Made by a program: the position numbers and the translations under genes. This document shows positions 1 through 64,000 of a stretch of 64,000 nt of DNA, in pieces. The notes under the pieces were generated by a model. The model saw nothing but the letters and a program-made list of their open reading frames with translations, was not told the DNA's origin and searched no databases. This stretch comes from Parasedimentitalea marina (GTDB taxonomy: Bacteria; Pseudomonadota; Alphaproteobacteria; Rhodobacterales; Rhodobacteraceae): NCBI RefSeq assembly GCF_004006175.1, contig NZ_CP033219.1, positions 620,001 to 684,000 on the forward strand. The letters run 5' to 3'. Positions within the stretch are counted from its first letter, which is position 1; every line of letters starts with the position of its first letter.

Positions 1-57
1 TCTCATTCTCAAACTTTGCTACAGAACGCCCATCACGATAGCGAATAGGTTAATTTG

Positions 58-753
58 TCAGGTTCTTGATTTCTCAAATTCTGACCAAGCGGTTTCAAAC
101 GCGGCGAAATCAAAACCGTCCTTCACCGCAGCATCCAGAACGATGCGCTCGGTCTGAAGTAATTTGCGGATTGCGGCCTCCAGATCTTCGATGATCTCAG
201 CCGGAATGACCAAGGCACCGTGACGGTCGGCGTGGATCAAATCTCCGGGACTTATATTCAGACCGAAAACTAACACCGGAGTGTCGATCTCTTTGACGTG
301 GACAAAGCCGTGGCTGGGGCCAATGGATCCGGCAACAACCGGGAACCTGTCGGGCAGATCGCCTAAGTCTCGCATGACGCCATTGGTCAGTGCACCGGAC
401 ATTCCAAGGCCTTTGTGTATTGTGGTGTTGATCTCTCCCCAATAGGCGCCAATGCAATTGGGGTAGTCGGTGTCTTCAATCACAGCAACCGAAGGGGTAG
501 GGCCTTGCGCCATGTATTTGTAGTAGGACATCCGTCGTTCACGGATCACATCGGGTGCTTCGGTTGGCGGTGACACAGCCGCGATTTTGGCAGTGCGTGC
601 ATAGCCGACAATGGCGGGTTCATCTGGGGCAGAGCAGAGCATGGTGCCGCGGGTGAAGGCATCAAATCCGCGTTTGCCTTGGGCGACTTCGATGGCGTTG
701 CAGACCGTCGGCGTGTCGACGCTGCGCAGGAGTTCTAGCAGAGAAGGTGTCAT
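58..753 (-). CDS. RraA-family protein (HMG/CHA-type aldolase-like)
   Basis: The 231-residue product has the RraA/dimethylmenaquinone-methyltransferase-like fold signature. A TNGVMRD stretch (residues 123-129) supplies the Arg-Asp pair that in family aldolases/decarboxylases binds the substrate carboxylate and the divalent metal. It is followed by a PGDLIHAD segment (about 169-176). Family members are either class II aldolases/oxaloacetate decarboxylases or the RNase E inhibitor RraA. In a catabolic operon the enzyme role is more likely, but this is inference. The ATG overlaps the stop of the upstream hydrolase gene by 4 bp, so it is the last gene of a three-gene operon. The true substrate cannot be told. 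Confidence 0.8.
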   Translation of the reverse strand: MTPSLLELLRSVDTPTVCNAIEVAQGKRGFDAFTRGTMLCSAPDEPAIVGYARTAKIAAVSPPTEAPDVIRERRMSYYKYMAQGPTPSVAVIEDTDYPNCIGAYWGEINTTIHKGLGMSGALTNGVMRDLGDLPDRFPVVAGSIGPSHGFVHVKEIDTPVLVFGLNISPGDLIHADRHGALVIPAEIIEDLEAAIRKLLQTERIVLDAAVKDGFDFAAFETAWSEFEKSRT

Positions 754-1487
754 GTGTCCTCGAGCCAGCGGATCAGGGCCGCCGTTGTGATTTCGGGTTG
801 TTCAAGAGTGGGCAGGTGGCCTGCTCCGTCAATGATTTGAAGTCGACTGTTGGGCAGTAGTTCGTGCATCAATTCATGGCGCTCAACTGGGCATAGCCTG
901 TCTTCTTCCCCACACAGGACAAGAGCGGAACCATCGAACTGGCGCAGGGTTTCACACTGGTCCGGGCGGTCACGTAAAGCAATGGATTGATTCACAAAAA
1001 CCTCTGGTCCCAGATCTGTGGCCATTGTCATGCAAAGGTCCAGGATCGCGCCCATGTTGGGACCATCGGCCAAATAATTTGGTTTCATTTCATCGCGCAT
1101 GATACGGCTTAATTCACCTTTTTTGGCGGCCTCAATCTGGGGTGCGCGGCGTTCCTGAACTTCGGGCAATTCGGCACGCGGGTTGGTGTCGAGCAGGGCA
1201 ACCCGATCCACCCTGTCCGGCGCCTGGCGCAGGATTTCCATTGCCAGAATGCCACCCATGGAAAGGCCGGCAAGGGCAAAGCGTGGTGGCGCGTAGTTCA
1301 GGATTTCTGCAGCCAGGGCCTGCATGCTATCGTGGCCGCCGATTGGAGCTGTGACCAAAGGAAGGCGCCCGGAAAGCGCGTTGATTTGTGGCTGGAAAAG
1401 CCGGGCATCACACATCATTCCGGGCAGCAAGAGGAGAGGGAGCCTCTGTTGAAAGTTCAATTTGATATCCTCTTTGTCATCGGTCAC
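750..1487 (-). CDS. Alpha/beta-fold hydrolase
   Basis: A 245-residue cytoplasmic alpha/beta hydrolase. The nucleophile elbow GLSMGG is at residues 74-79 (Ser76). A CGEEDRLCP segment carries the likely acid, and GAGHLPTLEQP near the C-terminus carries the catalytic His. The N-terminal LLLPGM has the usual oxyanion-loop position. The start is GTG, overlapping the stop of the upstream membrane-protein gene (GTGA), and its own stop overlaps the RraA-like gene, so translation is coupled on both sides. Relatives include carboxylesterases and enol-lactone or C-C bond hydrolases. The exact substrate is not visible. Confidence 0.82.
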   Translation of the reverse strand: MTDDKEDIKLNFQQRLPLLLLPGMMCDARLFQPQINALSGRLPLVTAPIGGHDSMQALAAEILNYAPPRFALAGLSMGGILAMEILRQAPDRVDRVALLDTNPRAELPEVQERRAPQIEAAKKGELSRIMRDEMKPNYLADGPNMGAILDLCMTMATDLGPEVFVNQSIALRDRPDQCETLRQFDGSALVLCGEEDRLCPVERHELMHELLPNSRLQIIDGAGHLPTLEQPEITTAALIRWLEDT

Positions 1488-2695
1488 AGGTGGTCAGCCT
1501 GGGTCATCTGGCGCGCTGTTAGCCAGCCGTCCAGACGCCACAACCCCCAGGCAAGTGGAATGGCGGCCAGTCCACCAATCACATAGGCGAGCGGTTCGTC
1601 ATGGAAACTTTCCAGGGCCTGTGTGTAGGCGTGGATGCAGGCAAAGGTGACAGCCGTGTTAAACAAGCCGCGCTGGTTCGAATGGGCGAACCAACCGATT
1701 GATCCAGCCAACCCGATCGCCCACAAAACGGAATATAAATTGGCCGAGATGAACATCGCGGTTTCGCGAAATGCATCGCGGGCCTCGTACCAACTGCTGT
1801 AAGCGATGCTATCCCAGTCTTCGTATCTGCTGGCTCCCCACAGTGTTTCACCCAAATAATCGCCCCACAGGCTGCCAACCAGCGCACAAAGATTGGCAAC
1901 AATGAAGGCCATCACTGCCAGGGTCATTGCATGTCTGGACACATGAGTGGATTGAGTGCGCGCTATAAACAGCAGTGCAAGTACAAGCAGCAGCATCTGC
2001 AAAATGGACAGTGTCGATTCTGGCGAATAGAACACATATGCCGCATGGAAGTAGAAGGTGCTGGTGTCCAGTGCCTGCGCAAACGGCACAATGGCCAATG
2101 CTGTTACCAGGCGGACATCAATGAACCAGCCTGCGCCCGCGATCGCCAATGTTGCATAGAGATAGAATAGGGAAATCATGGCTCCGTCAATTTCGGCTTG
2201 GTTCAGTAAAAAGCCAAGACCGATCAAGTGAAGCGCCAGCCCCATCAGCAGGATTGAACCGGCAACAAAGCGCCCGGTTGTCTTTCGTTTGTTCAGGACA
2301 AACACACATAGGGCGGCCACCAGTGCCCCAGTTGGTGCCATAATCCAGCCGGCAATGTCTGAATACTTGTCGATCAGTTCTATGCCGGCGCCACCAATCA
2401 ACATCCCCGCCCCAATCAGGGCCGAGGCATTGCCAAAAAAGGTGAAGTCAGAATGGTCTGCCCGCAAGATCAGTATGCCGACCCCAAGAAACAGCATGCC
2501 AACGATGGCGACGGACAGCGCAGATGCCAGCCAGAAGATAAAACCACCCGTCGCAGATAATATGCCAAAGCAGAGAATGGCGTTGATGGCCAGTGCGACC
2601 ATCAATTTGCGTGATCGGAACTCGATTTCCGCCTGCGCGGTCTGGGGAATGATGGCGTCTGCCACCAGTTCGTCGGTATTAGCTAGAACAATCAT
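1484..2695 (-). CDS. Polytopic inner-membrane protein of unknown function
   Basis: A product of about 403 residues consisting almost entirely of hydrophobic helices (roughly ten to twelve), with a soluble N-terminal segment of about 25 residues and short polar loops. I do not recognise a catalytic motif. It recalls DUF2157/DUF4401-type membrane proteins in composition, but I cannot claim membership. The start at 2695 was chosen over the ATG at 2707 because a near-perfect Shine-Dalgarno (GGAGGTGA) lies 2 bases before it; the upstream ATG is itself part of a palindromic operator. It leads a three-gene operon with the hydrolase and RraA-like genes. Confidence 0.65.
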   Translation of the reverse strand: MIVLANTDELVADAIIPQTAQAEIEFRSRKLMVALAINAILCFGILSATGGFIFWLASALSVAIVGMLFLGVGILILRADHSDFTFFGNASALIGAGMLIGGAGIELIDKYSDIAGWIMAPTGALVAALCVFVLNKRKTTGRFVAGSILLMGLALHLIGLGFLLNQAEIDGAMISLFYLYATLAIAGAGWFIDVRLVTALAIVPFAQALDTSTFYFHAAYVFYSPESTLSILQMLLLVLALLFIARTQSTHVSRHAMTLAVMAFIVANLCALVGSLWGDYLGETLWGASRYEDWDSIAYSSWYEARDAFRETAMFISANLYSVLWAIGLAGSIGWFAHSNQRGLFNTAVTFACIHAYTQALESFHDEPLAYVIGGLAAIPLAWGLWRLDGWLTARQMTQADHL

Positions 2696-2706
2696 CGTCA
2701 CCTCCA

Positions 2707-2752
2707 TGAACGTCGTTCACAGATGTGATCGCACAAATATGAACGTCGTTCA
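2707..2752. promoter_or_regulatory. Two identical 13-bp palindromic operators
   Basis: TGAACGTCGTTCA occurs at 2707-2719 and again at 2740-2752, 33 bp apart start to start (about three helical turns). Both copies lie directly upstream of the membrane-protein operon. TGAAC-N3-GTTCA palindromes are typical of TetR-family repressor sites. No TetR gene is visible in the window, so the cognate regulator must be encoded elsewhere (inference). Confidence 0.8.
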
Positions 2753-2784
2753 AGAAAATTCTTCCGAGATTGCCTTGCATCACC

Positions 2785-3750
2785 TTAGGCGGTCCAGGTT
2801 GCGCCAGCGGGATCATCTGTCGAGGTGATCCGGTACAGGCTCGATTCCCCGGTCATCGACGGCGCTAGGGCATAAGATTCACCGGGATTGATCAAGCAGG
2901 TGTCGCCGGGGTTGATGACGCTTTCACCACCGTTCCAACGCAGTTTCCAATGGCCGCGCATCGGCATCAGCACAGTGTGTTGATCCGAGGTGATCATTTC
3001 ATCCGCGATAGAGCCACGGGTCAGGAAATCGATCTCGAAACCGGGGCGGTCTTTGAGCAGGGCGTCGGGGCCGATTACCTTGGCGGGTTTCTTGCCTGCC
3101 AGCGCCATCAAATCCCAATACCGGGCGACATATCCGGGAATGACATCTTCAGCAGGGACCTCGGGAATGTCTTTCAGTTGCTCTTCGGTCAACAGGGGCA
3201 TCGGGTTGACGTTGTGGGGCAGGGTGTCGCCCTTTTTGCTATCGTAGAGTACGCCATTTTCGCCAAGGATCAGCCCATGTGCCTGCGCATCTTCGATCAC
3301 TTGGGGGGCCCAGGTTACGCCGCCGCCAGCATCATCGCCGCCCAGAACAGCCATGATCATACCGTAGTCGGTGCCGATGTTCTCAAACCCGCGGAAGATG
3401 CCGGTTGGGATGTTGAAGATATCACCTTCTTCGGCAACGAACTCGCCAGCGGTGCCATAACGGCCCCAGAAAAACCGCCAACGGCCCTTGAGCACAAAGA
3501 ACACCTCGGCGGTGGTGTGCGTGTGCAGGCTGTTGCGGCATTTTGGGGGCTGGCCAGCAGCGCCGATGTTGAAGCCGACCTTGTCGGACAGGTGCACGTG
3601 CTGGTCTGGGCTCTCAGAAACGCCGCCACCGATGATGGTGAAGTTTTCCTTTTGATCGCTGCCCGGTGTATGGGCATCGATAAAGGCGGTTTTGCAGGGC
3701 TGAAGGTCACCGTAACGAACGATGCGGTCGGTGATGGATGATGCTGACAT
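2785..3750 (-). CDS. Bicupin-domain protein
   Basis: The 321-residue product has two cupin barrels. The first contains the metal-binding pattern SLHTHTTAEVFFVLKG (about residues 74-89) with HxH and Glu, and the matching second motif around GDIFNIPTG. The second barrel (about 240-310) has VLMPMRGHWKLRW and NPGDTCLINPGE but lacks the full His set, so it is probably structural. Family members are gentisate-type dioxygenases, isomerases or sugar-binding proteins. It is the last member of the leftward SnoaL/LacI catabolic operon, 192 bp after the preceding gene, with a small hairpin in that gap. The substrate is unknown. Confidence 0.75.
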   Translation of the reverse strand: MSASSITDRIVRYGDLQPCKTAFIDAHTPGSDQKENFTIIGGGVSESPDQHVHLSDKVGFNIGAAGQPPKCRNSLHTHTTAEVFFVLKGRWRFFWGRYGTAGEFVAEEGDIFNIPTGIFRGFENIGTDYGMIMAVLGGDDAGGGVTWAPQVIEDAQAHGLILGENGVLYDSKKGDTLPHNVNPMPLLTEEQLKDIPEVPAEDVIPGYVARYWDLMALAGKKPAKVIGPDALLKDRPGFEIDFLTRGSIADEMITSDQHTVLMPMRGHWKLRWNGGESVINPGDTCLINPGESYALAPSMTGESSLYRITSTDDPAGATWTA

Positions 3751-3783
3751 AACAGGTGTCCTAAATGGGGTTTCAATCTGAAT

Positions 3784-3800
3784 GGGCCAGAGCCTGGCCC
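3784..3800. terminator. Short intergenic hairpin
   Basis: GGGCCAG (3784-3790) and CTGGCCC (3794-3800) form a perfect 7-bp stem with a 3-base loop in the 192-bp gap between the SnoaL-like gene and the bicupin gene. There is no long T-run, so it may be a processing or attenuation element rather than a full terminator. The rest of the gap shows nothing I can name. Confidence 0.4.
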
Positions 3801-3942
3801 GCTTGGATCAGATTGCCTGCCCGGGCGGTCGCAGGTTCAGTCGCTGCGCGCGCAGACTTTGCCGGTGCACGTGATACCGCCGCAAAGCCACGCTTTGGTG
3901 CAGGCCAGTGGCCAAGGTCTGATATGACCGGGCAGGGTTCAA

Positions 3943-4917
3943 TTATAGATTCCCAGATTGCAGCAGCAGTTGCTTCCAGACTGAGGTTTCATCGAAGATG
4001 GTGAATTCACGTCGTAGACCCCACGGGCCGAACTCGGCGTGGGAAATGCCCAAAACATAGACGTCAGCGCCGGTTGGTGTGCCAAAGACGCCCCAGCCAT
4101 CGTGTTTGCCGTGTATTGACCAACGGATCGCGGCGCGTGGCGGCATCAGTGGATCATCGCGGCCGATCTGGTGTTCGATCTTGAACTTGGCATTCGGGAA
4201 AGAGGCGCGCAGGCCCATCCAGAAGCCATCAACCGAGGCAAAGGAGTGACCAGTGACGCCGCCGGGGTATTCGGTTTGAACGGCGCGGTCGTATTCCTGC
4301 TCAACAACGCCAAAGTCAGCATTCATGATGCGGGTCAGAATATCGGCGTATTTCTGGCCCCATTCATTGTCGTTGCCGTGCCCCTTGTAGGGCCCTTCCA
4401 TATCATTGGCGGGGGTTAGGGGCTGCACGCAGTTTTCCGGGCCGCCTTCGCTGGCGATCAGGTTGGCGGCGTATTCCTGTGGGTCCCAACCCATTTGGCG
4501 CACGATCGCGCCCTGATCGCGGATCAGCCATTCGTCATCAATCGCATTATTCTTTGCGTGGCAGTCGGCCATGATCCGGTAGACCAGCTTTTTGCCCGTG
4601 GCCTTGCCATAGACACCGTCACCAAGGTGGGTGGCAGTGGACAGCAAGCGGTGCGAGCTGAGCATGCCTTCTTCGGGAGTGCCGGACCAGATCACGTCCT
4701 CGCCCAGCAGGGTGCGGTCGGGGAATTCGGCCAGGGTGGCCATAGTGGCGCCGATCACATTCTGGTTGCCGGTGACAACCGACGCAGGGGATCGCACAAC
4801 AATTTCATCACTATAGTAGTGATGCAGCGTGGCGATGCCGCGGTCTTCCCAGATTTCCTTGGTGATGCCGATGATGTAATCGGGGAAATCCTTGAATTTG
4901 GGATCGAAGCCTTGCAT
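3943..4917 (-). CDS. SnoaL/NTF2-like two-domain protein (paralogue 1)
   Basis: The 324 residues are made of two consecutive SnoaL-like (NTF2 superfamily) cone-fold domains. The N-terminal half has SDEIVVRSPASVVTGNQ; the C-terminal half has DFGVVEQEYDRAV and a closing EFTIFDETSVWKQLL. Such domains act as ester cyclases, hydratases/isomerases or ligand-binding modules; no catalytic set can be assigned here. It follows the LacI gene by 5 bp and is one of four related proteins in this locus (also at 6721, 9098 and 14324). It is the most diverged of the four. Function not claimed beyond the fold. Confidence 0.72.
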   Translation of the reverse strand: MQGFDPKFKDFPDYIIGITKEIWEDRGIATLHHYYSDEIVVRSPASVVTGNQNVIGATMATLAEFPDRTLLGEDVIWSGTPEEGMLSSHRLLSTATHLGDGVYGKATGKKLVYRIMADCHAKNNAIDDEWLIRDQGAIVRQMGWDPQEYAANLIASEGGPENCVQPLTPANDMEGPYKGHGNDNEWGQKYADILTRIMNADFGVVEQEYDRAVQTEYPGGVTGHSFASVDGFWMGLRASFPNAKFKIEHQIGRDDPLMPPRAAIRWSIHGKHDGWGVFGTPTGADVYVLGISHAEFGPWGLRREFTIFDETSVWKQLLLQSGNL

Positions 4918-4922
4918 GGGTC

Positions 4923-5957
4923 TTATCCTTTGGGTGTCCAGCCTTCGGGCAATCGTGCCGAACCGCGCAGAATGAACGGTCCGTCGATGGCCACGCGTTT
5001 GGGGCTGGCGGTCGTGGGGTTATTGATGTGCTCCATCAGAGCGGAGACGGTTTCAGCAACCATCAGATTGGCGCGTTGGCGCATGGTGGTTAGGTTGTAA
5101 GCGGGCCAGCTGGCGGGGGGCACGTCGTCATAGCCCACAACCGATACATCCTCGGGGATGCGCAGGCCAAGTTCGAAGCGAATGACATCCATCACGGTTA
5201 GCGCCATGTGGTCATTGGCGACAAAGACCGCGTCGGGTCGCTGGTCGGCGGACACGTCAAACATTCTGCGCCCGGCATCACGGGCGCGTTCGGTGTGGAA
5301 ATCACCGACCTCACGGGCAAAGAGTTCGACACCGGCCTCTTTCAGGGCTTCGCGAAATCCAGCCTCGCGGTCGCGCTGGGTCGATGCGCCTTCCCAGCCA
5401 GCGATGTAGCCGATGCGCTGGTGGTCTCCGGCAATCAGGAACTCGGCCACCTGCCGCCCACCAGCGTGGTTGTCGGATGTGACCGACGAGATGCCTTCGA
5501 TATCTTGTGACCGGTTGAACAGGACAATCGGAACTCCGGCCTGTTGGCATCGGGTCGCAATATCTGACGACATCGCAACCGATGCCATGACGATGCCATC
5601 AACCTGATAATCCAGGATTTCATCCATCACTTTGTCGATATTGCCTGCTGTTTGCGAGGCCATGAAGACAAGCACGTGGTAGCCCTGTTCCTGTAGAGTG
5701 TTGGAGAAAATTTCAAGCGCTTCGGGGTAGAAGTGGTTTTCCAGATAGGCAACCACCAGTCCGATGATACGGCTTTTACCCGACACCATAGCGCGCGCCA
5801 GAACATTGGGGCGATAGCCCAGCTCTTCGGCGGCTTTGCGCACTTTGTCGGCGGTCTTTTTCGACACCGATGCACCGGGGGTGAAGACACGGCTGACAGC
5901 AGACTGGCTGACGCCGGCCTTTTCGGCAACCTGAAGGGAAGTGACTTTCTCGGCCAT
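4923..5957 (-). CDS. LacI-family transcriptional regulator
   Basis: About 344 residues: an N-terminal LacI helix-turn-helix (residues about 6-25, SLQVAEKAGVSQSAVSRVF), a hinge RPNVLARAMVSGKS that would insert into the minor groove at a central CG, and a periplasmic-binding-protein-like effector domain ending in the usual YDDVPPA and TTMRQ segments. Start at 5957 is chosen because it gives the TGATG overlap with the upstream SDR stop. Located inside the operon it probably controls, it likely recognises the TTGCATACGTATGCAA-type palindromes at 14186-14256 (inference; the CG centre fits LacI-family sites). Confidence 0.9.
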   Translation of the reverse strand: MAEKVTSLQVAEKAGVSQSAVSRVFTPGASVSKKTADKVRKAAEELGYRPNVLARAMVSGKSRIIGLVVAYLENHFYPEALEIFSNTLQEQGYHVLVFMASQTAGNIDKVMDEILDYQVDGIVMASVAMSSDIATRCQQAGVPIVLFNRSQDIEGISSVTSDNHAGGRQVAEFLIAGDHQRIGYIAGWEGASTQRDREAGFREALKEAGVELFAREVGDFHTERARDAGRRMFDVSADQRPDAVFVANDHMALTVMDVIRFELGLRIPEDVSVVGYDDVPPASWPAYNLTTMRQRANLMVAETVSALMEHINNPTTASPKRVAIDGPFILRGSARLPEGWTPKG

Positions 5958-6721
5958 CAGTCTGCTGTCCAACCCCCATCGATCATCAGGGCGGTGCCTG
6001 TCACCATGGCCGAGGCGTCGGAAGCGAGGTATTGCACTGCGCCCATGATGTCTTCGACCTCGCCCACGCGGTCCAGTTTGATCTTATCCATGATCCAGGC
6101 GGCGCGTTCGGGGTTGTCGAACGTGGATTGGGTCAGGGGCGTACGGATGAAAGTGGGGCAGATGGTGTTGATGCGAATGCTCTGTTTTCCCCATTCAACC
6201 GCCATGGATTTCACCATGCCCTCTAGCCCGTGTTTTGTGGCGCAATATACCGCACGATCAACGCCGCCGACATGGCCCATCTGGCTGGAGATATGGATGA
6301 TGGACCCGGGTTTGCCTGCCTTGACCATGGATTTGGCAGCATAAGACGATAAGAAATAGGCCGACCGCAGGTTAACGCTGACCACGGCGTCAAAGTCCTC
6401 GGGTGTTGTTTCGGTGGCAGGACCATGGCGGGCCAGCCCGGCAGAGTTGACCACGATGTCAAAATTCCCGGCTTCCATGATTTCTTGCAAAGCAGGAAGG
6501 TCATTTTGATCCAGCTGCAGGGCTTCGGCGCTCCAGCCTTTGGCCTGCATTGCTGCAACCGTATCGGCCAGACGATCTGCCCCGCGTGCTGCACAGACCA
6601 CATGGGCACCGGCGTCGGCCAGCGCTACGGCACAGCCCTGACCGATGCCAGAGGAGGCTCCGGTCACAAGGGCGGTTTTGCCACTAAGGGTCAGTGAAGG
6701 GGGGCGGGGCAGGTCAGTCAT
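5957..6721 (-). CDS. SDR-family NAD(P)-dependent oxidoreductase
   Basis: 254-residue classical short-chain dehydrogenase. It has the cofactor motif TGASSGIG (20-27), NSAG (92-95), a catalytic Ser at about 145-146, and the Y159-x3-K163 pair. The C-terminus GTALMIDGGWTAD is typical of the FabG-like group. It overlaps the preceding SnoaL-like gene (TGATG) and the following lacI (TGATG), so all three are translationally coupled. It probably oxidises a hydroxyl of a sugar-derived or similar intermediate imported by the adjacent ABC transporter. The substrate is inferred only from context. Confidence 0.88.
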   Translation of the reverse strand: MTDLPRPPSLTLSGKTALVTGASSGIGQGCAVALADAGAHVVCAARGADRLADTVAAMQAKGWSAEALQLDQNDLPALQEIMEAGNFDIVVNSAGLARHGPATETTPEDFDAVVSVNLRSAYFLSSYAAKSMVKAGKPGSIIHISSQMGHVGGVDRAVYCATKHGLEGMVKSMAVEWGKQSIRINTICPTFIRTPLTQSTFDNPERAAWIMDKIKLDRVGEVEDIMGAVQYLASDASAMVTGTALMIDGGWTAD

Positions 6722-7773
6722 CAGCTCATTCCATCCGGGATATCAATGCGCCCTATGTTGCGGGCTTTGTTGAACTCCCGCAAGCGGGCAAAGACATCAA
6801 CGCCCAGCTGGCGATAGGCGTCTAGAATGTCGACAAGTACCCAGTTTTCCCGGATTTTTCCGTTTTCCAGCCGCCAGAAATCGAGCGAGCGCATGGTGAT
6901 CTTCTTGCCCGCAGGCGCAATCCCCAGCCAGCCGTCATGGGTCACGGTCTGGACCATGTTTGGCCAGCCAGTGACGGCGGCATATTCACCGTCGCCAAAG
7001 AAGTGATAAGTGATTTCATCCAGATACTGACCCCGATCCGGCATGCCGCCCAGAAACGGGATCTGGTGCCAATTGCGAAAGCCTGCAAACCCGCGCCCGG
7101 TACCAATGCCAGATGGGCCGTACCAGTTCATGCGCTGGTGCCAGAACCGATCCATCTCCATCACTTCCGGGCCACCTTCGCTGGGGTGCTTTTTCAAATG
7201 TTCCAACATGTCGATGATATGCTGACAGGTGGCTTTGCCTTTTTCGGCGTCATAAGGACCGGGCACAAACCCGTCCTGCGTTGCCGGTCCGGGCACATGC
7301 CATTCGTGCCCCAAGCTGGGTGACATCGGCCAGGCATTGGCCTGCATCATGACTTCGGGGATGTCCCAAAGGGCCTGAAACTCGACAACCTGACCATCAA
7401 CAACACGAAAGAACTCATGAAAGCGCATCACCACCTGATGACCGCTGGGCGGGATGTCCAGCCAAGGGCCGGTGAAGACACCGGTATAATAACCGCCGCA
7501 TCCAACCCAGTCGTTGCCGTGCTCGTCTGGTCCTGCCATGACAATGTAATCGCGGCGTTCCAGATCGGGCCAGGCGGTTTTCAGATCCGCATAAGCGGTG
7601 TCGTAGAACGCGTCGCTTCCGGTGCTGTCGCCAAAGGGGTGGCAGTGGTGAAACACCGCGTCCGGTGCCGAGATCTCGTTGAGAGCAGCGCGCACGGCTG
7701 TTTCGTCAAAGTCATACATCGCCGCACGAAGGGGGGCGATCAGGGCCTTGTTTTCTGTGTGGACGTCGCTCAT
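6721..7773 (-). CDS. SnoaL/NTF2-like two-domain protein (paralogue 2)
   Basis: 350 residues with two SnoaL-like domains. The second carries [20 protein letters not shown], then [20 protein letters not shown], a signature shared almost position for position with the proteins at 9098-9643 and 14324-15328. The first domain has [11 protein letters not shown] and [15 protein letters not shown]. SnoaL-type polyketide/ester cyclases share this layout, but here the setting is a catabolic ABC-transporter operon, so a hydratase, isomerase or lyase role is as plausible. Start at 7773 overlaps the HisD-like gene by 4 bp (ATGA). Confidence 0.75.
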
Positions 7774-9101
7774 TCTGCGGGCTCGCGGTAGGCGGCGGCT
7801 TCACCGTAGGGAACGTTGATGCCACCGTAACGACGAACCCGGACGTTGCACTGTTCAGCGTGGCCGACAAAACCTTCGAGCATGCACAGGCGCGAGCCGT
7901 ATTCACCGATCAAGGTTGCGGCCTCATCGGTGGTGACTTTTTGATAGCTGTGGGTTTTCAGATATTTGCCGACCCAGAGGCCACCGGTATAACGGCCCGC
8001 CTTTTTGGTGGGCAGGGTGTGATTGGTGCCGATGACCTTGTCACCGTTGGACACATTTGTACGAGGACCAAGGAACAGTGCGCCATAGCAGGTCATGTTT
8101 TCCAGGAACCAATCATCGCGATCTGTCATCACCTGCACGTGCTCGGATGCGATATCATCGGCCACCTGCAGCATTTCGTCATAAGTATCGCAGACAATGA
8201 CTTCGCCGTAGGTTTCCCAACTGACCTTGGCGGTGCCAGCGGTGGGCAGGATGCCAAGAATGCGGTCAACTTCGGCCAGGGTGTCGTCGGCCAGTTTGCG
8301 GCTGTTGGTCAACAACACGCAGGGGCTGTTATAGCCATGTTCGGCCTGGCCCAGCAGGTCGGTTGCACAGAGTTCAGCATCTGCAGCCGATTCATCGGCA
8401 ATCACCATGGTCTCTGTCGGGCCTGCAAACAGGTCGATGCCGACGCGACCAAACAGCTGGCGCTTGGCTTCGGCAACAAAGGCGTTGCCGGGACCGACCA
8501 GCATATGGACGGGATCAATGGTTTCAGTACCAAGCGCCATGGCACCAATGGCCTGAATGCCACCCATCACATAGATCTCATGTGCGCCGCCCAGGTGCAT
8601 GGCGGCAATCACCGCAGCATTGGGCTTGCCATTGAAGGGCGGGGTGCAGGCGATGATACGTGGTACACCCGCGACCGAGGCTGTGGCGACAGACATATGC
8701 GCCGAGGCGACCATCGGGAATTTACCGCCGGGAATGTAGCAACCCGCGGATTGCACTGGGATATTTTTATGACCCAGAATCACGCCCGGCATGGTTTCCA
8801 CTTCGATGTCCAGCATCGAATCCCGCTGTGCCTGCGCAAAATTGCGCACTTGTGCTTGGGCAAACTTGATGTCGGCCAGTTCGCGATCTGTGAGCGAGGC
8901 AATCAGCTCGTCAATCTCGGCTTGGCTCAGCCGGAACGAGGCAGGTGAATAATTGTCAAACTTCTCGGACAGGTCGCGAACCGCCGCATCGCCACGGGTC
9001 TCGATGTCCTTCAGCGTTGCTTCGACCACCGCGCGGGTTTTGGCGTCATCTTCAGCCCGGTCTGCTTCGGGTTTGCCGCGTTTTAGATATTCGATGGTCA
9101 T
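7770..9101 (-). CDS. Histidinol-dehydrogenase-family dehydrogenase (HpsN-like)
   Basis: The 443-residue product belongs to the HisD superfamily: [27 protein letters not shown] and [13 protein letters not shown] are family blocks around the Zn and NAD sites. In the histidine pathway hisD sits with other his genes. Here it is flanked by SnoaL and SDR genes and an ABC transporter, so it is better compared with HpsN, the NAD-dependent 2,3-dihydroxypropane-1-sulfonate dehydrogenase, or other vicinal-diol/alcohol dehydrogenases that make carboxylates by two oxidations. Substrate assignment is inference. ATGA overlaps tie it to both neighbours. Confidence 0.83.
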
Positions 9102-9643
9102 GTGACTTGTCCTTGGTTGGTCGGGCGCGGAGCAGTTTTCTCTCCACGATCAAATGCTTCCCAGCCCTGGCCGTTGAAAAGATCAACGCCAAGCTGGGCG
9201 GCGACATGGGCAAAATCCACGTTCACCCAATTGTCGACGATCTTGCCGTCGACGACTTTCCAGAAATCCATGTAACGGATCTCCACCCGCTTGCCGGTGG
9301 GCGCTATGCCGAGAAATTCGCCTGTGTGGGTGGCTTCCTGACGGCCAAAGGCAGCAGCCCATTCGCCCATATACATCCGGGCCTCATCAATGCAGGTCTT
9401 GTCGGAAAACGCCGCCTGAAATGGGCGTTGCCAGTTGTCCTGAAATTCCTGCAGGCCAGTTTTGGTGCCGCAGCCCTGGTTGCCCATCCAACGAAACCCA
9501 TCTGAGAAGAACTCGCCGATGTCGTTGATGCGGTGGTCGTTTAATCCGTCCACCATGTTTTCGATAACCGCGCGGGTGGCGTCGGTTTGGCTAAGGTCTG
9601 TGTCGCGGGTCAGGACCGCTTGTTCGGGGCGAGAACCTTTCAT
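9098..9643 (-). CDS. SnoaL/NTF2-like single-domain protein (paralogue 3)
   Basis: A single SnoaL-like domain of about 181 residues, half the size of its three relatives in the locus. It contains [19 protein letters not shown] followed by [20 protein letters not shown], clearly homologous to the C-terminal halves of the 6721 and 14324 proteins. The start at 9643 is preferred over 9685 because of an AAAGGAA ribosome site 8 bases upstream. It follows the ABC permease by 135 bp and precedes the HisD-like gene with a 4-bp overlap. It could be a separate subunit or a standalone cyclase/isomerase; this cannot be decided from sequence. Confidence 0.75.
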
Positions 9644-9778
9644 GAGGTTTTCCTTTTTCAAGATACCAAGGGGATTTCTGGGCAAACGGGGAGAATTAGT
9701 CGGCTGTCAGAAAGTCCCTTGGCATCCTGTTCAGCGCCGGGTGGCGCCCAACAGCGTTATGGCGAGCAGATTTGCTCA

Positions 9779-10660
9779 TCAGCCTTTCACCGCGCCGGCT
9801 GTCAGGCCGCTGACGATTTGACGCTGGAAGAACAGGATCAATATGAAGAGGGGTGCGGTTGCTGAAACCACCGCGGCGACGGCAAACATTACATTGCCCT
9901 GGACTTGTGTAGTGCCCAGGAAGCTGGCGATGGCCGGAACCATTGTCTCGTTCTCAGCGCTGAGCAGCATCGAAGTGACCGCAAAGTCGTTATAGGCCAG
10001 CAGGAAGGAGAACAGGCCGGTGGTGACAACGCCAGGCCACATAACCGGAATGATCACATGGCGGAAGGCTTGAAATCGGGTGCAGCCGTCGACCATGGCA
10101 CTTTCGTCCATATCTTTGGGAATGTTTAGGAAAAACGAGTGCAACATCCACAGGGTGAACGGCTGATTGATCGCTACCAGAACGATAATAGTGGTGGGCA
10201 ACAGGCCCCAGATGTTCCACTCGAAAAAGGGCAGCATATAGCCTGAAACCAGGGTGATATGCGGCATCGCGCGAAACACCAGTGCCGCCATCAGGATCCA
10301 GAAGGCATAGCGGAAACCCGAGCGTGCTAATGCGTAGCCACCCAGCGTGCCGAAGGTGAGCGAGATCACCACGGTGAAGAAGACCACGATGCCAGTGTTG
10401 AGCACGTTGCGCCAGAATTCCTCTTGAACCCATGCGCCATGGTACCCTGCACCTGTGAAGGCGCTGCCGGTTTCTTTGATTGTATTGATGCCATAGAAGG
10501 CGTTGCGCCAGTCCGCCTTAGAGAAGAAGTCGGATTGGACCTTGAACGATCCCCAGAGTGTCCAGAGGAACGGGAAGGCTGCAATAATCAGCCAGATCGC
10601 CACCAGCGTAAAGGAGATTATGGTGAGCGGAGTAATGCGGTTTTGTGCTTTGGTCGCCAT
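9779..10660 (-). CDS. Sugar-type ABC transporter permease (MalG/UgpE-like)
   Basis: 293 residues with six predicted membrane helices. The CUT1-permease EAA loop appears as MDESAMVDGCTRFQAFRHVIIP (key residues E, G, A and the distal P), the contact site for the ATPase at 13111. The N-terminus WLIIAAFPFLWTLWGSFK is typical of MalG-type subunits. Ribosome site GGAGGCG lies just before the ATG. It pairs with the MalF-like permease 10 bp upstream, forming a complete importer with the binding protein and ATPase. The imported substrate is unknown, probably a sugar, polyol or related compound. Confidence 0.93.
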   Translation of the reverse strand: MATKAQNRITPLTIISFTLVAIWLIIAAFPFLWTLWGSFKVQSDFFSKADWRNAFYGINTIKETGSAFTGAGYHGAWVQEEFWRNVLNTGIVVFFTVVISLTFGTLGGYALARSGFRYAFWILMAALVFRAMPHITLVSGYMLPFFEWNIWGLLPTTIIVLVAINQPFTLWMLHSFFLNIPKDMDESAMVDGCTRFQAFRHVIIPVMWPGVVTTGLFSFLLAYNDFAVTSMLLSAENETMVPAIASFLGTTQVQGNVMFAVAAVVSATAPLFILILFFQRQIVSGLTAGAVKG

Positions 10661-10670
10661 GATCGCCTCC

Positions 10671-11702
10671 TCAGTGAGCTTTACGGTTGAAGTCGCGCCA
10701 GGTGCGGATCAGCACAGGGGTCAGCAGGATGACAACACCGATAACAGTCAGTATCGAGGTTGCACCGGCGGATCCGTAGAGCGGATTACCACTTTCGCGC
10801 AGGTCGTTGAAAATGATCCAGCTGAGCGACGTCGCATGGGCCTCGGCTGAGAAACTTACAATCGGTTCGAAGACGCGGAAATTGTCCATCAGCATCATCA
10901 GCGTCACAAAAGACATGAGCGGCGCCAGATGCGGCACGATCACATGGATCAGGCTCTGCCACTTGCTGGCACCATCTATCTGGGCTGCTTCCATTGTGTC
11001 CTCGGGGACGGTCTGAAGCCCGGCGTAAAAGGTGATGAAGCTGAACGGCAGCATGTGCCAGACGCCATAGACAATCAGCATGACCCAGGTGAGTGCAGTT
11101 GATGCCTTTAGGCTGAGTGAGGGGTCGTCAAAGATATTCTGCAATGTTGCACCGATGACGCCATCTGCATCGACCATCCAGTACAGGATCAGCGAGCCAA
11201 CCAAAGGCGTCACCAGGAACGGCAGGAGTGATATGAATATCGACGGTCCCTTGAGAAATTTTGGCAGGTTGTTGACGCCGACCGCAATCGCCAGACCAAG
11301 CGCAATAACCATGGGCGTAACGACAGCCGTGTAGGTTAATGTAAAGATCAGGGCGCGGTAGAAGGGCAAGTTGAAAACCTGGTCCCAGAACTCACCAAAT
11401 GTCTGCGTTGTCCGCCAGGCCTCAGCCAGTTCCTGAAAGGCAAGATGTGAGCGGTTTGTATATGTCGACAGCCCATTAAACTTGCCAAGCGGCTGCTCTT
11501 CCTGAAGCTTGGCCGTGGCTTCGAGGTCAATCGATGTTGTTGGTGTGCAACCAAATGGTCCGCAGCTTTCCGAGACAACAATGACTTGTTCATGCCCAAC
11601 ATGGAGCGACTGGATAAAGACCGAAACAATGGGCAACGCAATGAACAAGATCATCGCGGAGAGCGTCGGCAGGATGAACCAGAGAAATGTGCGATGCTTC
11701 AT
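10671..11702 (-). CDS. Sugar-type ABC transporter permease (MalF/UgpA-like)
   Basis: About 343 residues with an N-terminal membrane anchor, a periplasmic insertion of about 80 residues (residues 35-115) containing two Cys in a CGPFGC pattern, and then five or six further helices. The EAA loop is MEAAQIDGASKWQSLIHVIVP. The insertion after the first helix is usual for MalF-type subunits; the CxxxxC pair might form a periplasmic disulfide (inference). ATG at 11702 is used rather than an upstream TTG. It is separated from the binding-protein gene by a strong hairpin at 11741-11763. Confidence 0.92.
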   Translation of the reverse strand: MKHRTFLWFILPTLSAMILFIALPIVSVFIQSLHVGHEQVIVVSESCGPFGCTPTTSIDLEATAKLQEEQPLGKFNGLSTYTNRSHLAFQELAEAWRTTQTFGEFWDQVFNLPFYRALIFTLTYTAVVTPMVIALGLAIAVGVNNLPKFLKGPSIFISLLPFLVTPLVGSLILYWMVDADGVIGATLQNIFDDPSLSLKASTALTWVMLIVYGVWHMLPFSFITFYAGLQTVPEDTMEAAQIDGASKWQSLIHVIVPHLAPLMSFVTLMMLMDNFRVFEPIVSFSAEAHATSLSWIIFNDLRESGNPLYGSAGATSILTVIGVVILLTPVLIRTWRDFNRKAH

Positions 11703-11740
11703 TGCAGTCGTCCCGGTCAAAAATCGAAAGGAAAGGAAGG

Positions 11741-11763
11741 GAGAGGGCCTCGAGAGCCCTCTC
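11741..11763. terminator. Hairpin between binding-protein and permease genes
   Basis: GAGAGGGC (11741-11748) and GCCCTCTC (11756-11763) form a perfect 8-bp stem with a 7-base loop, directly after the solute-binding-protein stop (minus strand). Such hairpins in ABC operons commonly stabilise the upstream mRNA and lower permease expression. A T-rich run exists only on the plus-strand side. Confidence 0.6.
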
Positions 11764-11776
11764 TTTTCTTGATGGA

Positions 11777-13021
11777 TTACTGGAGGAAACCAGCTTCTTT
11801 AGCAGCTGTGACGTAAGCGGCTTCGACATCTGCCAAGGCCTGTTCAGCGCTTTCTGATCCTTTTAGGAAATCGGACAGCTCAGCGCCCAGGGCGCCATGC
11901 ATGATGCCGATATAGGGGATCATTGGATAAGGCTTGGCACCACCTCGTGCGGTAGCGGCTACGCCTGCCGCTGCCGGACCCGGCTTGAATCCTTCAAGCA
12001 GCCAGACTGCGTCGTCATTGTGCGCCGCAACCAATTCCGGTGTCAGCGCACTGGCCAGCGCGGCAAAGGTTGCTTCTGCTTCTTCATCAGAGACGTTTGC
12101 CGAGATGGTGATACCATCCCACCACAACGTCGCAGACGGGATCGAACCACCGCCAACGGCTGGTGCGGCAGCTAGAACGGTATTGGAAGTGATCTCTTTG
12201 GTCGACCCTTCGTCATCTAGGATTGGGCTACCGCGAGAGCCCCACATGATACCCAAAGCTGCTTCACCTGCTTCCCAGGCCCCCTGTGTTTCGTTTGACG
12301 CATAAGTGAGAATGTCGGGATTGGCGTATTCCGTCAGGGCCTTCAGCATGTTCAGCGTGGCAATGCCTTGTGCATTGTTCACATTGGGTTCAGCGGAACC
12401 CGGTTTGAACAGGTCGCCACCGTGGCCAAGATAAACCATATTGAACATCTCACCGATGTTCCAACCCATCTTCATGTTCATGGTGACCGGGTAGTCCATG
12501 ATACCAGCGGCGCGGATTTTTTCGGCAGCTGACAGAACTTCTTCGTAAGTGGCCGGGATTGTCCCGACACCGGCTTCTTCAAGCACGTCCTTACGCGCAA
12601 AAAGGTGCTGCGAATTTGCCATGAAGGCAATGGCCATCACTTTTCCATCGATAGTGATCAGCTGGTTCGGTTTGATGTGCTCGCCATATTTCTCAACGAG
12701 ATCGTTCAGTGGGCGGACCAGACCGTCATTCATCAACTGTGTCAGTGTCGAGTTGGCGACAATTACTGATGTGTATTCTGCCGGGTTCGGAGTGAGCGCT
12801 GCATTCATGATCTGACGCGCTTCGGTGGTGTGGTTTGGCTTAAACTCTGCCGCCGCTGCGCCACAGTTGGCTTGAGCGGCACCAACAACAGCGTGAATTG
12901 CCGGGAAATCACTGGCGAGGATGCGGATGGATTGCCCTTCGGGACCGCAGCCAGCAGCGTATGCCGCCGAGCCCATCAATCCCATAAAGGCTGTAGTAGC
13001 TGCGATTTTTCTAAGAAACAT
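11777..13021 (-). CDS. ABC transporter substrate-binding protein (family 1, sugar type)
   Basis: About 414 residues. A clear Sec signal peptide (MFLRKIAATTAFMGLMGSAAYAA, cut near residue 22-24) is followed by a two-lobe extracellular solute-binding protein with EVLSAAEKIRAAGI, MWGSRGSPILDDEG and TLWWDGITISANVSD segments. Start at 13021 has the ribosome site GGGAG; the longer ORF to 13084 adds a non-signal extension and is rejected. It would present substrate to the MalF/MalG-like permeases and lies between the ATPase gene (upstream) and the permeases. Ligand identity cannot be read. Confidence 0.92.
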   Translation of the reverse strand: MFLRKIAATTAFMGLMGSAAYAAGCGPEGQSIRILASDFPAIHAVVGAAQANCGAAAAEFKPNHTTEARQIMNAALTPNPAEYTSVIVANSTLTQLMNDGLVRPLNDLVEKYGEHIKPNQLITIDGKVMAIAFMANSQHLFARKDVLEEAGVGTIPATYEEVLSAAEKIRAAGIMDYPVTMNMKMGWNIGEMFNMVYLGHGGDLFKPGSAEPNVNNAQGIATLNMLKALTEYANPDILTYASNETQGAWEAGEAALGIMWGSRGSPILDDEGSTKEITSNTVLAAAPAVGGGSIPSATLWWDGITISANVSDEEAEATFAALASALTPELVAAHNDDAVWLLEGFKPGPAAAGVAATARGGAKPYPMIPYIGIMHGALGAELSDFLKGSESAEQALADVEAAYVTAAKEAGFLQ

Positions 13022-13110
13022 GATTTTCTCCCTGTTTTCCTGAGTTTGGATGCACACTCCCCATGTGCCCCTTGATTGCCTCAAAGGTCTCGTTTGAGGG
13101 CTTGATGTGT

Positions 13111-14163
13111 TCAGGTCTTAATCCGCTCACCCGTTTGACCGTCGAACAAGTGGCAGATTTCAGGCGGCACAGTGATGGACACCATGTCACCGATTTCGGC
13201 GCGGAAATTTTTGTCGGCCTTAACCGAGACAAGCGCGCCGCCAACGCGGACCGAAATCATTGTCGCGTCGCCTAACAGCTCCATTGTGTAGATTGGTGCG
13301 TTGATCTGTCCGCTGCCGTCTGCCGCAAGGGAGGCATCTTCGGCGCGAAAACCAAGTGTTAGCGAACCATCAGGGATTGCCAGACCAGTGATTTCGACAA
13401 GCTCGGTGCGGAAGGTGCCATTCGTGACTTCACCTTCCATAAGGTTCATTGCGGGGCTGCCGATAAAGCTGGCGACAAAGGTATTCGCTGGCGTGTCGTA
13501 GATGTCGGTTGGGCTACCGACTTGCTGAACCACGCCCTTTTTCATCACCACAACACGGTCGGCCAAGGTCATGGCTTCGATTTGGTCATGGGTCACATAG
13601 ATTGTTGTAACGGCCAGTTCATGCGACAGATTTTTGATCTGCGCACGGGTTGATACACGCAGCTTGGCGTCGAGGTTCGACAGCGGTTCGTCCATTAGGA
13701 AAACATTTGGTTCCCGTACAATAGCACGCGCCAATGCAACACGCTGGCGCTGACCGCCGGACAGTTCCGCAGGTTTGCGGTGCAGAAAGTCATCCAGTTC
13801 CACCATAGCGCTGGCGCGACGTACTTTTTGATCGTGGGTAGAGGCGTCGACACCGCGGACCTTGAGAGGGAAACGGATGTTTTCATAGACGTTCATGTTG
13901 GGATAAAGCGCATAGCTCTGGAACACCATTGCGACATCGCGGTCTTTGGGCTCAAGATCGTTGACGGTCTTTCCGTCGATCAGGATTTCCCCCTCCGAGG
14001 CGTCCTCGAGCCCGGCGATCATACGCATTGTCGTCGTCTTGCCACATCCTGATGGTCCAAGAAGAACAAGGAACTCTTTGTCGGCAATGGTCAGGTCAAA
14101 GTTCTCGACCCCAACAAAAGATCCCCAGCGCTTTCCTACATTACGCAGTTGAATTTCGGCCAT
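13111..14163 (-). CDS. ABC transporter ATP-binding protein (MalK/UgpC-like)
   Basis: About 350 residues. Walker A GPSGCGKTTT, signature LSGGQRQR, Walker B VFLMDEPLSNLD, the switch His in VTHDQIEAM, and a C-terminal TOBE-type regulatory domain (about 240-350) mark a CUT1-family ATPase. Start at 14163 is selected because the family N-terminus MAEIQLRNVGK begins there with a G-rich ribosome site upstream; the longer ORF runs through the operator region. It is the first gene of the long leftward catabolic operon, directly behind the LacI-type palindromes. Confidence 0.93.
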   Translation of the reverse strand: MAEIQLRNVGKRWGSFVGVENFDLTIADKEFLVLLGPSGCGKTTTMRMIAGLEDASEGEILIDGKTVNDLEPKDRDVAMVFQSYALYPNMNVYENIRFPLKVRGVDASTHDQKVRRASAMVELDDFLHRKPAELSGGQRQRVALARAIVREPNVFLMDEPLSNLDAKLRVSTRAQIKNLSHELAVTTIYVTHDQIEAMTLADRVVVMKKGVVQQVGSPTDIYDTPANTFVASFIGSPAMNLMEGEVTNGTFRTELVEITGLAIPDGSLTLGFRAEDASLAADGSGQINAPIYTMELLGDATMISVRVGGALVSVKADKNFRAEIGDMVSITVPPEICHLFDGQTGERIKT

Positions 14164-14185
14164 TGTTCCCCCCAGTGGAATCAAA

Positions 14186-14256
14186 TTGCATACGCATGCA
14201 AAAACGTTAGCCGGCAAAAGATGTATCACGCAAGAGTTTTTTGCATACGTATGCAA
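14186..14256. promoter_or_regulatory. Paired LacI-type palindromic operators in divergent promoter
   Basis: TTGCATACGCATGCAA (14186-14201) and TTGCATACGTATGCAA (14241-14256) share the same half-sites, and the second is a perfect 16-bp palindrome flanked by A/T runs. Centres are 55 bp apart, about five turns. Both have the central CG typical of LacI-family operators. They lie between malK-like (minus, 14163) and the SnoaL-like gene (plus, 14324), so one repressor, likely the LacI protein at 4923-5957, could control both directions by looping (inference). Confidence 0.85.
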
Positions 14257-14323
14257 AAATGCTGGCAGAAAGGAAAAACACCCTGTATATCTGTCCTCAG
14301 ACATTGAGTGTATCGGAAAATCC

Positions 14324-15328
14324 ATGGGTAACTTTCAGACAGAAAAACAGTTGGTACGCGATTTTTACGCGGCGCTAGACGGAGCCGATTCGACAGTGTT
14401 GCCGGAAACAATGCAGCGGTATTGCTCGGCAGATTTGAAATGGCACGGCTTTCACCCGTTTGATGAAATTCAGGGGCCAGAGGCCGTGGCAGATCAATTC
14501 TGGACACCGCTTCGACAAAGTCTGACCCGCCTTCAAAGGCGGATGGATATCTTTATGGCAGGCACCAACATGCTTGGCGCCGACGATGGAGTCTGGGTCA
14601 GCTCAACAGGGCACCTGATGGGGCTGTTTGATCAGTCTTGGCTGGGAATACAGCCGACAGGCAAGATGGCGTTCCTGCGCTACAGCGCCTTTCACAAGGT
14701 TGAGAATGGCAAGATCACTGAAACAGCAATGTACTTTGATATTCCGCACCTGATGATGCAGGCAGGGCTGCAACCCTTTCCACCACAAACGGCGGCGCAT
14801 CTGGTGCAACCTGGCCCGGCAACGCACGACGGCTTGTTGTTTGATGCGCAGCCCGCCGGAGAGGGAGAGAAAACCCTCGCTGCGATCAACGCCATGATCT
14901 CGGATCTGGGGCAATGGGACAGTGGCCTGACGCTCGAACAGGAGCTGGCACAGACTTGGTGTGACGATATGATATGGTGGGGGCCAGCCGGTATTGGTGC
15001 CACTTATACGATCGAGCGCTATGCAAAGCAGCACTCGGGTCCGTTTCGCGCTTCATTCACCGATAGGTCAAAAACCAAACATATCTGCCGAATGGCCGAG
15101 GGCCACTATGGCGGTTTCTTTGGCTGGCCGAATTTCACGGCTGTGCCGTCGGGCGGGTTTATGGGAATGCCAGCAACGCAAAAGGCCGGTGAGTTTCGGG
15201 TTATCGATATTTATCGCCGTGCCGGAGACAAACTTGCTGAGAACTGGATTTTTATAGATCTGCTGCATTTCTGGAAGCAGCAGGGTGTTGATATACTTGC
15301 CCGGATGGCGGAAGTTCCAAGGACTTGA
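14324..15328 (+). CDS. SnoaL/NTF2-like two-domain protein (paralogue 4, divergent)
   Basis: About 334 residues with two SnoaL-like domains. The first has GIQPTGKMAFLRYSAFHKVENGKI; the second has WWGPAGIGATYTIERYAK and ENWIFIDLLHFWKQQGVDIL, matching paralogue 2 (WYGPSGIG and GVDVF). It is transcribed away from the rest of the cluster from the shared operator region. Start at 14324 (MGNFQTEKQ) is preferred because the longer ORF to 14186 would translate the operators. It probably works in the same pathway as the leftward operon. The reaction is unknown. Confidence 0.75.
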   Translation: MGNFQTEKQLVRDFYAALDGADSTVLPETMQRYCSADLKWHGFHPFDEIQGPEAVADQFWTPLRQSLTRLQRRMDIFMAGTNMLGADDGVWVSSTGHLMGLFDQSWLGIQPTGKMAFLRYSAFHKVENGKITETAMYFDIPHLMMQAGLQPFPPQTAAHLVQPGPATHDGLLFDAQPAGEGEKTLAAINAMISDLGQWDSGLTLEQELAQTWCDDMIWWGPAGIGATYTIERYAKQHSGPFRASFTDRSKTKHICRMAEGHYGGFFGWPNFTAVPSGGFMGMPATQKAGEFRVIDIYRRAGDKLAENWIFIDLLHFWKQQGVDILARMAEVPRT

Positions 15329-15335
15329 AATCTTG

Positions 15336-15354
15336 ATCAGCAAAGAACGCTGAT
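15336..15354. terminator. Weak hairpin between convergent genes
   Basis: ATCAGC (15336-15341) and GCTGAT (15349-15354) form a 6-bp stem just after the SnoaL-like stop and before the convergent quinone-oxidoreductase gene. There is no strong T-tract, so terminator function is only probable. Confidence 0.35.
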
Positions 15355-15383
15355 AGGGTAGGGGGATCTCCCATGGCTGTCCT

Positions 15384-16373
15384 TTACATAGTCAAAATGA
15401 TCGACCCGGCGCGGGCTCCGGTAGCGATAATGTCATGGGCCTGCGCGCAGTCTTCTAGAGGTAAAGTCTGCGAAATACGTAAATCCAGCGCATTCTGGTC
15501 CAACATGGCAGTTAAATGTTCTATGGCCGTAGCCCGTTCTTGTGCCGTGAGCAGGTAGACCAGCACCAAATCGATCGAGACTGCTTTGAACAGTAGCGGG
15601 TAATAGGGCAGTGTTGGCGCCATCGCCTGCGCGGACCCATAAGTCACAATTCGGCCCCGGCTGGCGATGATCGCGGTATTGGTGTCGATGTTTTTGCCGA
15701 ACTCGACCTCGACAATGTGATCAATCGGCTGCCCCCCAGTAGCGGCCAGAATAAGGTCTGCCAGATCCCGCGCTGAATAATCAAAGACGTCCGTTGCCCC
15801 AGCCCGGCGGGCGGCGTCCAATTGAGCCTCACCCCGAGCGGTGGCAATGACCCGCGCGCCCGCGGCCACTGCGATCTGAACTGCCAGACGGCCCACGGTT
15901 CCGGCACCGCCACTGATTAAGATTGTCTTTCCAGCAACCGGACCATAGCCAAGAACCGCATGTGTCGCGGTCAGCGCGGGAATGCCCAGTACAGCCCCTT
16001 GCTCGAATGTAGTGTTATCCGGCAGATGCACCGCCTGATCCTGTGGTAGCGCGATGTATTCCGCCGCTGTGCCATAAGCGCGCTGCCACTGTCCGTTCCA
16101 GATCCACACCCGTTCACCGATCCGGTCAGGCGACACACCATCCCCAACGGCCTCGATAATACCGGCCCCGTCGCTGTGCGGGACAATCTGCGCAAACGGC
16201 GGCTTGGTTATGCCGGGCCGCCCCCCTGCGCGCGCCCGGACATCAGACGGGTTGACCCCAGTGGCCTTCAAGCGAACCAGAACTTCGCCTTTGGCTGGTT
16301 CCGGGGTGGGGAGGTCCTCAAGACTCAGCACATCGGTTGCAGGACCGAATTCGGAATAGACGATGGCGCGCAT
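15384..16373 (-). CDS. NADPH:quinone oxidoreductase-like MDR enzyme
   Basis: 329-residue medium-chain dehydrogenase/reductase of the zinc-free quinone oxidoreductase (QorA/zeta-crystallin) type. It has an N-terminal GroES-like domain with GVNPSDVRAR and a Rossmann motif GGAGTVGRLAVQ (about 153-164) for NADPH. The catalytic-zinc Cys/His of alcohol dehydrogenases are absent. Ribosome site GAGGAG precedes the ATG. It stands alone between two convergent/divergent neighbours, sharing its upstream region with the dpp operon. Substrates could be quinones or enones; its physiological role is unknown. Confidence 0.85.
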   Translation of the reverse strand: MRAIVYSEFGPATDVLSLEDLPTPEPAKGEVLVRLKATGVNPSDVRARAGGRPGITKPPFAQIVPHSDGAGIIEAVGDGVSPDRIGERVWIWNGQWQRAYGTAAEYIALPQDQAVHLPDNTTFEQGAVLGIPALTATHAVLGYGPVAGKTILISGGAGTVGRLAVQIAVAAGARVIATARGEAQLDAARRAGATDVFDYSARDLADLILAATGGQPIDHIVEVEFGKNIDTNTAIIASRGRIVTYGSAQAMAPTLPYYPLLFKAVSIDLVLVYLLTAQERATAIEHLTAMLDQNALDLRISQTLPLEDCAQAHDIIATGARAGSIILTM

Positions 16374-16685
16374 GGGTGTTCTCCTCGGGTTGGTGAAGAC
16401 ATAGATCAGTCATGCAAATTTGAAAAATGATTTGATTGCATTTCGTGCATTCAATTATCAAATCCATAAATTGCTCAGTTTCGTAACCGTCGCCGATGCC
16501 TTGATCGTGGTGCGGGGGGGTGCGGAATTTAGCTCAATCCCGGTTACGGGGATCCGGACACCCTCACTGTATACTTGTTTTGCATAGGCAATTTGAAATT
16601 GGCATTGGCCCGCGACTGGCTTGATGCCTTAGACAGCTGGCACAGATTATGGAAGCCAACATGGGCATCCGAAATGGAGGGAACA
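16374..16685. promoter_or_regulatory. Divergent promoter region with inverted repeat
   Basis: This 312-bp gap holds no gene. GATTTGAT (16429-16436) and ATCAAATC (16457-16464) are perfect 8-bp inverted arms 20 bp apart, enclosing a TGCA-TTTCG-TGCA motif. The dimensions fit a LysR-type recognition site, and a LysR gene ends the dpp operon (22331). This makes it a candidate operator for dpp and/or the divergent oxidoreductase (inference). A ribosome site GGAGGGAA lies just before 16686. Confidence 0.5.
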
Positions 16686-18242
16686 ATGAACAAATTTATC
16701 CGCATTGCTGCGGCAGGTATGATGTCACTCACATTTGGTGCAGTGGCTCAGGCCGATGTCACAGTCAAAGTCGCATACGACGCAGATCCCGTTTCGCTGG
16801 ACCCGCACGAACAATTGTCTGGCGGCACGCTCCAGTTTTCGCATATGTCATTCGACCCGCTTGTGCGCTGGACCCAGGACCTTCAGTTCGAACCTCGTTT
16901 GGCAGAGAGCTGGGAGCAGATCGACGCCACCACCACACGCTTTCACCTGCGGAGTGGTGTTAAATTCCATTCTGGCAACGTGATGACTGCGGCTGATGTC
17001 GATTGGACCTTTGATCGCCTGAAAGAAAGCCCTGACTTTAAGGGTATTTTCAGCCTGTTCACCGATGTGAACGTGATCGACGATCATACCTTCGACCTGA
17101 TCACATCCGAGCCTTATCCGCTGGTATTACACACGGTAACGTACATCTTCCCGATGGACAGCAAATTCTATTCCGGCACCACCGACGACGGCAAGGACCG
17201 CTCCGAGCTGGTTAAGCATGGTGATAGTTTTGCGTCGCGCAATGTTTCGGGTACTGGTCCGTTCGTCGTCAGCGAGCGTGAGCAGGGTGTTAAGATGGTG
17301 TTTGACCGTTTTGACGGTTACTGGGACACTGAAACCGCTGGTAACGTCGACCAGATTATCCTGACCCCGATCAAGGAAAGCCCCACCCGTGTGGCTGCCC
17401 TGTTGTCTGGTGATGTTGACTTCATCGCACCGGTTCCGCCAACCGATCTGGCGCGGGTTGATGAAAACGCAAGCACTGACTTGATCACAATGCCCGGAAC
17501 CCGGATCATCACCTTCCAGATGAACCAGGACCGTGTCGAAGCGCTTAAAGATGCCCGTGTGCGTCAGGCCATTGATTATGCTGTGAACAATGCAGGTATC
17601 GTTGACCGCATCATGCGCGGATTTGGTACTGTCGGCGCCCAAGCAAGCCCAGCTGGTTACCTTGGTCACAATCCTGACTTGGCCCCACGTTTCGACGTTG
17701 AAAAAGCCAAGGCTCTGATGGCCGAAGCTGGCTATGCGGATGGGTTCGAACTCACCATGATGGCGCCAAACAACCGCTATGTGAACGATGACAAAATCGC
17801 TCAGGCTGTTGCGTCAATGCTGGCAAAAATCAATATCAAGGTTGATCTGCAAACAATGCCCAAGGCCCAGTACTGGCCTGCATTTGATGAGCGCGCAGCA
17901 GACATGATGATGATCGGCTGGCATTCGGACACCGAAGATTCGGCTAACTTCCACCAGTTCCTGAGCCATTGCGTCGACGCAGAAACCGGCAATGGTCAGT
18001 ACAACTCTGGTAACTTCTGTAACGCCGAGGCGGACATGCTGATGGCTAAGGCCAACGCTGAAACAGATTCCGGTAAGCGCGCCGAATTGCTGCAGCAGAT
18101 GGAAACTATCCTTTACAATGAGGCCGCTTTCATTCCGCTGCATTGGCAGAACCTCGCTTGGGGTGCCCGCAAAGGCGTTCACGCCGACAAGATCGTGAAC
18201 GCACTCAACTTCCCTTACTTCGGTGACCTTGTCGTCGACTAA
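16686..18242 (+). CDS. Peptide/opine ABC transporter substrate-binding protein (DppA-like)
   Basis: About 518 residues, SBP family 5. A signal peptide (MNKFIRIAAAGMMSLTFGAVAQA) is followed by the family pattern DPVSLDPHEQ, then LAESWEQIDATTTRFHLRSGVKFHSG and the closing ILYNEAAFIPLHWQ. It binds dipeptides, oligopeptides, opines or heme-like ligands in the periplasm; the ligand cannot be told. Start at 16686 has a GGAGGG ribosome site; the longer ORF from 16575 adds a non-secretory extension. A strong terminator-like hairpin follows, likely giving excess binding protein over permease. Confidence 0.93.
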   Translation: MNKFIRIAAAGMMSLTFGAVAQADVTVKVAYDADPVSLDPHEQLSGGTLQFSHMSFDPLVRWTQDLQFEPRLAESWEQIDATTTRFHLRSGVKFHSGNVMTAADVDWTFDRLKESPDFKGIFSLFTDVNVIDDHTFDLITSEPYPLVLHTVTYIFPMDSKFYSGTTDDGKDRSELVKHGDSFASRNVSGTGPFVVSEREQGVKMVFDRFDGYWDTETAGNVDQIILTPIKESPTRVAALLSGDVDFIAPVPPTDLARVDENASTDLITMPGTRIITFQMNQDRVEALKDARVRQAIDYAVNNAGIVDRIMRGFGTVGAQASPAGYLGHNPDLAPRFDVEKAKALMAEAGYADGFELTMMAPNNRYVNDDKIAQAVASMLAKINIKVDLQTMPKAQYWPAFDERAADMMMIGWHSDTEDSANFHQFLSHCVDAETGNGQYNSGNFCNAEADMLMAKANAETDSGKRAELLQQMETILYNEAAFIPLHWQNLAWGARKGVHADKIVNALNFPYFGDLVVD

Positions 18243-18252
18243 GGATCTCTTT

Positions 18253-18290
18253 AACCGGGGCGGGTTTGTTTGACCTGCTCCGGTTTTTTT
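18253..18290 (+). terminator. Terminator/attenuator hairpin after the dppA-like gene
   Basis: Starting with AACCGG at 18253 and ending in CCGGTT before a run of Ts at 18284-18290, the arms pair over about 13 bp with two G-T pairs. This has the form of a Rho-independent terminator. Placed inside the operon, it probably allows partial read-through to the permease genes 90 bp on. Confidence 0.8.
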
Positions 18291-18379
18291 CTACAAGACA
18301 TCTTAATGGCTATGCTTCCTGCTCGCTGGGGAGGAAGGCATGATGCCCAATAACAATACCCCCGGAAAGGTATGAAAGC

Positions 18380-19360
18380 ATGTTCGCTTACCTTGTGAAA
18401 CGCGTGTTTCAGGCCATCGCGGTGATGTTCGTCATCTCGTTGATCGGCTTTGCAATTCAGGACAATCTCGGCGACCCGCTGCGTGAGCTTGTCGGGCAAT
18501 CCGTAAGCGAAGAGGTTCGCCAAGAGCTACGCGACGAACTGGGACTGAATGACAGTTTCCTGACACAGTATCTGCGATTTGCGGGCAACGCATTGCAGGG
18601 TGACCTGGGGACCAGCTATTTTTTTAAAGAGCCAGCGCTTGATGTGATCCTCAAAAAGCTCCCGGCTACGATGGAGCTGGTTCTGGGGGCAACAATCATT
18701 ATTATCGGCCTGTCGATTCCAGTTGGTGTTTATACTGCCATCTACCCTAACACGATCCTCAGTCGGCTTATCATGGGCGTGTCGATCATTGGCATTTCAA
18801 TTCCAGTGTTTCTGACTGCGATCTTGATGATTTACGTCTTTTCCGTAGAGTATGGCTGGTTTCCTTCCTATGGGCGTGGCGAAATTGTACATGTCTTTGG
18901 GCCATGGGAAACAAACTTTGCCACTGTGGATGGCTGGATGCATATTCTGCTGCCCTCCGTAGCACTTGCCTCGATCATGTTGCCGCTGTTCGTGCGTTTG
19001 ATCCGGGCTGAAATGATGGAAGTGCTGCAAAGCGAATACGTTAAATATGCCAAGGCTAAGGGCATCAGACCTTGGCGTATCTACTTTGTTCATGCGCTCA
19101 AAAATACCTTACTGCCGGTGATTACCGTCGGTGGTGTGCAGATCGGAACGATGGTGGCTTATACTATCCTGACCGAAACCGTGTTTCAGTGGCCCGGCAT
19201 GGGCTTCATGTTCCTGGAAGCCGTGAACCGCGTCGATACGCCCCTCATTGTGGCCTACCTGATTGTCGTCGGGTTCATTTTTGTCATCACCAATACAGTC
19301 GTTGACCTGATCTATGGGCTGGTCAATCCCACTGTCAATCTTGCGAGGATGGGCGCATGA
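18380..19360 (+). CDS. Peptide ABC transporter permease (DppB-like)
   Basis: 326 residues, six membrane helices, with the N-terminal DppB/OppB signature (YLVKRVFQAI) and a periplasmic segment. The EAA-type coupling loop reads EYVKYAKAKGIRPWRIYFVHALKNTLLP. The C-terminal DTPLIVAYLIVVGFIFVITN is typical of the family. ATG at 18380 follows an AAAGG site. The stop overlaps the DppC-like gene by 4 bp (ATGA), so the two permease subunits are translationally coupled. They form the inner-membrane channel of the importer whose ATPases lie at 20307 and 21296. Confidence 0.94.
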   Translation: MFAYLVKRVFQAIAVMFVISLIGFAIQDNLGDPLRELVGQSVSEEVRQELRDELGLNDSFLTQYLRFAGNALQGDLGTSYFFKEPALDVILKKLPATMELVLGATIIIIGLSIPVGVYTAIYPNTILSRLIMGVSIIGISIPVFLTAILMIYVFSVEYGWFPSYGRGEIVHVFGPWETNFATVDGWMHILLPSVALASIMLPLFVRLIRAEMMEVLQSEYVKYAKAKGIRPWRIYFVHALKNTLLPVITVGGVQIGTMVAYTILTETVFQWPGMGFMFLEAVNRVDTPLIVAYLIVVGFIFVITNTVVDLIYGLVNPTVNLARMGA

Positions 19361-20301
19361 GCAGCCTGAGCACCCCAACGGAACCGTCGCGCTGGTCGCG
19401 GGTCTGGAATTCGAACATTGGCTACAGCTTCCGGCGCAACCCGGTCGCGATTGTGTCGCTGATGATCTTTCTGTTGATCGCGATCATGTCCATTTTCGCC
19501 CCGCTGATTGCACCATTCGATCCCTATGACCTCGGGCAGATCGACATTATGAATAGTGAATACCCTCCTCTCTGGGTGGATGGGGCCGATGCGCAGTTTA
19601 TCTTTGGCACCGATGATCAGGGACGTGATCTGTGGTCAACGATCCTCTACGGGACACGGCTTTCGTTGTTGATCGGTATTTGCGCCGTCGCATTGCAAGC
19701 ATTTCTGGGTATTTCGATTGGTCTGATTGCCGGCTATGTCGGTGGACGGACTGACAGCCTTCTGATGCGACTGGCTGATATTCAACTTTCGTTTTCGACG
19801 CTGATGGTGGCGATTATCTTCCTTGCCGTCACGCAGGCCATGTTTGGTTCTGAGACTTTCAACCAATATGCGATCTACTTCTTGATCGCAGTCATTGGCG
19901 TTGCCGAGTGGCCGCAGTATGCGCGTACTGTGCGCGCCACGGTGCTGGCTGAGAAAAAGAAAGAGTATGTCGACAGCGCCCGGGTGCTGGGGTTTGGCCC
20001 CGGCCGTATCATGGTTCGCCATATCCTTCCCAATTCGCTGTCACCAATCTTTGTGATTTCCACCGTTCAAGTGGCCAATGCGATCATTTCTGAGGCTTCG
20101 CTGTCTTTTCTGGGGCTGGGCATGCCGCCGAGCCAACCATCCCTTGGATCGCTGATTTCCTCGGGGTTTGACTACATCTTTTCGGGAAGCTGGTGGATCA
20201 CTGCCATCCCCGGCATCGTGCTGGTGGTTCTGGTTCTGGTGATCAATCTACTGGGTGACTGGCTGCGTGATGCCTTGAACCCCAAACTGTATAAAGGATA
20301 A
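19357..20301 (+). CDS. Peptide ABC transporter permease (DppC-like)
   Basis: 314 residues with the cytoplasmic N-terminal OppC-type segment (residues 1-35), then six helices. Family markers are FGTDDQGRDLWSTILYGTR (about 81-99) after the first helix, and the coupling loop KEYVDSARVLGFGPGRIMVRHILP. SEASLSFLGLG near the C-terminus is strongly conserved in DppC/OppC. It pairs with the DppB-like permease through an ATGA overlap and precedes the first ATPase by 5 bp. Confidence 0.94.
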   Translation: MSSLSTPTEPSRWSRVWNSNIGYSFRRNPVAIVSLMIFLLIAIMSIFAPLIAPFDPYDLGQIDIMNSEYPPLWVDGADAQFIFGTDDQGRDLWSTILYGTRLSLLIGICAVALQAFLGISIGLIAGYVGGRTDSLLMRLADIQLSFSTLMVAIIFLAVTQAMFGSETFNQYAIYFLIAVIGVAEWPQYARTVRATVLAEKKKEYVDSARVLGFGPGRIMVRHILPNSLSPIFVISTVQVANAIISEASLSFLGLGMPPSQPSLGSLISSGFDYIFSGSWWITAIPGIVLVVLVLVINLLGDWLRDALNPKLYKG

Positions 20302-20306
20302 GCACG

Positions 20307-21299
20307 ATGTCCTTGCTTTCTGTACGCGACCTGAGCGTAAAATTCGCCATGCGCGACAATACTGTGACTGCCCTGAATCAGATCAGTTTTGATCTGGCCA
20401 AGGGCGAACGCCTGGGCATTGTCGGAGAATCCGGCGCCGGTAAATCCATCACTGGGTTTGCACTGATGAACCTGCTTAGCCGTCCTGGGTTTATAGATTC
20501 AGGCAAGATCACGTTTCTGGGCGAGGACATCGTCCAGATGCCCGAGGCCAAGATGCGCAACATCCGCGGCAACAAGATGGCGATGATTTTTCAGGATCCG
20601 ATGGTTACTCTGAACCCGGTTTTGACCATCGGTCAGCAGATGGTCGAAACCTTGATGGCTCACCGCAAGTTGAGTAAGGCTGAGGCCAAGCAGATTGCGA
20701 TTGTTAAGTTGCGCGAAGTCTATATTCCGTCGCCCGAGGATCGTCTCGACCAATACCCGCACGAGTTATCAGGCGGGATGCGGCAACGGATTGTCATTGC
20801 CATTGCCCTGTTGCTGGATCCACAATTGATCATCGCGGATGAACCAACCACAGCCTTGGATGTGACCATTCAGGCCGACATCATGGAGCTGTTGTTGGAG
20901 TTATGCCAATCCAATAAGGTCGGGTTGATTTTGATCACCCACGACCTGGGCGTTGTCAGTCAGATGACCGAACGCACTCTGGTGATGTATGCGGGCCGAA
21001 TTATCGAAGCCGGACGCACGCGTGAGATCATTAATGATCCACAGCACCCCTATACTCAGGGGTTGATCAATGCCCTGCCTCAACAGACCAAACCTGGTCA
21101 GCGGTTGAAACAGATTCCCGGCAGCATGCCCTCCCTGACAGCCATTCCCAAGGGCTGCCCATTCAGCCCACGTTGTGAATTCGTACAAGACCATTGCCTC
21201 ATCGACGCACCCGAGACAGTGCAGTATGCCAATGTCGAGGTTGCCTGCCATGAAGTTAACCGGCTGCACAATGACAAAGCCGAGGAGATCAAGGCATGA
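20307..21299 (+). CDS. Peptide ABC transporter ATP-binding protein (DppD-like)
   Basis: 330 residues. Walker A GESGAGKS (about 38-45), signature LSGGMRQR, Walker B LIIADEPTTALD and switch HD in THDLGVV. The C-terminal oligopeptide-transporter extension carries the Cys set (GCPFSPRCEF, DHC, ACHE) that in DppD-type ATPases can bind an iron-sulfur cluster. It overlaps the DppF-like gene by 4 bp. It acts as one half of the heterodimeric ATPase for the transporter. Confidence 0.94.
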   Translation: MSLLSVRDLSVKFAMRDNTVTALNQISFDLAKGERLGIVGESGAGKSITGFALMNLLSRPGFIDSGKITFLGEDIVQMPEAKMRNIRGNKMAMIFQDPMVTLNPVLTIGQQMVETLMAHRKLSKAEAKQIAIVKLREVYIPSPEDRLDQYPHELSGGMRQRIVIAIALLLDPQLIIADEPTTALDVTIQADIMELLLELCQSNKVGLILITHDLGVVSQMTERTLVMYAGRIIEAGRTREIINDPQHPYTQGLINALPQQTKPGQRLKQIPGSMPSLTAIPKGCPFSPRCEFVQDHCLIDAPETVQYANVEVACHEVNRLHNDKAEEIKA

Positions 21300-22318
21300 A
21301 GACCCCTCAGCCTTTGTTAGAAATTCGCAACCTTGAAAAACGCTTCGAACTTGACCGCGGATTTCTTGAAACGCTTAAATTCCGTGGCGGCAAGTTCGTG
21401 CAGGAAAAGCGCGCGGTTCATGCGGTCAACAATATCTCTCTGCAAGTGGCAGCCGGAGAGGCCCTCTGTGTTGTTGGCGAGAGTGGTTGCGGAAAATCTA
21501 CGGTTGCGCGGCTGATCGCCGGGTTGTTAAGCCCAAGCGCCGGCGAAATTCATTATGATGGTCAACGTATCGACAACCGATCACGTCGGGCCCTGATGCC
21601 GCTGCGCAAAAAGATGCAGATGATTTTTCAGAATCCATATGCATCTTTGAACCCTCGCATGACCATCCAGCAGGCGCTTGAAGAGCCCGTGCGATATCAT
21701 AATCCGTCCCTGTCACGTGGTGAATTGCGCGATAAAGTTGCCGAGGTTATGCGGGCCGTTGGGGTGGATCCTAGCTGGTCCAGCCGTTACCCGCATGAAT
21801 TCTCTGGCGGTCAACGACAACGGATTGCAATTGCGCGTGCGCTGACAGTAGATCCTGAATTCATCATTGCGGATGAGCCGATCTCAGCACTGGATGTTTC
21901 GATTCAAGCACAGGTTCTGAATCTGATGCTGGAGGCCAAGGATCAGCGCGGCCTTACCTATCTGTTCATCACCCATGACCTGAGTGTTGTGCAGCATTTT
22001 GGTACAAAAGTTGCGGTGCTCTATTTGGGGTCGGTTTGCGAGTTGTCCGACACGGCGACGTTGTTTGAAAATCCCAAGCATCCCTATACACGTGCCTTGC
22101 TTTCGGCAGTGCCACAGTTGAAAGATGATCACCCAAATCATATAAGATTGCGGGGCGAAATTCCGACACCGATCAACATGCCGAAAGGGTGCCCGTTTGA
22201 AAGCCGTTGTGCGCATGCCAATAGCCGTTGCTCGGCCGAGCAGCCACGCCCCCTACAACAGCCTGATGGGGCGCTGGTTGCTTGCCACGCGGTCGAAGAA
22301 GGGCGTTTGGACGGGTAA
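21296..22318 (+). CDS. Peptide ABC transporter ATP-binding protein (DppF-like)
   Basis: 340 residues. Walker A GESGCGKS, signature FSGGQRQR, Walker B FIIADEPISALD and the switch His in THDLSVV. The C-terminus has the paired-ATPase Cys region (GCPFESRCAHANSRC). An N-terminal extension relative to DppD (residues 15-40, rich in Lys/Phe) is common in DppF/OppF. Partner of the DppD-like ATPase, which it overlaps. The LysR gene starts 12 bp downstream on the same strand and is therefore probably in the same transcript. Confidence 0.94.
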   Translation: MKTPQPLLEIRNLEKRFELDRGFLETLKFRGGKFVQEKRAVHAVNNISLQVAAGEALCVVGESGCGKSTVARLIAGLLSPSAGEIHYDGQRIDNRSRRALMPLRKKMQMIFQNPYASLNPRMTIQQALEEPVRYHNPSLSRGELRDKVAEVMRAVGVDPSWSSRYPHEFSGGQRQRIAIARALTVDPEFIIADEPISALDVSIQAQVLNLMLEAKDQRGLTYLFITHDLSVVQHFGTKVAVLYLGSVCELSDTATLFENPKHPYTRALLSAVPQLKDDHPNHIRLRGEIPTPINMPKGCPFESRCAHANSRCSAEQPRPLQQPDGALVACHAVEEGRLDG

Positions 22319-22330
22319 TCGCCTGGACAT

Positions 22331-23272
22331 GTGGAACGGAATGACAAATTGGATATAGCCTGGCTTAGAGACTTTGAGGCTTTGGTCGCGCAGAAGAATT
22401 TCTCGCGGGCGGCGGAGGAACGCAATGTCAGCCAACCTGCGTTCTCGCGACGTATACGCTCGCTTGAAGAGGAGTTTGGTGTCAAGCTGATCAACCGCCA
22501 AACCTTGCCCTTGTCTCTGACACCTGCGGGCGAGGTTTTCCTGGCTCAATCTCGCATCATGTTGCGCACCTACGAAGAAACGCTTGAGCGCTGTCAGATC
22601 ATTGATGCAGCGGGCGAAAATGTCATTCGGTTTGCGACCTCCCAATCGCTTTATATGACCCATTTCAAAACTCATATCGCCCCGCTGGTGGAAAGAGGTG
22701 GCCTTGAGATCGACCTGAACTCTACAGGCTGGGCCGCTGATCAATTCGTTTCCGCATTGCAGCAGCGGTATTGCGATGTGATCTTGACCTATTGGCACCC
22801 TTCGATGGATGCGCTCGCCCCATTGGGGCTGGGCAATTGCGACTTCATCACCTTGACCGAAGATTCCTTCTTGCCGGTATCAAAAAATGGGGCAAACGGG
22901 CCTCTGCACACACTGAAGAGTGACAATAAAAAACCAATTTCGCTTTTGTCTTACGGCACGGTTTCGGCGCTGCGTTCTGTGGTTGAGTATGCATTGCGGC
23001 AGCAAATCGACGGCCCCAAAATGCTGGTGGTAAACCAAAGCGCTCTGGCCATTTCGGTCAAAGCGATGATCATGGAGGGATTTGGTCTGGGCTGGCTGCC
23101 GCAAGAATTATGCAAGACTGAGCTGGCGGATGGGCGGATGAAAGTTGTCGGCGGGAAAGAGTATGCCCATCATCTGGAAATCCGTCTGTACCGGGACAAA
23201 GAAAACACAAAACCGACCCTGAACAGGCTGTGGCGTGACATGCAGGCCCTGTCACACAAAAGCACAGATTGA
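22331..23272 (+). CDS. LysR-family transcriptional regulator
   Basis: 313 residues. An N-terminal winged HTH (about residues 8-67) with FSRAAEERNVSQPAFSRRIRSLEEEFGVKLINR is followed by a LysR substrate-binding domain. The start is GTG at 22331; no in-frame ATG exists nearby. Being 12 bp downstream of the DppF-like gene suggests it regulates that transporter, perhaps at the inverted repeat at 16429-16464. Its inducer is not deducible. It ends convergently with rtcB, 38 bp away. Confidence 0.9.
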   Translation: MERNDKLDIAWLRDFEALVAQKNFSRAAEERNVSQPAFSRRIRSLEEEFGVKLINRQTLPLSLTPAGEVFLAQSRIMLRTYEETLERCQIIDAAGENVIRFATSQSLYMTHFKTHIAPLVERGGLEIDLNSTGWAADQFVSALQQRYCDVILTYWHPSMDALAPLGLGNCDFITLTEDSFLPVSKNGANGPLHTLKSDNKKPISLLSYGTVSALRSVVEYALRQQIDGPKMLVVNQSALAISVKAMIMEGFGLGWLPQELCKTELADGRMKVVGGKEYAHHLEIRLYRDKENTKPTLNRLWRDMQALSHKSTD

Positions 23273-23278
23273 CCATCA

Positions 23279-23300
23279 GCCTCGCCCTTACGGGCAAGGC
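23279..23300. terminator. Hairpin between convergent lysR and rtcB
   Basis: GCCT-c-GCCC (23279-23287) pairs with GGGC-a-AGGC (23292-23300) with one mismatch and a 4-base loop in the 38-bp convergent gap. It is GC-rich but has only a short pyrimidine tail, so it is a probable bidirectional terminator. Confidence 0.5.
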
Positions 23301-23310
23301 CAGGTCTTTC

Positions 23311-24723
23311 CTACCGAACACCCCGAGGGCGCCGAATGAAGCGGGGCATTTGACCTGCCATGATGCAACCGTATGGGTCGATCCAGTCCTCAACTTCGGC
23401 CAAGCCGTAGCTCTCGATTTGCGCGACCACGGCCTGCGCTGGTTTATAGCTGGACGGCAGCTCTGATGCATCCACCTGGCCGCTGTAAAACCGTACATCA
23501 AGCCCCTTTGTTTCTGCGATCAACGCTTCGTCCGCAGTGGTCGTTCCAAGCCTGCGCATATGTTCGGTGCGTGACCAGTTACGCCCTGCACCATGAGGGC
23601 TGAATCCCAAGGCATGTGGCGCATCTGTCCCGCGCACAATCAGGATCGGCTCCGCCATGTTAAGCGGGATGATCGTGCGGCCCGCCGCGTCCGCATCTGA
23701 TGCGAAATCGCTCCAAGCGGGTGTCGCGCCTTTGCCATGCAGATAGGTCTCCCCGCGACGAAACACAAAGTTATGCTCATTCCAGAAGCGCTCACCGGAG
23801 CTGGCTCCTGCGGCCTCCATCGTCGCCTGGTGAATGGAATTGTGGTTGGTCTTGGTCCACTTTCGGATCAACTGCAAGGCCTGCCAATAGGCGCGCCCGT
23901 CCTCGCTGTCAGCTGGAATCCATGCATTCTGCTTGAGCGTTTTTCGCGAATGAAGTCGACGATATTTTTCGGCAACCTCCATCCCGGCCTTGTAAAGCTT
24001 TGCACCTGGGCCACGTGATCCGTGATGCGTGACAAGCATCGTTTTCCCCGTGCGCCGGGATGTGCCCACGAACAGGAAATGGTTTCCGTCGCCCTGCGTG
24101 CCCATATGCTCCTGTACTGCGCGGATGGTTTTGGCATTGTTCAAAAACGGGTTGGCACGCATTGCATCAAGCAAGTCCAGTGACACCGTAAAACGTTGGC
24201 CTTGTTTACGCCCTCCTGGCCCGAAATGCGTGACCTTTTGGGCCGCATCAAGAATGGTTTTCGGGTCAGTATCGCCAAGATCGGTGAGCATAAGTGAACA
24301 ACAAATATCCGCCGAATGCATGCCGGGATGAATGGCATTATGCGCAGCGACGACACCGCCGACCGGGATCGTCCCAATGGGCCCTGCCGGGCAGGCATCG
24401 GGCATGATGGCACCGCCGATAACAGTGGGCGTACGCATCACAGCGCGCATAGTTTCGCGTACCTTTTCAAGGTTAGCCACTTCGTCGTCATCGGCAGGCG
24501 TCAGATTTTCATGGAACCCAATTGCGCCCTCTTCATGCAGTTCAATCTGTGGTGGCCGCACTGGAATTTCGGACGCCAACTCAGCACGGATCGCGCTCAT
24601 GTCGTGCCCCGCTACGTGCAGCTCGTTTGCGCGGTTCAACAGCGCTGGAAATTGAGCCCCTGGGGTGTGCCCCCACTGTTTCAATTCTCTACCTGTAATC
24701 GGTTTGATTGCGAGGTCTTCCAT
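23311..24723 (-). CDS. rtcB: RNA-splicing ligase RtcB
   Basis: 470-residue RtcB-family ligase that joins 2',3'-cyclic-phosphate or 3'-phosphate RNA ends to 5'-OH ends using GTP and Mn2+. Visible active-site elements are D139 with C141/C142 (HSADICCSL), GDGNHF (211-216), HHGSRG (233-238), EHN (316-318), and the guanylylated His in HGAGRNWSR (H377). The family's usual C-terminal Gly is followed here by a PRFIRRPRGVR extension. No rtcA or archease gene is adjacent. Ribosome site AAAGGA. It is divergent from its presumed activator rtcR, 290 bp away, and preceded by a structured leader. Confidence 0.95.
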   Translation of the reverse strand: MEDLAIKPITGRELKQWGHTPGAQFPALLNRANELHVAGHDMSAIRAELASEIPVRPPQIELHEEGAIGFHENLTPADDDEVANLEKVRETMRAVMRTPTVIGGAIMPDACPAGPIGTIPVGGVVAAHNAIHPGMHSADICCSLMLTDLGDTDPKTILDAAQKVTHFGPGGRKQGQRFTVSLDLLDAMRANPFLNNAKTIRAVQEHMGTQGDGNHFLFVGTSRRTGKTMLVTHHGSRGPGAKLYKAGMEVAEKYRRLHSRKTLKQNAWIPADSEDGRAYWQALQLIRKWTKTNHNSIHQATMEAAGASSGERFWNEHNFVFRRGETYLHGKGATPAWSDFASDADAAGRTIIPLNMAEPILIVRGTDAPHALGFSPHGAGRNWSRTEHMRRLGTTTADEALIAETKGLDVRFYSGQVDASELPSSYKPAQAVVAQIESYGLAEVEDWIDPYGCIMAGQMPRFIRRPRGVR

Positions 24724-24766
24724 TTAATTTCCTTTGGTCAATAGTCCCACGAAGAGTGACAATATG

Positions 24767-24880
24767 TGGTGGCGAGACGGCGGAGGTTTGAACACCACAT
24801 TGCCGTCTCGCCGTTTCTCCGGACGCGTATTCGTCCGTTTCCTTCGCTTTATCAGTGCGATGAGACAGGTTTAGCGAAGG
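24767..24880 (-). ncRNA. Candidate structured RNA/leader upstream of rtcB (three hairpins, tRNA-like end)
   Basis: Read on the minus strand, three stem-loops follow one another. CCTTCGCT/AGCGAAGG (24880-24873 with 24848-24841) is an 8-bp stem; CGGACG/CGTCCG (24837-24832 with 24825-24820) is 6 bp; GGCGAGACGGC/GCCGTCTCGCC (24812-24802 with 24781-24771) is an 11-bp perfect stem. The last loop contains GTTCAAACC, resembling a T-arm loop, and the stem is followed at once by ACCA, like a discriminator base plus CCA. Some rtc operons are known to carry Y RNA/tRNA-like RNAs (YrlA in Salmonella). Whether this is a separate RNA or an mRNA leader is not known. Confidence 0.5.
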
Positions 24881-24970
24881 TTTCTCTGCCGCTCAAAATT
24901 TTCGAAAAATCCACCAAGTGATTGATAACCAATTACTTATCTGGGCGTTGCATAAAGATTGAAGGTAAAA

Positions 24971-24990
24971 TACGATACAAAAATATCGTA
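24971..24990. promoter_or_regulatory. Perfect inverted repeat upstream of rtcR
   Basis: TACGATA (24971-24977) and TATCGTA (24984-24990) are perfect 7-bp arms around a 6-base spacer in an A/T-rich stretch, 24 bp before the rtcR start. This could be an enhancer site for RtcR acting on the divergent rtcB promoter, or an rtcR operator (inference). Confidence 0.5.
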
Positions 24991-25013
24991 AGTTATTATT
25001 ATGGATCGCACGG

Positions 25014-26576
25014 ATGAGAAATGTTGTTCTCGGCTTCCTCGGTACCCAGCTCGACAGTGGAAAACGTCGCGGCTGGAAACCCACAGTCAGTCTTTGCCAA
25101 GAAGACGGGTTCGAGGTGGATCGATATGAATTGATCTTTGACTCCAAATTTTCGCGCCTCGCCCACAATGTCAAAGCAGATATTGAAGCCGTTTCCCCTG
25201 AAACAGAAGTTGTCCTAAACCGAATGGATATGGACGATCCGTGGGATCTTGGTGAAACCTACGCCAAGCTTTTTGACTTTGCCAAAGACTATGGCTTCGA
25301 TGAAGACCGCGAACGGTATCATATCCACCTCACCACAGGGACGCACATCGGACAAATCTGTTGGTTTCTACTTTCAGAATCGCGTCACATCCCAGCTGCC
25401 TTGATCCAGACCGGCCCTCCGCGCGACAAAGGCGGACGTGGCACGTTTGATTTAATTGACTTGGATCTGCGCCAGTTCGACGCCCTGCAGCAGCGGTTTG
25501 ATCAACAGTCGCGTGAATACGGTGAGATTTTGAAAGGCGGGATCGAAACCAAAAATGAAACCTACAACCAAATTATCGACCAAATCGAACAGGTCTCCAG
25601 CGTATCTGATGAACCCATTTTACTTCAGGGGGAAACCGGCACCGGAAAAACCGAGCTCGCGCAGCGGATTTACGAACTGAAGCTCCAGCGCCATCGTATC
25701 AAAGGTCGACTTGTTCACGTGAACTGCGCGACGCTTATCGGCGGCACCGCGACGGCAACCCTTTTTGGGCAACGGCGCAGTTTTACGGGTCAGGCAGGAA
25801 CCGAACGGACGGGCCTTCTACGCGAGGCCGACGGCGGTGTGCTGTTCCTTGATGAAATCGACATGTTGGGCCTAGAAGAACAGGCGTTGCTGCTCCATGC
25901 GATAGAAACAGGGCGCTATTATCCGCTTGGATCAGATAGTGAGATTACAAGCCGTTTTCATATCATCGCTGGGGCCTCGAGTAATCTTACCGAGCGTGTG
26001 GCGGCGGGTGAATTTCGTTTGGATCTTTTGGTGCGTCTGAATTTCTGGTCTTTTCAGTTGCCTCCACTGCGGGCACGCCGGGAAGACATCCAAGACAACC
26101 TACGGTACGAACTACGACGTGCTGAAAAGAGACTTGGCATTCGGGTCGGATTTAATGCCGATGCGGCAGAGGCCTGGTTGCGGTTTGCCCGCGCTCCCAG
26201 CACGTTGTGGCCAGGTAATTTTCGCGACTTTGGCGGCGCTGTCCTGCGTTTGTGTACCCTCGCTCCACGAGGGCGTATCACGCGCGCGCAAGTCCAAGAG
26301 GAAATAGATCGGCTACTGCACCGCTGGCAATCGTCGAACACGGACCCCAATGCTCAATTGATCGCGCAGTACGTAACCAAGCCTTTGGATTCATTTGATA
26401 TCCCGCAGCTGGCGCAGGTCATTCGAACATGCAAAACCTCCTCTTCCATAAGTGAGGCCGGAAGGACTTTGTTTGCCGTATCTCGGGAAGAGCGAGCAAG
26501 CCGGAATGACGCAGATCGCCTTCGCAAGTATTTGGCGAAGTTCGATTTGAAGTGGACGGATTTTTCCAGTTCCTAA
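25014..26576 (+). CDS. rtcR: RNA repair transcriptional activator RtcR
   Basis: 520 residues. The N-terminal CARF-like domain (1-180) has the ligand-loop motif HLTTGTH (105-111). The sigma-54 AAA+ domain has Walker A GETGTGKT (206-213), a GAFTGA-equivalent loop RRSFTGQ (254-260) and Walker B VLFLDEID (276-283). A C-terminal DNA-binding region follows (SSSISEAGRTLFAVS). In characterised systems the CARF domain senses RNA ends bearing 2',3'-cyclic phosphate and RtcR then drives rtcBA from a sigma-54 promoter. The GAFTGA loop is altered (R-S-F-T-G-Q), as in other RtcR proteins I recall only loosely. Confidence 0.95.
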   Translation: MRNVVLGFLGTQLDSGKRRGWKPTVSLCQEDGFEVDRYELIFDSKFSRLAHNVKADIEAVSPETEVVLNRMDMDDPWDLGETYAKLFDFAKDYGFDEDRERYHIHLTTGTHIGQICWFLLSESRHIPAALIQTGPPRDKGGRGTFDLIDLDLRQFDALQQRFDQQSREYGEILKGGIETKNETYNQIIDQIEQVSSVSDEPILLQGETGTGKTELAQRIYELKLQRHRIKGRLVHVNCATLIGGTATATLFGQRRSFTGQAGTERTGLLREADGGVLFLDEIDMLGLEEQALLLHAIETGRYYPLGSDSEITSRFHIIAGASSNLTERVAAGEFRLDLLVRLNFWSFQLPPLRARREDIQDNLRYELRRAEKRLGIRVGFNADAAEAWLRFARAPSTLWPGNFRDFGGAVLRLCTLAPRGRITRAQVQEEIDRLLHRWQSSNTDPNAQLIAQYVTKPLDSFDIPQLAQVIRTCKTSSSISEAGRTLFAVSREERASRNDADRLRKYLAKFDLKWTDFSSS

Positions 26577-26995
26577 GACAGGGGCTCGATGAAGGACGTT
26601 CCGGAAAACACTGGTAACGCCAAAGGCTACGCATGGACTATCAGGCCGCTTTGGCACGACCACTAAACCGTTGTTTTGAACCTGCCCATACTTTGTCTTC
26701 ACTTGAAAAAGTTGGGGGTGATGGTGGCTTGAACTGCTGCAATTTATGGGTGTTCTCAGATGGCCTTGATCCCAGCGACCCATCTCCCAGCGGCTTCACT
26801 CCTTTGGAAACTTGGGGAGAATGAGGGGCAGGGGACTTCAGGGTCGTTAAGGCGGGTCGGTTTCTAAAAGCGCTGATTTATTCTCAGCTTGGCGGATCAG
26901 CCCCGCTTTAGTGTTCCGGGCATTGTATCAGAATGTTTTGTGGAAACGGAAAACCATGCCAGACTGCCTGCATTGGATCAAAAGGAGATTGGCAA
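26577..26995. other. Gene-poor gap after rtcR
   Basis: About 420 bp without a convincing gene. A 63-codon ORF at 26633-26824 lacks a ribosome site and resembles nothing I know. No clear terminator hairpin or sigma-54 GG-N10-GC element was found near the following gene. The only regulatory mark seen is the AAAGGAG ribosome site at 26981-26987. Confidence 0.5.
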
Positions 26996-27925
26996 ATGGC
27001 ACTTTTTTTCTCGCGCCGTACTTACAATTCACAAAAGAAAAAATTCACCAACAACCCGTCCGCAGTCACGCGCTACGTCAATATCACAGAGCAAACCCCC
27101 GATGGAGATATCCGAAAAGGGAGTATTGTAAGTCAGGATGATTGGCTGGAACTTGTGCGCCAAGACGGTGGCGACAATGGTGTTCTCATTTATGTTCATG
27201 GGTTTAATACCTCGCAAAAAGATATGTTGGACCGTATGGCCAAGATCGAGGCAGGGTTGAAGTCCAATGGCTACAAGGGGGCTGTGATCGCCTTTGACTG
27301 GCCAAGCGACGGTACAATTTTCACCTATGACAGAGACCGTTCAGATGCCAAAAAGGTTGCACCGCACCTTGTGGGAGATGGGATTTTGCCGCTGTTGAGC
27401 ATGTCTCCAAAACCCAAAATTAACCTCATTGCCCACTCAATGGGGGCCCTTGTTGTTTTGCGTGCGTTTTCCGATTTCGGGGATTCTGCTGGTTCAGGCA
27501 ATGAAGTCTGGGGCACAGAGCAGGTCATGTTTGCCTCGGGTGATGTGGATTCAACTTGGCTTGAAAAAGGGGCCTGGGGCAGTTTGGTTCTGAAGCAACG
27601 CAGCAAACGCTTCACTAACTATTACAGTGGCCGGGACCGGGTACTGGCGCTTTCAGACGGTGTAATCAATGGCGGCCGCGATCGGGTGGGGCATGAAGGT
27701 ATGCCGAAACTCACCGCAAAGGGACATTGGGATATCTACTGCAACGAGCAATATCTGCGCGATGTCCCTAAGGCCAAGCAGACGATCACGTATTCACATC
27801 GCTGGTGGTTCGACAACGATGGGTTTTACGAAGATCTGGCGCTGACTATCGGCGGCGATGATGATGCGCAGGATATGCCCACCAGACGTAAAACCAATAT
27901 TACCGATCTGGCGCTGCTGACTTAG
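26996..27925 (+). CDS. DUF900-type alpha/beta hydrolase
   Basis: About 309 residues. HGFN (68-71), FDWPSDG (100-106) and the nucleophile elbow AHSMGA (146-151, Ser148) are hallmarks of the DUF900 alpha/beta hydrolases. The C-terminal half contains GRDRVLALSDGVING and a SHRWWFDNDGFYEDL tail. There is no signal peptide. Start at 26996 is set by AAAGGAG nine bases upstream. It lies downstream of rtcR on the same strand but 420 bp away, so co-transcription is doubtful. The cellular substrate is unknown. Confidence 0.8.
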   Translation: MALFFSRRTYNSQKKKFTNNPSAVTRYVNITEQTPDGDIRKGSIVSQDDWLELVRQDGGDNGVLIYVHGFNTSQKDMLDRMAKIEAGLKSNGYKGAVIAFDWPSDGTIFTYDRDRSDAKKVAPHLVGDGILPLLSMSPKPKINLIAHSMGALVVLRAFSDFGDSAGSGNEVWGTEQVMFASGDVDSTWLEKGAWGSLVLKQRSKRFTNYYSGRDRVLALSDGVINGGRDRVGHEGMPKLTAKGHWDIYCNEQYLRDVPKAKQTITYSHRWWFDNDGFYEDLALTIGGDDDAQDMPTRRKTNITDLALLT

Positions 27926-28039
27926 GGTGCTTCGCCAGTTGTCGCCAAGTCTTTTGGGTCCCATCCAACAGGCGTATGGCTGCAATTAGAAACGTCTGGA
28001 TGAGCTGTTTCCAACAGCTTGAAAATGGTCTGAAACTTG

Positions 28040-29065
28040 ATGGAAAATTACATTTCCAAGCACATAATTCGAGTGGCGTTCTTAGTATTGAGTGTTCTGG
28101 TCACCCTTGGCGGATGTTCGGAGCCGATCAAGAAATACCACAGCAAAAGACTGTTCTTGGCCCCAGATGCCGAGAGCAGTAATGCCGGTCTCCGATTGTT
28201 TTGGTCGGGCGCCGCATCCGTTGTTATTGACGACGGAACACACTCGGTTCTGATTGATCCCTTTGTTTCGCGCCAGGAAAACAGTGTCTTTGATATTGTA
28301 TTCCGGCGTGACGCTGTTGTTGCAGAGTGTCGCATCAATGAAAGAGTCAAACGGCCTGAAATCGCGCGAGCCAAGACAATACTTGTTGGTCATTCGCATT
28401 ACGACCACAGCCTTGATGTCGCTGAATTTGCCAGGCTTACAAAGGCGCAAGTCTTCGGATCACTCAGCACACAGCGTATTCTAAGGGCCCATGATCATAC
28501 GACGGCCACCAGAGTAACCGCCAACGATGTGCTGGAAAAAGACGACGTCGATGGCCGTTTCAAAATCACCGTTTTTGCCAGCAAGCACGGCAACCCCCCA
28601 GTCTGCCTAGAGCCTTTTGGTTGTCTCAATCCGCTTGCAGATACGGTGCCAGACTCATTTGAACTGCCTGCCGCTGTGACTGAATACGGCGAGGGCGAAG
28701 TCTATGCGTTTTTTGTTGAGCATAAGTTTGGCAATGTTCTTCATGTCGGAAGTGCCGGCGTGATGTCCGGGACGCTGGACCACCTCAAAGGCCAAGTTGA
28801 TGTCGTGTTATTGTCTCTGGTGGGCCGTGGCCCTACCGAGGCGTTTCTTAAAAACATCGTCGCAGCCGTCAATCCGGACTACGTCATCCCCATACATTTC
28901 GACAACCTCTTCCGGTCGCTAGACGCAGAAACACGCGTTGCCAAAATCGCAAAGCTTAGCGAGTTTTTTGAAGTGATGGAGCGTGATTACCCCAATGTAA
29001 ACACAGGGGTAATTCCGTTTGATGAGCCTTGGAACCTGCCACATCGTGGGGCCAGTGACGGCTGA
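28040..29065 (+). CDS. MBL-fold metallo-hydrolase lipoprotein
   Basis: About 341 residues. It has a signal peptide with lipobox LGGC (Cys26), so it is probably anchored to a membrane facing the periplasm. The beta-lactamase-fold metal motif HSHYDH is at 118-123. Later HVGSAGVMSG and IPIHFDNL supply the remaining ligand region. The family resembles UlaG/MBL proteins with unknown lipid or phosphoester substrates. ATG at 28040 is used; a TTG codon just before it extends the frame by one. It follows the DUF900 hydrolase by 114 bp and is convergent with the SoxT-like gene. Confidence 0.8.
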   Translation: MENYISKHIIRVAFLVLSVLVTLGGCSEPIKKYHSKRLFLAPDAESSNAGLRLFWSGAASVVIDDGTHSVLIDPFVSRQENSVFDIVFRRDAVVAECRINERVKRPEIARAKTILVGHSHYDHSLDVAEFARLTKAQVFGSLSTQRILRAHDHTTATRVTANDVLEKDDVDGRFKITVFASKHGNPPVCLEPFGCLNPLADTVPDSFELPAAVTEYGEGEVYAFFVEHKFGNVLHVGSAGVMSGTLDHLKGQVDVVLLSLVGRGPTEAFLKNIVAAVNPDYVIPIHFDNLFRSLDAETRVAKIAKLSEFFEVMERDYPNVNTGVIPFDEPWNLPHRGASDG

Positions 29066-29117
29066 TCAATAATTGGGCCACCTCGCCATTTTCACAGTTC
29101 CAGATGGCTCTGAATGG

Positions 29118-30173
29118 TCAAATTGACGGTGTAAATCCTAGGATCAATTGTCGCAGACCCAGTGCGGCGCCGCCCATGATGCATATCAACGTGAGGGGTG
29201 CGCTGTAAGACAACACAGAAAATGCAGACAGTCCTTGGCCGACGCTGCAGCCAACCGCGACTACGGCCCCTATACCCATTAAGGCAGCCCCAAGGATTTG
29301 TCGGCGCAGCTCGCGGGGGTCATCGCAGGCTTCCCATCTGAAATGGCCCTTATACAGGCTGCCGATCAAAGCACCGATCAACACACCAGCAACGGACCCT
29401 GTCCCAAAGCTGATAGAGTTGCCTGACGAGGTCATGAGATACAGCATTGTCTCGCCAATAGGCGCTGAGAATGTGTGGGTGACGACAGGGGTGGCGTCAA
29501 ACCCGTTGCTGGCAATCCAATGCGTTCCGGCCCACCCGGATACAATGGCCAAACCAGCAACGGCCCCCCAAAACATATGGCTGGCTGAATGCCGCAATGC
29601 TTTGTTCGCAAGCGTCAATACAAGAATAATAGCCCCGATCGCTATGCCTGTTACCTCGGTTGAAGCTCCTGTCAGCGGGGCTGCCAGATGGGCGAGTGTT
29701 GGGAAATTGGTTGCCTGCTCTGACGCGCCAAACAGCCAGATGCGCAGGGTGGATAATGGCCCACCCAAGGTCACGTAAGCGGAAATACCCATCACCAAAA
29801 CAATCAGCAGCGAGCGCAAATCACCGCCGCCGACCCGGGCCAAAGCGCCGTAACCGCAGTTGCCGGCAAGCGCCATGCCATAGCCAAACAAAAGCCCGCC
29901 AACTATGCTTTCCAGCGGGTTCCAGTCTCGCGAAAGATACAGTGTTTGGCTGAGATCCAGCAGACCCGCGGCAGACAGTGCGAATGTACCCATAACAGAC
30001 AGGCCAATCGCGATCCCCCACATCCGCAGACGCAGGGTATTCTCGCCGTAAAAAAGATCCTCTATTGCACCTAATGTGCAGAACCGGCCAATGCGCGCAG
30101 CAAGGCCCAGTAGGACGCCGCCCACCAGACCGACAAGGGCGACAAGTACAGGTTCAGAGATCAGATCAAGCAT
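29118..30173 (-). CDS. YeeE/YedE-family sulfur transporter (SoxT-like, copy 1)
   Basis: About 351 residues forming a polytopic YeeE/YedE (TsuA-type) transporter. The conserved Cys motifs are GRFCTLGA (early), LAGNCGYGALARVGGGDLRS (mid) and VGCSVGQGLS (C-terminal); these cysteines relay thiosulfate or sulfane sulfur in TsuA. ATG at 30173 is preferred over a GTG at 30206. It is downstream of soxR by 45 bp in the soxS-soxR operon. In Hyphomicrobium, SoxT1A/SoxT1B proteins of this family link sulfur import to SoxR signalling (known); the same role here is inference. Confidence 0.85.
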   Translation of the reverse strand: MLDLISEPVLVALVGLVGGVLLGLAARIGRFCTLGAIEDLFYGENTLRLRMWGIAIGLSVMGTFALSAAGLLDLSQTLYLSRDWNPLESIVGGLLFGYGMALAGNCGYGALARVGGGDLRSLLIVLVMGISAYVTLGGPLSTLRIWLFGASEQATNFPTLAHLAAPLTGASTEVTGIAIGAIILVLTLANKALRHSASHMFWGAVAGLAIVSGWAGTHWIASNGFDATPVVTHTFSAPIGETMLYLMTSSGNSISFGTGSVAGVLIGALIGSLYKGHFRWEACDDPRELRRQILGAALMGIGAVVAVGCSVGQGLSAFSVLSYSAPLTLICIMGGAALGLRQLILGFTPSI

Positions 30174-30218
30174 CGTCGCGTACCATTCCGTCCTTTGCGA
30201 CAGCACTGAGCGTTGTGT

Positions 30219-30611
30219 TTAGTCGCCGCGACAGAACAAATCGTAGACCACTTCCATGATTTTCTTTGGGCGGTCATCTGTCAAGCTGTAGTAGATGACC
30301 TTGCCGTCGCGCCGAGGCGTCACCAGCCCTTCCAGCCGCAGCCGGGACAGCTGTTGTGATACCGCAGCCTGTCGGGCTGAAAGAAGGTTTTCAAGCTCGG
30401 TCACCGACTTCTCGCCCGAGGCGAGATGGCACAAAATCATAAGCCGTCCCTCGTGACTGATCGCCTTGAGGAAATAAGAGGCTTTCATGGCATTGTCTGC
30501 CATCTTGTCCATGTCTTCGGCACACATGTTGCCGTCAAATACTGGCAGGCCCATCTGGTTCTCTTTCTCTAGAAATGTATCAGCTGACACCGTCACATCG
30601 TTCATATTCAT
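30219..30611 (-). CDS. soxR: SoxR, ArsR-type sulfur-responsive repressor
   Basis: 130-residue winged-helix repressor of the SoxR/SqrR/BigR group. Cys61 (RLMILCHL) and Cys127 (DLFCRGD) are 66 residues apart, as are Cys41 and Cys107 of SqrR, which form a persulfide-dependent tetrasulfide link that releases DNA. An additional Cys30 lies in the N-terminal tail. The recognition helix is around SARQAAVSQQLSRLRLEGLV. It is 9 bp downstream of soxS. Likely targets are the ATTC-N8-GAAT boxes at 33540-33555 and 43608-43623. Confidence 0.93.
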   Translation of the reverse strand: MNMNDVTVSADTFLEKENQMGLPVFDGNMCAEDMDKMADNAMKASYFLKAISHEGRLMILCHLASGEKSVTELENLLSARQAAVSQQLSRLRLEGLVTPRRDGKVIYYSLTDDRPKKIMEVVYDLFCRGD

Positions 30612-30620
30612 ATACGAAGG

Positions 30621-30989
30621 TTATTCTGATACATCAATGTTTGCATCCGACAGCATTTGTCCCAACAACCCCCAGAAGAAATCCTCTCCGGGATACCCTT
30701 CGATCCTGGAGGCCTCTTGCCCGTCCACCATCAGGACAAAGGTCGGCGTGAAATTTAACGACCGGCTAAAGGTCAAATCATCGGGTCTTGCAGCATGTAT
30801 ATCCATGCGCCGAAGCGGGGCGGTTTTGCCCTCAGTGGTCTTTGGATAGATATGTGCGATTTCGTCGTTCCACCGGGCGCACCAGACACAACCTTTTTCT
30901 TCTACCATCACCAAAACGGTATCAGCGGCAGCGACAAATGCCGAGGAAACAAGCAGCGCCGTGCTGAAAATGATGAGACGGAGTGACAT
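30621..30989 (-). CDS. soxS: SoxS, periplasmic thioredoxin
   Basis: About 122 residues: signal peptide (MSLRLIIFSTALLVSSAFVAAA) then a thioredoxin-like domain with active-site CVWC (34-37) and the cis-Pro region FTPTFVLM. SoxS keeps the carrier protein SoxYZ in its reduced, active form in Paracoccus. Start at 30989 fits the signal peptide and an AAAGG site; the longer ORF to 31133 overlaps the divergent soxV and is rejected. First gene of the leftward soxS-soxR-soxT-like unit, divergent from soxV. Confidence 0.92.
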   Translation of the reverse strand: MSLRLIIFSTALLVSSAFVAAADTVLVMVEEKGCVWCARWNDEIAHIYPKTTEGKTAPLRRMDIHAARPDDLTFSRSLNFTPTFVLMVDGQEASRIEGYPGEDFFWGLLGQMLSDANIDVSE

Positions 30990-31059
30990 GCGAAATTGAC
31001 CTTTGCTTAACAAACAACGTAATATGAATATTTGAATTATACAAGGGAGGCTGCCGGAT
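30990..31059. promoter_or_regulatory. Divergent soxS/soxV promoter with GAAT repeats
   Basis: The 70-bp gap holds two direct GAAT elements spaced 8 bp start to start (31025 and 31033) in an A/T-rich stretch, an imperfect relative of the ATTC-N8-GAAT box found upstream of soxX. A small palindrome AATATgaATATT sits at 31021-31032. AAGGGAGG at 31043-31050 is the soxV ribosome site. Regulation by SoxR is plausible but not shown. Confidence 0.45.
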
Positions 31060-31800
31060 ATGATGGAAATTACGCTGGCAGGTGCTGCCTTTGCAGGCAT
31101 TCTGTCTTTTTTGTCGCCCTGCATCCTGCCCATCGTACCGTTCTATCTCAGTTACCTAGCGGGTGTGGGCATGAATCAGATCTCTGCCGAGGCGCAGATT
31201 GACGGCAAAACGCGCAGGCGTGCAGTGCTTGCGGCCTGTTTCTTTGCGGCTGGCGTGATCACGATTTTCATGGGTCTAGGGGCAGCGGCAACTGCGTTCG
31301 GACAGGTTGTCCGAGAATACTTCGACATTTTGCGATGGGTTGCGGCGGCCATCATCATTGCGATGGGCCTGCATTTTCTAGGGATCATTCGGATCGGCAT
31401 TCTATATCGGCAATTGCGGGCTGATGCGGGCAACACCTCAAACGTCAGCCTCATGGGGGCCTATGTTATTGGCCTGGCTTTTGCATTCGGCTGGACCCCC
31501 TGCGTCGGACCGGTTCTGGCGGCGATCCTGTTCACCGCAGCAGGTGCCGAGACGGCCTCGACCGGGGCGGGGCTGCTGTTTGTCTATGGATTGGGAATGA
31601 CTGCGCCGTTTGTGCTGGCTGCGTTTTTCATCGGTCCCTTTATGCGGTGGATGTCAAAATTCCGCAGGCATCTTGGGACCATCGAAAAGATCATGGGGGC
31701 CATGCTGATCATTTTCGGGCTGCTGATAGCCACAAATTCAATGAACTACATTGCGCTATGGATGCTGGCTATCGCGCCGGATATTGGTGTTCTGCGCTAA
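31060..31800 (+). CDS. soxV: SoxV, CcdA-type membrane thiol-electron transporter
   Basis: 246 residues with six membrane helices of the CcdA/DsbD-beta type. The two redox cysteines are in SFLSPCILP (Cys21) and FGWTPCVGP (Cys148), each in the family's P-C context. SoxV passes electrons from cytoplasmic thioredoxin across the membrane to the periplasmic thioredoxin (SoxW or SoxS) that reduces SoxYZ. Ribosome site AAGGGAGG. No soxW follows; instead there is a 470-bp gap without a recognisable gene, so SoxS is the likely acceptor (inference). Confidence 0.92.
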   Translation: MMEITLAGAAFAGILSFLSPCILPIVPFYLSYLAGVGMNQISAEAQIDGKTRRRAVLAACFFAAGVITIFMGLGAAATAFGQVVREYFDILRWVAAAIIIAMGLHFLGIIRIGILYRQLRADAGNTSNVSLMGAYVIGLAFAFGWTPCVGPVLAAILFTAAGAETASTGAGLLFVYGLGMTAPFVLAAFFIGPFMRWMSKFRRHLGTIEKIMGAMLIIFGLLIATNSMNYIALWMLAIAPDIGVLR

Positions 31801-32270
31801 TTTGGAGCGCACAATATGAGAGGTCATCAATGGGGCGCGCCTTGGGTTTTGAGTATTTGTAGAAAAAGTGAAGCCTTCAGTTCGGTGAGCTGTTATTCTC
31901 GTTGTGCCAATTACACATAATGCAACGCGCTCAGGGAAACTGACGGTCCGGCACAGGTGTTGCGCAGGCAGCGCTCGGTTGGTTTACGCAGAAGTCGTGC
32001 CGCTGTGGCAGAGTGATCTGTAATCGCGATTATCGCCTGGACTGACACCCCAGGCACTTGAAGCAGGGCTCCGGCAGAACCGGGGCGCGCAGAGACAACG
32101 TTTAGCACACGGGACTGATCTCCCGTCCGATTTCGCTTTGGCGGTACCGCCTCTTGTAACACGTCTTAGTTTACACTGCCGAACAACCCTCAATGGAACT
32201 GCCAAAACTGGCAAGGCAACAGTCTTGGCGGTGGCTTTGCCTGCGCGCCTTTCCGCGGGGGAGGGAGGGT
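31801..32270. other. Unassigned 470-bp region where soxW would be expected
   Basis: Only short overlapping ORFs on both strands occur here and none has a recognisable product. Two palindromes stand out: GGCGGTACCGCC (32140-32151, perfect 12 bp) and ACGGGA/TCCCGT (32109-32114 with 32121-32126). Palindromes of the first kind can be found at insertion-sequence ends, so a decayed element is possible, but no transposase similarity is convincing. Confidence 0.4.
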
Positions 32271-33332
32271 TTACACGGTTTGGGTTGCGCCAGTTTGGTC
32301 CACCAGCCAATCGGTCACCACTGCGCCAATCCACATGCAGAACAAGGCCAGCCAGGCGGTGCCGACAAAGATCGATCCTCCGGTGACGCCCGCTCCAATG
32401 GCGCAGCCGCCCGCCAGCATCCCGCCAAAGCCCATCAGCGCTGCACCGGTCATTGCCTTGCGCATGGTCGGAGCATCGTCAAAGGCCTGAAATTTCAGCT
32501 CCCCCGCCAGAGCGGCGGCAACAAGGGCTCCGACAAATACGCCGAACACCAGGCCCACGTCAAATTCCAACACCGCACCGCGTTCGAGAAAGAACATCAG
32601 TGTATTGGCCGAGGGGCCGGTGAAAGTGGCGCTTTCGACCTGCACCGGATCAAAGGCCACCAAGCTTAGCGAATAGGTCAGCACCCATCCCATGGCCACT
32701 GCAAAGCCAACACCTGAGGCAAACATCAGGCGTGCGGCGCCGATGTTGTTGCGACGGGCAAGGACCAGGGCCAGTGCCGCAATACCCATACCGATGAGCA
32801 GGCCAGAATGGTCAGGCAACCCAATTGCCGCAAGCAGATCCATATTGCGGCCGCCGCTGGTAACCCAGAGCCCGGCCAGTTGGTTTCGTACCGGGGTCAG
32901 GATGCCGGACAGGCTCATCTGTGCCACCACCGCAAAGATCAATCCCGACACCACCGAGCGCAGATTGCCAGTGGCCGCAAGCACCAACAGCCGCCCCGAG
33001 CACCCCCGCGCGAGCACCATGCCGATGCCAAAAACCAAACCGCCAATCACCGCCCCTGACCAACTGCCGGGCACTGCCATCATCCGGGCGCTGTCAGCAT
33101 CCATCAGCCCCATCATTTGCGCGCCCTGCACCCAGACCAGCGCCGTCGAGAAGGTCAGCAGCCAAACGGCGACGCTGCCTTGCATTTTGCGACGGGCAAA
33201 TTCCACAGTTGCCGCGCGCAGGCAAAACCGAGAGCGTTGGGCCGAGGCTCCAAAAAACACGCCGGTGAGCACTCCGAACAGGGCAGCGGTAGGGGCCTCG
33301 CCGATTCGCTCAACCAAGGTTATCAGGTCCAT
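32271..33332 (-). CDS. YeeE/YedE-family sulfur transporter (SoxT-like, copy 2)
   Basis: About 353 residues with many membrane helices. The YeeE/YedE Cys motifs appear as SRFCLRAA, LARGCSGRLLVLAATGNLRS and LAGGCAIGAGVTGGS. It differs from copy 1 in the central domain and is transcribed away from soxX out of a shared promoter carrying a SoxR-type box. Start at 33332 (MDLITLVERIG) has CTGGAG upstream; the longer ORF to 33545 would cover the operator. Probable import of thiosulfate or sulfane sulfur into the cytoplasm. Confidence 0.85.
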   Translation of the reverse strand: MDLITLVERIGEAPTAALFGVLTGVFFGASAQRSRFCLRAATVEFARRKMQGSVAVWLLTFSTALVWVQGAQMMGLMDADSARMMAVPGSWSGAVIGGLVFGIGMVLARGCSGRLLVLAATGNLRSVVSGLIFAVVAQMSLSGILTPVRNQLAGLWVTSGGRNMDLLAAIGLPDHSGLLIGMGIAALALVLARRNNIGAARLMFASGVGFAVAMGWVLTYSLSLVAFDPVQVESATFTGPSANTLMFFLERGAVLEFDVGLVFGVFVGALVAAALAGELKFQAFDDAPTMRKAMTGAALMGFGGMLAGGCAIGAGVTGGSIFVGTAWLALFCMWIGAVVTDWLVDQTGATQTV

Positions 33333-33539
33333 GATATGCTCCAGTAAATTCACACATTGCGATATGTACTGCGCAAATGCCAGATCAACATTGATGCAGA
33401 TCACATGCACATCAGCATCTGGTTTTGCTCCATCCCGGACGCAGGCCCAGGGGCGAGAGAGGCCCAATGGGCCAGTATATTGCGGGCTGTTTTGGATGGA
33501 AAATCTACGGGCAAATCCTGGGTCTGAACAAATACAATA

Positions 33540-33555
33540 ATTCATGTAAGTGAAT
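33540..33555. promoter_or_regulatory. SoxR-type operator in soxX/soxT divergent promoter
   Basis: ATTC (33540-33543), eight bases, GAAT (33552-33555) match the ATTC-N8-GAAT consensus described for SqrR/BigR/SoxR repressors. The symmetry extends to AATTCA-N6-TGAATT (33539-33556). It lies 66 bp before the soxX start and about 210 bp from the divergent soxT-like start. Confidence 0.85.
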
Positions 33556-33620
33556 TTGTTGTTGCGTCATCACAGTTTCGTGCGCTACGGTATGCCGAAA
33601 TGCAGTGTTTGGGAGGACGC

Positions 33621-34073
33621 ATGAGGATCATCGGTATATCAATCGCAGTGGCGGGTTTGCTGGCAAATCCATTGGCCGCTGAGCCCGTGGCTCCAAACGA
33701 CGTCAAATACGAAGACGGCGTGGTTTCGGCCTCTTTGACAGGCGTTCCCGGGGACCCGGCAAACGGCCGTGACGTTTTCAAGAACAGAAAACAGGGCAAT
33801 TGTCTGGCCTGCCATGTCAACGCAGACATGCCTGAGGAATCGTTCCACGGCGAGGTCGGTCCTGAAATGACCGGCGTTGCAGATCGTTGGGAAGCGCAAG
33901 AGCTTCGTGCGATCGTGGCCAATTCCAAAATGGTGTTCGAAGACAGCATCATGCCGGCGTTCTATAAGGACACGGGATTCGAACGCACGCTCGAAAAATT
34001 TGAAGGTCAGAGCATTCTGACCGCACAGCAGGTCGAAGATGTCATCGCCTATCTCCAGACCCTAACAGAATAA
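33621..34073 (+). CDS. soxX: SoxX, monoheme cytochrome c subunit of SoxAX
   Basis: About 150 residues: signal peptide (MRIIGISIAVAGLLANPLAA), one heme motif CLACH (61-65), distal Met ligand in SIMPAFY (Met111). With SoxA it forms the periplasmic SoxAX enzyme that couples thiosulfate to the Cys of SoxY. Start at 33621 is set by GGGAGGA; the ORF opening at 33600 adds seven residues without a ribosome site. First gene of soxXYZABCD, 32 bp ahead of soxY. Confidence 0.95.
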   Translation: MRIIGISIAVAGLLANPLAAEPVAPNDVKYEDGVVSASLTGVPGDPANGRDVFKNRKQGNCLACHVNADMPEESFHGEVGPEMTGVADRWEAQELRAIVANSKMVFEDSIMPAFYKDTGFERTLEKFEGQSILTAQQVEDVIAYLQTLTE

Positions 34074-34105
34074 TAATTGACCCAGACTCCATGGGAGGAA
34101 TTGAA

Positions 34106-34528
34106 ATGGACCTAACACGTCGAAAAGCGCTTGCGCTGGGCACTGGTACACTTGCCGCGGCTATGCTGGCTGGCCTTCCGGCATTTGCGTCACTGACAGA
34201 TGATGCGATTGCCGCCATGACCGGCGGAGCGGATATCACTGAGGGTGGTATCGATCTGACCGCACCAGAAATTGCGGAAAACGGCAACACTGTCCCGGTC
34301 GAAGTATCGGCCCCCGGTGCGGTTGAAATCGCCCTGTTCGCATCCGGTAACCCAACACCGGCTGTTGCGACCTTTAAATTCGGGCCGCTTGCTGGGTCTC
34401 GTTCCGGATCAACCCGTATCCGTTTGGCGAAGACACAGGATGTCGTTGCGATTGCCAAAATGGAAGACGGTTCATTCCGCAAGGCAAGCGCCACCGTAAA
34501 AGTAACAATCGGCGGCTGCGGCGGCTAA
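34106..34528 (+). CDS. soxY: SoxY, sulfur-carrier subunit
   Basis: About 140 residues with a Tat signal (TRRKALALG, residues 4-12) and the defining C-terminal GGCGG-type swinging arm (here IGGCGG, Cys138) to which sulfur intermediates are attached. It is exported as a complex with SoxZ. Start 34106 follows GGGAGGA (34094-34100); an upstream ATG at 34091 overlaps that ribosome site and is rejected. The intermediate region is the immunoglobulin-like SoxY fold. Confidence 0.96.
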   Translation: MDLTRRKALALGTGTLAAAMLAGLPAFASLTDDAIAAMTGGADITEGGIDLTAPEIAENGNTVPVEVSAPGAVEIALFASGNPTPAVATFKFGPLAGSRSGSTRIRLAKTQDVVAIAKMEDGSFRKASATVKVTIGGCGG

Positions 34529-34548
34529 CTCAAACGAGGAGAACAACT

Positions 34549-34878
34549 ATGGCTTCTGGTGTAAAACCTCGTGTCAAAGTTCCAAAAACGGCTGCGGCCG
34601 GTGATGTCATCACCATCAAAACTCTGATCAGCCACAAGATGGAATCTGGTCAGCGCAAAGGCGATGACGGCAACCTTATTCCGCGCTCGATCATCAACCG
34701 TTTCACGGCGGATTTTAATGGGCAGAATGTCATTGACGTGACCATTGAACCTGCCGTTTCGACAAACCCGTACTTCGAATTCGAAGCCTTGGTCCCCGAG
34801 GCCGGCGAATTCCAGTTTACCTGGTACGACGATGACGGGTCAGTCTACGAAACAGCGAAAAAAATCGCAATCGGCTGA
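34549..34878 (+). CDS. soxZ: SoxZ, partner of SoxY
   Basis: 109-residue beta-sandwich protein without a signal peptide, exported by riding with the Tat-carrying SoxY. Family segments PRVKVPKTAAAGDVITIKTLISHKMESG split across residues 7-34, and the C-terminal FQFTWYDDDGSVYE (about 90-103). Ribosome site GAGGAG. 20 bp after soxY and 28 bp before soxA. It provides the docking surface for the other Sox enzymes. Confidence 0.95.
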   Translation: MASGVKPRVKVPKTAAAGDVITIKTLISHKMESGQRKGDDGNLIPRSIINRFTADFNGQNVIDVTIEPAVSTNPYFEFEALVPEAGEFQFTWYDDDGSVYETAKKIAIG

Positions 34879-34906
34879 GGTCGGACAGTTTAGGGAGGAC
34901 GACCGA

Positions 34907-35743
34907 ATGAAAGCGATAAAAGTACTGGTAAGTACGGCATGTTTCATGGGGATGGCAGTCAGTACCCATGCGGATGAAACCGCGGCACTATCTATTGAGG
35001 GGCAGGATTTCACAATCCAGGCTGCAGCCCCGGCACATGCGGAAAACCTTGATGAAGTGACATCAGGCTGGATCTATCGTGCAAGGGAAACGCAGGCTCT
35101 GCAGCTTGATGATTTTGACAATCCTGGATTTGTCTTTGTCGATCAGGCCATTGATTCCTGGAACGAAGTCGACGGGACCGAAGATAAATCCTGCGCGTCG
35201 TGCCATGAAAATGTCGAGGACTTTGCAGGCCTGCGGACCACATTGCCGCGTGTCGAAGACGGTAAGGTAGTCACCATGGAGGATCTGGTGAACAGCTGCC
35301 GTACCGAGCAGATGGGGGCCGAACCTTGGAAGTATTCAGGCGCTCAGATGATTGGCATGACAGCCTTGATCGGGTTGCAGTCACGTGGCCTGCCGATGAA
35401 CGTCGCAATTGACGGCGAAGCTGCGGAATTCTGGGAACAGGGCAAAGAGCTTTATTACACCCGCGTTGGGCAGCTGGATATGTCCTGTTCCAATTGTCAT
35501 GAAGACAATTATGACACCATGATCCGCGCGGATCACCTTAGCCAGGGTCAGACCAATGGGTTTCCGACCTACCGTCTAAAGAACGCCAAGCTGAATTCTA
35601 CTCATGGTCGTTTCAAGGGCTGTATGAAGAATATCCGGGCGCAGCCTTACAAGGTTGGTGGTGACGAATTCAAATCGCTCGAGCTGTATATTGCATCGCG
35701 CGGTCAGGGGCTTTCTGTTGAAACGCCTTCGGTTCGGAACTAA
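34907..35743 (+). CDS. soxA: SoxA, diheme cytochrome c subunit of SoxAX
   Basis: About 278 residues: signal peptide (residues 1-22), heme motifs CASCH (96-100) and CSNCH (194-198), and the active-site Cys239 in FKGCM, which is the persulfide-modified heme ligand in characterised SoxA. Having both hemes places it in the diheme Paracoccus/Rhodovulum type. Cys131 is the other conserved Cys near the first heme. Start at 34907 (GGGAGGA upstream); the longer ORF starts inside soxZ and is rejected. Confidence 0.95.
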   Translation: MKAIKVLVSTACFMGMAVSTHADETAALSIEGQDFTIQAAAPAHAENLDEVTSGWIYRARETQALQLDDFDNPGFVFVDQAIDSWNEVDGTEDKSCASCHENVEDFAGLRTTLPRVEDGKVVTMEDLVNSCRTEQMGAEPWKYSGAQMIGMTALIGLQSRGLPMNVAIDGEAAEFWEQGKELYYTRVGQLDMSCSNCHEDNYDTMIRADHLSQGQTNGFPTYRLKNAKLNSTHGRFKGCMKNIRAQPYKVGGDEFKSLELYIASRGQGLSVETPSVRN

Positions 35744-35839
35744 AAACAATTCAAGGCCCCAATGCCGATTGGCGTTGGGGCTTTTCCACATCAAAACGAA
35801 TTCATATATGCGTATATGTCTGATAAGCTAGGGACCACT

Positions 35840-37543
35840 ATGATATCTCGCCGCGATTTTATGCAAACCAGCATGGCAGCAGCTGCGCTTTATGGGGCAT
35901 CCGGGTTTGGAAATTGGGCGCGGGTCGCCGCGCAACAATCGCTGACACAAGATAAACTGTTAGAGTTTGACACCTTCGGCAACGTATCCCTGATCCACAT
36001 CACCGACATCCATGCGCAGCTAAAGCCGATCTATTTCCGCGAGCCCTCGGTCAACATCGGGGTTGGGGGAAACAAAGGCGCGGTGCCCCATGTTACCGGT
36101 GCCGACTTTCGCAAGCTCTATGGCATCGATGACGGCAGCCCATCGGCCTATGCGCTAAGCCACAGTGATTTCTCGTCGCTTGCGCAGGCCTATGGCCGCG
36201 TGGGTGGACTAGACCGTGTCGCGACCGTCATCAACTCGATCCGTGCCGCGCGTCCGGACGCCTTGCTGTTGGACGGCGGCGATACATGGCATGGCAGCTA
36301 TACCTGCCATCAGACGGCCGGTCAGGACATGGTCAACGTTATGAACGCGCTAAAGCCTGACGCGATGACGTTCCACTGGGAATTCACGCTTGGCTCAGAG
36401 CGGGTGAACGAGATTGTCGAAGGTCTGCCATTCGCGGCGCTGGGCCAGAACATCTTTGACGCCGAATGGGACGAGCCAACCGAGCTGTTCCCGCCGTATA
36501 AATTCTTTGAAAGCGGTGGCGTGAAGGTCGCTGTGATTGGCCAGGCCTTTCCCTATATGCCAATCGCCAACCCCGGCTGGATGTTCCCCGAATACTCGTT
36601 TGGTATTCGCGACGAGCGGATGCAGGAAATGGTCGATGAAGTCCGTGCCAAAGGGGCCGAGCTGGTGGTTTGCCTAAGCCATAACGGCTTTGACGTTGAT
36701 AAGCAGATGGCAGGTAAGGTGAGCGGGATTGACGTGATCCTGTCTGGCCACACCCATGACGCACTGCCGGAACCTGTTTTGGTCGGCGACACCATTATTG
36801 TGGCGTCCGGCTCAAACGGGAAATTTGTCAGCCGTGTCGATCTCGATGTGCGCAACGGCCGTATGATGGGCTTTCGTCATAAACTGATCCCGATCTTCTC
36901 GGATGTGATCACTCCCGACCCTGAGGTGGCACAGCTGATCGATGATCAACGCGCGCCTTACATGGACACGCTAAGCGAAGTCATTGGCCAGACGGCAGAT
37001 GACCAGACCCTGTACCGTCGTGGCAACTTTAACGGCACATGGGATGATCTGATCTGCGACGCGCTGATTTCTGAACGTGACGCGGATATTGCCCTGTCGC
37101 CCGGTGTGCGCTGGGGGCCGTCTATCTTGCCGGGACAGGACATCACCCGTGAAGACATCTGGAACGTCACTTCGATGAGTTATGGCGAGGCCTACAGGAC
37201 TGAAATGACAGGTGAGTTCCTGCATGTGGTGCTGGAAGACGTTGCCGACAACCTGTTCAATCCCGACCCCTATTATCAGCAGGGCGGCGATATGGTGCGC
37301 GTTGGTGGTCTTGGCTACCGGATCGATGTCACCAAGCCGCAGGGCAGCCGCATCACCGAGATGACATTGCTCAAAACCGGAGAGGTCATTGATCCGTCCA
37401 AGACCTATCAGGTTGCCGGCTGGGCCTCGGTCAATCAAGGCACCGAAGGTCCGAAAATCTGGGACGTGGTCGAGGCGCATATCGCCAAACAAGGCACCAT
37501 TTCGCTTGATCCAAACAACAGTGTGAACGTGGTCGGAGCCTAG
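35840..37543 (+). CDS. soxB: SoxB, thiosulfohydrolase
   Basis: About 567 residues. A Tat signal (SRRDFMQ, 3-9) leads into the metallophosphoesterase-like domain with TDIHAQ (55-60), DGGDTWHGSY, SHNGFDVD and SGHTHD as di-manganese ligands, followed by a 5'-nucleotidase-like C-terminal domain with NFNGTWDDLICDAL. It hydrolyses the sulfone sulfur from SoxY-Cys-S-sulfonate as sulfate. Start 35840 is favoured by the Tat motif position and a weak GGGA site; the ORF extends upstream to 35762. Confidence 0.95.
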   Translation: MISRRDFMQTSMAAAALYGASGFGNWARVAAQQSLTQDKLLEFDTFGNVSLIHITDIHAQLKPIYFREPSVNIGVGGNKGAVPHVTGADFRKLYGIDDGSPSAYALSHSDFSSLAQAYGRVGGLDRVATVINSIRAARPDALLLDGGDTWHGSYTCHQTAGQDMVNVMNALKPDAMTFHWEFTLGSERVNEIVEGLPFAALGQNIFDAEWDEPTELFPPYKFFESGGVKVAVIGQAFPYMPIANPGWMFPEYSFGIRDERMQEMVDEVRAKGAELVVCLSHNGFDVDKQMAGKVSGIDVILSGHTHDALPEPVLVGDTIIVASGSNGKFVSRVDLDVRNGRMMGFRHKLIPIFSDVITPDPEVAQLIDDQRAPYMDTLSEVIGQTADDQTLYRRGNFNGTWDDLICDALISERDADIALSPGVRWGPSILPGQDITREDIWNVTSMSYGEAYRTEMTGEFLHVVLEDVADNLFNPDPYYQQGGDMVRVGGLGYRIDVTKPQGSRITEMTLLKTGEVIDPSKTYQVAGWASVNQGTEGPKIWDVVEAHIAKQGTISLDPNNSVNVVGA

Positions 37544-37574
37544 GCTCGGCACTCACAAGTAAGAGGCATCTGAT

Positions 37575-38858
37575 ATGTCAGATAAAGACAACGAATTGGT
37601 CAGCTCCCGGCGCGCCTTCCTTGGGGGGGCGGTGGCGGCCGGGGCAGGGGCTCTGACAACTGGCGCTGCAAAGGCGCAAACAGCTGATCCACTGATCACC
37701 GAGATCCAGCCCTGGGCACAGGGGTTCGGCGATGGTGTGGATGCGGTGCGCTATGGGTTGCCAACCGAACACGAAGGCGACGTGATCCGCCGCAACGTGG
37801 AATGGCTGACCGCCGATACCGTCAGCTCTATCAACTTCACCCCGATCCACGCCTTGGATGGCACCATCACCCCGCAAGGTTGCGCGTTTGAGCGGCATCA
37901 CTCGGGTGCGATTGATCTGAAGAAGGACGATTACCGCCTGATGATCAACGGCTTGGTGGATACTCCGCTGGTGTTTAGCTACGCTGATCTGGAGCGGTTC
38001 CCGCGTGAAAACCACGTCTATTTCTGCGAATGTGCGGCCAATACCGGTATGGAATGGGCCGGCGCACAGCTGAACGGCGCACAGTTCACCCACGGTATGA
38101 TCCACAACATGGAATATACCGGCGTGCCACTGCGCACGCTGCTGGAAGAGGCCGGCCTTGATACGACCGGCGACCTGTCGGGCAAGTGGGTCTTTGTCGA
38201 AGGCGCTGATGCCTCGTCAAACGGGCGTTCGATCCCGATGGAAAAGGCGCTGGATGACGTGTTGGTCGCCTTCAAGGCCAATGGCGAGGCGCTGCGCAAG
38301 GAACATGGTTATCCGGTACGGCTGGTTGTTCCCGGTTGGGAGGGCAACATGTGGGTCAAATGGATCCGCCGTATCGAGGTGATGGACGGCCCTGTTGAGA
38401 GCCGCGAAGAGACCAGCAAATACACCGATACACTGGAAGACGGCACCAGCCGCAAGTGGACCTGGGAGATGGACGCGAAATCAGTTGTGACCAGCCCCAG
38501 CCCACAGGCGCCGATCAAACATGGCACCGGGCCTTTGGTGATCACCGGTTTGGCATGGTCCGGCCGCGGCGCGATCACCCGTGTGGATGTGTCCAAAGAC
38601 GGCGGCAAGAACTGGGAAACGGCGCGGCTAGCGAAGCCGGGCGAGAAGATGGCGCTGACGCGGTTCTATCTTGATACCGACTGGGACGGTTCCGAGATGA
38701 TGCTGCAATCGCGCGCCATGGATGACACCGGATATGTGCAACCCACCAAGACGCAATTGCGCGAAGTGCGTGGGCTGAACTCGATCTATCATAACAACTG
38801 TATCCAAACCTGGCTGGTGCGATCTAACGGTGAGGCAGAAAATGTCGAAGTTTCTTAA
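37575..38858 (+). CDS. soxC: SoxC, molybdenum subunit of sulfane dehydrogenase
   Basis: 427 residues of the sulfite-oxidase family. Tat signal SSRRAFLGG (10-18), then the Mo-cofactor domain with FCECAANTG, where Cys153 aligns with the molybdenum-ligating Cys of sulfite oxidase, and a C-terminal dimerisation domain. With SoxD it carries out the six-electron oxidation of SoxY-bound sulfane sulfur, so the organism should oxidise thiosulfate fully to sulfate without sulfur globules. It overlaps soxD by 17 bp. Confidence 0.95.
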   Translation: MSDKDNELVSSRRAFLGGAVAAGAGALTTGAAKAQTADPLITEIQPWAQGFGDGVDAVRYGLPTEHEGDVIRRNVEWLTADTVSSINFTPIHALDGTITPQGCAFERHHSGAIDLKKDDYRLMINGLVDTPLVFSYADLERFPRENHVYFCECAANTGMEWAGAQLNGAQFTHGMIHNMEYTGVPLRTLLEEAGLDTTGDLSGKWVFVEGADASSNGRSIPMEKALDDVLVAFKANGEALRKEHGYPVRLVVPGWEGNMWVKWIRRIEVMDGPVESREETSKYTDTLEDGTSRKWTWEMDAKSVVTSPSPQAPIKHGTGPLVITGLAWSGRGAITRVDVSKDGGKNWETARLAKPGEKMALTRFYLDTDWDGSEMMLQSRAMDDTGYVQPTKTQLREVRGLNSIYHNNCIQTWLVRSNGEAENVEVS

Positions 38859-39867
38859 ATCAACAGCTTTGGCTTTGGCGGTTTCACTGATCGCAGCCCC
38901 GGCGATTGCGGGTAAGTTTGGTCTGGGTCGCACGGCGCTGCCAGAGGAAATTGCCGCATGGGATGGCGACATCAGCCCCAATGGCACCGGGTTGCCGGTT
39001 GGATCAGGCGATGCGCTGGTCGGCGAAGAGATCTTTGCCGATAAATGCGCATCCTGCCACGGTGATTTTGCCGAAGGCATCGGCAACTGGCCCAAGCTGG
39101 CAGGCGGGGCAGATACGCTGAACCATGATGACCCGCTAAAGACCGTTGGCTCCTATTGGCCGTATCTGACAACCACCTTTGACTACATCAAACGCTCTAT
39201 GCCCTATGGCGATGCCGGTAGCCTGCCGGATGATGAAGTCTATGCCATTGTGGCCTATATCCTGTATTCCAATGATCTGATTGAGGATGATTTCGTTCTT
39301 TCAAACGAGACGTTTTTTGACGTTGAGATGCCGAATGCGAACGGGTTCATCGTCGATAACCGGGCTGAAACGGAATATGTCCAATGGACGGGTGAGCCCT
39401 GTATGCAGGACTGCAAAGACGTGGTCGAAGTGACCATGCGGGCGCTGGTCTTGGATGTGACTCCTGATCAAGCTGGAGCTGCCGAGGAAGAGGTCGCTGA
39501 AACAACTGAAGTTGAAGTGGATGAGGTGGCGATTGATGCAATCGACGCTGAACTGGCTGCTGCCGGTGCAAAGGTATTTAAGAAATGCAAAGCCTGCCAT
39601 CAGGTTGGTGACGGCGCCAAGAACCGCACAGGGCCAATTCTGACCGGCATCGTCAATGGTGCGGCTGGCGCGGTTGACGGCTTTAGATACTCAAAACCAC
39701 TGACCAAGGCGGCCGAAGGTGGATTGATCTGGACCGAGGCAGAGCTGGCGGCCTTTCTGGCGAAACCAAAAGCCTACCTGAAGGGTACAAAAATGTCCTT
39801 TTCTGGTCTAAAGAAAGAGACCGATCAGGCCGCAATCATCGAATACCTCCGGTCGTTCGGAAGTTAA
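38842..39867 (+). CDS. soxD: SoxD, diheme cytochrome c subunit of sulfane dehydrogenase
   Basis: About 341 residues: signal peptide (1-23), first heme domain with CASCH (69-73), a spacer region, a very acidic linker (about 212-237, rich in Glu/Asp/Val), and a second cytochrome domain with CKACH (249-253) and TKMSFSG as Met ligand. The second domain resembles short cytochromes c2/c550. Start at 38842 lies within the 3' end of soxC. It receives electrons from SoxC and passes them to the respiratory chain. Confidence 0.94.
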   Translation: MSKFLKSTALALAVSLIAAPAIAGKFGLGRTALPEEIAAWDGDISPNGTGLPVGSGDALVGEEIFADKCASCHGDFAEGIGNWPKLAGGADTLNHDDPLKTVGSYWPYLTTTFDYIKRSMPYGDAGSLPDDEVYAIVAYILYSNDLIEDDFVLSNETFFDVEMPNANGFIVDNRAETEYVQWTGEPCMQDCKDVVEVTMRALVLDVTPDQAGAAEEEVAETTEVEVDEVAIDAIDAELAAAGAKVFKKCKACHQVGDGAKNRTGPILTGIVNGAAGAVDGFRYSKPLTKAAEGGLIWTEAELAAFLAKPKAYLKGTKMSFSGLKKETDQAAIIEYLRSFGS

Positions 39868-39893
39868 ACAGGGGGCGGACTATGCTGCCCCAG

Positions 39894-39922
39894 ACCCTTG
39901 CAGTGGGCATTGCGGCAAGGGT
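39894..39922 (+). terminator. Hairpin after soxD
   Basis: ACCCTTGC (39894-39901) and GCAAGGGT (39915-39922) form a perfect 8-bp stem with a 13-base loop between soxD and the DUF302 gene. There is only a TTT after it, so partial termination or mRNA stabilisation is more likely than a full stop. Confidence 0.5.
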
Positions 39923-39973
39923 TTCACGATCACATAATCGCAGCACATGCGCTGGCAATAAGGGAGTGAAACT

Positions 39974-40423
39974 ATGAAATCATTTTTGTTTGGCGGCGTG
40001 TTGGCTGTGGCGGCGATAGCGACCACGGCGGGGCTTGCGATCGCGGATGGTACGTCGACGGTCCATACATACGACGGCAGCTTTGACGATGCAGCATTCA
40101 GCCTGGAAAGCGCGATAATCGGCAAAGGCCTGAATATCGATTACGTCAGTCATGTCGGGGATATGTTAAGCCGGACAAAGCAGGATGTGGGCAGCGATAT
40201 CACGCTGTTTGACAATGCCGAGATCTACATTTTTTGCTCTGCGGTTCTGTCACGCAAGATGATGGAGGCCGACCCCATGAATATTGCCCATTGTCCCTAC
40301 GGTATATTTGTTGCGGATCGCGAAGGTCAGGTCATGGTCGGATACCGAAACTACCCTGAGGGCCCGATGCAAGAAGTCCAGTCCCTGCTGGCTGAGATCG
40401 TTGAAGAGGCGCTGGAGGAGTAA
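39974..40423 (+). CDS. Periplasmic DUF302-domain protein
   Basis: 149 residues with a signal peptide ([22 protein letters not shown]) and a DUF302 domain whose marks are [14 protein letters not shown] and HCPYGIFV (two Cys, residues about 88 and 107). DUF302 proteins recur near sulfur-oxidation and heme genes, but the function is not established. Ribosome site AAGGGAG. Its stop overlaps the hemA start (TAATG), so translation of the two is coupled. A role in periplasmic sulfur or heme handling is inference. Confidence 0.8.
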
Positions 40424-41661
40424 TGGATTACCAAGGGTTTTTCAAAGACGCGCTGGACGATTTGCGCGAGCAAGGCAACTATCGCATTTTTGCAGAGCTT
40501 GAACGCCATTGTGGCGCCTTCCCAAAGGCAACATCACGTGGTGCCAATTCTGCCGGCGAGAATGCACTGGATGATGTGACGATCTGGTGTTCGAATGACT
40601 ATCTGGGGATGGGGCAAAACCCCAAAGTTCTGGCCGCAATGCATGCTGCGCTGGATCGCTGTGGCGCGGGGTCTGGTGGCACCCGGAACATCTCGGGCAC
40701 CACCCATGATCACGTGTTGCTTGAAGCGGAACTGGCGGACCTGCATGGCAAAGAGTCTGCGCTGTTGTTCACCTCGGGCTATGTGTCGAACTGGGCTGCA
40801 TTGGGGACGATTGCGGGCCGCATTCCGGGCTGTGTCGTGCTGTCGGACGCCCTGAATCATGCGTCGATGATAGAGGGTATCCGCCATTCAAAAGCCGAGC
40901 GGATGGTCTGGAAACATAACGACCTCGAGGATCTGGAGGCAAAGCTGGCCGCACTGCCGCTGGACTGTCCAAAACTGATAGCCTTTGAAAGCGTCTATTC
41001 CATGGACGGGGATATCGCGCCAATCGCGCAGATTTGCGATCTGGCGGACAAGTATAACGCCATGACCTATCTGGATGAGGTTCACGCGGTCGGCCTGTAT
41101 GGTCCAAGGGGGGGCGGTATTGCCGAACGCGACGGTCTGATGGATCGATTGACGGTGATTGAGGGCACCTTGGGCAAGGCCTATGGTGTTGTTGGTGGCT
41201 ACATCGCCGCCTCGGATGAGCTGTGCGATTTTGTGCGTAGCTTTGCCAGCGGGTTCATTTTCACCACGGCGTTGCCACCGGCGATAGCCGCGGGGGCCGC
41301 GGCCTCTGTTCGTCATCTCAAGCAAAGCACTGTTGAACGCGACATGCAAAAATCCAACGTTGCAAAAGTGCGGGCGAAACTTGAGCAGGTGGGCATTCCA
41401 CATGTGACCAACGCCAGCCACATCATTCCGGTGATGGTCGGCGATCCGGTTAAATGCAAATTCATCTCGGATGTTTTGCTAAAAGACTATGGTGTCTACA
41501 TTCAGCCCATCAATTATCCCACTGTTCCCAAAGGGACCGAGCGGCTGCGCATCACGCCCTCTCCGGTGCATTCGGATCGCGACATCGACCACCTGATCAC
41601 CGCGCTTGGTGAATTGTGGGAGCAGTGCCGGCTTGCACGGCAACCGATCGCCGCACAGTAG
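40423..41661 (+). CDS. hemA: 5-Aminolevulinate synthase (ALAS)
   Basis: 412-residue PLP enzyme condensing glycine and succinyl-CoA to 5-aminolevulinate, the C4 heme pathway of Alphaproteobacteria. Seen: [15 protein letters not shown] (glycine-rich CoA/PLP region, about 83-97), [10 protein letters not shown] (218-227) and the Schiff-base Lys252 in GTLGKAYG. Located immediately after sox genes that encode at least five c-type heme sites, with a 1-bp overlap to the DUF302 gene. It is likely a second, pathway-linked copy that raises heme supply during sulfur oxidation (inference; a second hemA cannot be seen in this window). Confidence 0.94.
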
Positions 41662-41677
41662 CCACTGGCTAAACGGT

Positions 41678-41715
41678 AAAACCGCCAATCAGAAAAGGAT
41701 CTGATTGGCGGTTTT
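41678..41715. terminator. Strong bidirectional terminator
   Basis: AAAACCGCCAATCAG (41678-41692) and CTGATTGGCGGTTTT (41701-41715) form a perfect 15-bp stem with an 8-base loop, with A-run and T-run at the two feet. It sits between convergent hemA (stop 41661) and the metallo-hydrolase-like gene (stop 41726) and can serve both. Confidence 0.95.
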
Positions 41716-41725
41716 ATCAAACGGC

Positions 41726-42670
41726 TTATTCGAACTCCATCTGCTCATAGACCCGGCCTGCGTTTTTGGTTGCAAGCTCTTCGAAGGTATCCAGATTGGC
41801 ATAAGGCGACTGATCGACATAATAGGCATCCGCCAGGTCGCCATCATTTTCCAGATGGGCGCCGATCTGGGCGCGCAAATAGACCAAGTAGTCACGGGTG
41901 TAACGGCGCACCTGATCCATATTGGTGGGATGCCCGTGTCCGGGAATGACATAGGTGGCGTTTAGCGGTTCAAATGCGCTGTCCCATGTCTCGATCCAAT
42001 CGGCGGTCATTGTATGCTCAAAAATCGGCAGCATACGTTCGTGGAAGGCCATATCCCCGGCAACGACCAGGCTTTTCTCGGGCAGCCAGACGACAATGTC
42101 TCCGGGACTATGCGATGGGCCAAGGTAGCGGGCTTCGATCTGCACGCCGCCCATTTCAACCACATATGCGTCTTCAAATGTCTGAGTTGGAAGAGCGACA
42201 GTGGTTTTGTCCGCCTTCTCCATGACCCGTGCTTGCGCTGCCCGCAGGGATTGGCCGCCGTGGTTTTCGAATTCAGCGGCGGCGTCTGTGTGGGCTACAA
42301 TTTCAACACCCTGATCCGCCCAGTATGAGTTGCCAAGCATGGCGTGGCCCTGACCGTTTTCGTTGAACACCAGCTTTACCGGTTGATCCGTCACAGCCCT
42401 GATTTCACGGTGCAGCGCCTCGGCCAGTTGGTAAGAGGCCCCGCCGTTGATCACCACAACACCGTCACTGGTGACGATGAAGCTTAGGTTATTGTTGTGA
42501 CCGGCATTTTCATAGGTTGGTGGCGCTGTTGCGCCAATCGCCGAGAACACACCCGGGATCACTTCGTAGGGTTTGGAATACAGGACCGAGCCGGGATACT
42601 GATCGGCGATGTCTTCGCTGGCAAAGGCAGGGGAGGCGAGCAGGGCAAGCGCAAGGATGGAGTGTTTCAT
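41726..42670 (-). CDS. Periplasmic MBL-fold protein with degraded metal site (SoxH-like)
   Basis: 314 residues: signal peptide (residues 1-17) and a metallo-beta-lactamase fold. The first metal motif, normally HxHxDH, reads NENGQGH (103-109), so both leading His and the Asp are lost while the last His remains; PSHSPGD, GDMAFHE and GHGHP downstream are kept. It could bind a single metal or have become non-enzymatic. It lies 2 bp downstream of the intact MBL gene in one operon behind a SoxR-type box, and SoxH of Paracoccus is a related protein of unknown function. Confidence 0.85.
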   Translation of the reverse strand: MKHSILALALLASPAFASEDIADQYPGSVLYSKPYEVIPGVFSAIGATAPPTYENAGHNNNLSFIVTSDGVVVINGGASYQLAEALHREIRAVTDQPVKLVFNENGQGHAMLGNSYWADQGVEIVAHTDAAAEFENHGGQSLRAAQARVMEKADKTTVALPTQTFEDAYVVEMGGVQIEARYLGPSHSPGDIVVWLPEKSLVVAGDMAFHERMLPIFEHTMTADWIETWDSAFEPLNATYVIPGHGHPTNMDQVRRYTRDYLVYLRAQIGAHLENDGDLADAYYVDQSPYANLDTFEELATKNAGRVYEQMEFE

Positions 42671-42672
42671 TA

Positions 42673-43593
42673 TTATGCCTCCGCCACAAAGGCATAGCCG
42701 TCAGACATCTTGTCAACATAGCCGATGCCATTGCCTGTCAGGTGATATCCGATCACCCGGGTTTTTTCATGTGACAGCTGATCCATCAATCGGGTACGGG
42801 TTGCGGCCGCTGTTTCGGGGGCCTGATCTGAGCCCGATGCCCAACCGGGTTTCGCAAAGGCGATATGGTCGTTGCCGATGCTGTCGCCAAGGATCATCAC
42901 CGCCTCAGTTCCATTGCGGATTTCCAGCGCCATGTGACCTGGCGTGTGTCCAACTGAAGCGCGCGCGGCGATGCCCGGCATGATTTCCTCGCCGTCGCCA
43001 AACATGGTGATCTGATCTTCGATCATCGACAACCTGCGTTGTGCGCCAACCGCGAAAGAGGCCCGCGATTCACCAACCGCATCTATGGTGTTCGGATCCA
43101 TCCAGTAGTCCCATTCTTTCTTGCCGATCATGTAGCTGGCGTCCGGAAAGAGGGGATCGTCAAAATCATCCAGCAGCCCCCACAAATGATCCGGATGTGC
43201 ATGAGTAAAGATGATGTCGGTCACATCTTCCGGTGTCACACCCAGGGCCGCTAGTGAGGTCAAGAGAATACCGGAATTTGGTGAGAAATCCGGACCGGAA
43301 CCAACATCAAACAGAACCGTCCGATCCCCTTGCCGCAGTAAGGTGACATTACAGGGCGGGGTCAGAACCTCGGCAGACTGCCCGTATCGGTCGAGAATGG
43401 GCAATAATTCATCCCTGGGCATCGGATCAAAAATAAAGCCGCCCGGAAGTGTCAGTGATCCATCGCTGACAACATCAATCTTGATGTCGCCCATAGCGAT
43501 TTCTGCGTGAGCCGATCCGGATTGCAAGCCGAGTGCAGCGCCAGCCGTCAATGCAGCGCTGCCCGCAAGAAAATTTCTTCTGGGTAACTTCAT
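42673..43593 (-). CDS. Tat-exported MBL-fold metallo-hydrolase (intact metal site)
   Basis: About 306 residues with a Tat signal LPRRNFLAG (3-11), a complete zinc motif THAHPDH (130-136), VGHTPGH and ILGDSIGNDH, and terminal GYHLTGNG. Export folded through Tat agrees with cytoplasmic metal loading. Start 43593 is favoured because GGAGAGAG lies directly before it; the ATG at 43605 is possible. Pairs with the degenerate MBL protein downstream. The substrate is unknown; context suggests sulfur or thiol-ester chemistry linked to Sox. Confidence 0.85.
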   Translation of the reverse strand: MKLPRRNFLAGSAALTAGAALGLQSGSAHAEIAMGDIKIDVVSDGSLTLPGGFIFDPMPRDELLPILDRYGQSAEVLTPPCNVTLLRQGDRTVLFDVGSGPDFSPNSGILLTSLAALGVTPEDVTDIIFTHAHPDHLWGLLDDFDDPLFPDASYMIGKKEWDYWMDPNTIDAVGESRASFAVGAQRRLSMIEDQITMFGDGEEIMPGIAARASVGHTPGHMALEIRNGTEAVMILGDSIGNDHIAFAKPGWASGSDQAPETAAATRTRLMDQLSHEKTRVIGYHLTGNGIGYVDKMSDGYAFVAEA

Positions 43594-43607
43594 CACTCTC
43601 TCCATTT

Positions 43608-43623
43608 ATTCTTCTATTCGAAT
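43608..43623. promoter_or_regulatory. Second SoxR-type operator, before the MBL pair
   Basis: ATTC (43608-43611), eight bases, GAAT (43620-43623) repeat the exact spacing of the soxX box. A nested palindrome TATTCGAATA is at 43615-43624. The box is 15 bp from the chosen start codon, so repression by blocking the start of transcription or early elongation is likely. The remaining gap to 43876 shows no gene. Confidence 0.75.
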
Positions 43624-43876
43624 ATGTATTATTGTTCCCTCTGGGGCAAGGCTTTCGGTCTGTGCCAGACACTGCGGCACGGTCGTGCCTTTCGGACCCG
43701 TCAGCCCTCCGACCGGATGCAGTTACGGATATTGCCCATCCCTGTCCGTTTTGGAAAAATCACCAAAACGAGTCATTTAGGTTTGTGGGTTAGATCTGGT
43801 GCAAGCCATTGGAGAAATAGAGACATCTGCAACGATGATCCAACCGGTGAAGGCCCGACGCCAATCCTGCCAAGTG

Positions 43877-45007
43877 TTACGGTTTGGGGAACAATGGAAA
43901 GTGCCCGTTTGAATCCACGTTCACGGGTTGGCCTGAAAGAGCTGACTGCTGGGCAGCCATTCCCATTGCCACAGCTTTCCAACCGTCGCTTAGGCTGACC
44001 TCTGGGTCTGGCTGGAGGCCACGGACAAGTGCAAGAAAGCCTTTGTGCTGGTAGAATGTCGATCCGTTGTGATCCCCGGCCTCTAACAGGGTGGCGTCCA
44101 CGGGGATTTCGCGCAGTTCCGGCCCCTTGGGTGACCTTGGGCTGATGATCAACTTCGGAGTAGGCGCCGCACCCAGATGATCTGGCCAGAACCGACCCGG
44201 GCCGGGAACCAGGGCTTCGACTTTACCATGTGGTCCAACAGCCGAAATTTCTTCCTGATAGCGCGCGCCTTCGGCAAACATGCAGAGTTCCAGCATTGCT
44301 CGCGACCCGTTGGCGAAGTCGACGATGACATAGCCATTGTCCAGAATGTCTGGGGTCCTGTCGTCATAGGTTTCATCCAGATGGTTCACCGACTGGCTTG
44401 CAGAGGCCATGATCCGGACCGGTTCTGATTTCAGGACCAGACGCATCAGGTCGAAGAAGTGGCAGCATTTTTCGACGAAGGTGCCACCAGTCTTGGCATT
44501 AAAGCGATTCCAGTCGCCGACTTTCTCGAGAAATGGAAAGCGATGCTCGCGAATGGTCAGCATCGCAACACCTCCGGTCGCCACATCCGCTTCCTTCAGC
44601 AGGGCCGCGATGGGCGGCATATAGCGATACTCCATCGCTACCCAGACAGGGGCAGAATACTCTGCGCGGAACTGTTCCAGGCGGGCGGCATCCTTGGGAT
44701 CAGTGAACAGTGGTTTTTCCACCAGGATCGGTAAGGGCCGCAGTGCCTTGATGTGTTCCAGCTGTTCCATGTGGCAAAAGTTGGGGCTTACAATGAGCAG
44801 GCAATCCAGCTCGGGCACAGCCAGGAGCGCGGCAAGAGACGAAACAAACACCGCATCAGGGGCCAGCACATGGGCCTTGGCTGCCATTTCAGAATCAGGC
44901 TCGTATATGGCGGCCACCCGGGTGTTGGGCAGCAGGGCGATATTGCGCAGGTGTTCCTGGCCCATCATACCGCAACCGATAATGCCATAGTTGATAGTGT
45001 CGGGCAT
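43877..45007 (-). CDS. Gfo/Idh/MocA-family oxidoreductase
   Basis: About 376 residues. Rossmann motif GCGMMG (11-16), the EKP motif (LVEKPL), and a catalytic GGTFVEKCCHFFDLMR block with the usual Lys/His. It acts on a sugar-like or cyclitol substrate with NAD(P); some relatives are NAD-dependent glycosidases. It is encoded 10 bp downstream of the GntR gene and divergent from the LLM/AKR/flavin reductase operon, whose pathway it probably shares. Start at 45007 has AAGGAAT upstream; the track frame opens at a TTG two codons earlier. Confidence 0.88.
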   Translation of the reverse strand: MPDTINYGIIGCGMMGQEHLRNIALLPNTRVAAIYEPDSEMAAKAHVLAPDAVFVSSLAALLAVPELDCLLIVSPNFCHMEQLEHIKALRPLPILVEKPLFTDPKDAARLEQFRAEYSAPVWVAMEYRYMPPIAALLKEADVATGGVAMLTIREHRFPFLEKVGDWNRFNAKTGGTFVEKCCHFFDLMRLVLKSEPVRIMASASQSVNHLDETYDDRTPDILDNGYVIVDFANGSRAMLELCMFAEGARYQEEISAVGPHGKVEALVPGPGRFWPDHLGAAPTPKLIISPRSPKGPELREIPVDATLLEAGDHNGSTFYQHKGFLALVRGLQPDPEVSLSDGWKAVAMGMAAQQSALSGQPVNVDSNGHFPLFPKP

Positions 45008-45017
45008 GCCCAATTCC

Positions 45018-45728
45018 TTATTTCAGGCGCTGCACATAGAGCGCATTGTCTGTGTCAAACCAAGTGCGGGAAAATTCGACGGGATTCGGTCTGTCTGACC
45101 AGCTCAACCGTTCGATGTAACCCGTGACGGTGCCGGGTTGCAGAGGGAAAGCCCTGGGTGACCAGTCGGGGACAGATCCGATCCCGACACGGTCTTCGGC
45201 GCGTGATATCCAGAACCCGAGCTGCTTCTGATAATAGTGATATAGCGAATCTGATATCGCTTCGAGGCGTACTTCGCCAGAGTCGGCATCAAGCCAGATC
45301 TCTTCCACGGCAATGATTGTATTATTGAGATAGCGCAAACGGCGGATGCGTGCGCCACTGGAAGAGGTGCCAAATTCGGGCAGATCTGCGGGTTTCTCGA
45401 CTGTTTCCAGCTCCAGGATATCAGCCCTTGGCAATCCGCCGCCTGCCAGGAGTTCCAGCCGGAACATTGCGTAGACGCTGGCCTCAACATTGCCGTGGCG
45501 GATGTAGTTACCTGATCCGTGTACCCGCTCTAATAGCCCTTTGTTTGTTAGCTCTTTCAGCGATTTCCGCAGGGTTCCAACGGATATCCCCAGCTGATTG
45601 GCCATGTCTCGTTCGGGGGGCAGTCGCTCTCCGTCCAATAGGCGGCCGGCAGCAATGTCGCGGATCAGCAACTCGCTGATCTGCACGTATTTTGGCAGTG
45701 CGGTTGTTGTCTGATTTGTCGGGGACAT
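45018..45728 (-). CDS. GntR-family (HutC/UTRA) transcriptional regulator
   Basis: 236 residues: N-terminal GntR winged HTH (about 10-75; ERLPPERDMANQLGISVGTLRKSL, then a GNYIRHG wing end) and a C-terminal UTRA ligand domain ending with SRTWFDTDNALYVQRL. It is divergent from the LLM monooxygenase operon with about 100 bp between. A direct repeat ATTGAT at 45756-45761 and 45767-45772 in that gap may be an operator element. The effector is probably the imported substrate or its catabolite. Confidence 0.9.
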   Translation of the reverse strand: MSPTNQTTTALPKYVQISELLIRDIAAGRLLDGERLPPERDMANQLGISVGTLRKSLKELTNKGLLERVHGSGNYIRHGNVEASVYAMFRLELLAGGGLPRADILELETVEKPADLPEFGTSSSGARIRRLRYLNNTIIAVEEIWLDADSGEVRLEAISDSLYHYYQKQLGFWISRAEDRVGIGSVPDWSPRAFPLQPGTVTGYIERLSWSDRPNPVEFSRTWFDTDNALYVQRLK

Positions 45729-45830
45729 TTTATGCGTCAGCCTGTCACAGGGAAAATTGATACACTATTGATCTACATCATTGTGGGTGCTACGCAAGAT
45801 GAAAGTGGAAGTGAGTGCAGGAGAATTTGG
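45729..45830. promoter_or_regulatory. Divergent promoter gap of the monooxygenase operon
   Basis: A 102-bp region between gntR and the LLM gene. ATTGAT is repeated directly 11 bp apart (45756 and 45767), about one helical turn. AGGAG at 45819-45823 is the ribosome site that sets the LLM start at 45831. No inverted repeat is convincing. Confidence 0.4.
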
Positions 45831-46985
45831 ATGACCGTCGTTCCAGTAACATCAGCTGATTTGGATGCCGCAGAGGTTTCGTGGTTTGCTGCGCTGTGTT
45901 CCGATGATTACCAATTTCTGGGCGTTCCTGAGGGCGATCTGCGATCCTCGTGGGAGCATTGTTCGGACATCGTAAAAACCGCCGAGTCGCAGGGCTTTCG
46001 CAATGTCCTTTGCCCGTCTTCCTATCAGGTGGGGCAGGATACGTTGTCCTTTGTGGCGGGCTGTGCGCCGATCACGGATAAGATCAACATGTTGGCCGCC
46101 GTGCGCTGTGGAGAGGTGCAGCCGATCATGCTGGCGCGCACCCTTGCCACGCTGGATCACATGCTGAAGGGGCGGTTGACGGTGAATATCATCAGCTCGG
46201 ACTTTCCCGGTGAAAAGGCTGACAGTGCCTATCGCTATCAGCGGTCCCGCGAAGTTGTCGAAGTGCTAAAGCAAGCCTGGACGCGTGATGAGATCAATCA
46301 TCAGGGCGAGGTCTATACCTTTCAGGGCCTGACCACAGATCCGGTGCGCCCATATCAAACAGGCGGCCCGTTGCTGTATTTTGGTGGCTACTCTCCCTCA
46401 GCGCTGGAACTCTGTGGTGAACATTGTGATGTTTATCTGATGTGGCCGGAAAAAGAAGACGAGCTGGCCGGCCGGATGAAAGCGGTCCACGCAGTTGCCG
46501 AGAAATACGGCCGGACACTGGATTATGGTCTGCGTGTGCACATGATCGTTCGGGATACCGAAAAAGAAGCGCAGGAATACGCTGAGTATATCGTGTCAAA
46601 ACTGGACGACGACTATGGCCGGAAGATCCGCGAGCGGGCTTTGGATGCGACCTCGCTGGGGGTTAGCCATCAGTCCAAGAACCGCGACGTTGCGGATGAG
46701 TATGGCTATATCGAGCCGAACCTCTGGACTGGGGTTGGCCGGGCGCGGTCTGGATGCGGCGCGGCGCTGGTTGGATCAACTGATCAGGTGATGTCCAAGA
46801 TAGAAACCTATCAGAAAATGGGCATGCGGGCGTTTATCTTTTCGGGATACCCCCACATCGAAGAGGCCAAGCATTTTGGGGCTCGTATCCTGCCAAATCT
46901 GAAAACCTGTTCGCTGCCGCATGAGTACGGCCGCGTCCCAACTGATATGCCTGCGACACCGCTGGGCAATGGAGTACGTCGCTGA
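45831..46985 (+). CDS. LLM-class FMNH2-dependent monooxygenase (SsuD/SmoC-like)
   Basis: About 384 residues, bacterial-luciferase TIM barrel close to alkanesulfonate monooxygenase: CPSSYQVGQDTL, LDHMLKGRLTVNIISSDFPGE, and the C-terminal VGRARSGCGAALVGS loop with the Arg that in SsuD closes over the active site, then FSGYPHIEEAKHFG. It would use FMNH2 from the flavin reductase at 47875 to cleave a C-S bond and release sulfite. With an AKR and flavin reductase it matches the SmoCBA set for sulfoquinovose. The start at 45831 is by AGGAG; the ORF opens earlier at 45732. Confidence 0.87.
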   Translation: MTVVPVTSADLDAAEVSWFAALCSDDYQFLGVPEGDLRSSWEHCSDIVKTAESQGFRNVLCPSSYQVGQDTLSFVAGCAPITDKINMLAAVRCGEVQPIMLARTLATLDHMLKGRLTVNIISSDFPGEKADSAYRYQRSREVVEVLKQAWTRDEINHQGEVYTFQGLTTDPVRPYQTGGPLLYFGGYSPSALELCGEHCDVYLMWPEKEDELAGRMKAVHAVAEKYGRTLDYGLRVHMIVRDTEKEAQEYAEYIVSKLDDDYGRKIRERALDATSLGVSHQSKNRDVADEYGYIEPNLWTGVGRARSGCGAALVGSTDQVMSKIETYQKMGMRAFIFSGYPHIEEAKHFGARILPNLKTCSLPHEYGRVPTDMPATPLGNGVRR

Positions 46986-47875
46986 TGGAACGCGTAAAAT
47001 TCTCGTCTGATTTGTCGATGAGCCGTCTGGTTTACGGCATGTGGCGTATTGGTGATGATGCCGATACATCACCCGCCCATGTCCAAGCGAAAATCCAGTC
47101 TTGTCTGGATCAGGGCATCACCAGTTTTGATCAGGCCGATATCTATGGCGACTACAGTGCCGAGGCTGTTCTGGGGGGCGCGCTGCGCAACAACCCGGGT
47201 CTGCGCAATCAAATGGAAATCGTGACCAAATGCGCGATTGTCGCACCCTGCGGCCGTTACTCGGATGTTGCGGTTAAACACTACGACACTTCGCGCCTGC
47301 ATATTGAAAAATCTGTCGAGCTGTCGCTGCGCGAGATGGCCATTGATCACGTTGATGTGCTGTTGATCCACCGCCCCGATCCCTTCATGGACCACCATGA
47401 AACCGGTGCCGCCCTGGACGGGCTGGTGACCAGCGGCAAGGTTCGGGCCATCGGCGTTTCGAATTTTCGCCCGTGGGATTTCGAGCTGCTGCAATCGGCG
47501 ATGTCTGCTCCGCTGGTGACCAACCAGATCGAAGTCAGCCTGGGTGAGATTTCATCCTTCACCAACGGTGATCTGGCGTTCCACCAAAGGCTGGGACAGC
47601 ATCTGATGGCCTGGTCACCGCTGGGTGGCGGGGCCTTGATTGGGGCCGAAGGGGCGATGGGCGCGCTGCTGGACGAAATCGCCGGTGAGAACGGTGTCGA
47701 TCGCAGTGCAGTGGCAGTGGCCTGGCTGCTGGCGCACCCCGCGAAATTGCTGCCGGTTCTTGGAACCAATAATCTGGAGCGCATTGGCCGAATTTCCGAT
47801 GCGCTGAAGGTCAATATGGACCGTGTCACCTGGTTCCGCCTTTATGAGGCCGCTTTAGGTGGTGAGGTCGCCTGA
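46985..47875 (+). CDS. Aldo/keto reductase (YdhF/SmoB-like)
   Basis: 296-residue TIM-barrel AKR. The catalytic tetrad is visible: Asp and Tyr in FDQADIYGDY, Lys in EIVTKCAI and His in VLLIHRPDP. The NADPH-binding C-terminal part has VLGTNNLERIGRI. In the Smo pathway SmoB reduces the aldehyde left after desulfonation (6-oxo-glucose to glucose). TGATG overlaps with both the LLM gene before and the flavin reductase after imply coordinated, stoichiometric translation. Confidence 0.88.
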   Translation: MERVKFSSDLSMSRLVYGMWRIGDDADTSPAHVQAKIQSCLDQGITSFDQADIYGDYSAEAVLGGALRNNPGLRNQMEIVTKCAIVAPCGRYSDVAVKHYDTSRLHIEKSVELSLREMAIDHVDVLLIHRPDPFMDHHETGAALDGLVTSGKVRAIGVSNFRPWDFELLQSAMSAPLVTNQIEVSLGEISSFTNGDLAFHQRLGQHLMAWSPLGGGALIGAEGAMGALLDEIAGENGVDRSAVAVAWLLAHPAKLLPVLGTNNLERIGRISDALKVNMDRVTWFRLYEAALGGEVA

Positions 47876-48390
47876 TGCCGGATGGGGCGATGGATATGCC
47901 GGTGACGTTTGCACCTGAAGCGGGCAACGCACGTCAGTTGCGGGATGCTTTTGGCCGGTTCGCCACTGGCGTCACCGTGGTGACAGCCCCAAGCGAGGAC
48001 GGCCCTGTTGGGATTGTCGTCAACAGTTTCTCTTCTGTCTCATTGGACCCGGCGCTGGTGCTTTGGGCACCAGCCAAAACGTCGCGCCGGTTTCGGTATT
48101 TCGCGGCAGCGAAACACTACGCCATTCATGTTCTAAGCGCCGACCAGACCGAATTGTGCCAGGGTTTTGGCAAAAACGCCCATGCGTTTGACGACATTAT
48201 ACATCACCTCAACGCGCAGGGCGTGCCGTTGATCGAGGACTGCCTGGCCCGTTTCGAATGTACCAAAACAGCCGCATATGACGGCGGCGATCACATGATT
48301 GTGGTCGGCAGAGTTGATCAGGCCGAAATGCGGGATGGGGATGCACTGACATTTTACGCAGGGAAGTTTGGGCAAGCAGCACAGACGTAA
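47875..48390 (+). CDS. Flavin reductase (SmoA/HpaC-like)
   Basis: 171 residues of the flavin-reductase-like FMN-binding split-barrel family: RDAFGRFATGVTVVTA, VGIVVNSFSSVSLDPALVLW, and DHMIVVGRVDQAE are family signatures. It would supply reduced FMN to the LLM monooxygenase two genes upstream. It overlaps the AKR stop by 1 bp and is followed 47 bp later by the TRAP transporter genes with their own AAAGGGAGA ribosome site, probably in the same operon. Confidence 0.9.
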   Translation: MPDGAMDMPVTFAPEAGNARQLRDAFGRFATGVTVVTAPSEDGPVGIVVNSFSSVSLDPALVLWAPAKTSRRFRYFAAAKHYAIHVLSADQTELCQGFGKNAHAFDDIIHHLNAQGVPLIEDCLARFECTKTAAYDGGDHMIVVGRVDQAEMRDGDALTFYAGKFGQAAQT

Positions 48391-48437
48391 ACACGGACAC
48401 TGGGAAGAGGATCCCGGTGTATTAAAGGGAGAGCCAA

Positions 48438-49031
48438 ATGGGAGGACTGTTGGCGGTGCTAGCGCCGATTAGCATGGTAAACGCTCAGCTGTTAAAGCTT
48501 GGGCGTGCAATCGGCATTGTGGCCGTGGCGCTGATGGTTGTGTCGATCCTGGTGCAGGTCTTTTTCCGTTATATCTTGAACAGCGCGTTACCCTGGCCGG
48601 ACGAAGCGGCGCGCTTTTGCATGTTGTGGATGACGGGCCTGATGGCGCCAACTGCATTTCGGCAAGGTGGGTTTGTGGCCATTGATATGTTGGCCGTCGC
48701 ACTGCCGCGCATCGCCAGTCAGATATTGTCACTTGTACTGCTGACAGTGACGCTGCTGGTGCTGGTTGTCGCCGTGAAAATCGGCTGGGGCGAGGTCACT
48801 GGATTTGGCGGTCGCTTTGCCACTGCCTCGCTATATGTTCCAATCTCATTTGGCTTTGACGACTGGCTGCGGGTTCCCCGGTCGTGGATGATGGCCTCGT
48901 TGTTGGTCGGGGTGATCCTGTTGGTCATGGTCAATGTCGAGCTTATCTTGCGCGCGATCGTAAGACTTCTTGGTGGTGGCGATCATTTGCCGGACCTTTC
49001 AGACCCCTCTAGCGCAGTAGGAGCTGACTGA
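48438..49031 (+). CDS. dctQ: TRAP transporter small permease (DctQ-like)
   Basis: 197 residues with four predicted helices. The DctQ signature QVFFRYILNSALPWPDEAARFCMLWMTGLM lies around residues 38-67 and is diagnostic (key residues R, PW, E, W). The subunit couples the binding protein to the large permease using a cation gradient. The ATG overlaps none upstream but its stop overlaps dctM (TGATG). An internal Met15 is a possible alternative start; the one chosen has the better ribosome site. Confidence 0.9.
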   Translation: MGGLLAVLAPISMVNAQLLKLGRAIGIVAVALMVVSILVQVFFRYILNSALPWPDEAARFCMLWMTGLMAPTAFRQGGFVAIDMLAVALPRIASQILSLVLLTVTLLVLVVAVKIGWGEVTGFGGRFATASLYVPISFGFDDWLRVPRSWMMASLLVGVILLVMVNVELILRAIVRLLGGGDHLPDLSDPSSAVGAD

Positions 49032-50320
49032 TGCTGATATGGTTTCTGCCTGTCTTTCTGATCTTCCTGATGATTGGCCTGCCGGTGTTTTTTGGCCTGC
49101 TGGCCGCGCCGGGCCTGCTGCTGTATCTCAACGGTCAGGAACGCGACATCACGTTGCTGTACCGCAATGTTTACAATGGCATGGACAGCTTTCCGCTGAT
49201 GGCGATCCCGTTTTTCATGCTGGCCGGCGAGCTGATGAACAAAGGCGGCATCACCATGCGTCTGGTCGAGTTTGCCCAGGCATTGATGGGGCACTTACGT
49301 GGCGGTTTGGCGCATGTGAACATCCTGTCGTCGATGCTGTTTGCCGGGCTGTCCGGCTCGGCAGTGGCCGATACCTCGGCCTTGGGCAGCATGTTGATCC
49401 CGGCGATGGAGAAACAGGGGTACAGCCGAAAGTTCTCGGCTGCGATCACTGCGGCCAGCTCGGTTATTGGGCCGATCATTCCGCCATCGGGCATCATGAT
49501 CATCTATGCCTATGTCATGGGCGAAAGCGTCGCGGCGCTGTTTCTGGCGGGCATCGTTCCGGGTATTCTGGTTGGTGTTGGTCTGATGCTGGTGGTCAAA
49601 GTGATGGCCGACAAATACGACTTTCCGGTTGCCAGCAAGAAATCCACCTGGCCGGAACGGGGCAGGGCGTCGCTAAAGGCGTTTTTCCCTTTGATGACCC
49701 CAGTGATCATTCTGGGCGGTATTCTGGTCGGCGTCTTCACCCCAACAGAGGCCGCCGCTGTCGCCGTTGCCTATGCATTGTTCATTGGTTTCTTTGTGAT
49801 GCGCACCCTGACGATCAGCGAGATTCCTGCAATTCTAAGCAAAGCCGGGCTGATCTCCTCTGTGGTGCTGCTGTTGGTCGGCGCGGCGATGGCATTTAAA
49901 ACTGTTGTCAGCCTGAGCCATGCGCCGGAACAGCTGGCCTCGTTCATTTTGTCCCTGTCCGAGAACCCCCTGATCTTGTTGTTCCTGATAAATCTTTTGT
50001 TGTTTGTCGTGGGGATGTTCCTGGATGCCGGCCCGGCGATCATCATTCTGGGGCCGATCCTGGGGCCAATCTTTGTCGATCTGGGTGTTGATCCGATCCA
50101 CTTTGCCATCATCATGAGCGTCAACCTAACGGTCGGTCTCGCAACGCCGCCGATGGGCTTGGTGCTGTTTGTTGCCTCGGCGGTGTCCGGAGAACGGGTC
50201 GAGGCCATTGCCAAAGCCATTCTGCCGTTTCTGCTGGTTGAAATTCTGGTGATCTTTTTGATCACCTACGTCCCCGCCATTTCCATGACAATCCCGCGCC
50301 TGACCGGGTTTGCGAACTAA
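49031..50320 (+). CDS. dctM: TRAP transporter large permease (DctM-like)
   Basis: 429 residues, about twelve helices. Family markers are MAIPFFMLAGELMNKGGI (about 56-73), SGSAVADTSALGSMLIP, and PPSGIMIIYAYVMGESVAALFLAGIVPG. It forms the sodium- or proton-driven channel for the substrate captured by the DctP protein at 50356. It overlaps dctQ by 1 bp. The C-terminal half repeats the pattern with LFLINLLLFVVGMFLDAGPAIIILGPIL. Confidence 0.93.
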   Translation: MLIWFLPVFLIFLMIGLPVFFGLLAAPGLLLYLNGQERDITLLYRNVYNGMDSFPLMAIPFFMLAGELMNKGGITMRLVEFAQALMGHLRGGLAHVNILSSMLFAGLSGSAVADTSALGSMLIPAMEKQGYSRKFSAAITAASSVIGPIIPPSGIMIIYAYVMGESVAALFLAGIVPGILVGVGLMLVVKVMADKYDFPVASKKSTWPERGRASLKAFFPLMTPVIILGGILVGVFTPTEAAAVAVAYALFIGFFVMRTLTISEIPAILSKAGLISSVVLLLVGAAMAFKTVVSLSHAPEQLASFILSLSENPLILLFLINLLLFVVGMFLDAGPAIIILGPILGPIFVDLGVDPIHFAIIMSVNLTVGLATPPMGLVLFVASAVSGERVEAIAKAILPFLLVEILVIFLITYVPAISMTIPRLTGFAN

Positions 50321-50355
50321 CTAAGTATAATAAGTATAAAAGGGAGGAACCACCT

Positions 50356-51414
50356 ATGCTTAAGACGACCCTCAAGACGCTGACTGTAGCGGCCATGTTG
50401 GCTGGCTCCGCGATCAGTGCTTCGGCTGCGGATTACACAATCCGCGCAACGGCCAACTCCAATGAAAACGACGAGGACTATGATGGTCTTGTTGTGTTCA
50501 AAAACTACGTCGAGGCGGCGTCAAACGGTGCCATCGAAGTGGAACTGTTTATCGGCACACAGCTGTGTTCAAACGGCGCCGAATGCCTGCAGGGTGTGGC
50601 TGACGGATCGATCGATGTCTATATCTCCACTTCGGGTGGCGCTTCGGGCATTTTCCCATATGTGCAAGTTCTGGACCTGCCCTACCTGATGGCCGATGAC
50701 AGGATTGCCGAGCATGTGCTGTCGGGTGATTTCACCCGCAAAATGCGCGCCATGGCACTGGCAGATTCCGATGATATGATCCGTCTGATGACCATCGGGA
50801 ACACCGGCGGCTGGCGCAATTTTGCCAACACCAAACGCCGTGTTGCAGAGCCTGCGGATATGGAAGGGCTAAAGATCCGGACCGTGGTGGCTGACCTGCC
50901 GCAGGAATTGGTCAAAGCACTGGGCGCTTCGCCAACACCGATCCCATGGCCCGAGCTTTTCACATCGTTCCAGACCGGTGTTGTTGAAGGGTCGAAAAAC
51001 GGTATCACCGACATTATGGGCATGAAGTTCCCCGATGCTGGTCTTCAATATGTGACCCTGGACGGCCATGCCTACATGGGCGCGTTGTGGTGGATGTCGA
51101 ACCAGAAATTCCAAGCGATGCCAGAAGATATGCGTCGGGTTGTTGTGGATGGGTTTAATGCACTGCAGCAGGCAACGTTTGCCTCGCCCAAGCGCAAATC
51201 GATCCAGGCCTATGCAGATTTTGTCGCCGGTGGTGGTGATCTATACGTGCCAACACCAGAGCAAAAGGCGGCCTTCAAGGCCTCTGCTGCCCCGGTTTAT
51301 GACTGGTTCAAGGGCAATGTAGCAAATGGCGAAGAAATCTTTACCGCACTGACCGATGCCGTTGCTGCGGCCGAAGCAGACGTTAATGCTGCGCGCGCGG
51401 CTGATCTGAAATGA
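50356..51414 (+). CDS. dctP: TRAP transporter substrate-binding protein (DctP-like)
   Basis: 352 residues with a signal peptide (MLKTTLKTLTVAAMLAGSAISASA). The DctP fold is shown by LDLPYLM, the NTGGWRNFANTKR stretch and MEGLKIRTVVADLPQELVKALGASPTPIPWPELFTSFQTGVVEG, which contains the conserved Arg that usually pairs with a substrate carboxylate or other acid group. If the pathway is a sulfonate one, this Arg could hold the sulfonate (inference). Ribosome site GGGAGGAA. Last gene of the operon, followed by a good terminator. Confidence 0.92.
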   Translation: MLKTTLKTLTVAAMLAGSAISASAADYTIRATANSNENDEDYDGLVVFKNYVEAASNGAIEVELFIGTQLCSNGAECLQGVADGSIDVYISTSGGASGIFPYVQVLDLPYLMADDRIAEHVLSGDFTRKMRAMALADSDDMIRLMTIGNTGGWRNFANTKRRVAEPADMEGLKIRTVVADLPQELVKALGASPTPIPWPELFTSFQTGVVEGSKNGITDIMGMKFPDAGLQYVTLDGHAYMGALWWMSNQKFQAMPEDMRRVVVDGFNALQQATFASPKRKSIQAYADFVAGGGDLYVPTPEQKAAFKASAAPVYDWFKGNVANGEEIFTALTDAVAAAEADVNAARAADLK

Positions 51415-51420
51415 TCACTC

Positions 51421-51448
51421 GGCCAGGGAGGGCGACCCTTCCCTGGCC
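51421..51448. terminator. Terminator after the TRAP operon
   Basis: GGCCAGGGA (51421-51429) and TCCCTGGCC (51440-51448) pair perfectly over 9 bp and the stem can extend inward. It lies 7 bp after the dctP stop and before the convergent Sel1 gene. Confidence 0.8.
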
Positions 51449-51499
51449 CCTGAACAATTGTGTTGCAGGCAGGAATAGCTTGCTTGCGATGCAAACCGT

Positions 51500-51970
51500 T
51501 TAGCGGAACGGATACATCCAAACCTTGTAATCATTGACCAGGATATGAGACTTATCAATTTCTTCCTTAGTCATCTTCTTGACCACCTCCTCCAGCGAGA
51601 TAGCTGCATCCGGGTCACCGCCAATGGCGCTGAGCGTGTACCACATATAGGCCCGGACCAAGTCCGGTGCGGGCATGCCGCGGCCAACTTCGTAGTACCA
51701 GCCGACCCCGGATTGCGCCCCCGGATGTCCTTTCATGGCGCTGCGCAGATACCAGTCAAAGGCGCGTTGATCGTCGCGGGTGACACCCAAACCCATGGCA
51801 TACATTACCCCAATCAGCTCTTCGGCGTCGGCGTTGCCAGATCGGGCCGCGGGCCACAATTCGGTATATGCGGCTTGAAACTGACCGGCCTCCATCAAGT
51901 CGCGCGCTTTTTCAATTTCCGCAAAGGCGGGCGAAACGATCAGGAACAGGGCCATCAAAGAGTAGCGCAT
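51500..51970 (-). CDS. Sel1-repeat (TPR-like) periplasmic protein
   Basis: 156 residues: signal peptide (MRYSLMALFLIVSPAFA) and about three Sel1-type repeats, best seen as AEELIGVMYAMGLGVTRDDQRAFDWYLRSA and AQSGVGWYYEVGRGMPAPDLVRAYMWYTLSA in consecutive order. Such proteins are small scaffolds for protein interactions. Its start codon lies only 2 bp from the divergent peroxidase ATG, so the two ribosome sites lie inside each other's coding start. Function unknown. Confidence 0.8.
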   Translation of the reverse strand: MRYSLMALFLIVSPAFAEIEKARDLMEAGQFQAAYTELWPAARSGNADAEELIGVMYAMGLGVTRDDQRAFDWYLRSAMKGHPGAQSGVGWYYEVGRGMPAPDLVRAYMWYTLSAIGGDPDAAISLEEVVKKMTKEEIDKSHILVNDYKVWMYPFR

Positions 51971-51972
51971 TT

Positions 51973-53293
51973 ATGGGGTCTCCGGTCTGTTGTTGCGGGC
52001 TTGATCCTGACAGCAGGGACAGCCCAGGGAGGCGAGTTTCCCGCGCCATTGACGGCGGCGGATTTTTTGAGTTTCAACCGTGATCAGGCTGCGCTCGGTC
52101 AGTTGTTATTCTACGATAAAATACTGTCGGGGAACAGAAATATCAGCTGTTCGACCTGCCATCACCCTGACTTGGGCACTGGCGATGGGTTGTCGCTTGG
52201 CATTGGTGAGGGCGGCACCGGGCTTGGGCCGGAGCGGACAGCGGGACGTGGTGAAAACCGCATTCGAAAACGAATCCCCCGGAACGCGCCAGGGCTGTGG
52301 AACCTGGGCGCGCGCGACATCGATACTTTGTTCCATGACGGGCGACTGAGCCGATCTGATAGTTATGGCAACGGCTTCAACTCACCAGCCGAAGAGTGGT
52401 TGCCCAAGGGGTTCAATTCTATTCTTGCGGCCCAGGCGGTGTTTCCATTGGTGGCCCAATTTGAAATGGCCGGGAACCCAAGGGAAAATGAAGTTGCAGG
52501 TGCATTGCACGACCGGATCGATACGGCTTGGCCGATCTTGGCCAAACGGGTGCGGGTTATTCCTGAGTATGGAGATCGATTTGTTGCGGCCTTTGATCAC
52601 ATCACCGCAGCGAAGCAGGTTACCATTGTGGAGATTGCCAATGCATTGGCGGCCTTTATGGCTGTTGAATGGCAAAGCATCGACAGCCCGTTTGATCAGT
52701 TTTTAGCTGGTGATACATCGGCGCTTACCGAGACGCAGATCGCTGGTGCTGACATCTTTTACGGCAAGGGCAAGTGTGCGTCGTGTCATTCCGGCCGCCT
52801 GCTGAGCGACCAAAGCTTTCATGCGCTGGGCCTGCCGCCGTTTGGACCCGGTCGCACGCGGCGGTTTGATCCAATGGCGCGCGACGTCGGCCGTATGGCG
52901 GAAAGTGATGCCCTGGAAGATGCTTACAAGTTTCGCACACCGATGTTGCGCAACGTGGCGCTGACGGCACCATATGGTCACAATGGCGCCTACCCGGATC
53001 TTGAAGGTATGATACGGCATCACCTGGACCCCCGCGCAGCAATGGTGAAATGGCGTCCGGCGATGGCAGCACTGCCGCTGGCTCCTTGGTTTAGCGATAT
53101 TGATTTTGTTGTCTGGCAGGATCAGCGCGAAATGCATCGTCAGCAACAGGCCTTGGATATCGACAGTGTTTGGTTGAGCGATGATGACATTCGCAGGCTT
53201 GTAGACTTCCTCGGCAGCCTGACCGGTAGCAGTGTTTCCGCGCCGCCATTTGGGGAGCCGACAGCGGTGCCAAGCGGTCTGCCATTGGATTAG
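51973..53293 (+). CDS. Diheme cytochrome c peroxidase/MauG-family protein, probable +1 frameshift near start
   Basis: The product (about 439 residues after correction) has two c-heme motifs, CSTCHH (about residue 59) and CASCHS (about 267), and the bacterial CCP/MauG block FRTPMLRNVALTAPYGHNGAYPDLEGMI. It is a periplasmic enzyme using H2O2 or oxidising protein substrates. No in-frame start fits: the frame opens far upstream, in antisense to the Sel1 gene. The ATG at 51973 is one frame off, but removing one G from the GGGG at 51975-51978 yields a perfect signal peptide (MGLRSVVAGLILTAGTAQG). The length 1321 is 3n+1, which agrees. Confidence 0.8.
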
Positions 53294-53558
53294 GATTACG
53301 TCGGTTTGTCAGTATGTTGGACGATCAGATTGCGATCTGTATCGGGTAAGGCGCAAGTGCAATGGCCTATCTGGGCAGGGTGGTGGTGCGAGGTGCCACG
53401 GCTGAGAACTGCGGGCCGGGATGCGGGGGTGAATCCGGAGCGATGGGTACTCCTGGCGGTGGACCCATCTCAGCCAGGTTGAGGCATGGGGTTGGACGAG
53501 AGTACACCAACCCCATGAATATTCGGTGCGTGTTGGTGACGTCAAAACAACATACGTT
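53294..53558. other. Convergent intergenic region with two strong hairpins
   Basis: No gene. GATGGGT/ACCCATC (53442-53448 with 53463-53469) and CATGGGGTTGG/CCAACCCCATG (53485-53495 with 53507-53517, 11 perfect bp, 11-base loop) follow one another. They lie between the peroxidase and RND-pump stops and may act as terminators in either direction, though T-tracts are lacking. Confidence 0.55.
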
Positions 53559-56500
53559 TCATTCCGCTGCTTGCAGTGCTGGAAACTCGTGCAAAGCCGG
53601 TGTGTTGACCAACACCTTGGCCTTTTTAGGCTTCGGCAAAAGCAGGGCAAACATGGCCGGGGTGAAGTAGAATGAGACGACCATCGACAGCCAGACGCCA
53701 CCCGCGATGGCCATTGCAAACGGCGGCCAGAAGCTCCCTTCGGCAAGGATAAGAGGGATAAATCCGCCGACAGTCGTCAGGGTGGTGGACAGGATATGGC
53801 GCGCGGAGCGGGTGACCACGGCCCGGATGGCGTTGGGGTCCCCAGTCATCGCTCCCTTGTCCTCCTGCAGGCCGGTCAGGATAACGATGCAAGCATTGAC
53901 CGACACGCCGATGGAGCCAATGGTTCCGATCAGGGCCTGAATGCCAAACGGGTATTTGAAGACGGCCAGTGACAACAGGCTCAGGCCCATCGAGAGCACG
54001 GCAACAATAAGCGTCACGGCGGTTAGTCGATAAGACCCATATGTCAGGAAAATCGTGATGAAGGTCAGAATGCCCACAAGACCACCCGACTTGGCCAGAT
54101 TTCCGGCCGTTTCAGCCCGCGCGTCCGCATCGCCGCCAAGTTCCAGACGATAGCCTGCCGGCAAAGAGAATTGAGCGTCCTGTAACAGCGATTGCACCTT
54201 GGTCAGGGCTTCTTGAGGCAGAACCCCCAGAGTGACAAACCCTTGAACGGTGTTAACCCGTTCGCCATTGCGCCGGGCAATGGGGCTGTCAGAGGGCACA
54301 AGTTCGAGGTCGCCAAGGGCAGAGAGAGGCAGAGCGGGAAAGTGATAACCCGTTGCGTTATTAGAATTATTTGGCGGTATAATCAGCATCGAGCTGATGT
54401 CTGCGATCGAGTCCCGGCTTGTCTGGTGCAGGCGAATGCGCACCTTTAGTTCCTCGGTCGCCTCAACCAGTGAGCCGCCAATTACTCCCGACAGGTTTGC
54501 ATCCATCTGCTGGGCCACGGCATTCAGGGTCAGCCCGGCCAAGCGGACCTTTTCCTCGTCAAGGTTGAAGACCAGTTTGGGATCGGCACCAATTAAATTT
54601 GCCCGGGTATGGGTGATCTCGGGAACCTCTGTCATCACGTGCCGGATGGCCGTGCCATAATCGCGAAGGGTTTCAAGGTCAGGGCCAACCAACCTGAGTT
54701 CGACAGGCGCATCAACCGGCGGGCCCTGAACCAGGCCGCGCACCAGAATTTGGGCTTCGGGAAACAACCGATCAAGGGTTTGTTGCAGGTGCGGAATAAG
54801 CTGCGCTGTGGCCTCGGCAGAGGTGGTTGTAATCAACGCTTCGGCGAAACTGGCCACGCCGTCCTGATCCATTTTCAAGTTGTAATAGAAAGACGGCGCG
54901 CTTTCGCCAACCACCCAGTAGACTCTCTTTATGTCGCTGTTTTGTCGAAGGTTTTGATCGATACGCTCTGCGAGGTTTTCAGTGGCGGCAAAGGATGTAT
55001 CACCCGGCAGTTTGACCTGAATATAGAGTTGGTCGCGATCTACGCCCGGAAAGAACTGCGCGGTCAGTGTCGGGAAGGACACAAAGCCCATGACGGGCAG
55101 CACCAAGGCACCCAATATGGCCAGACCTTTGTTGTTCAAGGACCAACGGATCGAGCCGTCAAAGGTTCTGGCAAGCCAGGGCAGGGAAATGCCTGTCTGC
55201 CAAAAATGCGCCGCGCCGGGTTTTTCGACCTTAAGAAGGTGGCCTGCGATGGCGGGTGCGACGGTCATGGCCAGACCAAAGGACACCGCAAGCATGATGA
55301 TCACGCTAAGGGCGATAGAGCCAATAAAGTCGCCTGGAGGTCCGGGCAGCAGGGCCATGGGCAGATAGGCCAGGATCGTGGTGATTGTTGAGGCCAGCAA
55401 TGGAATCATGAGCCGCTGCACGGAGTCGGCCACCGCGTTGACCGCCGTCATGCCAGCTTCTATCCGGCGTTTTATCTCATCTGACATGACGATGGCCGCG
55501 TCGACAAGAAGGCCAAGCGCGACGATCAGGCCAGAGACGGACATTTGCTGAATCTGCAATCCCAGCGCGTTCATGATTGTGGCTGACATAATCGTTGCCA
55601 GCGGAATAATCGTGGCGACAACCAGCGCAGAACGCCAGCCAAGCGAGACGAAGAGCACCAGAATGACCAGTCCAACCCCAAGGGCCATGTTCAGGGCAAG
55701 ACCTTCAAAACGTTTGTAGGTATATTGGCTTTGGTCGAATAAAAGCTGATGAGAGATCCCGTCCGGGAGAGAGTTTTCAAACTCGGCCAGAACCTGTTGG
55801 ACAGCGTTTGACCAGGTGTCGACTTGCTGGCCGCTTTCAATTTGAACCGCGACCAGAACCGCTTGATCTCCGTTGGCAAACGCGCGTTCGCGTGGCGGGT
55901 CTGCGACCACCCGTTCGACTGTTGCGATGTCCCCCAGCCGCACCGTCGCTGCGTTGGCATCGGTGTTGATCGGGATATCCCTAACCCGTTGAAGGCTCTC
56001 AATTTCACCGGAGATCTCAAGCAAGAGATTAAAGGCATCGCCGTATAGTTTGCCAGCACGGACCTTTGCATCCGCCGCCTGGATAAGCTGCGCGAGGGTG
56101 CCGACCCGAATGCCCAAGGAGGCCAACCGTTCCGGCATGATGGTGACCCGGATTTCTTCGCTTTGGTCGCCAAACAGCCTGACCAGTTTGGTGTTGGGCA
56201 CACTGCGCAGACGGTCCCGCAATATTTCAGCATATCGGCGTTGAATGCCGGGGTTTACGAGGTGTCCGTTGTTCATGGTGATCGCACTGATTGCGGTGAA
56301 GGCGCCAAACCGGTCAGTGTCTATGATCGGTTCAGGTATGCCTGCGGGGAACTGAGAATGGGACTCGGCGACGGCATCGCGGATTTCAGACCAGACCTGT
56401 TCGATCTGATCTTTTGGCAGATAGATTGAGAGTTTGACCGATACCACCGATACACCAACCTTCGACGTTGAGTTGATTTCATCAATTTCAGGAATTTCCC

Positions 56501-56720
56501 GCAGCTTTTGTTCAATTTTTTCGGTCACCAGGGCCTCGACCCGGGACGGATTGGCCCCGGGGTAGGGGGTTACGATTGTTGCGAAAATGCCGGTGATCGT
56601 CGGGTCTTCCTGGCGTCCGATATTGGTAATGGCTGACAGGGCCAGCGCCACGATGACCGAGAGGACAAGGAACAAAAGACGGGGATTGCGATAAAGAAGC
56701 GTGTTCATGTCTGACCTCAT
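53559..56720 (-). CDS. RND efflux pump, inner-membrane transporter
   Basis: 1053-residue AcrB/MexF-type proton antiporter with twelve helices, two large periplasmic loops (about 35-330 and 560-870) and the second-domain mark GLVGILTFITIFLTYGSYRL. The relay acids expected in TM4 are present near GLLVDAAIVMSDE. This is closer to the HAE1/CusA-like group with short adaptor partners than to AcrB itself. ATGA overlap with the membrane-fusion gene gives the start at 56720; a second ATG at 56708 with GAGG before it is possible. No outer-membrane channel gene is adjacent. Substrates likely hydrophobic or amphiphilic compounds. Confidence 0.93.
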   Translation of the reverse strand: MRSDMNTLLYRNPRLLFLVLSVIVALALSAITNIGRQEDPTITGIFATIVTPYPGANPSRVEALVTEKIEQKLREIPEIDEINSTSKVGVSVVSVKLSIYLPKDQIEQVWSEIRDAVAESHSQFPAGIPEPIIDTDRFGAFTAISAITMNNGHLVNPGIQRRYAEILRDRLRSVPNTKLVRLFGDQSEEIRVTIMPERLASLGIRVGTLAQLIQAADAKVRAGKLYGDAFNLLLEISGEIESLQRVRDIPINTDANAATVRLGDIATVERVVADPPRERAFANGDQAVLVAVQIESGQQVDTWSNAVQQVLAEFENSLPDGISHQLLFDQSQYTYKRFEGLALNMALGVGLVILVLFVSLGWRSALVVATIIPLATIMSATIMNALGLQIQQMSVSGLIVALGLLVDAAIVMSDEIKRRIEAGMTAVNAVADSVQRLMIPLLASTITTILAYLPMALLPGPPGDFIGSIALSVIIMLAVSFGLAMTVAPAIAGHLLKVEKPGAAHFWQTGISLPWLARTFDGSIRWSLNNKGLAILGALVLPVMGFVSFPTLTAQFFPGVDRDQLYIQVKLPGDTSFAATENLAERIDQNLRQNSDIKRVYWVVGESAPSFYYNLKMDQDGVASFAEALITTTSAEATAQLIPHLQQTLDRLFPEAQILVRGLVQGPPVDAPVELRLVGPDLETLRDYGTAIRHVMTEVPEITHTRANLIGADPKLVFNLDEEKVRLAGLTLNAVAQQMDANLSGVIGGSLVEATEELKVRIRLHQTSRDSIADISSMLIIPPNNSNNATGYHFPALPLSALGDLELVPSDSPIARRNGERVNTVQGFVTLGVLPQEALTKVQSLLQDAQFSLPAGYRLELGGDADARAETAGNLAKSGGLVGILTFITIFLTYGSYRLTAVTLIVAVLSMGLSLLSLAVFKYPFGIQALIGTIGSIGVSVNACIVILTGLQEDKGAMTGDPNAIRAVVTRSARHILSTTLTTVGGFIPLILAEGSFWPPFAMAIAGGVWLSMVVSFYFTPAMFALLLPKPKKAKVLVNTPALHEFPALQAAE

Positions 56721-57844
56721 TCGGTTTCAGCAAGGGAGACAGTTTGGCCCGGGATCACCCGATTTCGGCCAGACGTGATGATGCGCTGACCATCGGTTAG
56801 GGTGCCGCGGACAAAGGCTTGCTGGCCGTTGGTGTGTATGATCTCTACCGCTTCCTGACCGACCTGATACTGGCCGTCTGTATCGGTCGGCTTGAGGGTA
56901 AGTGTGGTCCAGGTTCCTTTGTAGCCCTCGGACAGGGCAGAGATCTGCAGCCAGGCGCCGGTTTCCGGGATGTCGCGGGCCAATCGGAAGCGGATGGTAT
57001 TGCCAAATTGTACGTTTTTTCTGGCCTCTAGATCCACGAGAACGGATACCGATCTGGTCTGCGTGGACATGTCCAGGCGAATTGCAGAGATGCGTCCGGC
57101 CAGCGAGCTGCCGTCGGCAGAGAGGTCTATTTGTTGGCCAATGTGCAGTGCTTTTGCGGCCTCGGGGGCAATGCCTATCCTTGCCCGAGGGGCGCTGGTT
57201 TCCAGGATTTCAAGGACCGGAGTGCCGCCCTGAACAACCGTACCAACATCCACATGCCTGCGCCCGACAATGCCCGAGAACGGAGCCCGCAGAAGCGATT
57301 TTTCCAGATCCAGTTCGATGCGGTGAACAGAGGCGAGCAGCGCAATCCTCTGGCCGTCAAACGCCTTGGTCTTGAGCCTGGCTTCGTCGGCGCGTTGATC
57401 AGAAACATGGCCTTTGACCTGCAAATTGATCTGGCGCTGCTCGGTCAGCCGGGCAAGTTCCACCTGGGCGGTCACGTGCTGTAACTGTCCGTGCAGGCGG
57501 TCAAGCTCGGTCTGCAAAATCTGAATGTCCAAACGGGCTATGATCGCCCCTTTTTCGACGTGCTGGCCTTCATCCGTGAAAATGTCAGTGATCAGGCCGC
57601 CATGCTCAAAGGATGTATCCGCGCGCTGGGCTGGCTCCAGGCGACCTACAAAGTGCTCGAAGACCTGATAGTGATCAATGATTTGGATCCGGGCGCTGGT
57701 TACCGGAATAGCGGCTGCCCCGGTTATATCCTGGGTGCGGCCTTCGGCTGCCCGCTGGTGGATCACAGTGGTGCCAAGTACCAGCGTGCCTATAAAAAAC
57801 AGTGCTAGGAGGCTCCGGCGTGCCAGTGGAAGGATGCGTTTCAT
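56717..57844 (-). CDS. RND efflux membrane-fusion (periplasmic adaptor) protein
   Basis: 375 residues: N-terminal membrane anchor (ARRSLLALFFIGTLVLGTTV), a lipoyl half-motif GGLITDIFTDEGQHVEKGAIIARLD, an alpha-hairpin (about 110-170, coiled coil), second lipoyl half LLRAPFSGIVGRRHVDVGTVV, and a beta-barrel plus membrane-proximal domain. It links the RND pump at 53559 to an outer-membrane channel encoded elsewhere. Divergence from nothing: the MarR gene is 90 bp upstream on the same strand, and an operator lies between. Confidence 0.92.
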   Translation of the reverse strand: MKRILPLARRSLLALFFIGTLVLGTTVIHQRAAEGRTQDITGAAAIPVTSARIQIIDHYQVFEHFVGRLEPAQRADTSFEHGGLITDIFTDEGQHVEKGAIIARLDIQILQTELDRLHGQLQHVTAQVELARLTEQRQINLQVKGHVSDQRADEARLKTKAFDGQRIALLASVHRIELDLEKSLLRAPFSGIVGRRHVDVGTVVQGGTPVLEILETSAPRARIGIAPEAAKALHIGQQIDLSADGSSLAGRISAIRLDMSTQTRSVSVLVDLEARKNVQFGNTIRFRLARDIPETGAWLQISALSEGYKGTWTTLTLKPTDTDGQYQVGQEAVEIIHTNGQQAFVRGTLTDGQRIITSGRNRVIPGQTVSLAETE

Positions 57845-57886
57845 GCTTCAAGGCCTTTCGTAGGGGTAAACTTGCGATTTAAAGTG

Positions 57887-57910
57887 CATATGCACCTAAT
57901 TGTTCGAACA
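57887..57910. promoter_or_regulatory. MarR operator copy 1 (before the efflux genes)
   Basis: CATATGCACCTAATTGTT (57887-57904) is nearly identical to 58418-58436. It contains the perfect palindrome GTGCATATGCAC (57884-57895) and adjoins TGTTCGAACA (57901-57910). The shared motif in front of both the efflux operon and the marR gene points to MarR binding (inference). Confidence 0.7.
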
Positions 57911-57934
57911 TCCATCTTCAGAGTTGAGGCGGAC

Positions 57935-58411
57935 TTAGGGGGCGAGTGTATCCAGCACGGATCTGACCTCTGTCCAATCGGCATCGCCGATCTTTTCAAG
58001 AGAAGAGATTTGCGCCGCTTCCCAAAGCGGGTGCGCTTGCCGCAACAGGTCTTTACCATTTTCGGACAGTTTCAAGTCCCTGACCCGGCGGTCGGACTTG
58101 TTTGGGATTGAACTGACCAGGTTTCGACGCTCCAACGGGGCTAAGTCTTTTGTCAGCGTGGTTCGATCCATGCCAATTTCATCCGCAAGTGTGCTGAGCT
58201 TTACCGGCTTGTTGCGGGACAACGCTGCCAGAATAGTAAACTGCCCGGCCGTCAGATTGACCGGCTTCAGTGCCGCTGCATAGCGCTGGGTGACTTTGCG
58301 GGTCACGCGTCGCAGCACCTGACAAATGCAGGCGCGTTCAACCGTCGCCGCGTCGAGGATAGGGTCATCGGGCATCTTGTATACTCGGGTCGATTTCACT
58401 GGCTGGAACAT
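57935..58411 (-). CDS. MarR-family transcriptional regulator
   Basis: 158 residues, MarR winged-helix fold: LTAGQFTILAALSRNKPVKLSTLADEIGMDRTTLTKDLAPLERRNLV across about 53-99 is the DNA-binding core, with the wing at NKSDRRVRDLKL. Start at 58411 or Met13 (58375); neither has a good ribosome site. It is upstream of the efflux pair and probably represses both itself and the pump, released by a small lipophilic ligand. It has a conserved-looking Cys pair ACIC (about 28-31) near the N-terminus that could sense oxidation (speculative). Confidence 0.9.
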   Translation of the reverse strand: MFQPVKSTRVYKMPDDPILDAATVERACICQVLRRVTRKVTQRYAAALKPVNLTAGQFTILAALSRNKPVKLSTLADEIGMDRTTLTKDLAPLERRNLVSSIPNKSDRRVRDLKLSENGKDLLRQAHPLWEAAQISSLEKIGDADWTEVRSVLDTLAP

Positions 58412-58417
58412 TTACGG

Positions 58418-58436
58418 TCATATGCACCTATATTGT
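58418..58436. promoter_or_regulatory. MarR operator copy 2 (before marR)
   Basis: CATATGCACCTATATTGTT (58418-58436) repeats the sequence at 57887-57904 with a single inserted base and lies 7 bp upstream of the marR start. The match supports autoregulation by the MarR protein. The rest of the gap to 58646 shows only the AGAGGA ribosome site of the MFS gene. Confidence 0.7.
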
Positions 58437-58646
58437 TGTCCGGGCCGAAATGTCAAGGTTTCCCGTCCAGAGGACCAGTTCTTTGTGTTTGGCGGTGGCA
58501 CAGGAACGACGGCATAACGCAGTCAGCTTTAAAACTGCGGCGCGATTAAGAACCTTTGCTGTCGGTTTTACGGCTTGGCCGGAATTGAGGCAAGTAATTG
58601 GGCCCAAACGCCTTTCTTTTTGGCGCAATACACGCGACAGAGGATC

Positions 58647-59861
58647 ATGGCGATTCTTGCTTTTCTACGTGAAAATATACGCTGGCTTAGCGCCGGGGTG
58701 CTGCTGACATTTCTCAGCAGTTTTGGACAGACCTATTTCATCTCGCTTTTCGCCGGTGAAATTCGCGAGGTCTTTCAAATTTCACATGGTCAATGGGGCG
58801 GAATATATGCTGTCGGAACCACAGCATCGGCCATTGCCATGGTTTGGGCCGGGGGGCTGACGGACCGGTTTCGAGCGCGCAGCATTGGCGCAATCATCCT
58901 GGGTCTGCTGGCCGGCGCTTGCCTTTTCATGGCTTTAAACCCGGTGTGGTGGTTGTTGCCGCTGGTCATTTTTTGTCTGCGTTTTACCGGCCAGGGTATG
59001 ACCAGCCATGTTGCCTTGGTCGCCATGTCACGGTGGTTCATCGCGTCCCGGGGTAAGGCCCTGTCTGTGGCTACGCTTGGCTTTGCTGTGGGACAGGCTG
59101 TGCTGCCGCTGATTTTTGTGGCTCTTATGGCAGTCTATGACTGGCGCCTGCTTTGGGGAAGTGCCGCAGTGCTGGTGGTGTGCGGCGTTCCCATATTGCG
59201 AACGCTTCTGCGGACAGAGCGCACACCGCATTCAATGGCACAGTCTAACCAATCACTGGGCATGCTGGCCCAGCACTGGACCCGCAATCAAACGTTTCGT
59301 CATCCGCTTTTCTGGTTCATGGTGCCCGCGCTTCTGGGGCCGTCAGCATTTGGAACCGCGTTTTTCTTTCACCAAGTTCATTTCGCGGACGTTAAGCAGT
59401 TGCCTCATGTGGAGTTGGTGTCGATGTTTCCTTTTTTCATCCTGGTCGGCACTGTCGCGATGGTCCTGTCGGGCTGGGCGTTGGACAAGATTGGCACATC
59501 CCGGCTGATCCCTTGGTACCAACTGCCCCTGGTGGTGGCTTTTGTCATTTTTGCATTTGCCGATACCTATTCGGATATGTTGCTTGGTTTCTTCTTCCTG
59601 GCACTGACAACTGGGGCCAACTCGACCTTACCTAATGCCTTTTGGGCAGAGTTCTTCGGGACGCGACATCTGGGCTCGATCAAGGCGATGGCGGCGGCTG
59701 TCATGGTGTTGGGCTCGGCTATTGGGCCAGGCATCACCGGGTTGGGCATCGACCTTGGGGTTGGCATTGAGACACAGTTTCTTTGGGTTGCCGGCTATTT
59801 CGTATGTGCCACATTCATGATGGTGATCGGTGTGGCACGGTATCGGTCGGCCTTGGGTTAA
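58647..59861 (+). CDS. MFS transporter (OFA/monocarboxylate-type)
   Basis: About 404 residues with twelve helices. The loop 2-3 MFS motif is GLTDRFRARSIG (about 72-83), followed by an FRFTGQGMTSHVALVAMSRWF stretch in helix 5 and a long central cytoplasmic loop (about 195-225). The composition resembles MCT/OFA-like exporters or importers of organic acids. Start 58647 chosen by AGAGGA. It is divergent from marR and could be part of its regulon, or belong with the GlxA-type regulator gene 138 bp downstream. The substrate is unknown. Confidence 0.88.
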   Translation: MAILAFLRENIRWLSAGVLLTFLSSFGQTYFISLFAGEIREVFQISHGQWGGIYAVGTTASAIAMVWAGGLTDRFRARSIGAIILGLLAGACLFMALNPVWWLLPLVIFCLRFTGQGMTSHVALVAMSRWFIASRGKALSVATLGFAVGQAVLPLIFVALMAVYDWRLLWGSAAVLVVCGVPILRTLLRTERTPHSMAQSNQSLGMLAQHWTRNQTFRHPLFWFMVPALLGPSAFGTAFFFHQVHFADVKQLPHVELVSMFPFFILVGTVAMVLSGWALDKIGTSRLIPWYQLPLVVAFVIFAFADTYSDMLLGFFFLALTTGANSTLPNAFWAEFFGTRHLGSIKAMAAAVMVLGSAIGPGITGLGIDLGVGIETQFLWVAGYFVCATFMMVIGVARYRSALG

Positions 59862-59999
59862 GTCCGGGACAACAAGGCAGTTTCTGCGGGCAACCAAAGG
59901 TGAGATGTGATCGGCAACTGGGGGGACGCCTGTGTTTCACTGGCATGCCGCAGGGTTTCTGAAGTTTACATATTTGGCCAAAAATGTACTTGTGCGGCC

Positions 60000-61016
60000 A
60001 TGAACGCATCTGACACTGATATCTTTGACCTGCTTATTCTGGTCACGCCACATTTTAATCTGGCCGCCACCACGGCCTTTCTCGATCCGTTTCGGGTGGC
60101 CAATTACCTGACGGGAACATCACGGTTCCGATGGCAGTTGGTGTCGTCCACCGGCGCCGAGACACCGACAAATTCTGGGCTGTCCGTTTCCACCGGCTCT
60201 ATCGCCAATGCCCTGAGCACCAAGCCAAAATTGGTTGTCGTGTCGTCAAGCTGGGTGCCGGAAATCCACCATACGGTGGAGGTGACCAAAGCCCTGGTTC
60301 ACTGGTCACGCGGCGGCGCGAAAATGGCGGCTTTGGATACAGGTACGTTCATTCTTGCCAGGGCGGGGTTGCTAAAGAACAGACGTGCGACGGTGCATTA
60401 TGAACATATCGACGCTCTGATTGAGCTGTTTCCGGAGGTGACGGTCACCGAGGATCTCTTTGTGGCGGATGGCAACAGATTGACCTGTTGCGGGGGGCTG
60501 GCTGCGGTTGATCTGGCCCTGCATATCTTGCGGGACCTTGGTGGAGAAAGTCTGGCGAATGCCACCGCCCGGTACCTGTTTCACCACCATGTGCGCGGGC
60601 CTGAGGCATCGCAGAACCCAAGCAATCTGGAACCTTTTGGGCAAGTGACGCCCAGCGTTGTGCGCCGCGCTATCGATCTGATGGAGGCCAATTTAGAGAC
60701 CCCGCCTTCGATCCCTGATATTTGTGCGCAATTGAACGTCTCGCAGCGGCATCTGGGCCGATTGTTCAAACAATACGTCCGCAAGACCCCGGTGCTGTAC
60801 TTTCGCGATATCAGGTTGGACCGCGCCCGGGGGCTGGTGACCCAGACAGAAATGAAGCTGAGTGAGGTTGCGGTGGCGTCGGGGTTTGCCAGTCAGGTTC
60901 ATTTCAGCCGTGCCTACCGGGCCCGGTTTGGGTTGCCGCCAAAACAGGACCGGATTGACGGTCGGGTCCCGTTTGAGTTCCGGGCCTGGCCGATGCACAG
61001 CCCCAAGGTGATCTAA
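60000..61016 (+). CDS. GlxA/CdhR-type AraC-family regulator
   Basis: About 338 residues: N-terminal DJ-1/PfpI-like domain (about 10-190, with the position of the nucleophile replaced in the ALDTGTFILARAG region) and a C-terminal AraC HTH pair (about 230-330: SIPDICAQLNVSQRHLGRLFKQYV and LSEVAVASGFASQVHFSRAYR, shown as two helices-turn-helix). This architecture is that of CdhR, GbdR and related regulators of carnitine and glycine-betaine catabolism. Convergent with the carnitine-dehydrogenase-like gene with a 4-bp overlap, it is a natural regulator of that cluster. Confidence 0.88.
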   Translation: MNASDTDIFDLLILVTPHFNLAATTAFLDPFRVANYLTGTSRFRWQLVSSTGAETPTNSGLSVSTGSIANALSTKPKLVVVSSSWVPEIHHTVEVTKALVHWSRGGAKMAALDTGTFILARAGLLKNRRATVHYEHIDALIELFPEVTVTEDLFVADGNRLTCCGGLAAVDLALHILRDLGGESLANATARYLFHHHVRGPEASQNPSNLEPFGQVTPSVVRRAIDLMEANLETPPSIPDICAQLNVSQRHLGRLFKQYVRKTPVLYFRDIRLDRARGLVTQTEMKLSEVAVASGFASQVHFSRAYRARFGLPPKQDRIDGRVPFEFRAWPMHSPKVI

Positions 61017-61942
61017 CGCAGCTTGGCGGTTGCCACTTGCATGGCGGCCAGCATCGCATCACGTTTCGCGGATAGATCTGCAGGGGACACGCCGCCGGCC
61101 TCTTGTGTCACACCGGCAACCAGTTGGTCTGCCAGCGCAGGGGTCAGGTGAAGCGCGCCCAGGTCATCCCACCAGCGATTGAAGCTGTCGGAATAGCGTT
61201 CGCAGAATTCGCCTAAGCCGCCATCGCCGGCGCCCAGGTGGAACAGCATCGTCGGCCCCATGGCGGCCCATCGCAGCCCCGGACCCGCCCACATGGCGGT
61301 ATCGACATCCTCGACCGAGGCGACCCCGGTTGAGATTAAATGAATGGCCTCGCGCCACACAGCCGCCTGCAGGCGGTTGGCGACATGGCCGGGGACCTCG
61401 CGGTTGACGCGAATGGTGACCTTGCCCACGGCCCGATAGAAGTCTTCGGCGCTGGACACGACGCCCTCGGTTGTGTGGCTGTTGCCCATAACCTCGACCA
61501 GAGGGATCAGATGCGGCGGATTGAACGGGTGTCCCAGGACCAGGCGGCTTGGATCGGCCCAGCCCGCCTGCATTTCAGATAAGGTCAGACCCGAGGCCGA
61601 GGAAGCTATAATAGCGTCGCAGGCCAGGGCGTCTTCAATTTCAGCATAAAGGGCGTGTTTGATGGGCAGCTGCTCGGGGACGCTTTCCTGAATGAAACTG
61701 GCGCCGTCAACGGCGTCTTTTGCCGAGGCATGAAAGCTGATTGCGTCCGGGTTGCCGTGGTCAGTCAGCCCCAGTTGCGCCAGAATGGGCCATGACTGTT
61801 CCACATAGTCGCGTACCATTTTTTCGGCCTTGGGCGAGGGGTCAAAGACGGCGACACTGCGCCCCGAGGCCAGAAATAATGCCGACCAGCTTGCGCCGAT
61901 CACTCCGGCGCCAAGGGTGGCTGTATGTGCGAAAGTACTCAT
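61013..61942 (-). CDS. 3-Hydroxyacyl-CoA-dehydrogenase-family enzyme (L-carnitine dehydrogenase-like)
   Basis: 309 residues. NAD motif LGAGVIG (10-16), catalytic His in VLGHPFNPPHLIPLVEV, substrate-domain pattern NREVPGHVANRLQAAVWREAIHL. Short length without the CoA-binding extension and the GHPFNPPHLIPLVEV block match L-carnitine dehydrogenase, which makes 3-dehydrocarnitine. Genetic context (CdhR-like regulator, BKACE remnant, Rieske enzyme) agrees. It overlaps the upstream SDR by 1 bp (TGATG). Other 3-hydroxy-acid substrates remain possible. Confidence 0.85.
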   Translation of the reverse strand: MSTFAHTATLGAGVIGASWSALFLASGRSVAVFDPSPKAEKMVRDYVEQSWPILAQLGLTDHGNPDAISFHASAKDAVDGASFIQESVPEQLPIKHALYAEIEDALACDAIIASSASGLTLSEMQAGWADPSRLVLGHPFNPPHLIPLVEVMGNSHTTEGVVSSAEDFYRAVGKVTIRVNREVPGHVANRLQAAVWREAIHLISTGVASVEDVDTAMWAGPGLRWAAMGPTMLFHLGAGDGGLGEFCERYSDSFNRWWDDLGALHLTPALADQLVAGVTQEAGGVSPADLSAKRDAMLAAMQVATAKLR

Positions 61943-62679
61943 CAGAATAGTCCTGGATTAAGCGGCGAAGCGGCGGTCATGCCGCCGTCGATTGTAAACA
62001 GCTGCCCGGTTGCAAATGCGGCATCATCCGATGCCAGCCAGACGGCCATGGAGGCAATGTCGGCAGGTTTGCCAAAGCGGCGGGTTGCGTGCCGGGCAAG
62101 TGCATCTGCGCGCGCCTGGTCCGGATCACTGGCCAGATCAAACCCCGCATCCAGCATTCCGGTTTCGATCCAGCCGGGGCAGATCGCATTGCAGCGTATG
62201 GTGGGGCCATGGTCGACGGCAATCGAGCGGGTGAGCCCATGAACAAAGGCCTTGGATGCATTGTACAGCGCCATCGACGGATCAGCGACAGTGCCGGAAA
62301 TCGACCCGATATTGATGATCGATCCCCCGGTCGCCATCTGTGGAATTAGGCTGCGACAGACATTGAACACACCACGGGCGTTGACGCCCATCACCAGATC
62401 CCAGTCCGCATCGGTGCTGTCTACAACCGTCTTTTCGACCTGCACACCGGCGTTGTTCACCACGATGTCCAACACTCCCAAGGACTGCGCCGCCGCCGCG
62501 ACAGTCGCCGCATCGGACACATCCAGCGACAGCCACTCGGCGTTCAGGCCATCAGGTTTGGGCCCGCGCCCACAGGTCATGACCTCTGCCCCTTCGGAGG
62601 CAAAGGCATCGACGATACCACGGCCAATTCCCTGACGCCCGCCGGTGATAAACGCCCGTTTTCCTGCCAATCGTTGCAT
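61942..62679 (-). CDS. SDR-family oxidoreductase
   Basis: About 245 residues. TGGRQGIG cofactor motif (12-19), NNAGVQVEKTV, catalytic YNASK, and terminus LFTIDGGMTA. Start at 62679 is supported by GGAGGCGG; the longer ORF to 62760 runs into the BKACE remnant. It is similar in layout (NAG-VxVEKTV) to the SDR at 62893, suggesting a local duplication. Together they may act on stereoisomers (for example D- versus L-forms) of the hydroxylated substrate of this cluster (inference). Confidence 0.87.
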   Translation of the reverse strand: MQRLAGKRAFITGGRQGIGRGIVDAFASEGAEVMTCGRGPKPDGLNAEWLSLDVSDAATVAAAAQSLGVLDIVVNNAGVQVEKTVVDSTDADWDLVMGVNARGVFNVCRSLIPQMATGGSIINIGSISGTVADPSMALYNASKAFVHGLTRSIAVDHGPTIRCNAICPGWIETGMLDAGFDLASDPDQARADALARHATRRFGKPADIASMAVWLASDDAAFATGQLFTIDGGMTAASPLNPGLF

Positions 62680-62692
62680 GGTGCCGCCTCCG

Positions 62693-62893
62693 CTAGAATC
62701 CAACCTGATCACCGCCCTTGAGCGCCAGTCGCTGTCGGGCCTCTGCAGGCGTAGCGACACTCAGCCCAAGGTTTTCAATGGCCCCGCGAATTCGACGCAT
62801 CTGTGGGCGCCCGGCGGCCAGCATTGGCACTGGCACTGATGGTGTGTGAATGCCGCCTGTTGGGGCGCAGGTGAGGATGGTGGATTTTGACAT
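62693..62893 (-). pseudogene. In-frame-deleted remnant of a BKACE (DUF849) enzyme
   Basis: 66 codons joining the extreme N-terminus of a beta-keto acid cleavage enzyme (KSTILTCAPTGGIHTPS, residues 3-19) directly to its C-terminus (RRIRGAIENLGLSVATPAEA, then RQRLALKGGDQVGF). A normal BKACE is about 300 residues, so some 230 central residues with the Zn-binding HxH and Glu are missing while frame, start and stop survive. A tandem TGGCAC TGGCAC at 62826-62837 marks the junction. BKACE would convert 3-dehydrocarnitine plus acetyl-CoA to betaine and acetoacetyl-CoA. The start overlaps the upstream SDR stop (TAATG). Confidence 0.75.
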
Positions 62894-63687
62894 TATAGTT
62901 TCATCTGTTGCACTTGTGCGGACAGCCCCCCATCCAGAACCCAGAGTTGGCCGGATGCATAACGTGCTTCGTCGGATGCAAGCCAGTTCACCAGATTTGC
63001 GATATCTTCGGGTGTTCCGTAGGTCCGCATCGGGTGCACGTCTCGCACAGCTTTTTGCAGGGTTTCGATATTGCCACCACCGGCGCCTGATCCATCGCCC
63101 TCAAAGAAGCTTTGCAGCATGGGCGTGTCGATGTAGCCGGGGCAAATCGCATTGACCCGGATGCCTTCGGGACCGTGATCACAGGCCATCGCACGGGTCA
63201 GCGCATGGACTGCACCTTTGGTGGCGCAATAGGCTGCCAAACCGGGATCGGCGATAAAACCATCGTAAGAGCCAAAATTGATAAGGCTGGCCGTGACCCC
63301 TGATTTTACCGCTTCGCGCATCAGGGGCAGGGCGTATTTGGAGGTCAGGAAGGTGCCGGTTGCGTTGACCGCAAAGCTTTGGTTCCACTCAACCAGCGAT
63401 GTCTCCTCCACGGTTTTTTCGATTTCAATACCGGCTGCATTGACCAGGATGTCCAGTTTGCCCTGTTCGGCCATCACGCGATCCATCGCGGCTATGGCGT
63501 CCGGCTCGCGCGTGACATCCAGCTTGACGAAGATACTGCCATCATCGTCATGATCTGCCAGTGATCCCTGCGGGGTCAGATCTGCGGCATAGACTGTCGC
63601 ACCTTCCGTCAGGAACCGGCTGACAATCGCCCGCCCGATGCCACCTCGGCCACCTGTCACCAAGGCGATTTTACCTTCAAGTCTCAT
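62893..63687 (-). CDS. SDR-family oxidoreductase
   Basis: About 264 residues. TGGRGGIG (11-18), NAAGIEIEKTVEE, catalytic YCATK and terminus LWVLDGGLSAQ. It has an insert of about 15 residues (FFEGDGSGAGGGNIETLQ) before the C-terminal part, as in some carnitine/betaine-linked SDRs. Start at 63687 uses GGAGACC and overlaps the Rieske gene stop by 11 bp. It is followed by the BKACE remnant with a 1-bp overlap, so the whole set is one transcript running leftward from beyond the window. Confidence 0.88.
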   Translation of the reverse strand: MRLEGKIALVTGGRGGIGRAIVSRFLTEGATVYAADLTPQGSLADHDDDGSIFVKLDVTREPDAIAAMDRVMAEQGKLDILVNAAGIEIEKTVEETSLVEWNQSFAVNATGTFLTSKYALPLMREAVKSGVTASLINFGSYDGFIADPGLAAYCATKGAVHALTRAMACDHGPEGIRVNAICPGYIDTPMLQSFFEGDGSGAGGGNIETLQKAVRDVHPMRTYGTPEDIANLVNWLASDEARYASGQLWVLDGGLSAQVQQMKL

Positions 63688-64000
63688 CACGGTCTCCGTT
63701 CTGTGGGGTCTTGGTATAGGCATCCAGCACCAATCCGTGGAAGTGGTGTACGGCGTGTTCTGATTTTCCCGATCCTTCGGGGTCATTGACAATGCGGCCC
63801 TGGGTGAAGGCAGGCGTGTTCATGCCGCGCTGCACGCTTTCGACCAGCCCAATATCCTCCACCTGCAAAACCTCATCCAGATAGCGGATCGCGTCCAGTT
63901 CGGTTGCGTCGGGTTCAGGGGTTTCAAGGTAGAAATCGTAGGTTTCCAAGGTGCGGTCCGGACCGATGGGGATGATATTCAGCACGATCATGCTGGACCG
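63677..64000 (-). CDS. Rieske non-heme iron oxygenase, C-terminal part (partial)
   Basis: Only the last 107 residues lie in the window; the frame is open through the right edge (codons continue beyond the ATG at 63991). The piece has RTLETYDFYLETPE and the closing GMNTPAF with SEHAVHHFHGLVLDAY, the pattern of the catalytic-domain end of CntA/GbcA/stachydrine-type Rieske oxygenase alpha subunits that remove methyl groups or cleave quaternary ammonium compounds. The Rieske cluster and iron ligands are off the window. It heads the carnitine-like operon. Confidence 0.78.
   Translation of the reverse strand, partial: RSSMIVLNIIPIGPDRTLETYDFYLETPEPDATELDAIRYLDEVLQVEDIGLVESVQRGMNTPAFTQGRIVNDPEGSGKSEHAVHHFHGLVLDAYTKTPQNGDRDET

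Follow-up and report, generated by a model that had tools for sequence, protein, structure and literature searches.

The rtcB leader and the region upstream of it

The window, by which we mean the entire 64,000-nucleotide stretch of the Parasedimentitalea marina contig analyzed here, carries the RNA ligase gene rtcB divergent from rtcR, and the leader that precedes rtcB is the subject of this analysis (Table 1). The leader sequence occurs once in its own genome. Positions 24724–24900 fold with a predicted energy of −60.6 kcal/mol (z-score −3.95), which none of 200 shuffled sequences equaled. An RtcB of this type (E up to 1e-60) is encoded in 5 of 147 relatives, own genome included; the other seven genomes from this genus lack it, and hence the rtc operon looks accessory.

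Table 1. Genes and sequence elements at the rtcR–rtcB locus, in window positions.
Feature	Positions	Strand	Description
rtcB	23311–24723	−	RNA ligase, 470 aa; ATG at 24723; Pfam RtcB, 125.5 bits
Shine-Dalgarno AAAGGA	24730–24735	−	6 nt ahead of the rtcB ATG
hp4	24737–24760	−	GTCA..TGAC plus inner pairs; a weak hairpin in the window; abuts the Shine-Dalgarno on its 5′ side
hp3	24771–24812	−	11 bp, GC-rich, GGCGAGACGGC/GCCGTCTCGCC; 24812–24802 with 24781–24771; 20-nt loop
hp2	24820–24837	−	6 bp, CGGACG/CGTCCG; 24837–24832 with 24825–24820; loop AAUACG
hp1	24841–24880	−	8 bp, CCTTCGCT/AGCGAAGG; 24880–24873 with 24848–24841; window-specific
Promoter-like block (candidate)	24860–24877	−	window copy of ~YTGNCAAAACnnnnYYCA; conserved columns
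IHF-like site TATCAATCACTTG	24915–24927	−	conserved ATCAA..TTA columns
Palindrome TACGATA-N6-TATCGTA	24971–24990	−	within conserved columns of 67 aligned leaders
rtcR	25014–26576	+	520 aa, divergent from rtcB; NCBIfam NF038308, 652.7 bits (cut-off 650)

A sequence-only reading of this leader had described three perfect minus-strand stems of 8, 6, and 11 bp and proposed that they form one tRNA-like element. All three stems are present (hp1, hp2, and hp3), and comparison with relatives adds a further conserved hairpin, hp4, which that reading did not contain. The single element dissolves in the same comparison: hp2 and hp3 are conserved, while hp1 and the tRNA-like traits occur in the window only. 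In nine aligned relatives, 1–4 of the eight hp1 positions are pairable, most of these relatives having gaps there, which rules out hp1 as a conserved RNA stem; its 5′ arm overlaps the conserved promoter-like block. A pseudoknot between ATGTGGTG in the hp3 loop (24800–24793) and CACCACAT (24771–24764), both on the minus strand, was rejected by reasoning alone as unlikely with hp3 intact, and the eight-base complement was not seen by eye in relatives; this pairing could be an alternative that competes with hp3. No intrinsic terminator, defined as a GC-rich stem with a run of T after it, follows hp3 on the rtcB strand, the sole match lying on the plus strand at hp2.

Further upstream, the palindrome is likely the RtcR binding site (UAS), a role modeled on the arrangement of E. 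coli rtcBA as given in the accessible text of PMC9650030. The promoter-like block lines up with the −24 region of the canonical sigma-54 promoters found in four loci (L126, from a genome of another family, and L132–L134). A hand-weighted sigma-54 scan scored 12.5–13.5 in these four and 7.5–12.0 at scattered positions elsewhere, with 8.5–9.5 in L072–L074 and L079, and with 12.0 in L015 and L066 but at other places. The site at 24915–24927 resembles the IHF consensus. The window RtcR reads QRRSFTGQA in place of GAFTGA; among 63 stretches read at this place in RtcR proteins, some of them duplicates of each other, GAFTG was found only in Methylosinus, which has a canonical sigma-54 site. In the own genome, the RpoN profile PF04552 reached 20.7 bits, under its cut-off, and PF04963 gave no match; RpoN was likewise not found over the cut-off in nine of the ten other class A genomes (the class is defined below), and is present in that of the class A locus L012 and of the rsr-bearing locus L017. 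With GAFTGA missing from RtcR and rpoN not detected, the sigma-54 rule gives no means of placing the transcription start. The R. capsulatus NtrC that lacks GAFTGA is reported, in the available part of PMC10274813, to act through sigma-70, and judging by its sequence the window RtcR may work without sigma-54. The transcriptional part of the system thus also appears to differ from the textbook case, as suggested by the absence of GAFTGA and of a detected sigma-54 gene.

hp2 and hp3 pair with compensatory changes in related operons

A genome scan with RtcB returned at least 80 loci. Among the matches listed, rtcR lies divergent and upstream in 66 of 80, and the 14 loci with no rtcR visible were unusable for leader positions. 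Two layouts recur: either rsr (Ro60/TROVE) lies upstream of rtcB, as in 44 of the 80 loci among the matches listed, where rsr was recognized by its start sequence, or a short gap without rsr is found. All three rsr loci that were scanned encode the Ro60 vWA domain; the TROVE domain passes its cut-off in two of them and narrowly misses it in the third. The Y RNA YrlA (RF02553) was detected in 7 of 18 loci scanned, none of these seven belonging to class A; several loci also have tRNA genes. Class A comprises 11 leaders (the window, L007–L013, L045, L062, and G281/L087), has a gap of ~280 nt with a hairpin leader, and encodes RtcB proteins 75–83% identical to that of the window. In an RtcB tree built by a quick method from the matches listed, class A is one clade (SH-aLRT 99), with 70 further rows as its sister group (support 91, not starred); because of this sister position, class A may have lost rsr or may never have had it.

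L017, L025, L027, L030, L034, and similar loci carry Y RNAs and tRNAs in the interval from rsr to rtcB; by eye, several of these units resemble circularly permuted tRNAs, and in some the anticodon loop is shortened. In L083 (~3417–3500), an rsr-like N-terminus (MADKSAFAS..) appears by eye to run in frame into rtcB. L016 (2939–3481) and L060 (2928–3464) carry an RNA 2′-phosphotransferase gene (KptA/Tpt1, PF01885) directly upstream of rtcB.

Against this background, the tRNA-like features of the window do not extend to its relatives. A T-arm-like GTTCAAACC loop and a terminal ACCA had been noted, and both exist in the window; neither is conserved. The 20-nt hp3 loop with GTTCAAACC is found only there, giving a T-like loop in 1 of 11 class A leaders, and the other ten have loops of 6 nt, save for the 8 nt of L045, where the closing pair is mismatched. 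ACCA directly follows hp3 (24770–24767, minus strand) only in the window, with L009 carrying it two bases further on. ARAGORN found no tRNA in the rtcB leader, and neither did the cloverleaf model RF00005. Elsewhere in the window, ARAGORN called a tRNA-Asn (att) at 28195–28286 on the plus strand, inside an open reading frame at 28037–29065; this call is unconfirmed by Rfam and probably false. No Rfam family matched the leader at its gathering score and none credibly at E up to 5, the best relaxed score being 17.9 bits against a cut-off of 45.

The suggested kinship with Y RNA fared no better. RF02553 gave no match in the window at its gathering score or, with E relaxed to 5, in the leader; the own genome and all 18 short-leader genomes likewise had none over the cut-off, versus two of two positive controls. 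Matches of 29–31 bits, below the cut-off, were seen in 5 of the 18 and likewise below the cut-off in 7 of 14 control genomes. Like YrlA, the window leader is a structured RNA lying between rtcR and rtcB in an RtcR-linked RNA-repair operon; unlike YrlA, it is built of tandem hairpins rather than a closed stem with a tRNA-like module, and has no YrlA-model match, no conserved T-like loop, and no genomic Rsr. The observation that no TROVE/Rsr protein is nearby holds for the whole genome. The TROVE profile PF05731 is a weak test for these proteins (the rsr-bearing genome G358 scored only 22.7–26.4 bits), and therefore a matched Rsr query was used, which detected rsr in none of 24 short-leader genomes, own genome included, and in both of two controls. 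On the evidence of Rfam, ARAGORN, and the relatives, a tRNA-like or Y-like identity was rejected. Of the proposed new RNA class there survive a structured RNA in front of rtcB, compensatory changes in hp2 and hp3, the lack of an Rfam family, and a genome in which neither Rsr nor YrlA was detected; hp1 and the tRNA and Y RNA traits drop out.

To describe the conserved part, covariance model R1 was built on hp2, hp3, and hp4 from seven aligned class A leaders, window excluded. L013 and L062 were kept out on account of an hp2 loop with one base fewer, and L028/L029 were also left out. R1 finds the window leader with 71.3 bits (E 3.6e-15) and recovers L013, L062, and, more weakly, L028/L029; several of its lesser matches (E 0.06 and worse) fall across rsr starts. 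Run with strict filters against 394 genomes of the family, R1 gave four strong matches, one per genome and all between rtcR and rtcB, the matches in 23 other family genomes having E 0.026 or worse. One of the four, G281, was a leader new to the set, and the G307 and G191 matches correspond to the L013 and L062 leaders.

Alignments support the pairing. In the seven-row alignment A5, 98.3% of cells are paired and the covariation score is 0.234, against 0.121 ± 0.021 for shuffled and 0.02–0.09 for slid alignments; two of its five measures are weak, namely further pair types (10 versus 10.3 shuffled; 410 of 500) and pairs changed on both sides (14 of 500). The 13-row alignment A6, which was fitted to the structure, gave 0.338 versus 0.144, with 95–100% of cells paired per helix. 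Because related rows can mimic covariation, stem-column changes were placed at random on the RtcB tree. For hp3 (11 rows), neither the 99.2% paired cells nor the 19 double-change cells were equaled in 2000 placements, and the number of pairs with a double change was equaled in 1 of 2000. For hp2 in 17 rsr-less rows, the 22 double-change cells were equaled in 0, the paired cells in 2, and the pairs in 7 of 2000; in class A alone, hp2 does not rise above this null (double-change cells 137, paired cells 359, and pairs 69 of 2000). Compensatory changes exceed the tree-based null in both stems, with the exception of hp2 taken within class A. Nearly every class A relative is able to form both stems.

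The GTCA/TGAC arms of hp4 are paired in all 11 rows having letters there, with zero double changes in the aligned leaders, and hp4 therefore counts as sequence conservation only. Among the non-Watson-Crick cells, 11 are G-U/U-G and 2 are C-A (one-sided binomial ~0.01, calculated by hand), which fits an RNA on the rtcB-sense strand; an RNA processed from that transcript would fit as well. The window leader is a conserved, covarying structure upstream of one gene and on its sense strand, which is the pattern expected of a cis-acting 5′ leader. An exception to its position next to rtcB is found in L028 and L029, which have another gene in between: a protein of 327–332 aa is encoded there between the hairpin leader and rtcB (L028 2492–3487, L029 2508–3488), with no Pfam match at E 0.01.

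A hairpin of the same type at rsr start codons

The arms of hp2 vary, and its loop, AAUNCG, is nearly fixed but for the N in most rows; we take this loop to resemble the UNCG tetraloop. Of the 69 leaders with rtcR in view among the matches listed, 53 have a stem of 5 bp or more capped by an (A/G)AUNCG loop, and 51 of these 53 hairpins lie 178–191 nt from the rtcR start. L013 and L062 were scored as misses because their hp2 loop has 5 nt.

In rsr operons, the start codons themselves, ATGGCRAACAAATCCGTGTTTGC, form an hp2-type hairpin that usually covers codons 2–8. The strict motif is present in 37 of 43 rsr leaders and missing in 6 of 43, among the matches listed; the hairpin is absent in one Rhizobium and one Shinella record. 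The Methylosinus rsr start shows a variant with a compensated pair, GCGAGCA/TGTTCGC. We examined codon usage in 44 rsr genes, reduced to 32 at 88% identity: synonymous diversity at codons 2–9 is 0.25 of expectation, versus a gene mean of 0.80, and is the second lowest of 237 windows of codons, the lowest of which overlaps it. Codon 2 is only GCG (15) or GCA (17), both pairable with the opposite U. This constraint is support, not proof, since start codons may be constrained for other reasons.

The hairpin of the window resembles that of the rsr start in its equal distance from rtcR, its AAUCCG-type loop, and its perfect stem of 6–7 bp. It differs in that it lies outside any gene, has no ATG, has changed arms with pairing kept, and is followed by hp3 and hp4. 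Among the matches listed, 13 operons outside class A lack rsr; hp2 is kept in 6 of them (L028, L029, L019, L065, L070, and L046), and this label requires four changes on the RtcB tree. In the other 7 of 13 (L054, L075, L077, L078, L063, L039, and L083; again among the matches listed), hp2 is missing or degenerate, and so it is dispensable for an rtcB operon. Its arms have changed with the hairpin kept in class A, L028/L029, and L070; in L019, L065, and L046, hp2 is identical to the rsr start sequence and could, from this identity, be a recent remnant of it. In the papers we found, the rsr start-codon hairpin of alphaproteobacterial rtc operons carries no name.

We also considered an upstream open reading frame starting from an ATG in hp2 and rejected it: the window has ACG, and the lengths and frames of such reading frames vary by eye. 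In most class A leaders (e.g., L007), the hp2 ATG opens a short reading frame, and these differ in length and frame by eye; that of L010 ends after five codons, and the one in L045 runs in frame into rtcB.

Reading the leader as a probable cis-acting RNA

Taken together, these comparisons favor reading the leader as an RNA structure that is conserved, acts in cis, and lies in the 5′ untranslated region of the rtcB message, a reading to which we assign a probability of roughly 0.58. Its role would be to protect the rtcB message or to control its translation. Under such a model, RtcR would turn the operon on and the rtcB message would bear the hairpins near its start; hp2, with its fixed AAUNCG loop and changeable stem, could serve as a docking or nucleating element; hp2 together with hp3 would protect the message toward its 5′ end, and hp4 would keep the region before the Shine-Dalgarno defined and open. 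The net effect would be that the repair protein is made during RNA-cutting stress. Bacterial mRNAs such as ompA carry 5′-stabilizing stem-loops, and the window leader shares with that stabilizer the placement of stem-loops in the 5′ untranslated region before an open ribosome-binding site; it differs in comprising several hairpins with a conserved loop. We would further propose, tentatively and with more doubt than confidence, that the AAUNCG hairpin at the start of the operon's message is bound by one of the system's own proteins (RtcB, or Rsr in operons that have it), which would set how long the message lasts or how it is translated. The operon would then read repair demand twice, through RtcR and through the leader, and the hairpin would be kept in some rsr-less lineages because this control is kept.

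Control by RtcR has been described in Salmonella and E. coli, and the accessible text of both accounts (PMC7790460, PMC9650030) holds nothing relevant to a hairpin leader. To the extent of that text, control of bacterial RNA-repair operons is transcription driven by RtcR and started by damaged tRNA. We found no paper on such an rtcB leader in the open-access literature. A conserved leader RNA that is partly common with rsr start codons, and that also occurs in some lineages lacking rsr, suggests that control has a second layer, at the level of RNA; the rtcB leader offers a compact element for testing it.

Several other explanations were weighed against the cis-acting reading. It seems unlikely that processing of the leader releases a small RNA of its own, be it Y-like, a nuclease decoy, or a sensor substrate, in place of the Y RNAs of sister operons. 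Upstream of rtcB, sister operons do carry tRNA genes and YrlA (in 7 of the 18 loci scanned), the tRNA-like portion of YrlA has been suggested as a possible competitor for anticodon nucleases (in the available text of PMC7790460), and the CCCAUU loop of hp3 recurs by eye in arms of the Y-RNA-like units of other loci. Against this stand the YrlA searches of the window and of all 18 short-leader genomes, with nothing over the cut-off, together with the missing Rsr partner, the confinement of the T-like loop to 1 of 11 leaders, and the lack of a terminator-like site after hp3. Still less probable is that the hairpins are passive relics, left by deletion, of a lost rsr start and of neighboring Y RNA pieces. 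Such an origin would account for the position of hp2 at that of the rsr start hairpin, for the identical sequences in L019, L065, and L046, for the resemblance by eye of the hp3 region to rsr codons 10–16 or to a Y RNA arm, and for the 7 of 13 other rsr-less operons, among the matches listed, whose hairpin is absent or degenerate; it is at odds with compensatory changes above the tree null, with 95–100% paired cells per helix, and with persistence over 11 class A leaders whose RtcB proteins have diverged to 75–83% identity with that of the window.

The idea that the leader is self-cleaving or nuclease-cut and is rejoined by RtcB, as an autoregulatory switch, draws on the ability of RtcB to join cyclic-phosphate and 5′-OH ends (stated in the accessible part of PMC7790460); no Rfam ribozyme family matched in the leader, no motif for a cleavage site came to notice, and we regard this idea as barely credible. 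A palindromic DNA operator, recognized by a regulatory protein, in place of an RNA hairpin, is a somewhat better though very improbable account of hp2, which is a perfect inverted repeat near the promoter region, with RtcR-type and IHF-type sites upstream. The pattern of substitution runs the other way: the hp2 arms change together around a nearly fixed AAUNCG spacer, in contrast to the UAS, where the spacer is most variable and the arms have invariant positions. Because its loop is nearly fixed and its arms are changeable, hp2 fits an RNA hairpin with a recognized or structured loop better than a DNA operator; the wobble pairs fit a single RNA strand, and the nucleotide constraint reappears inside the rsr codons.
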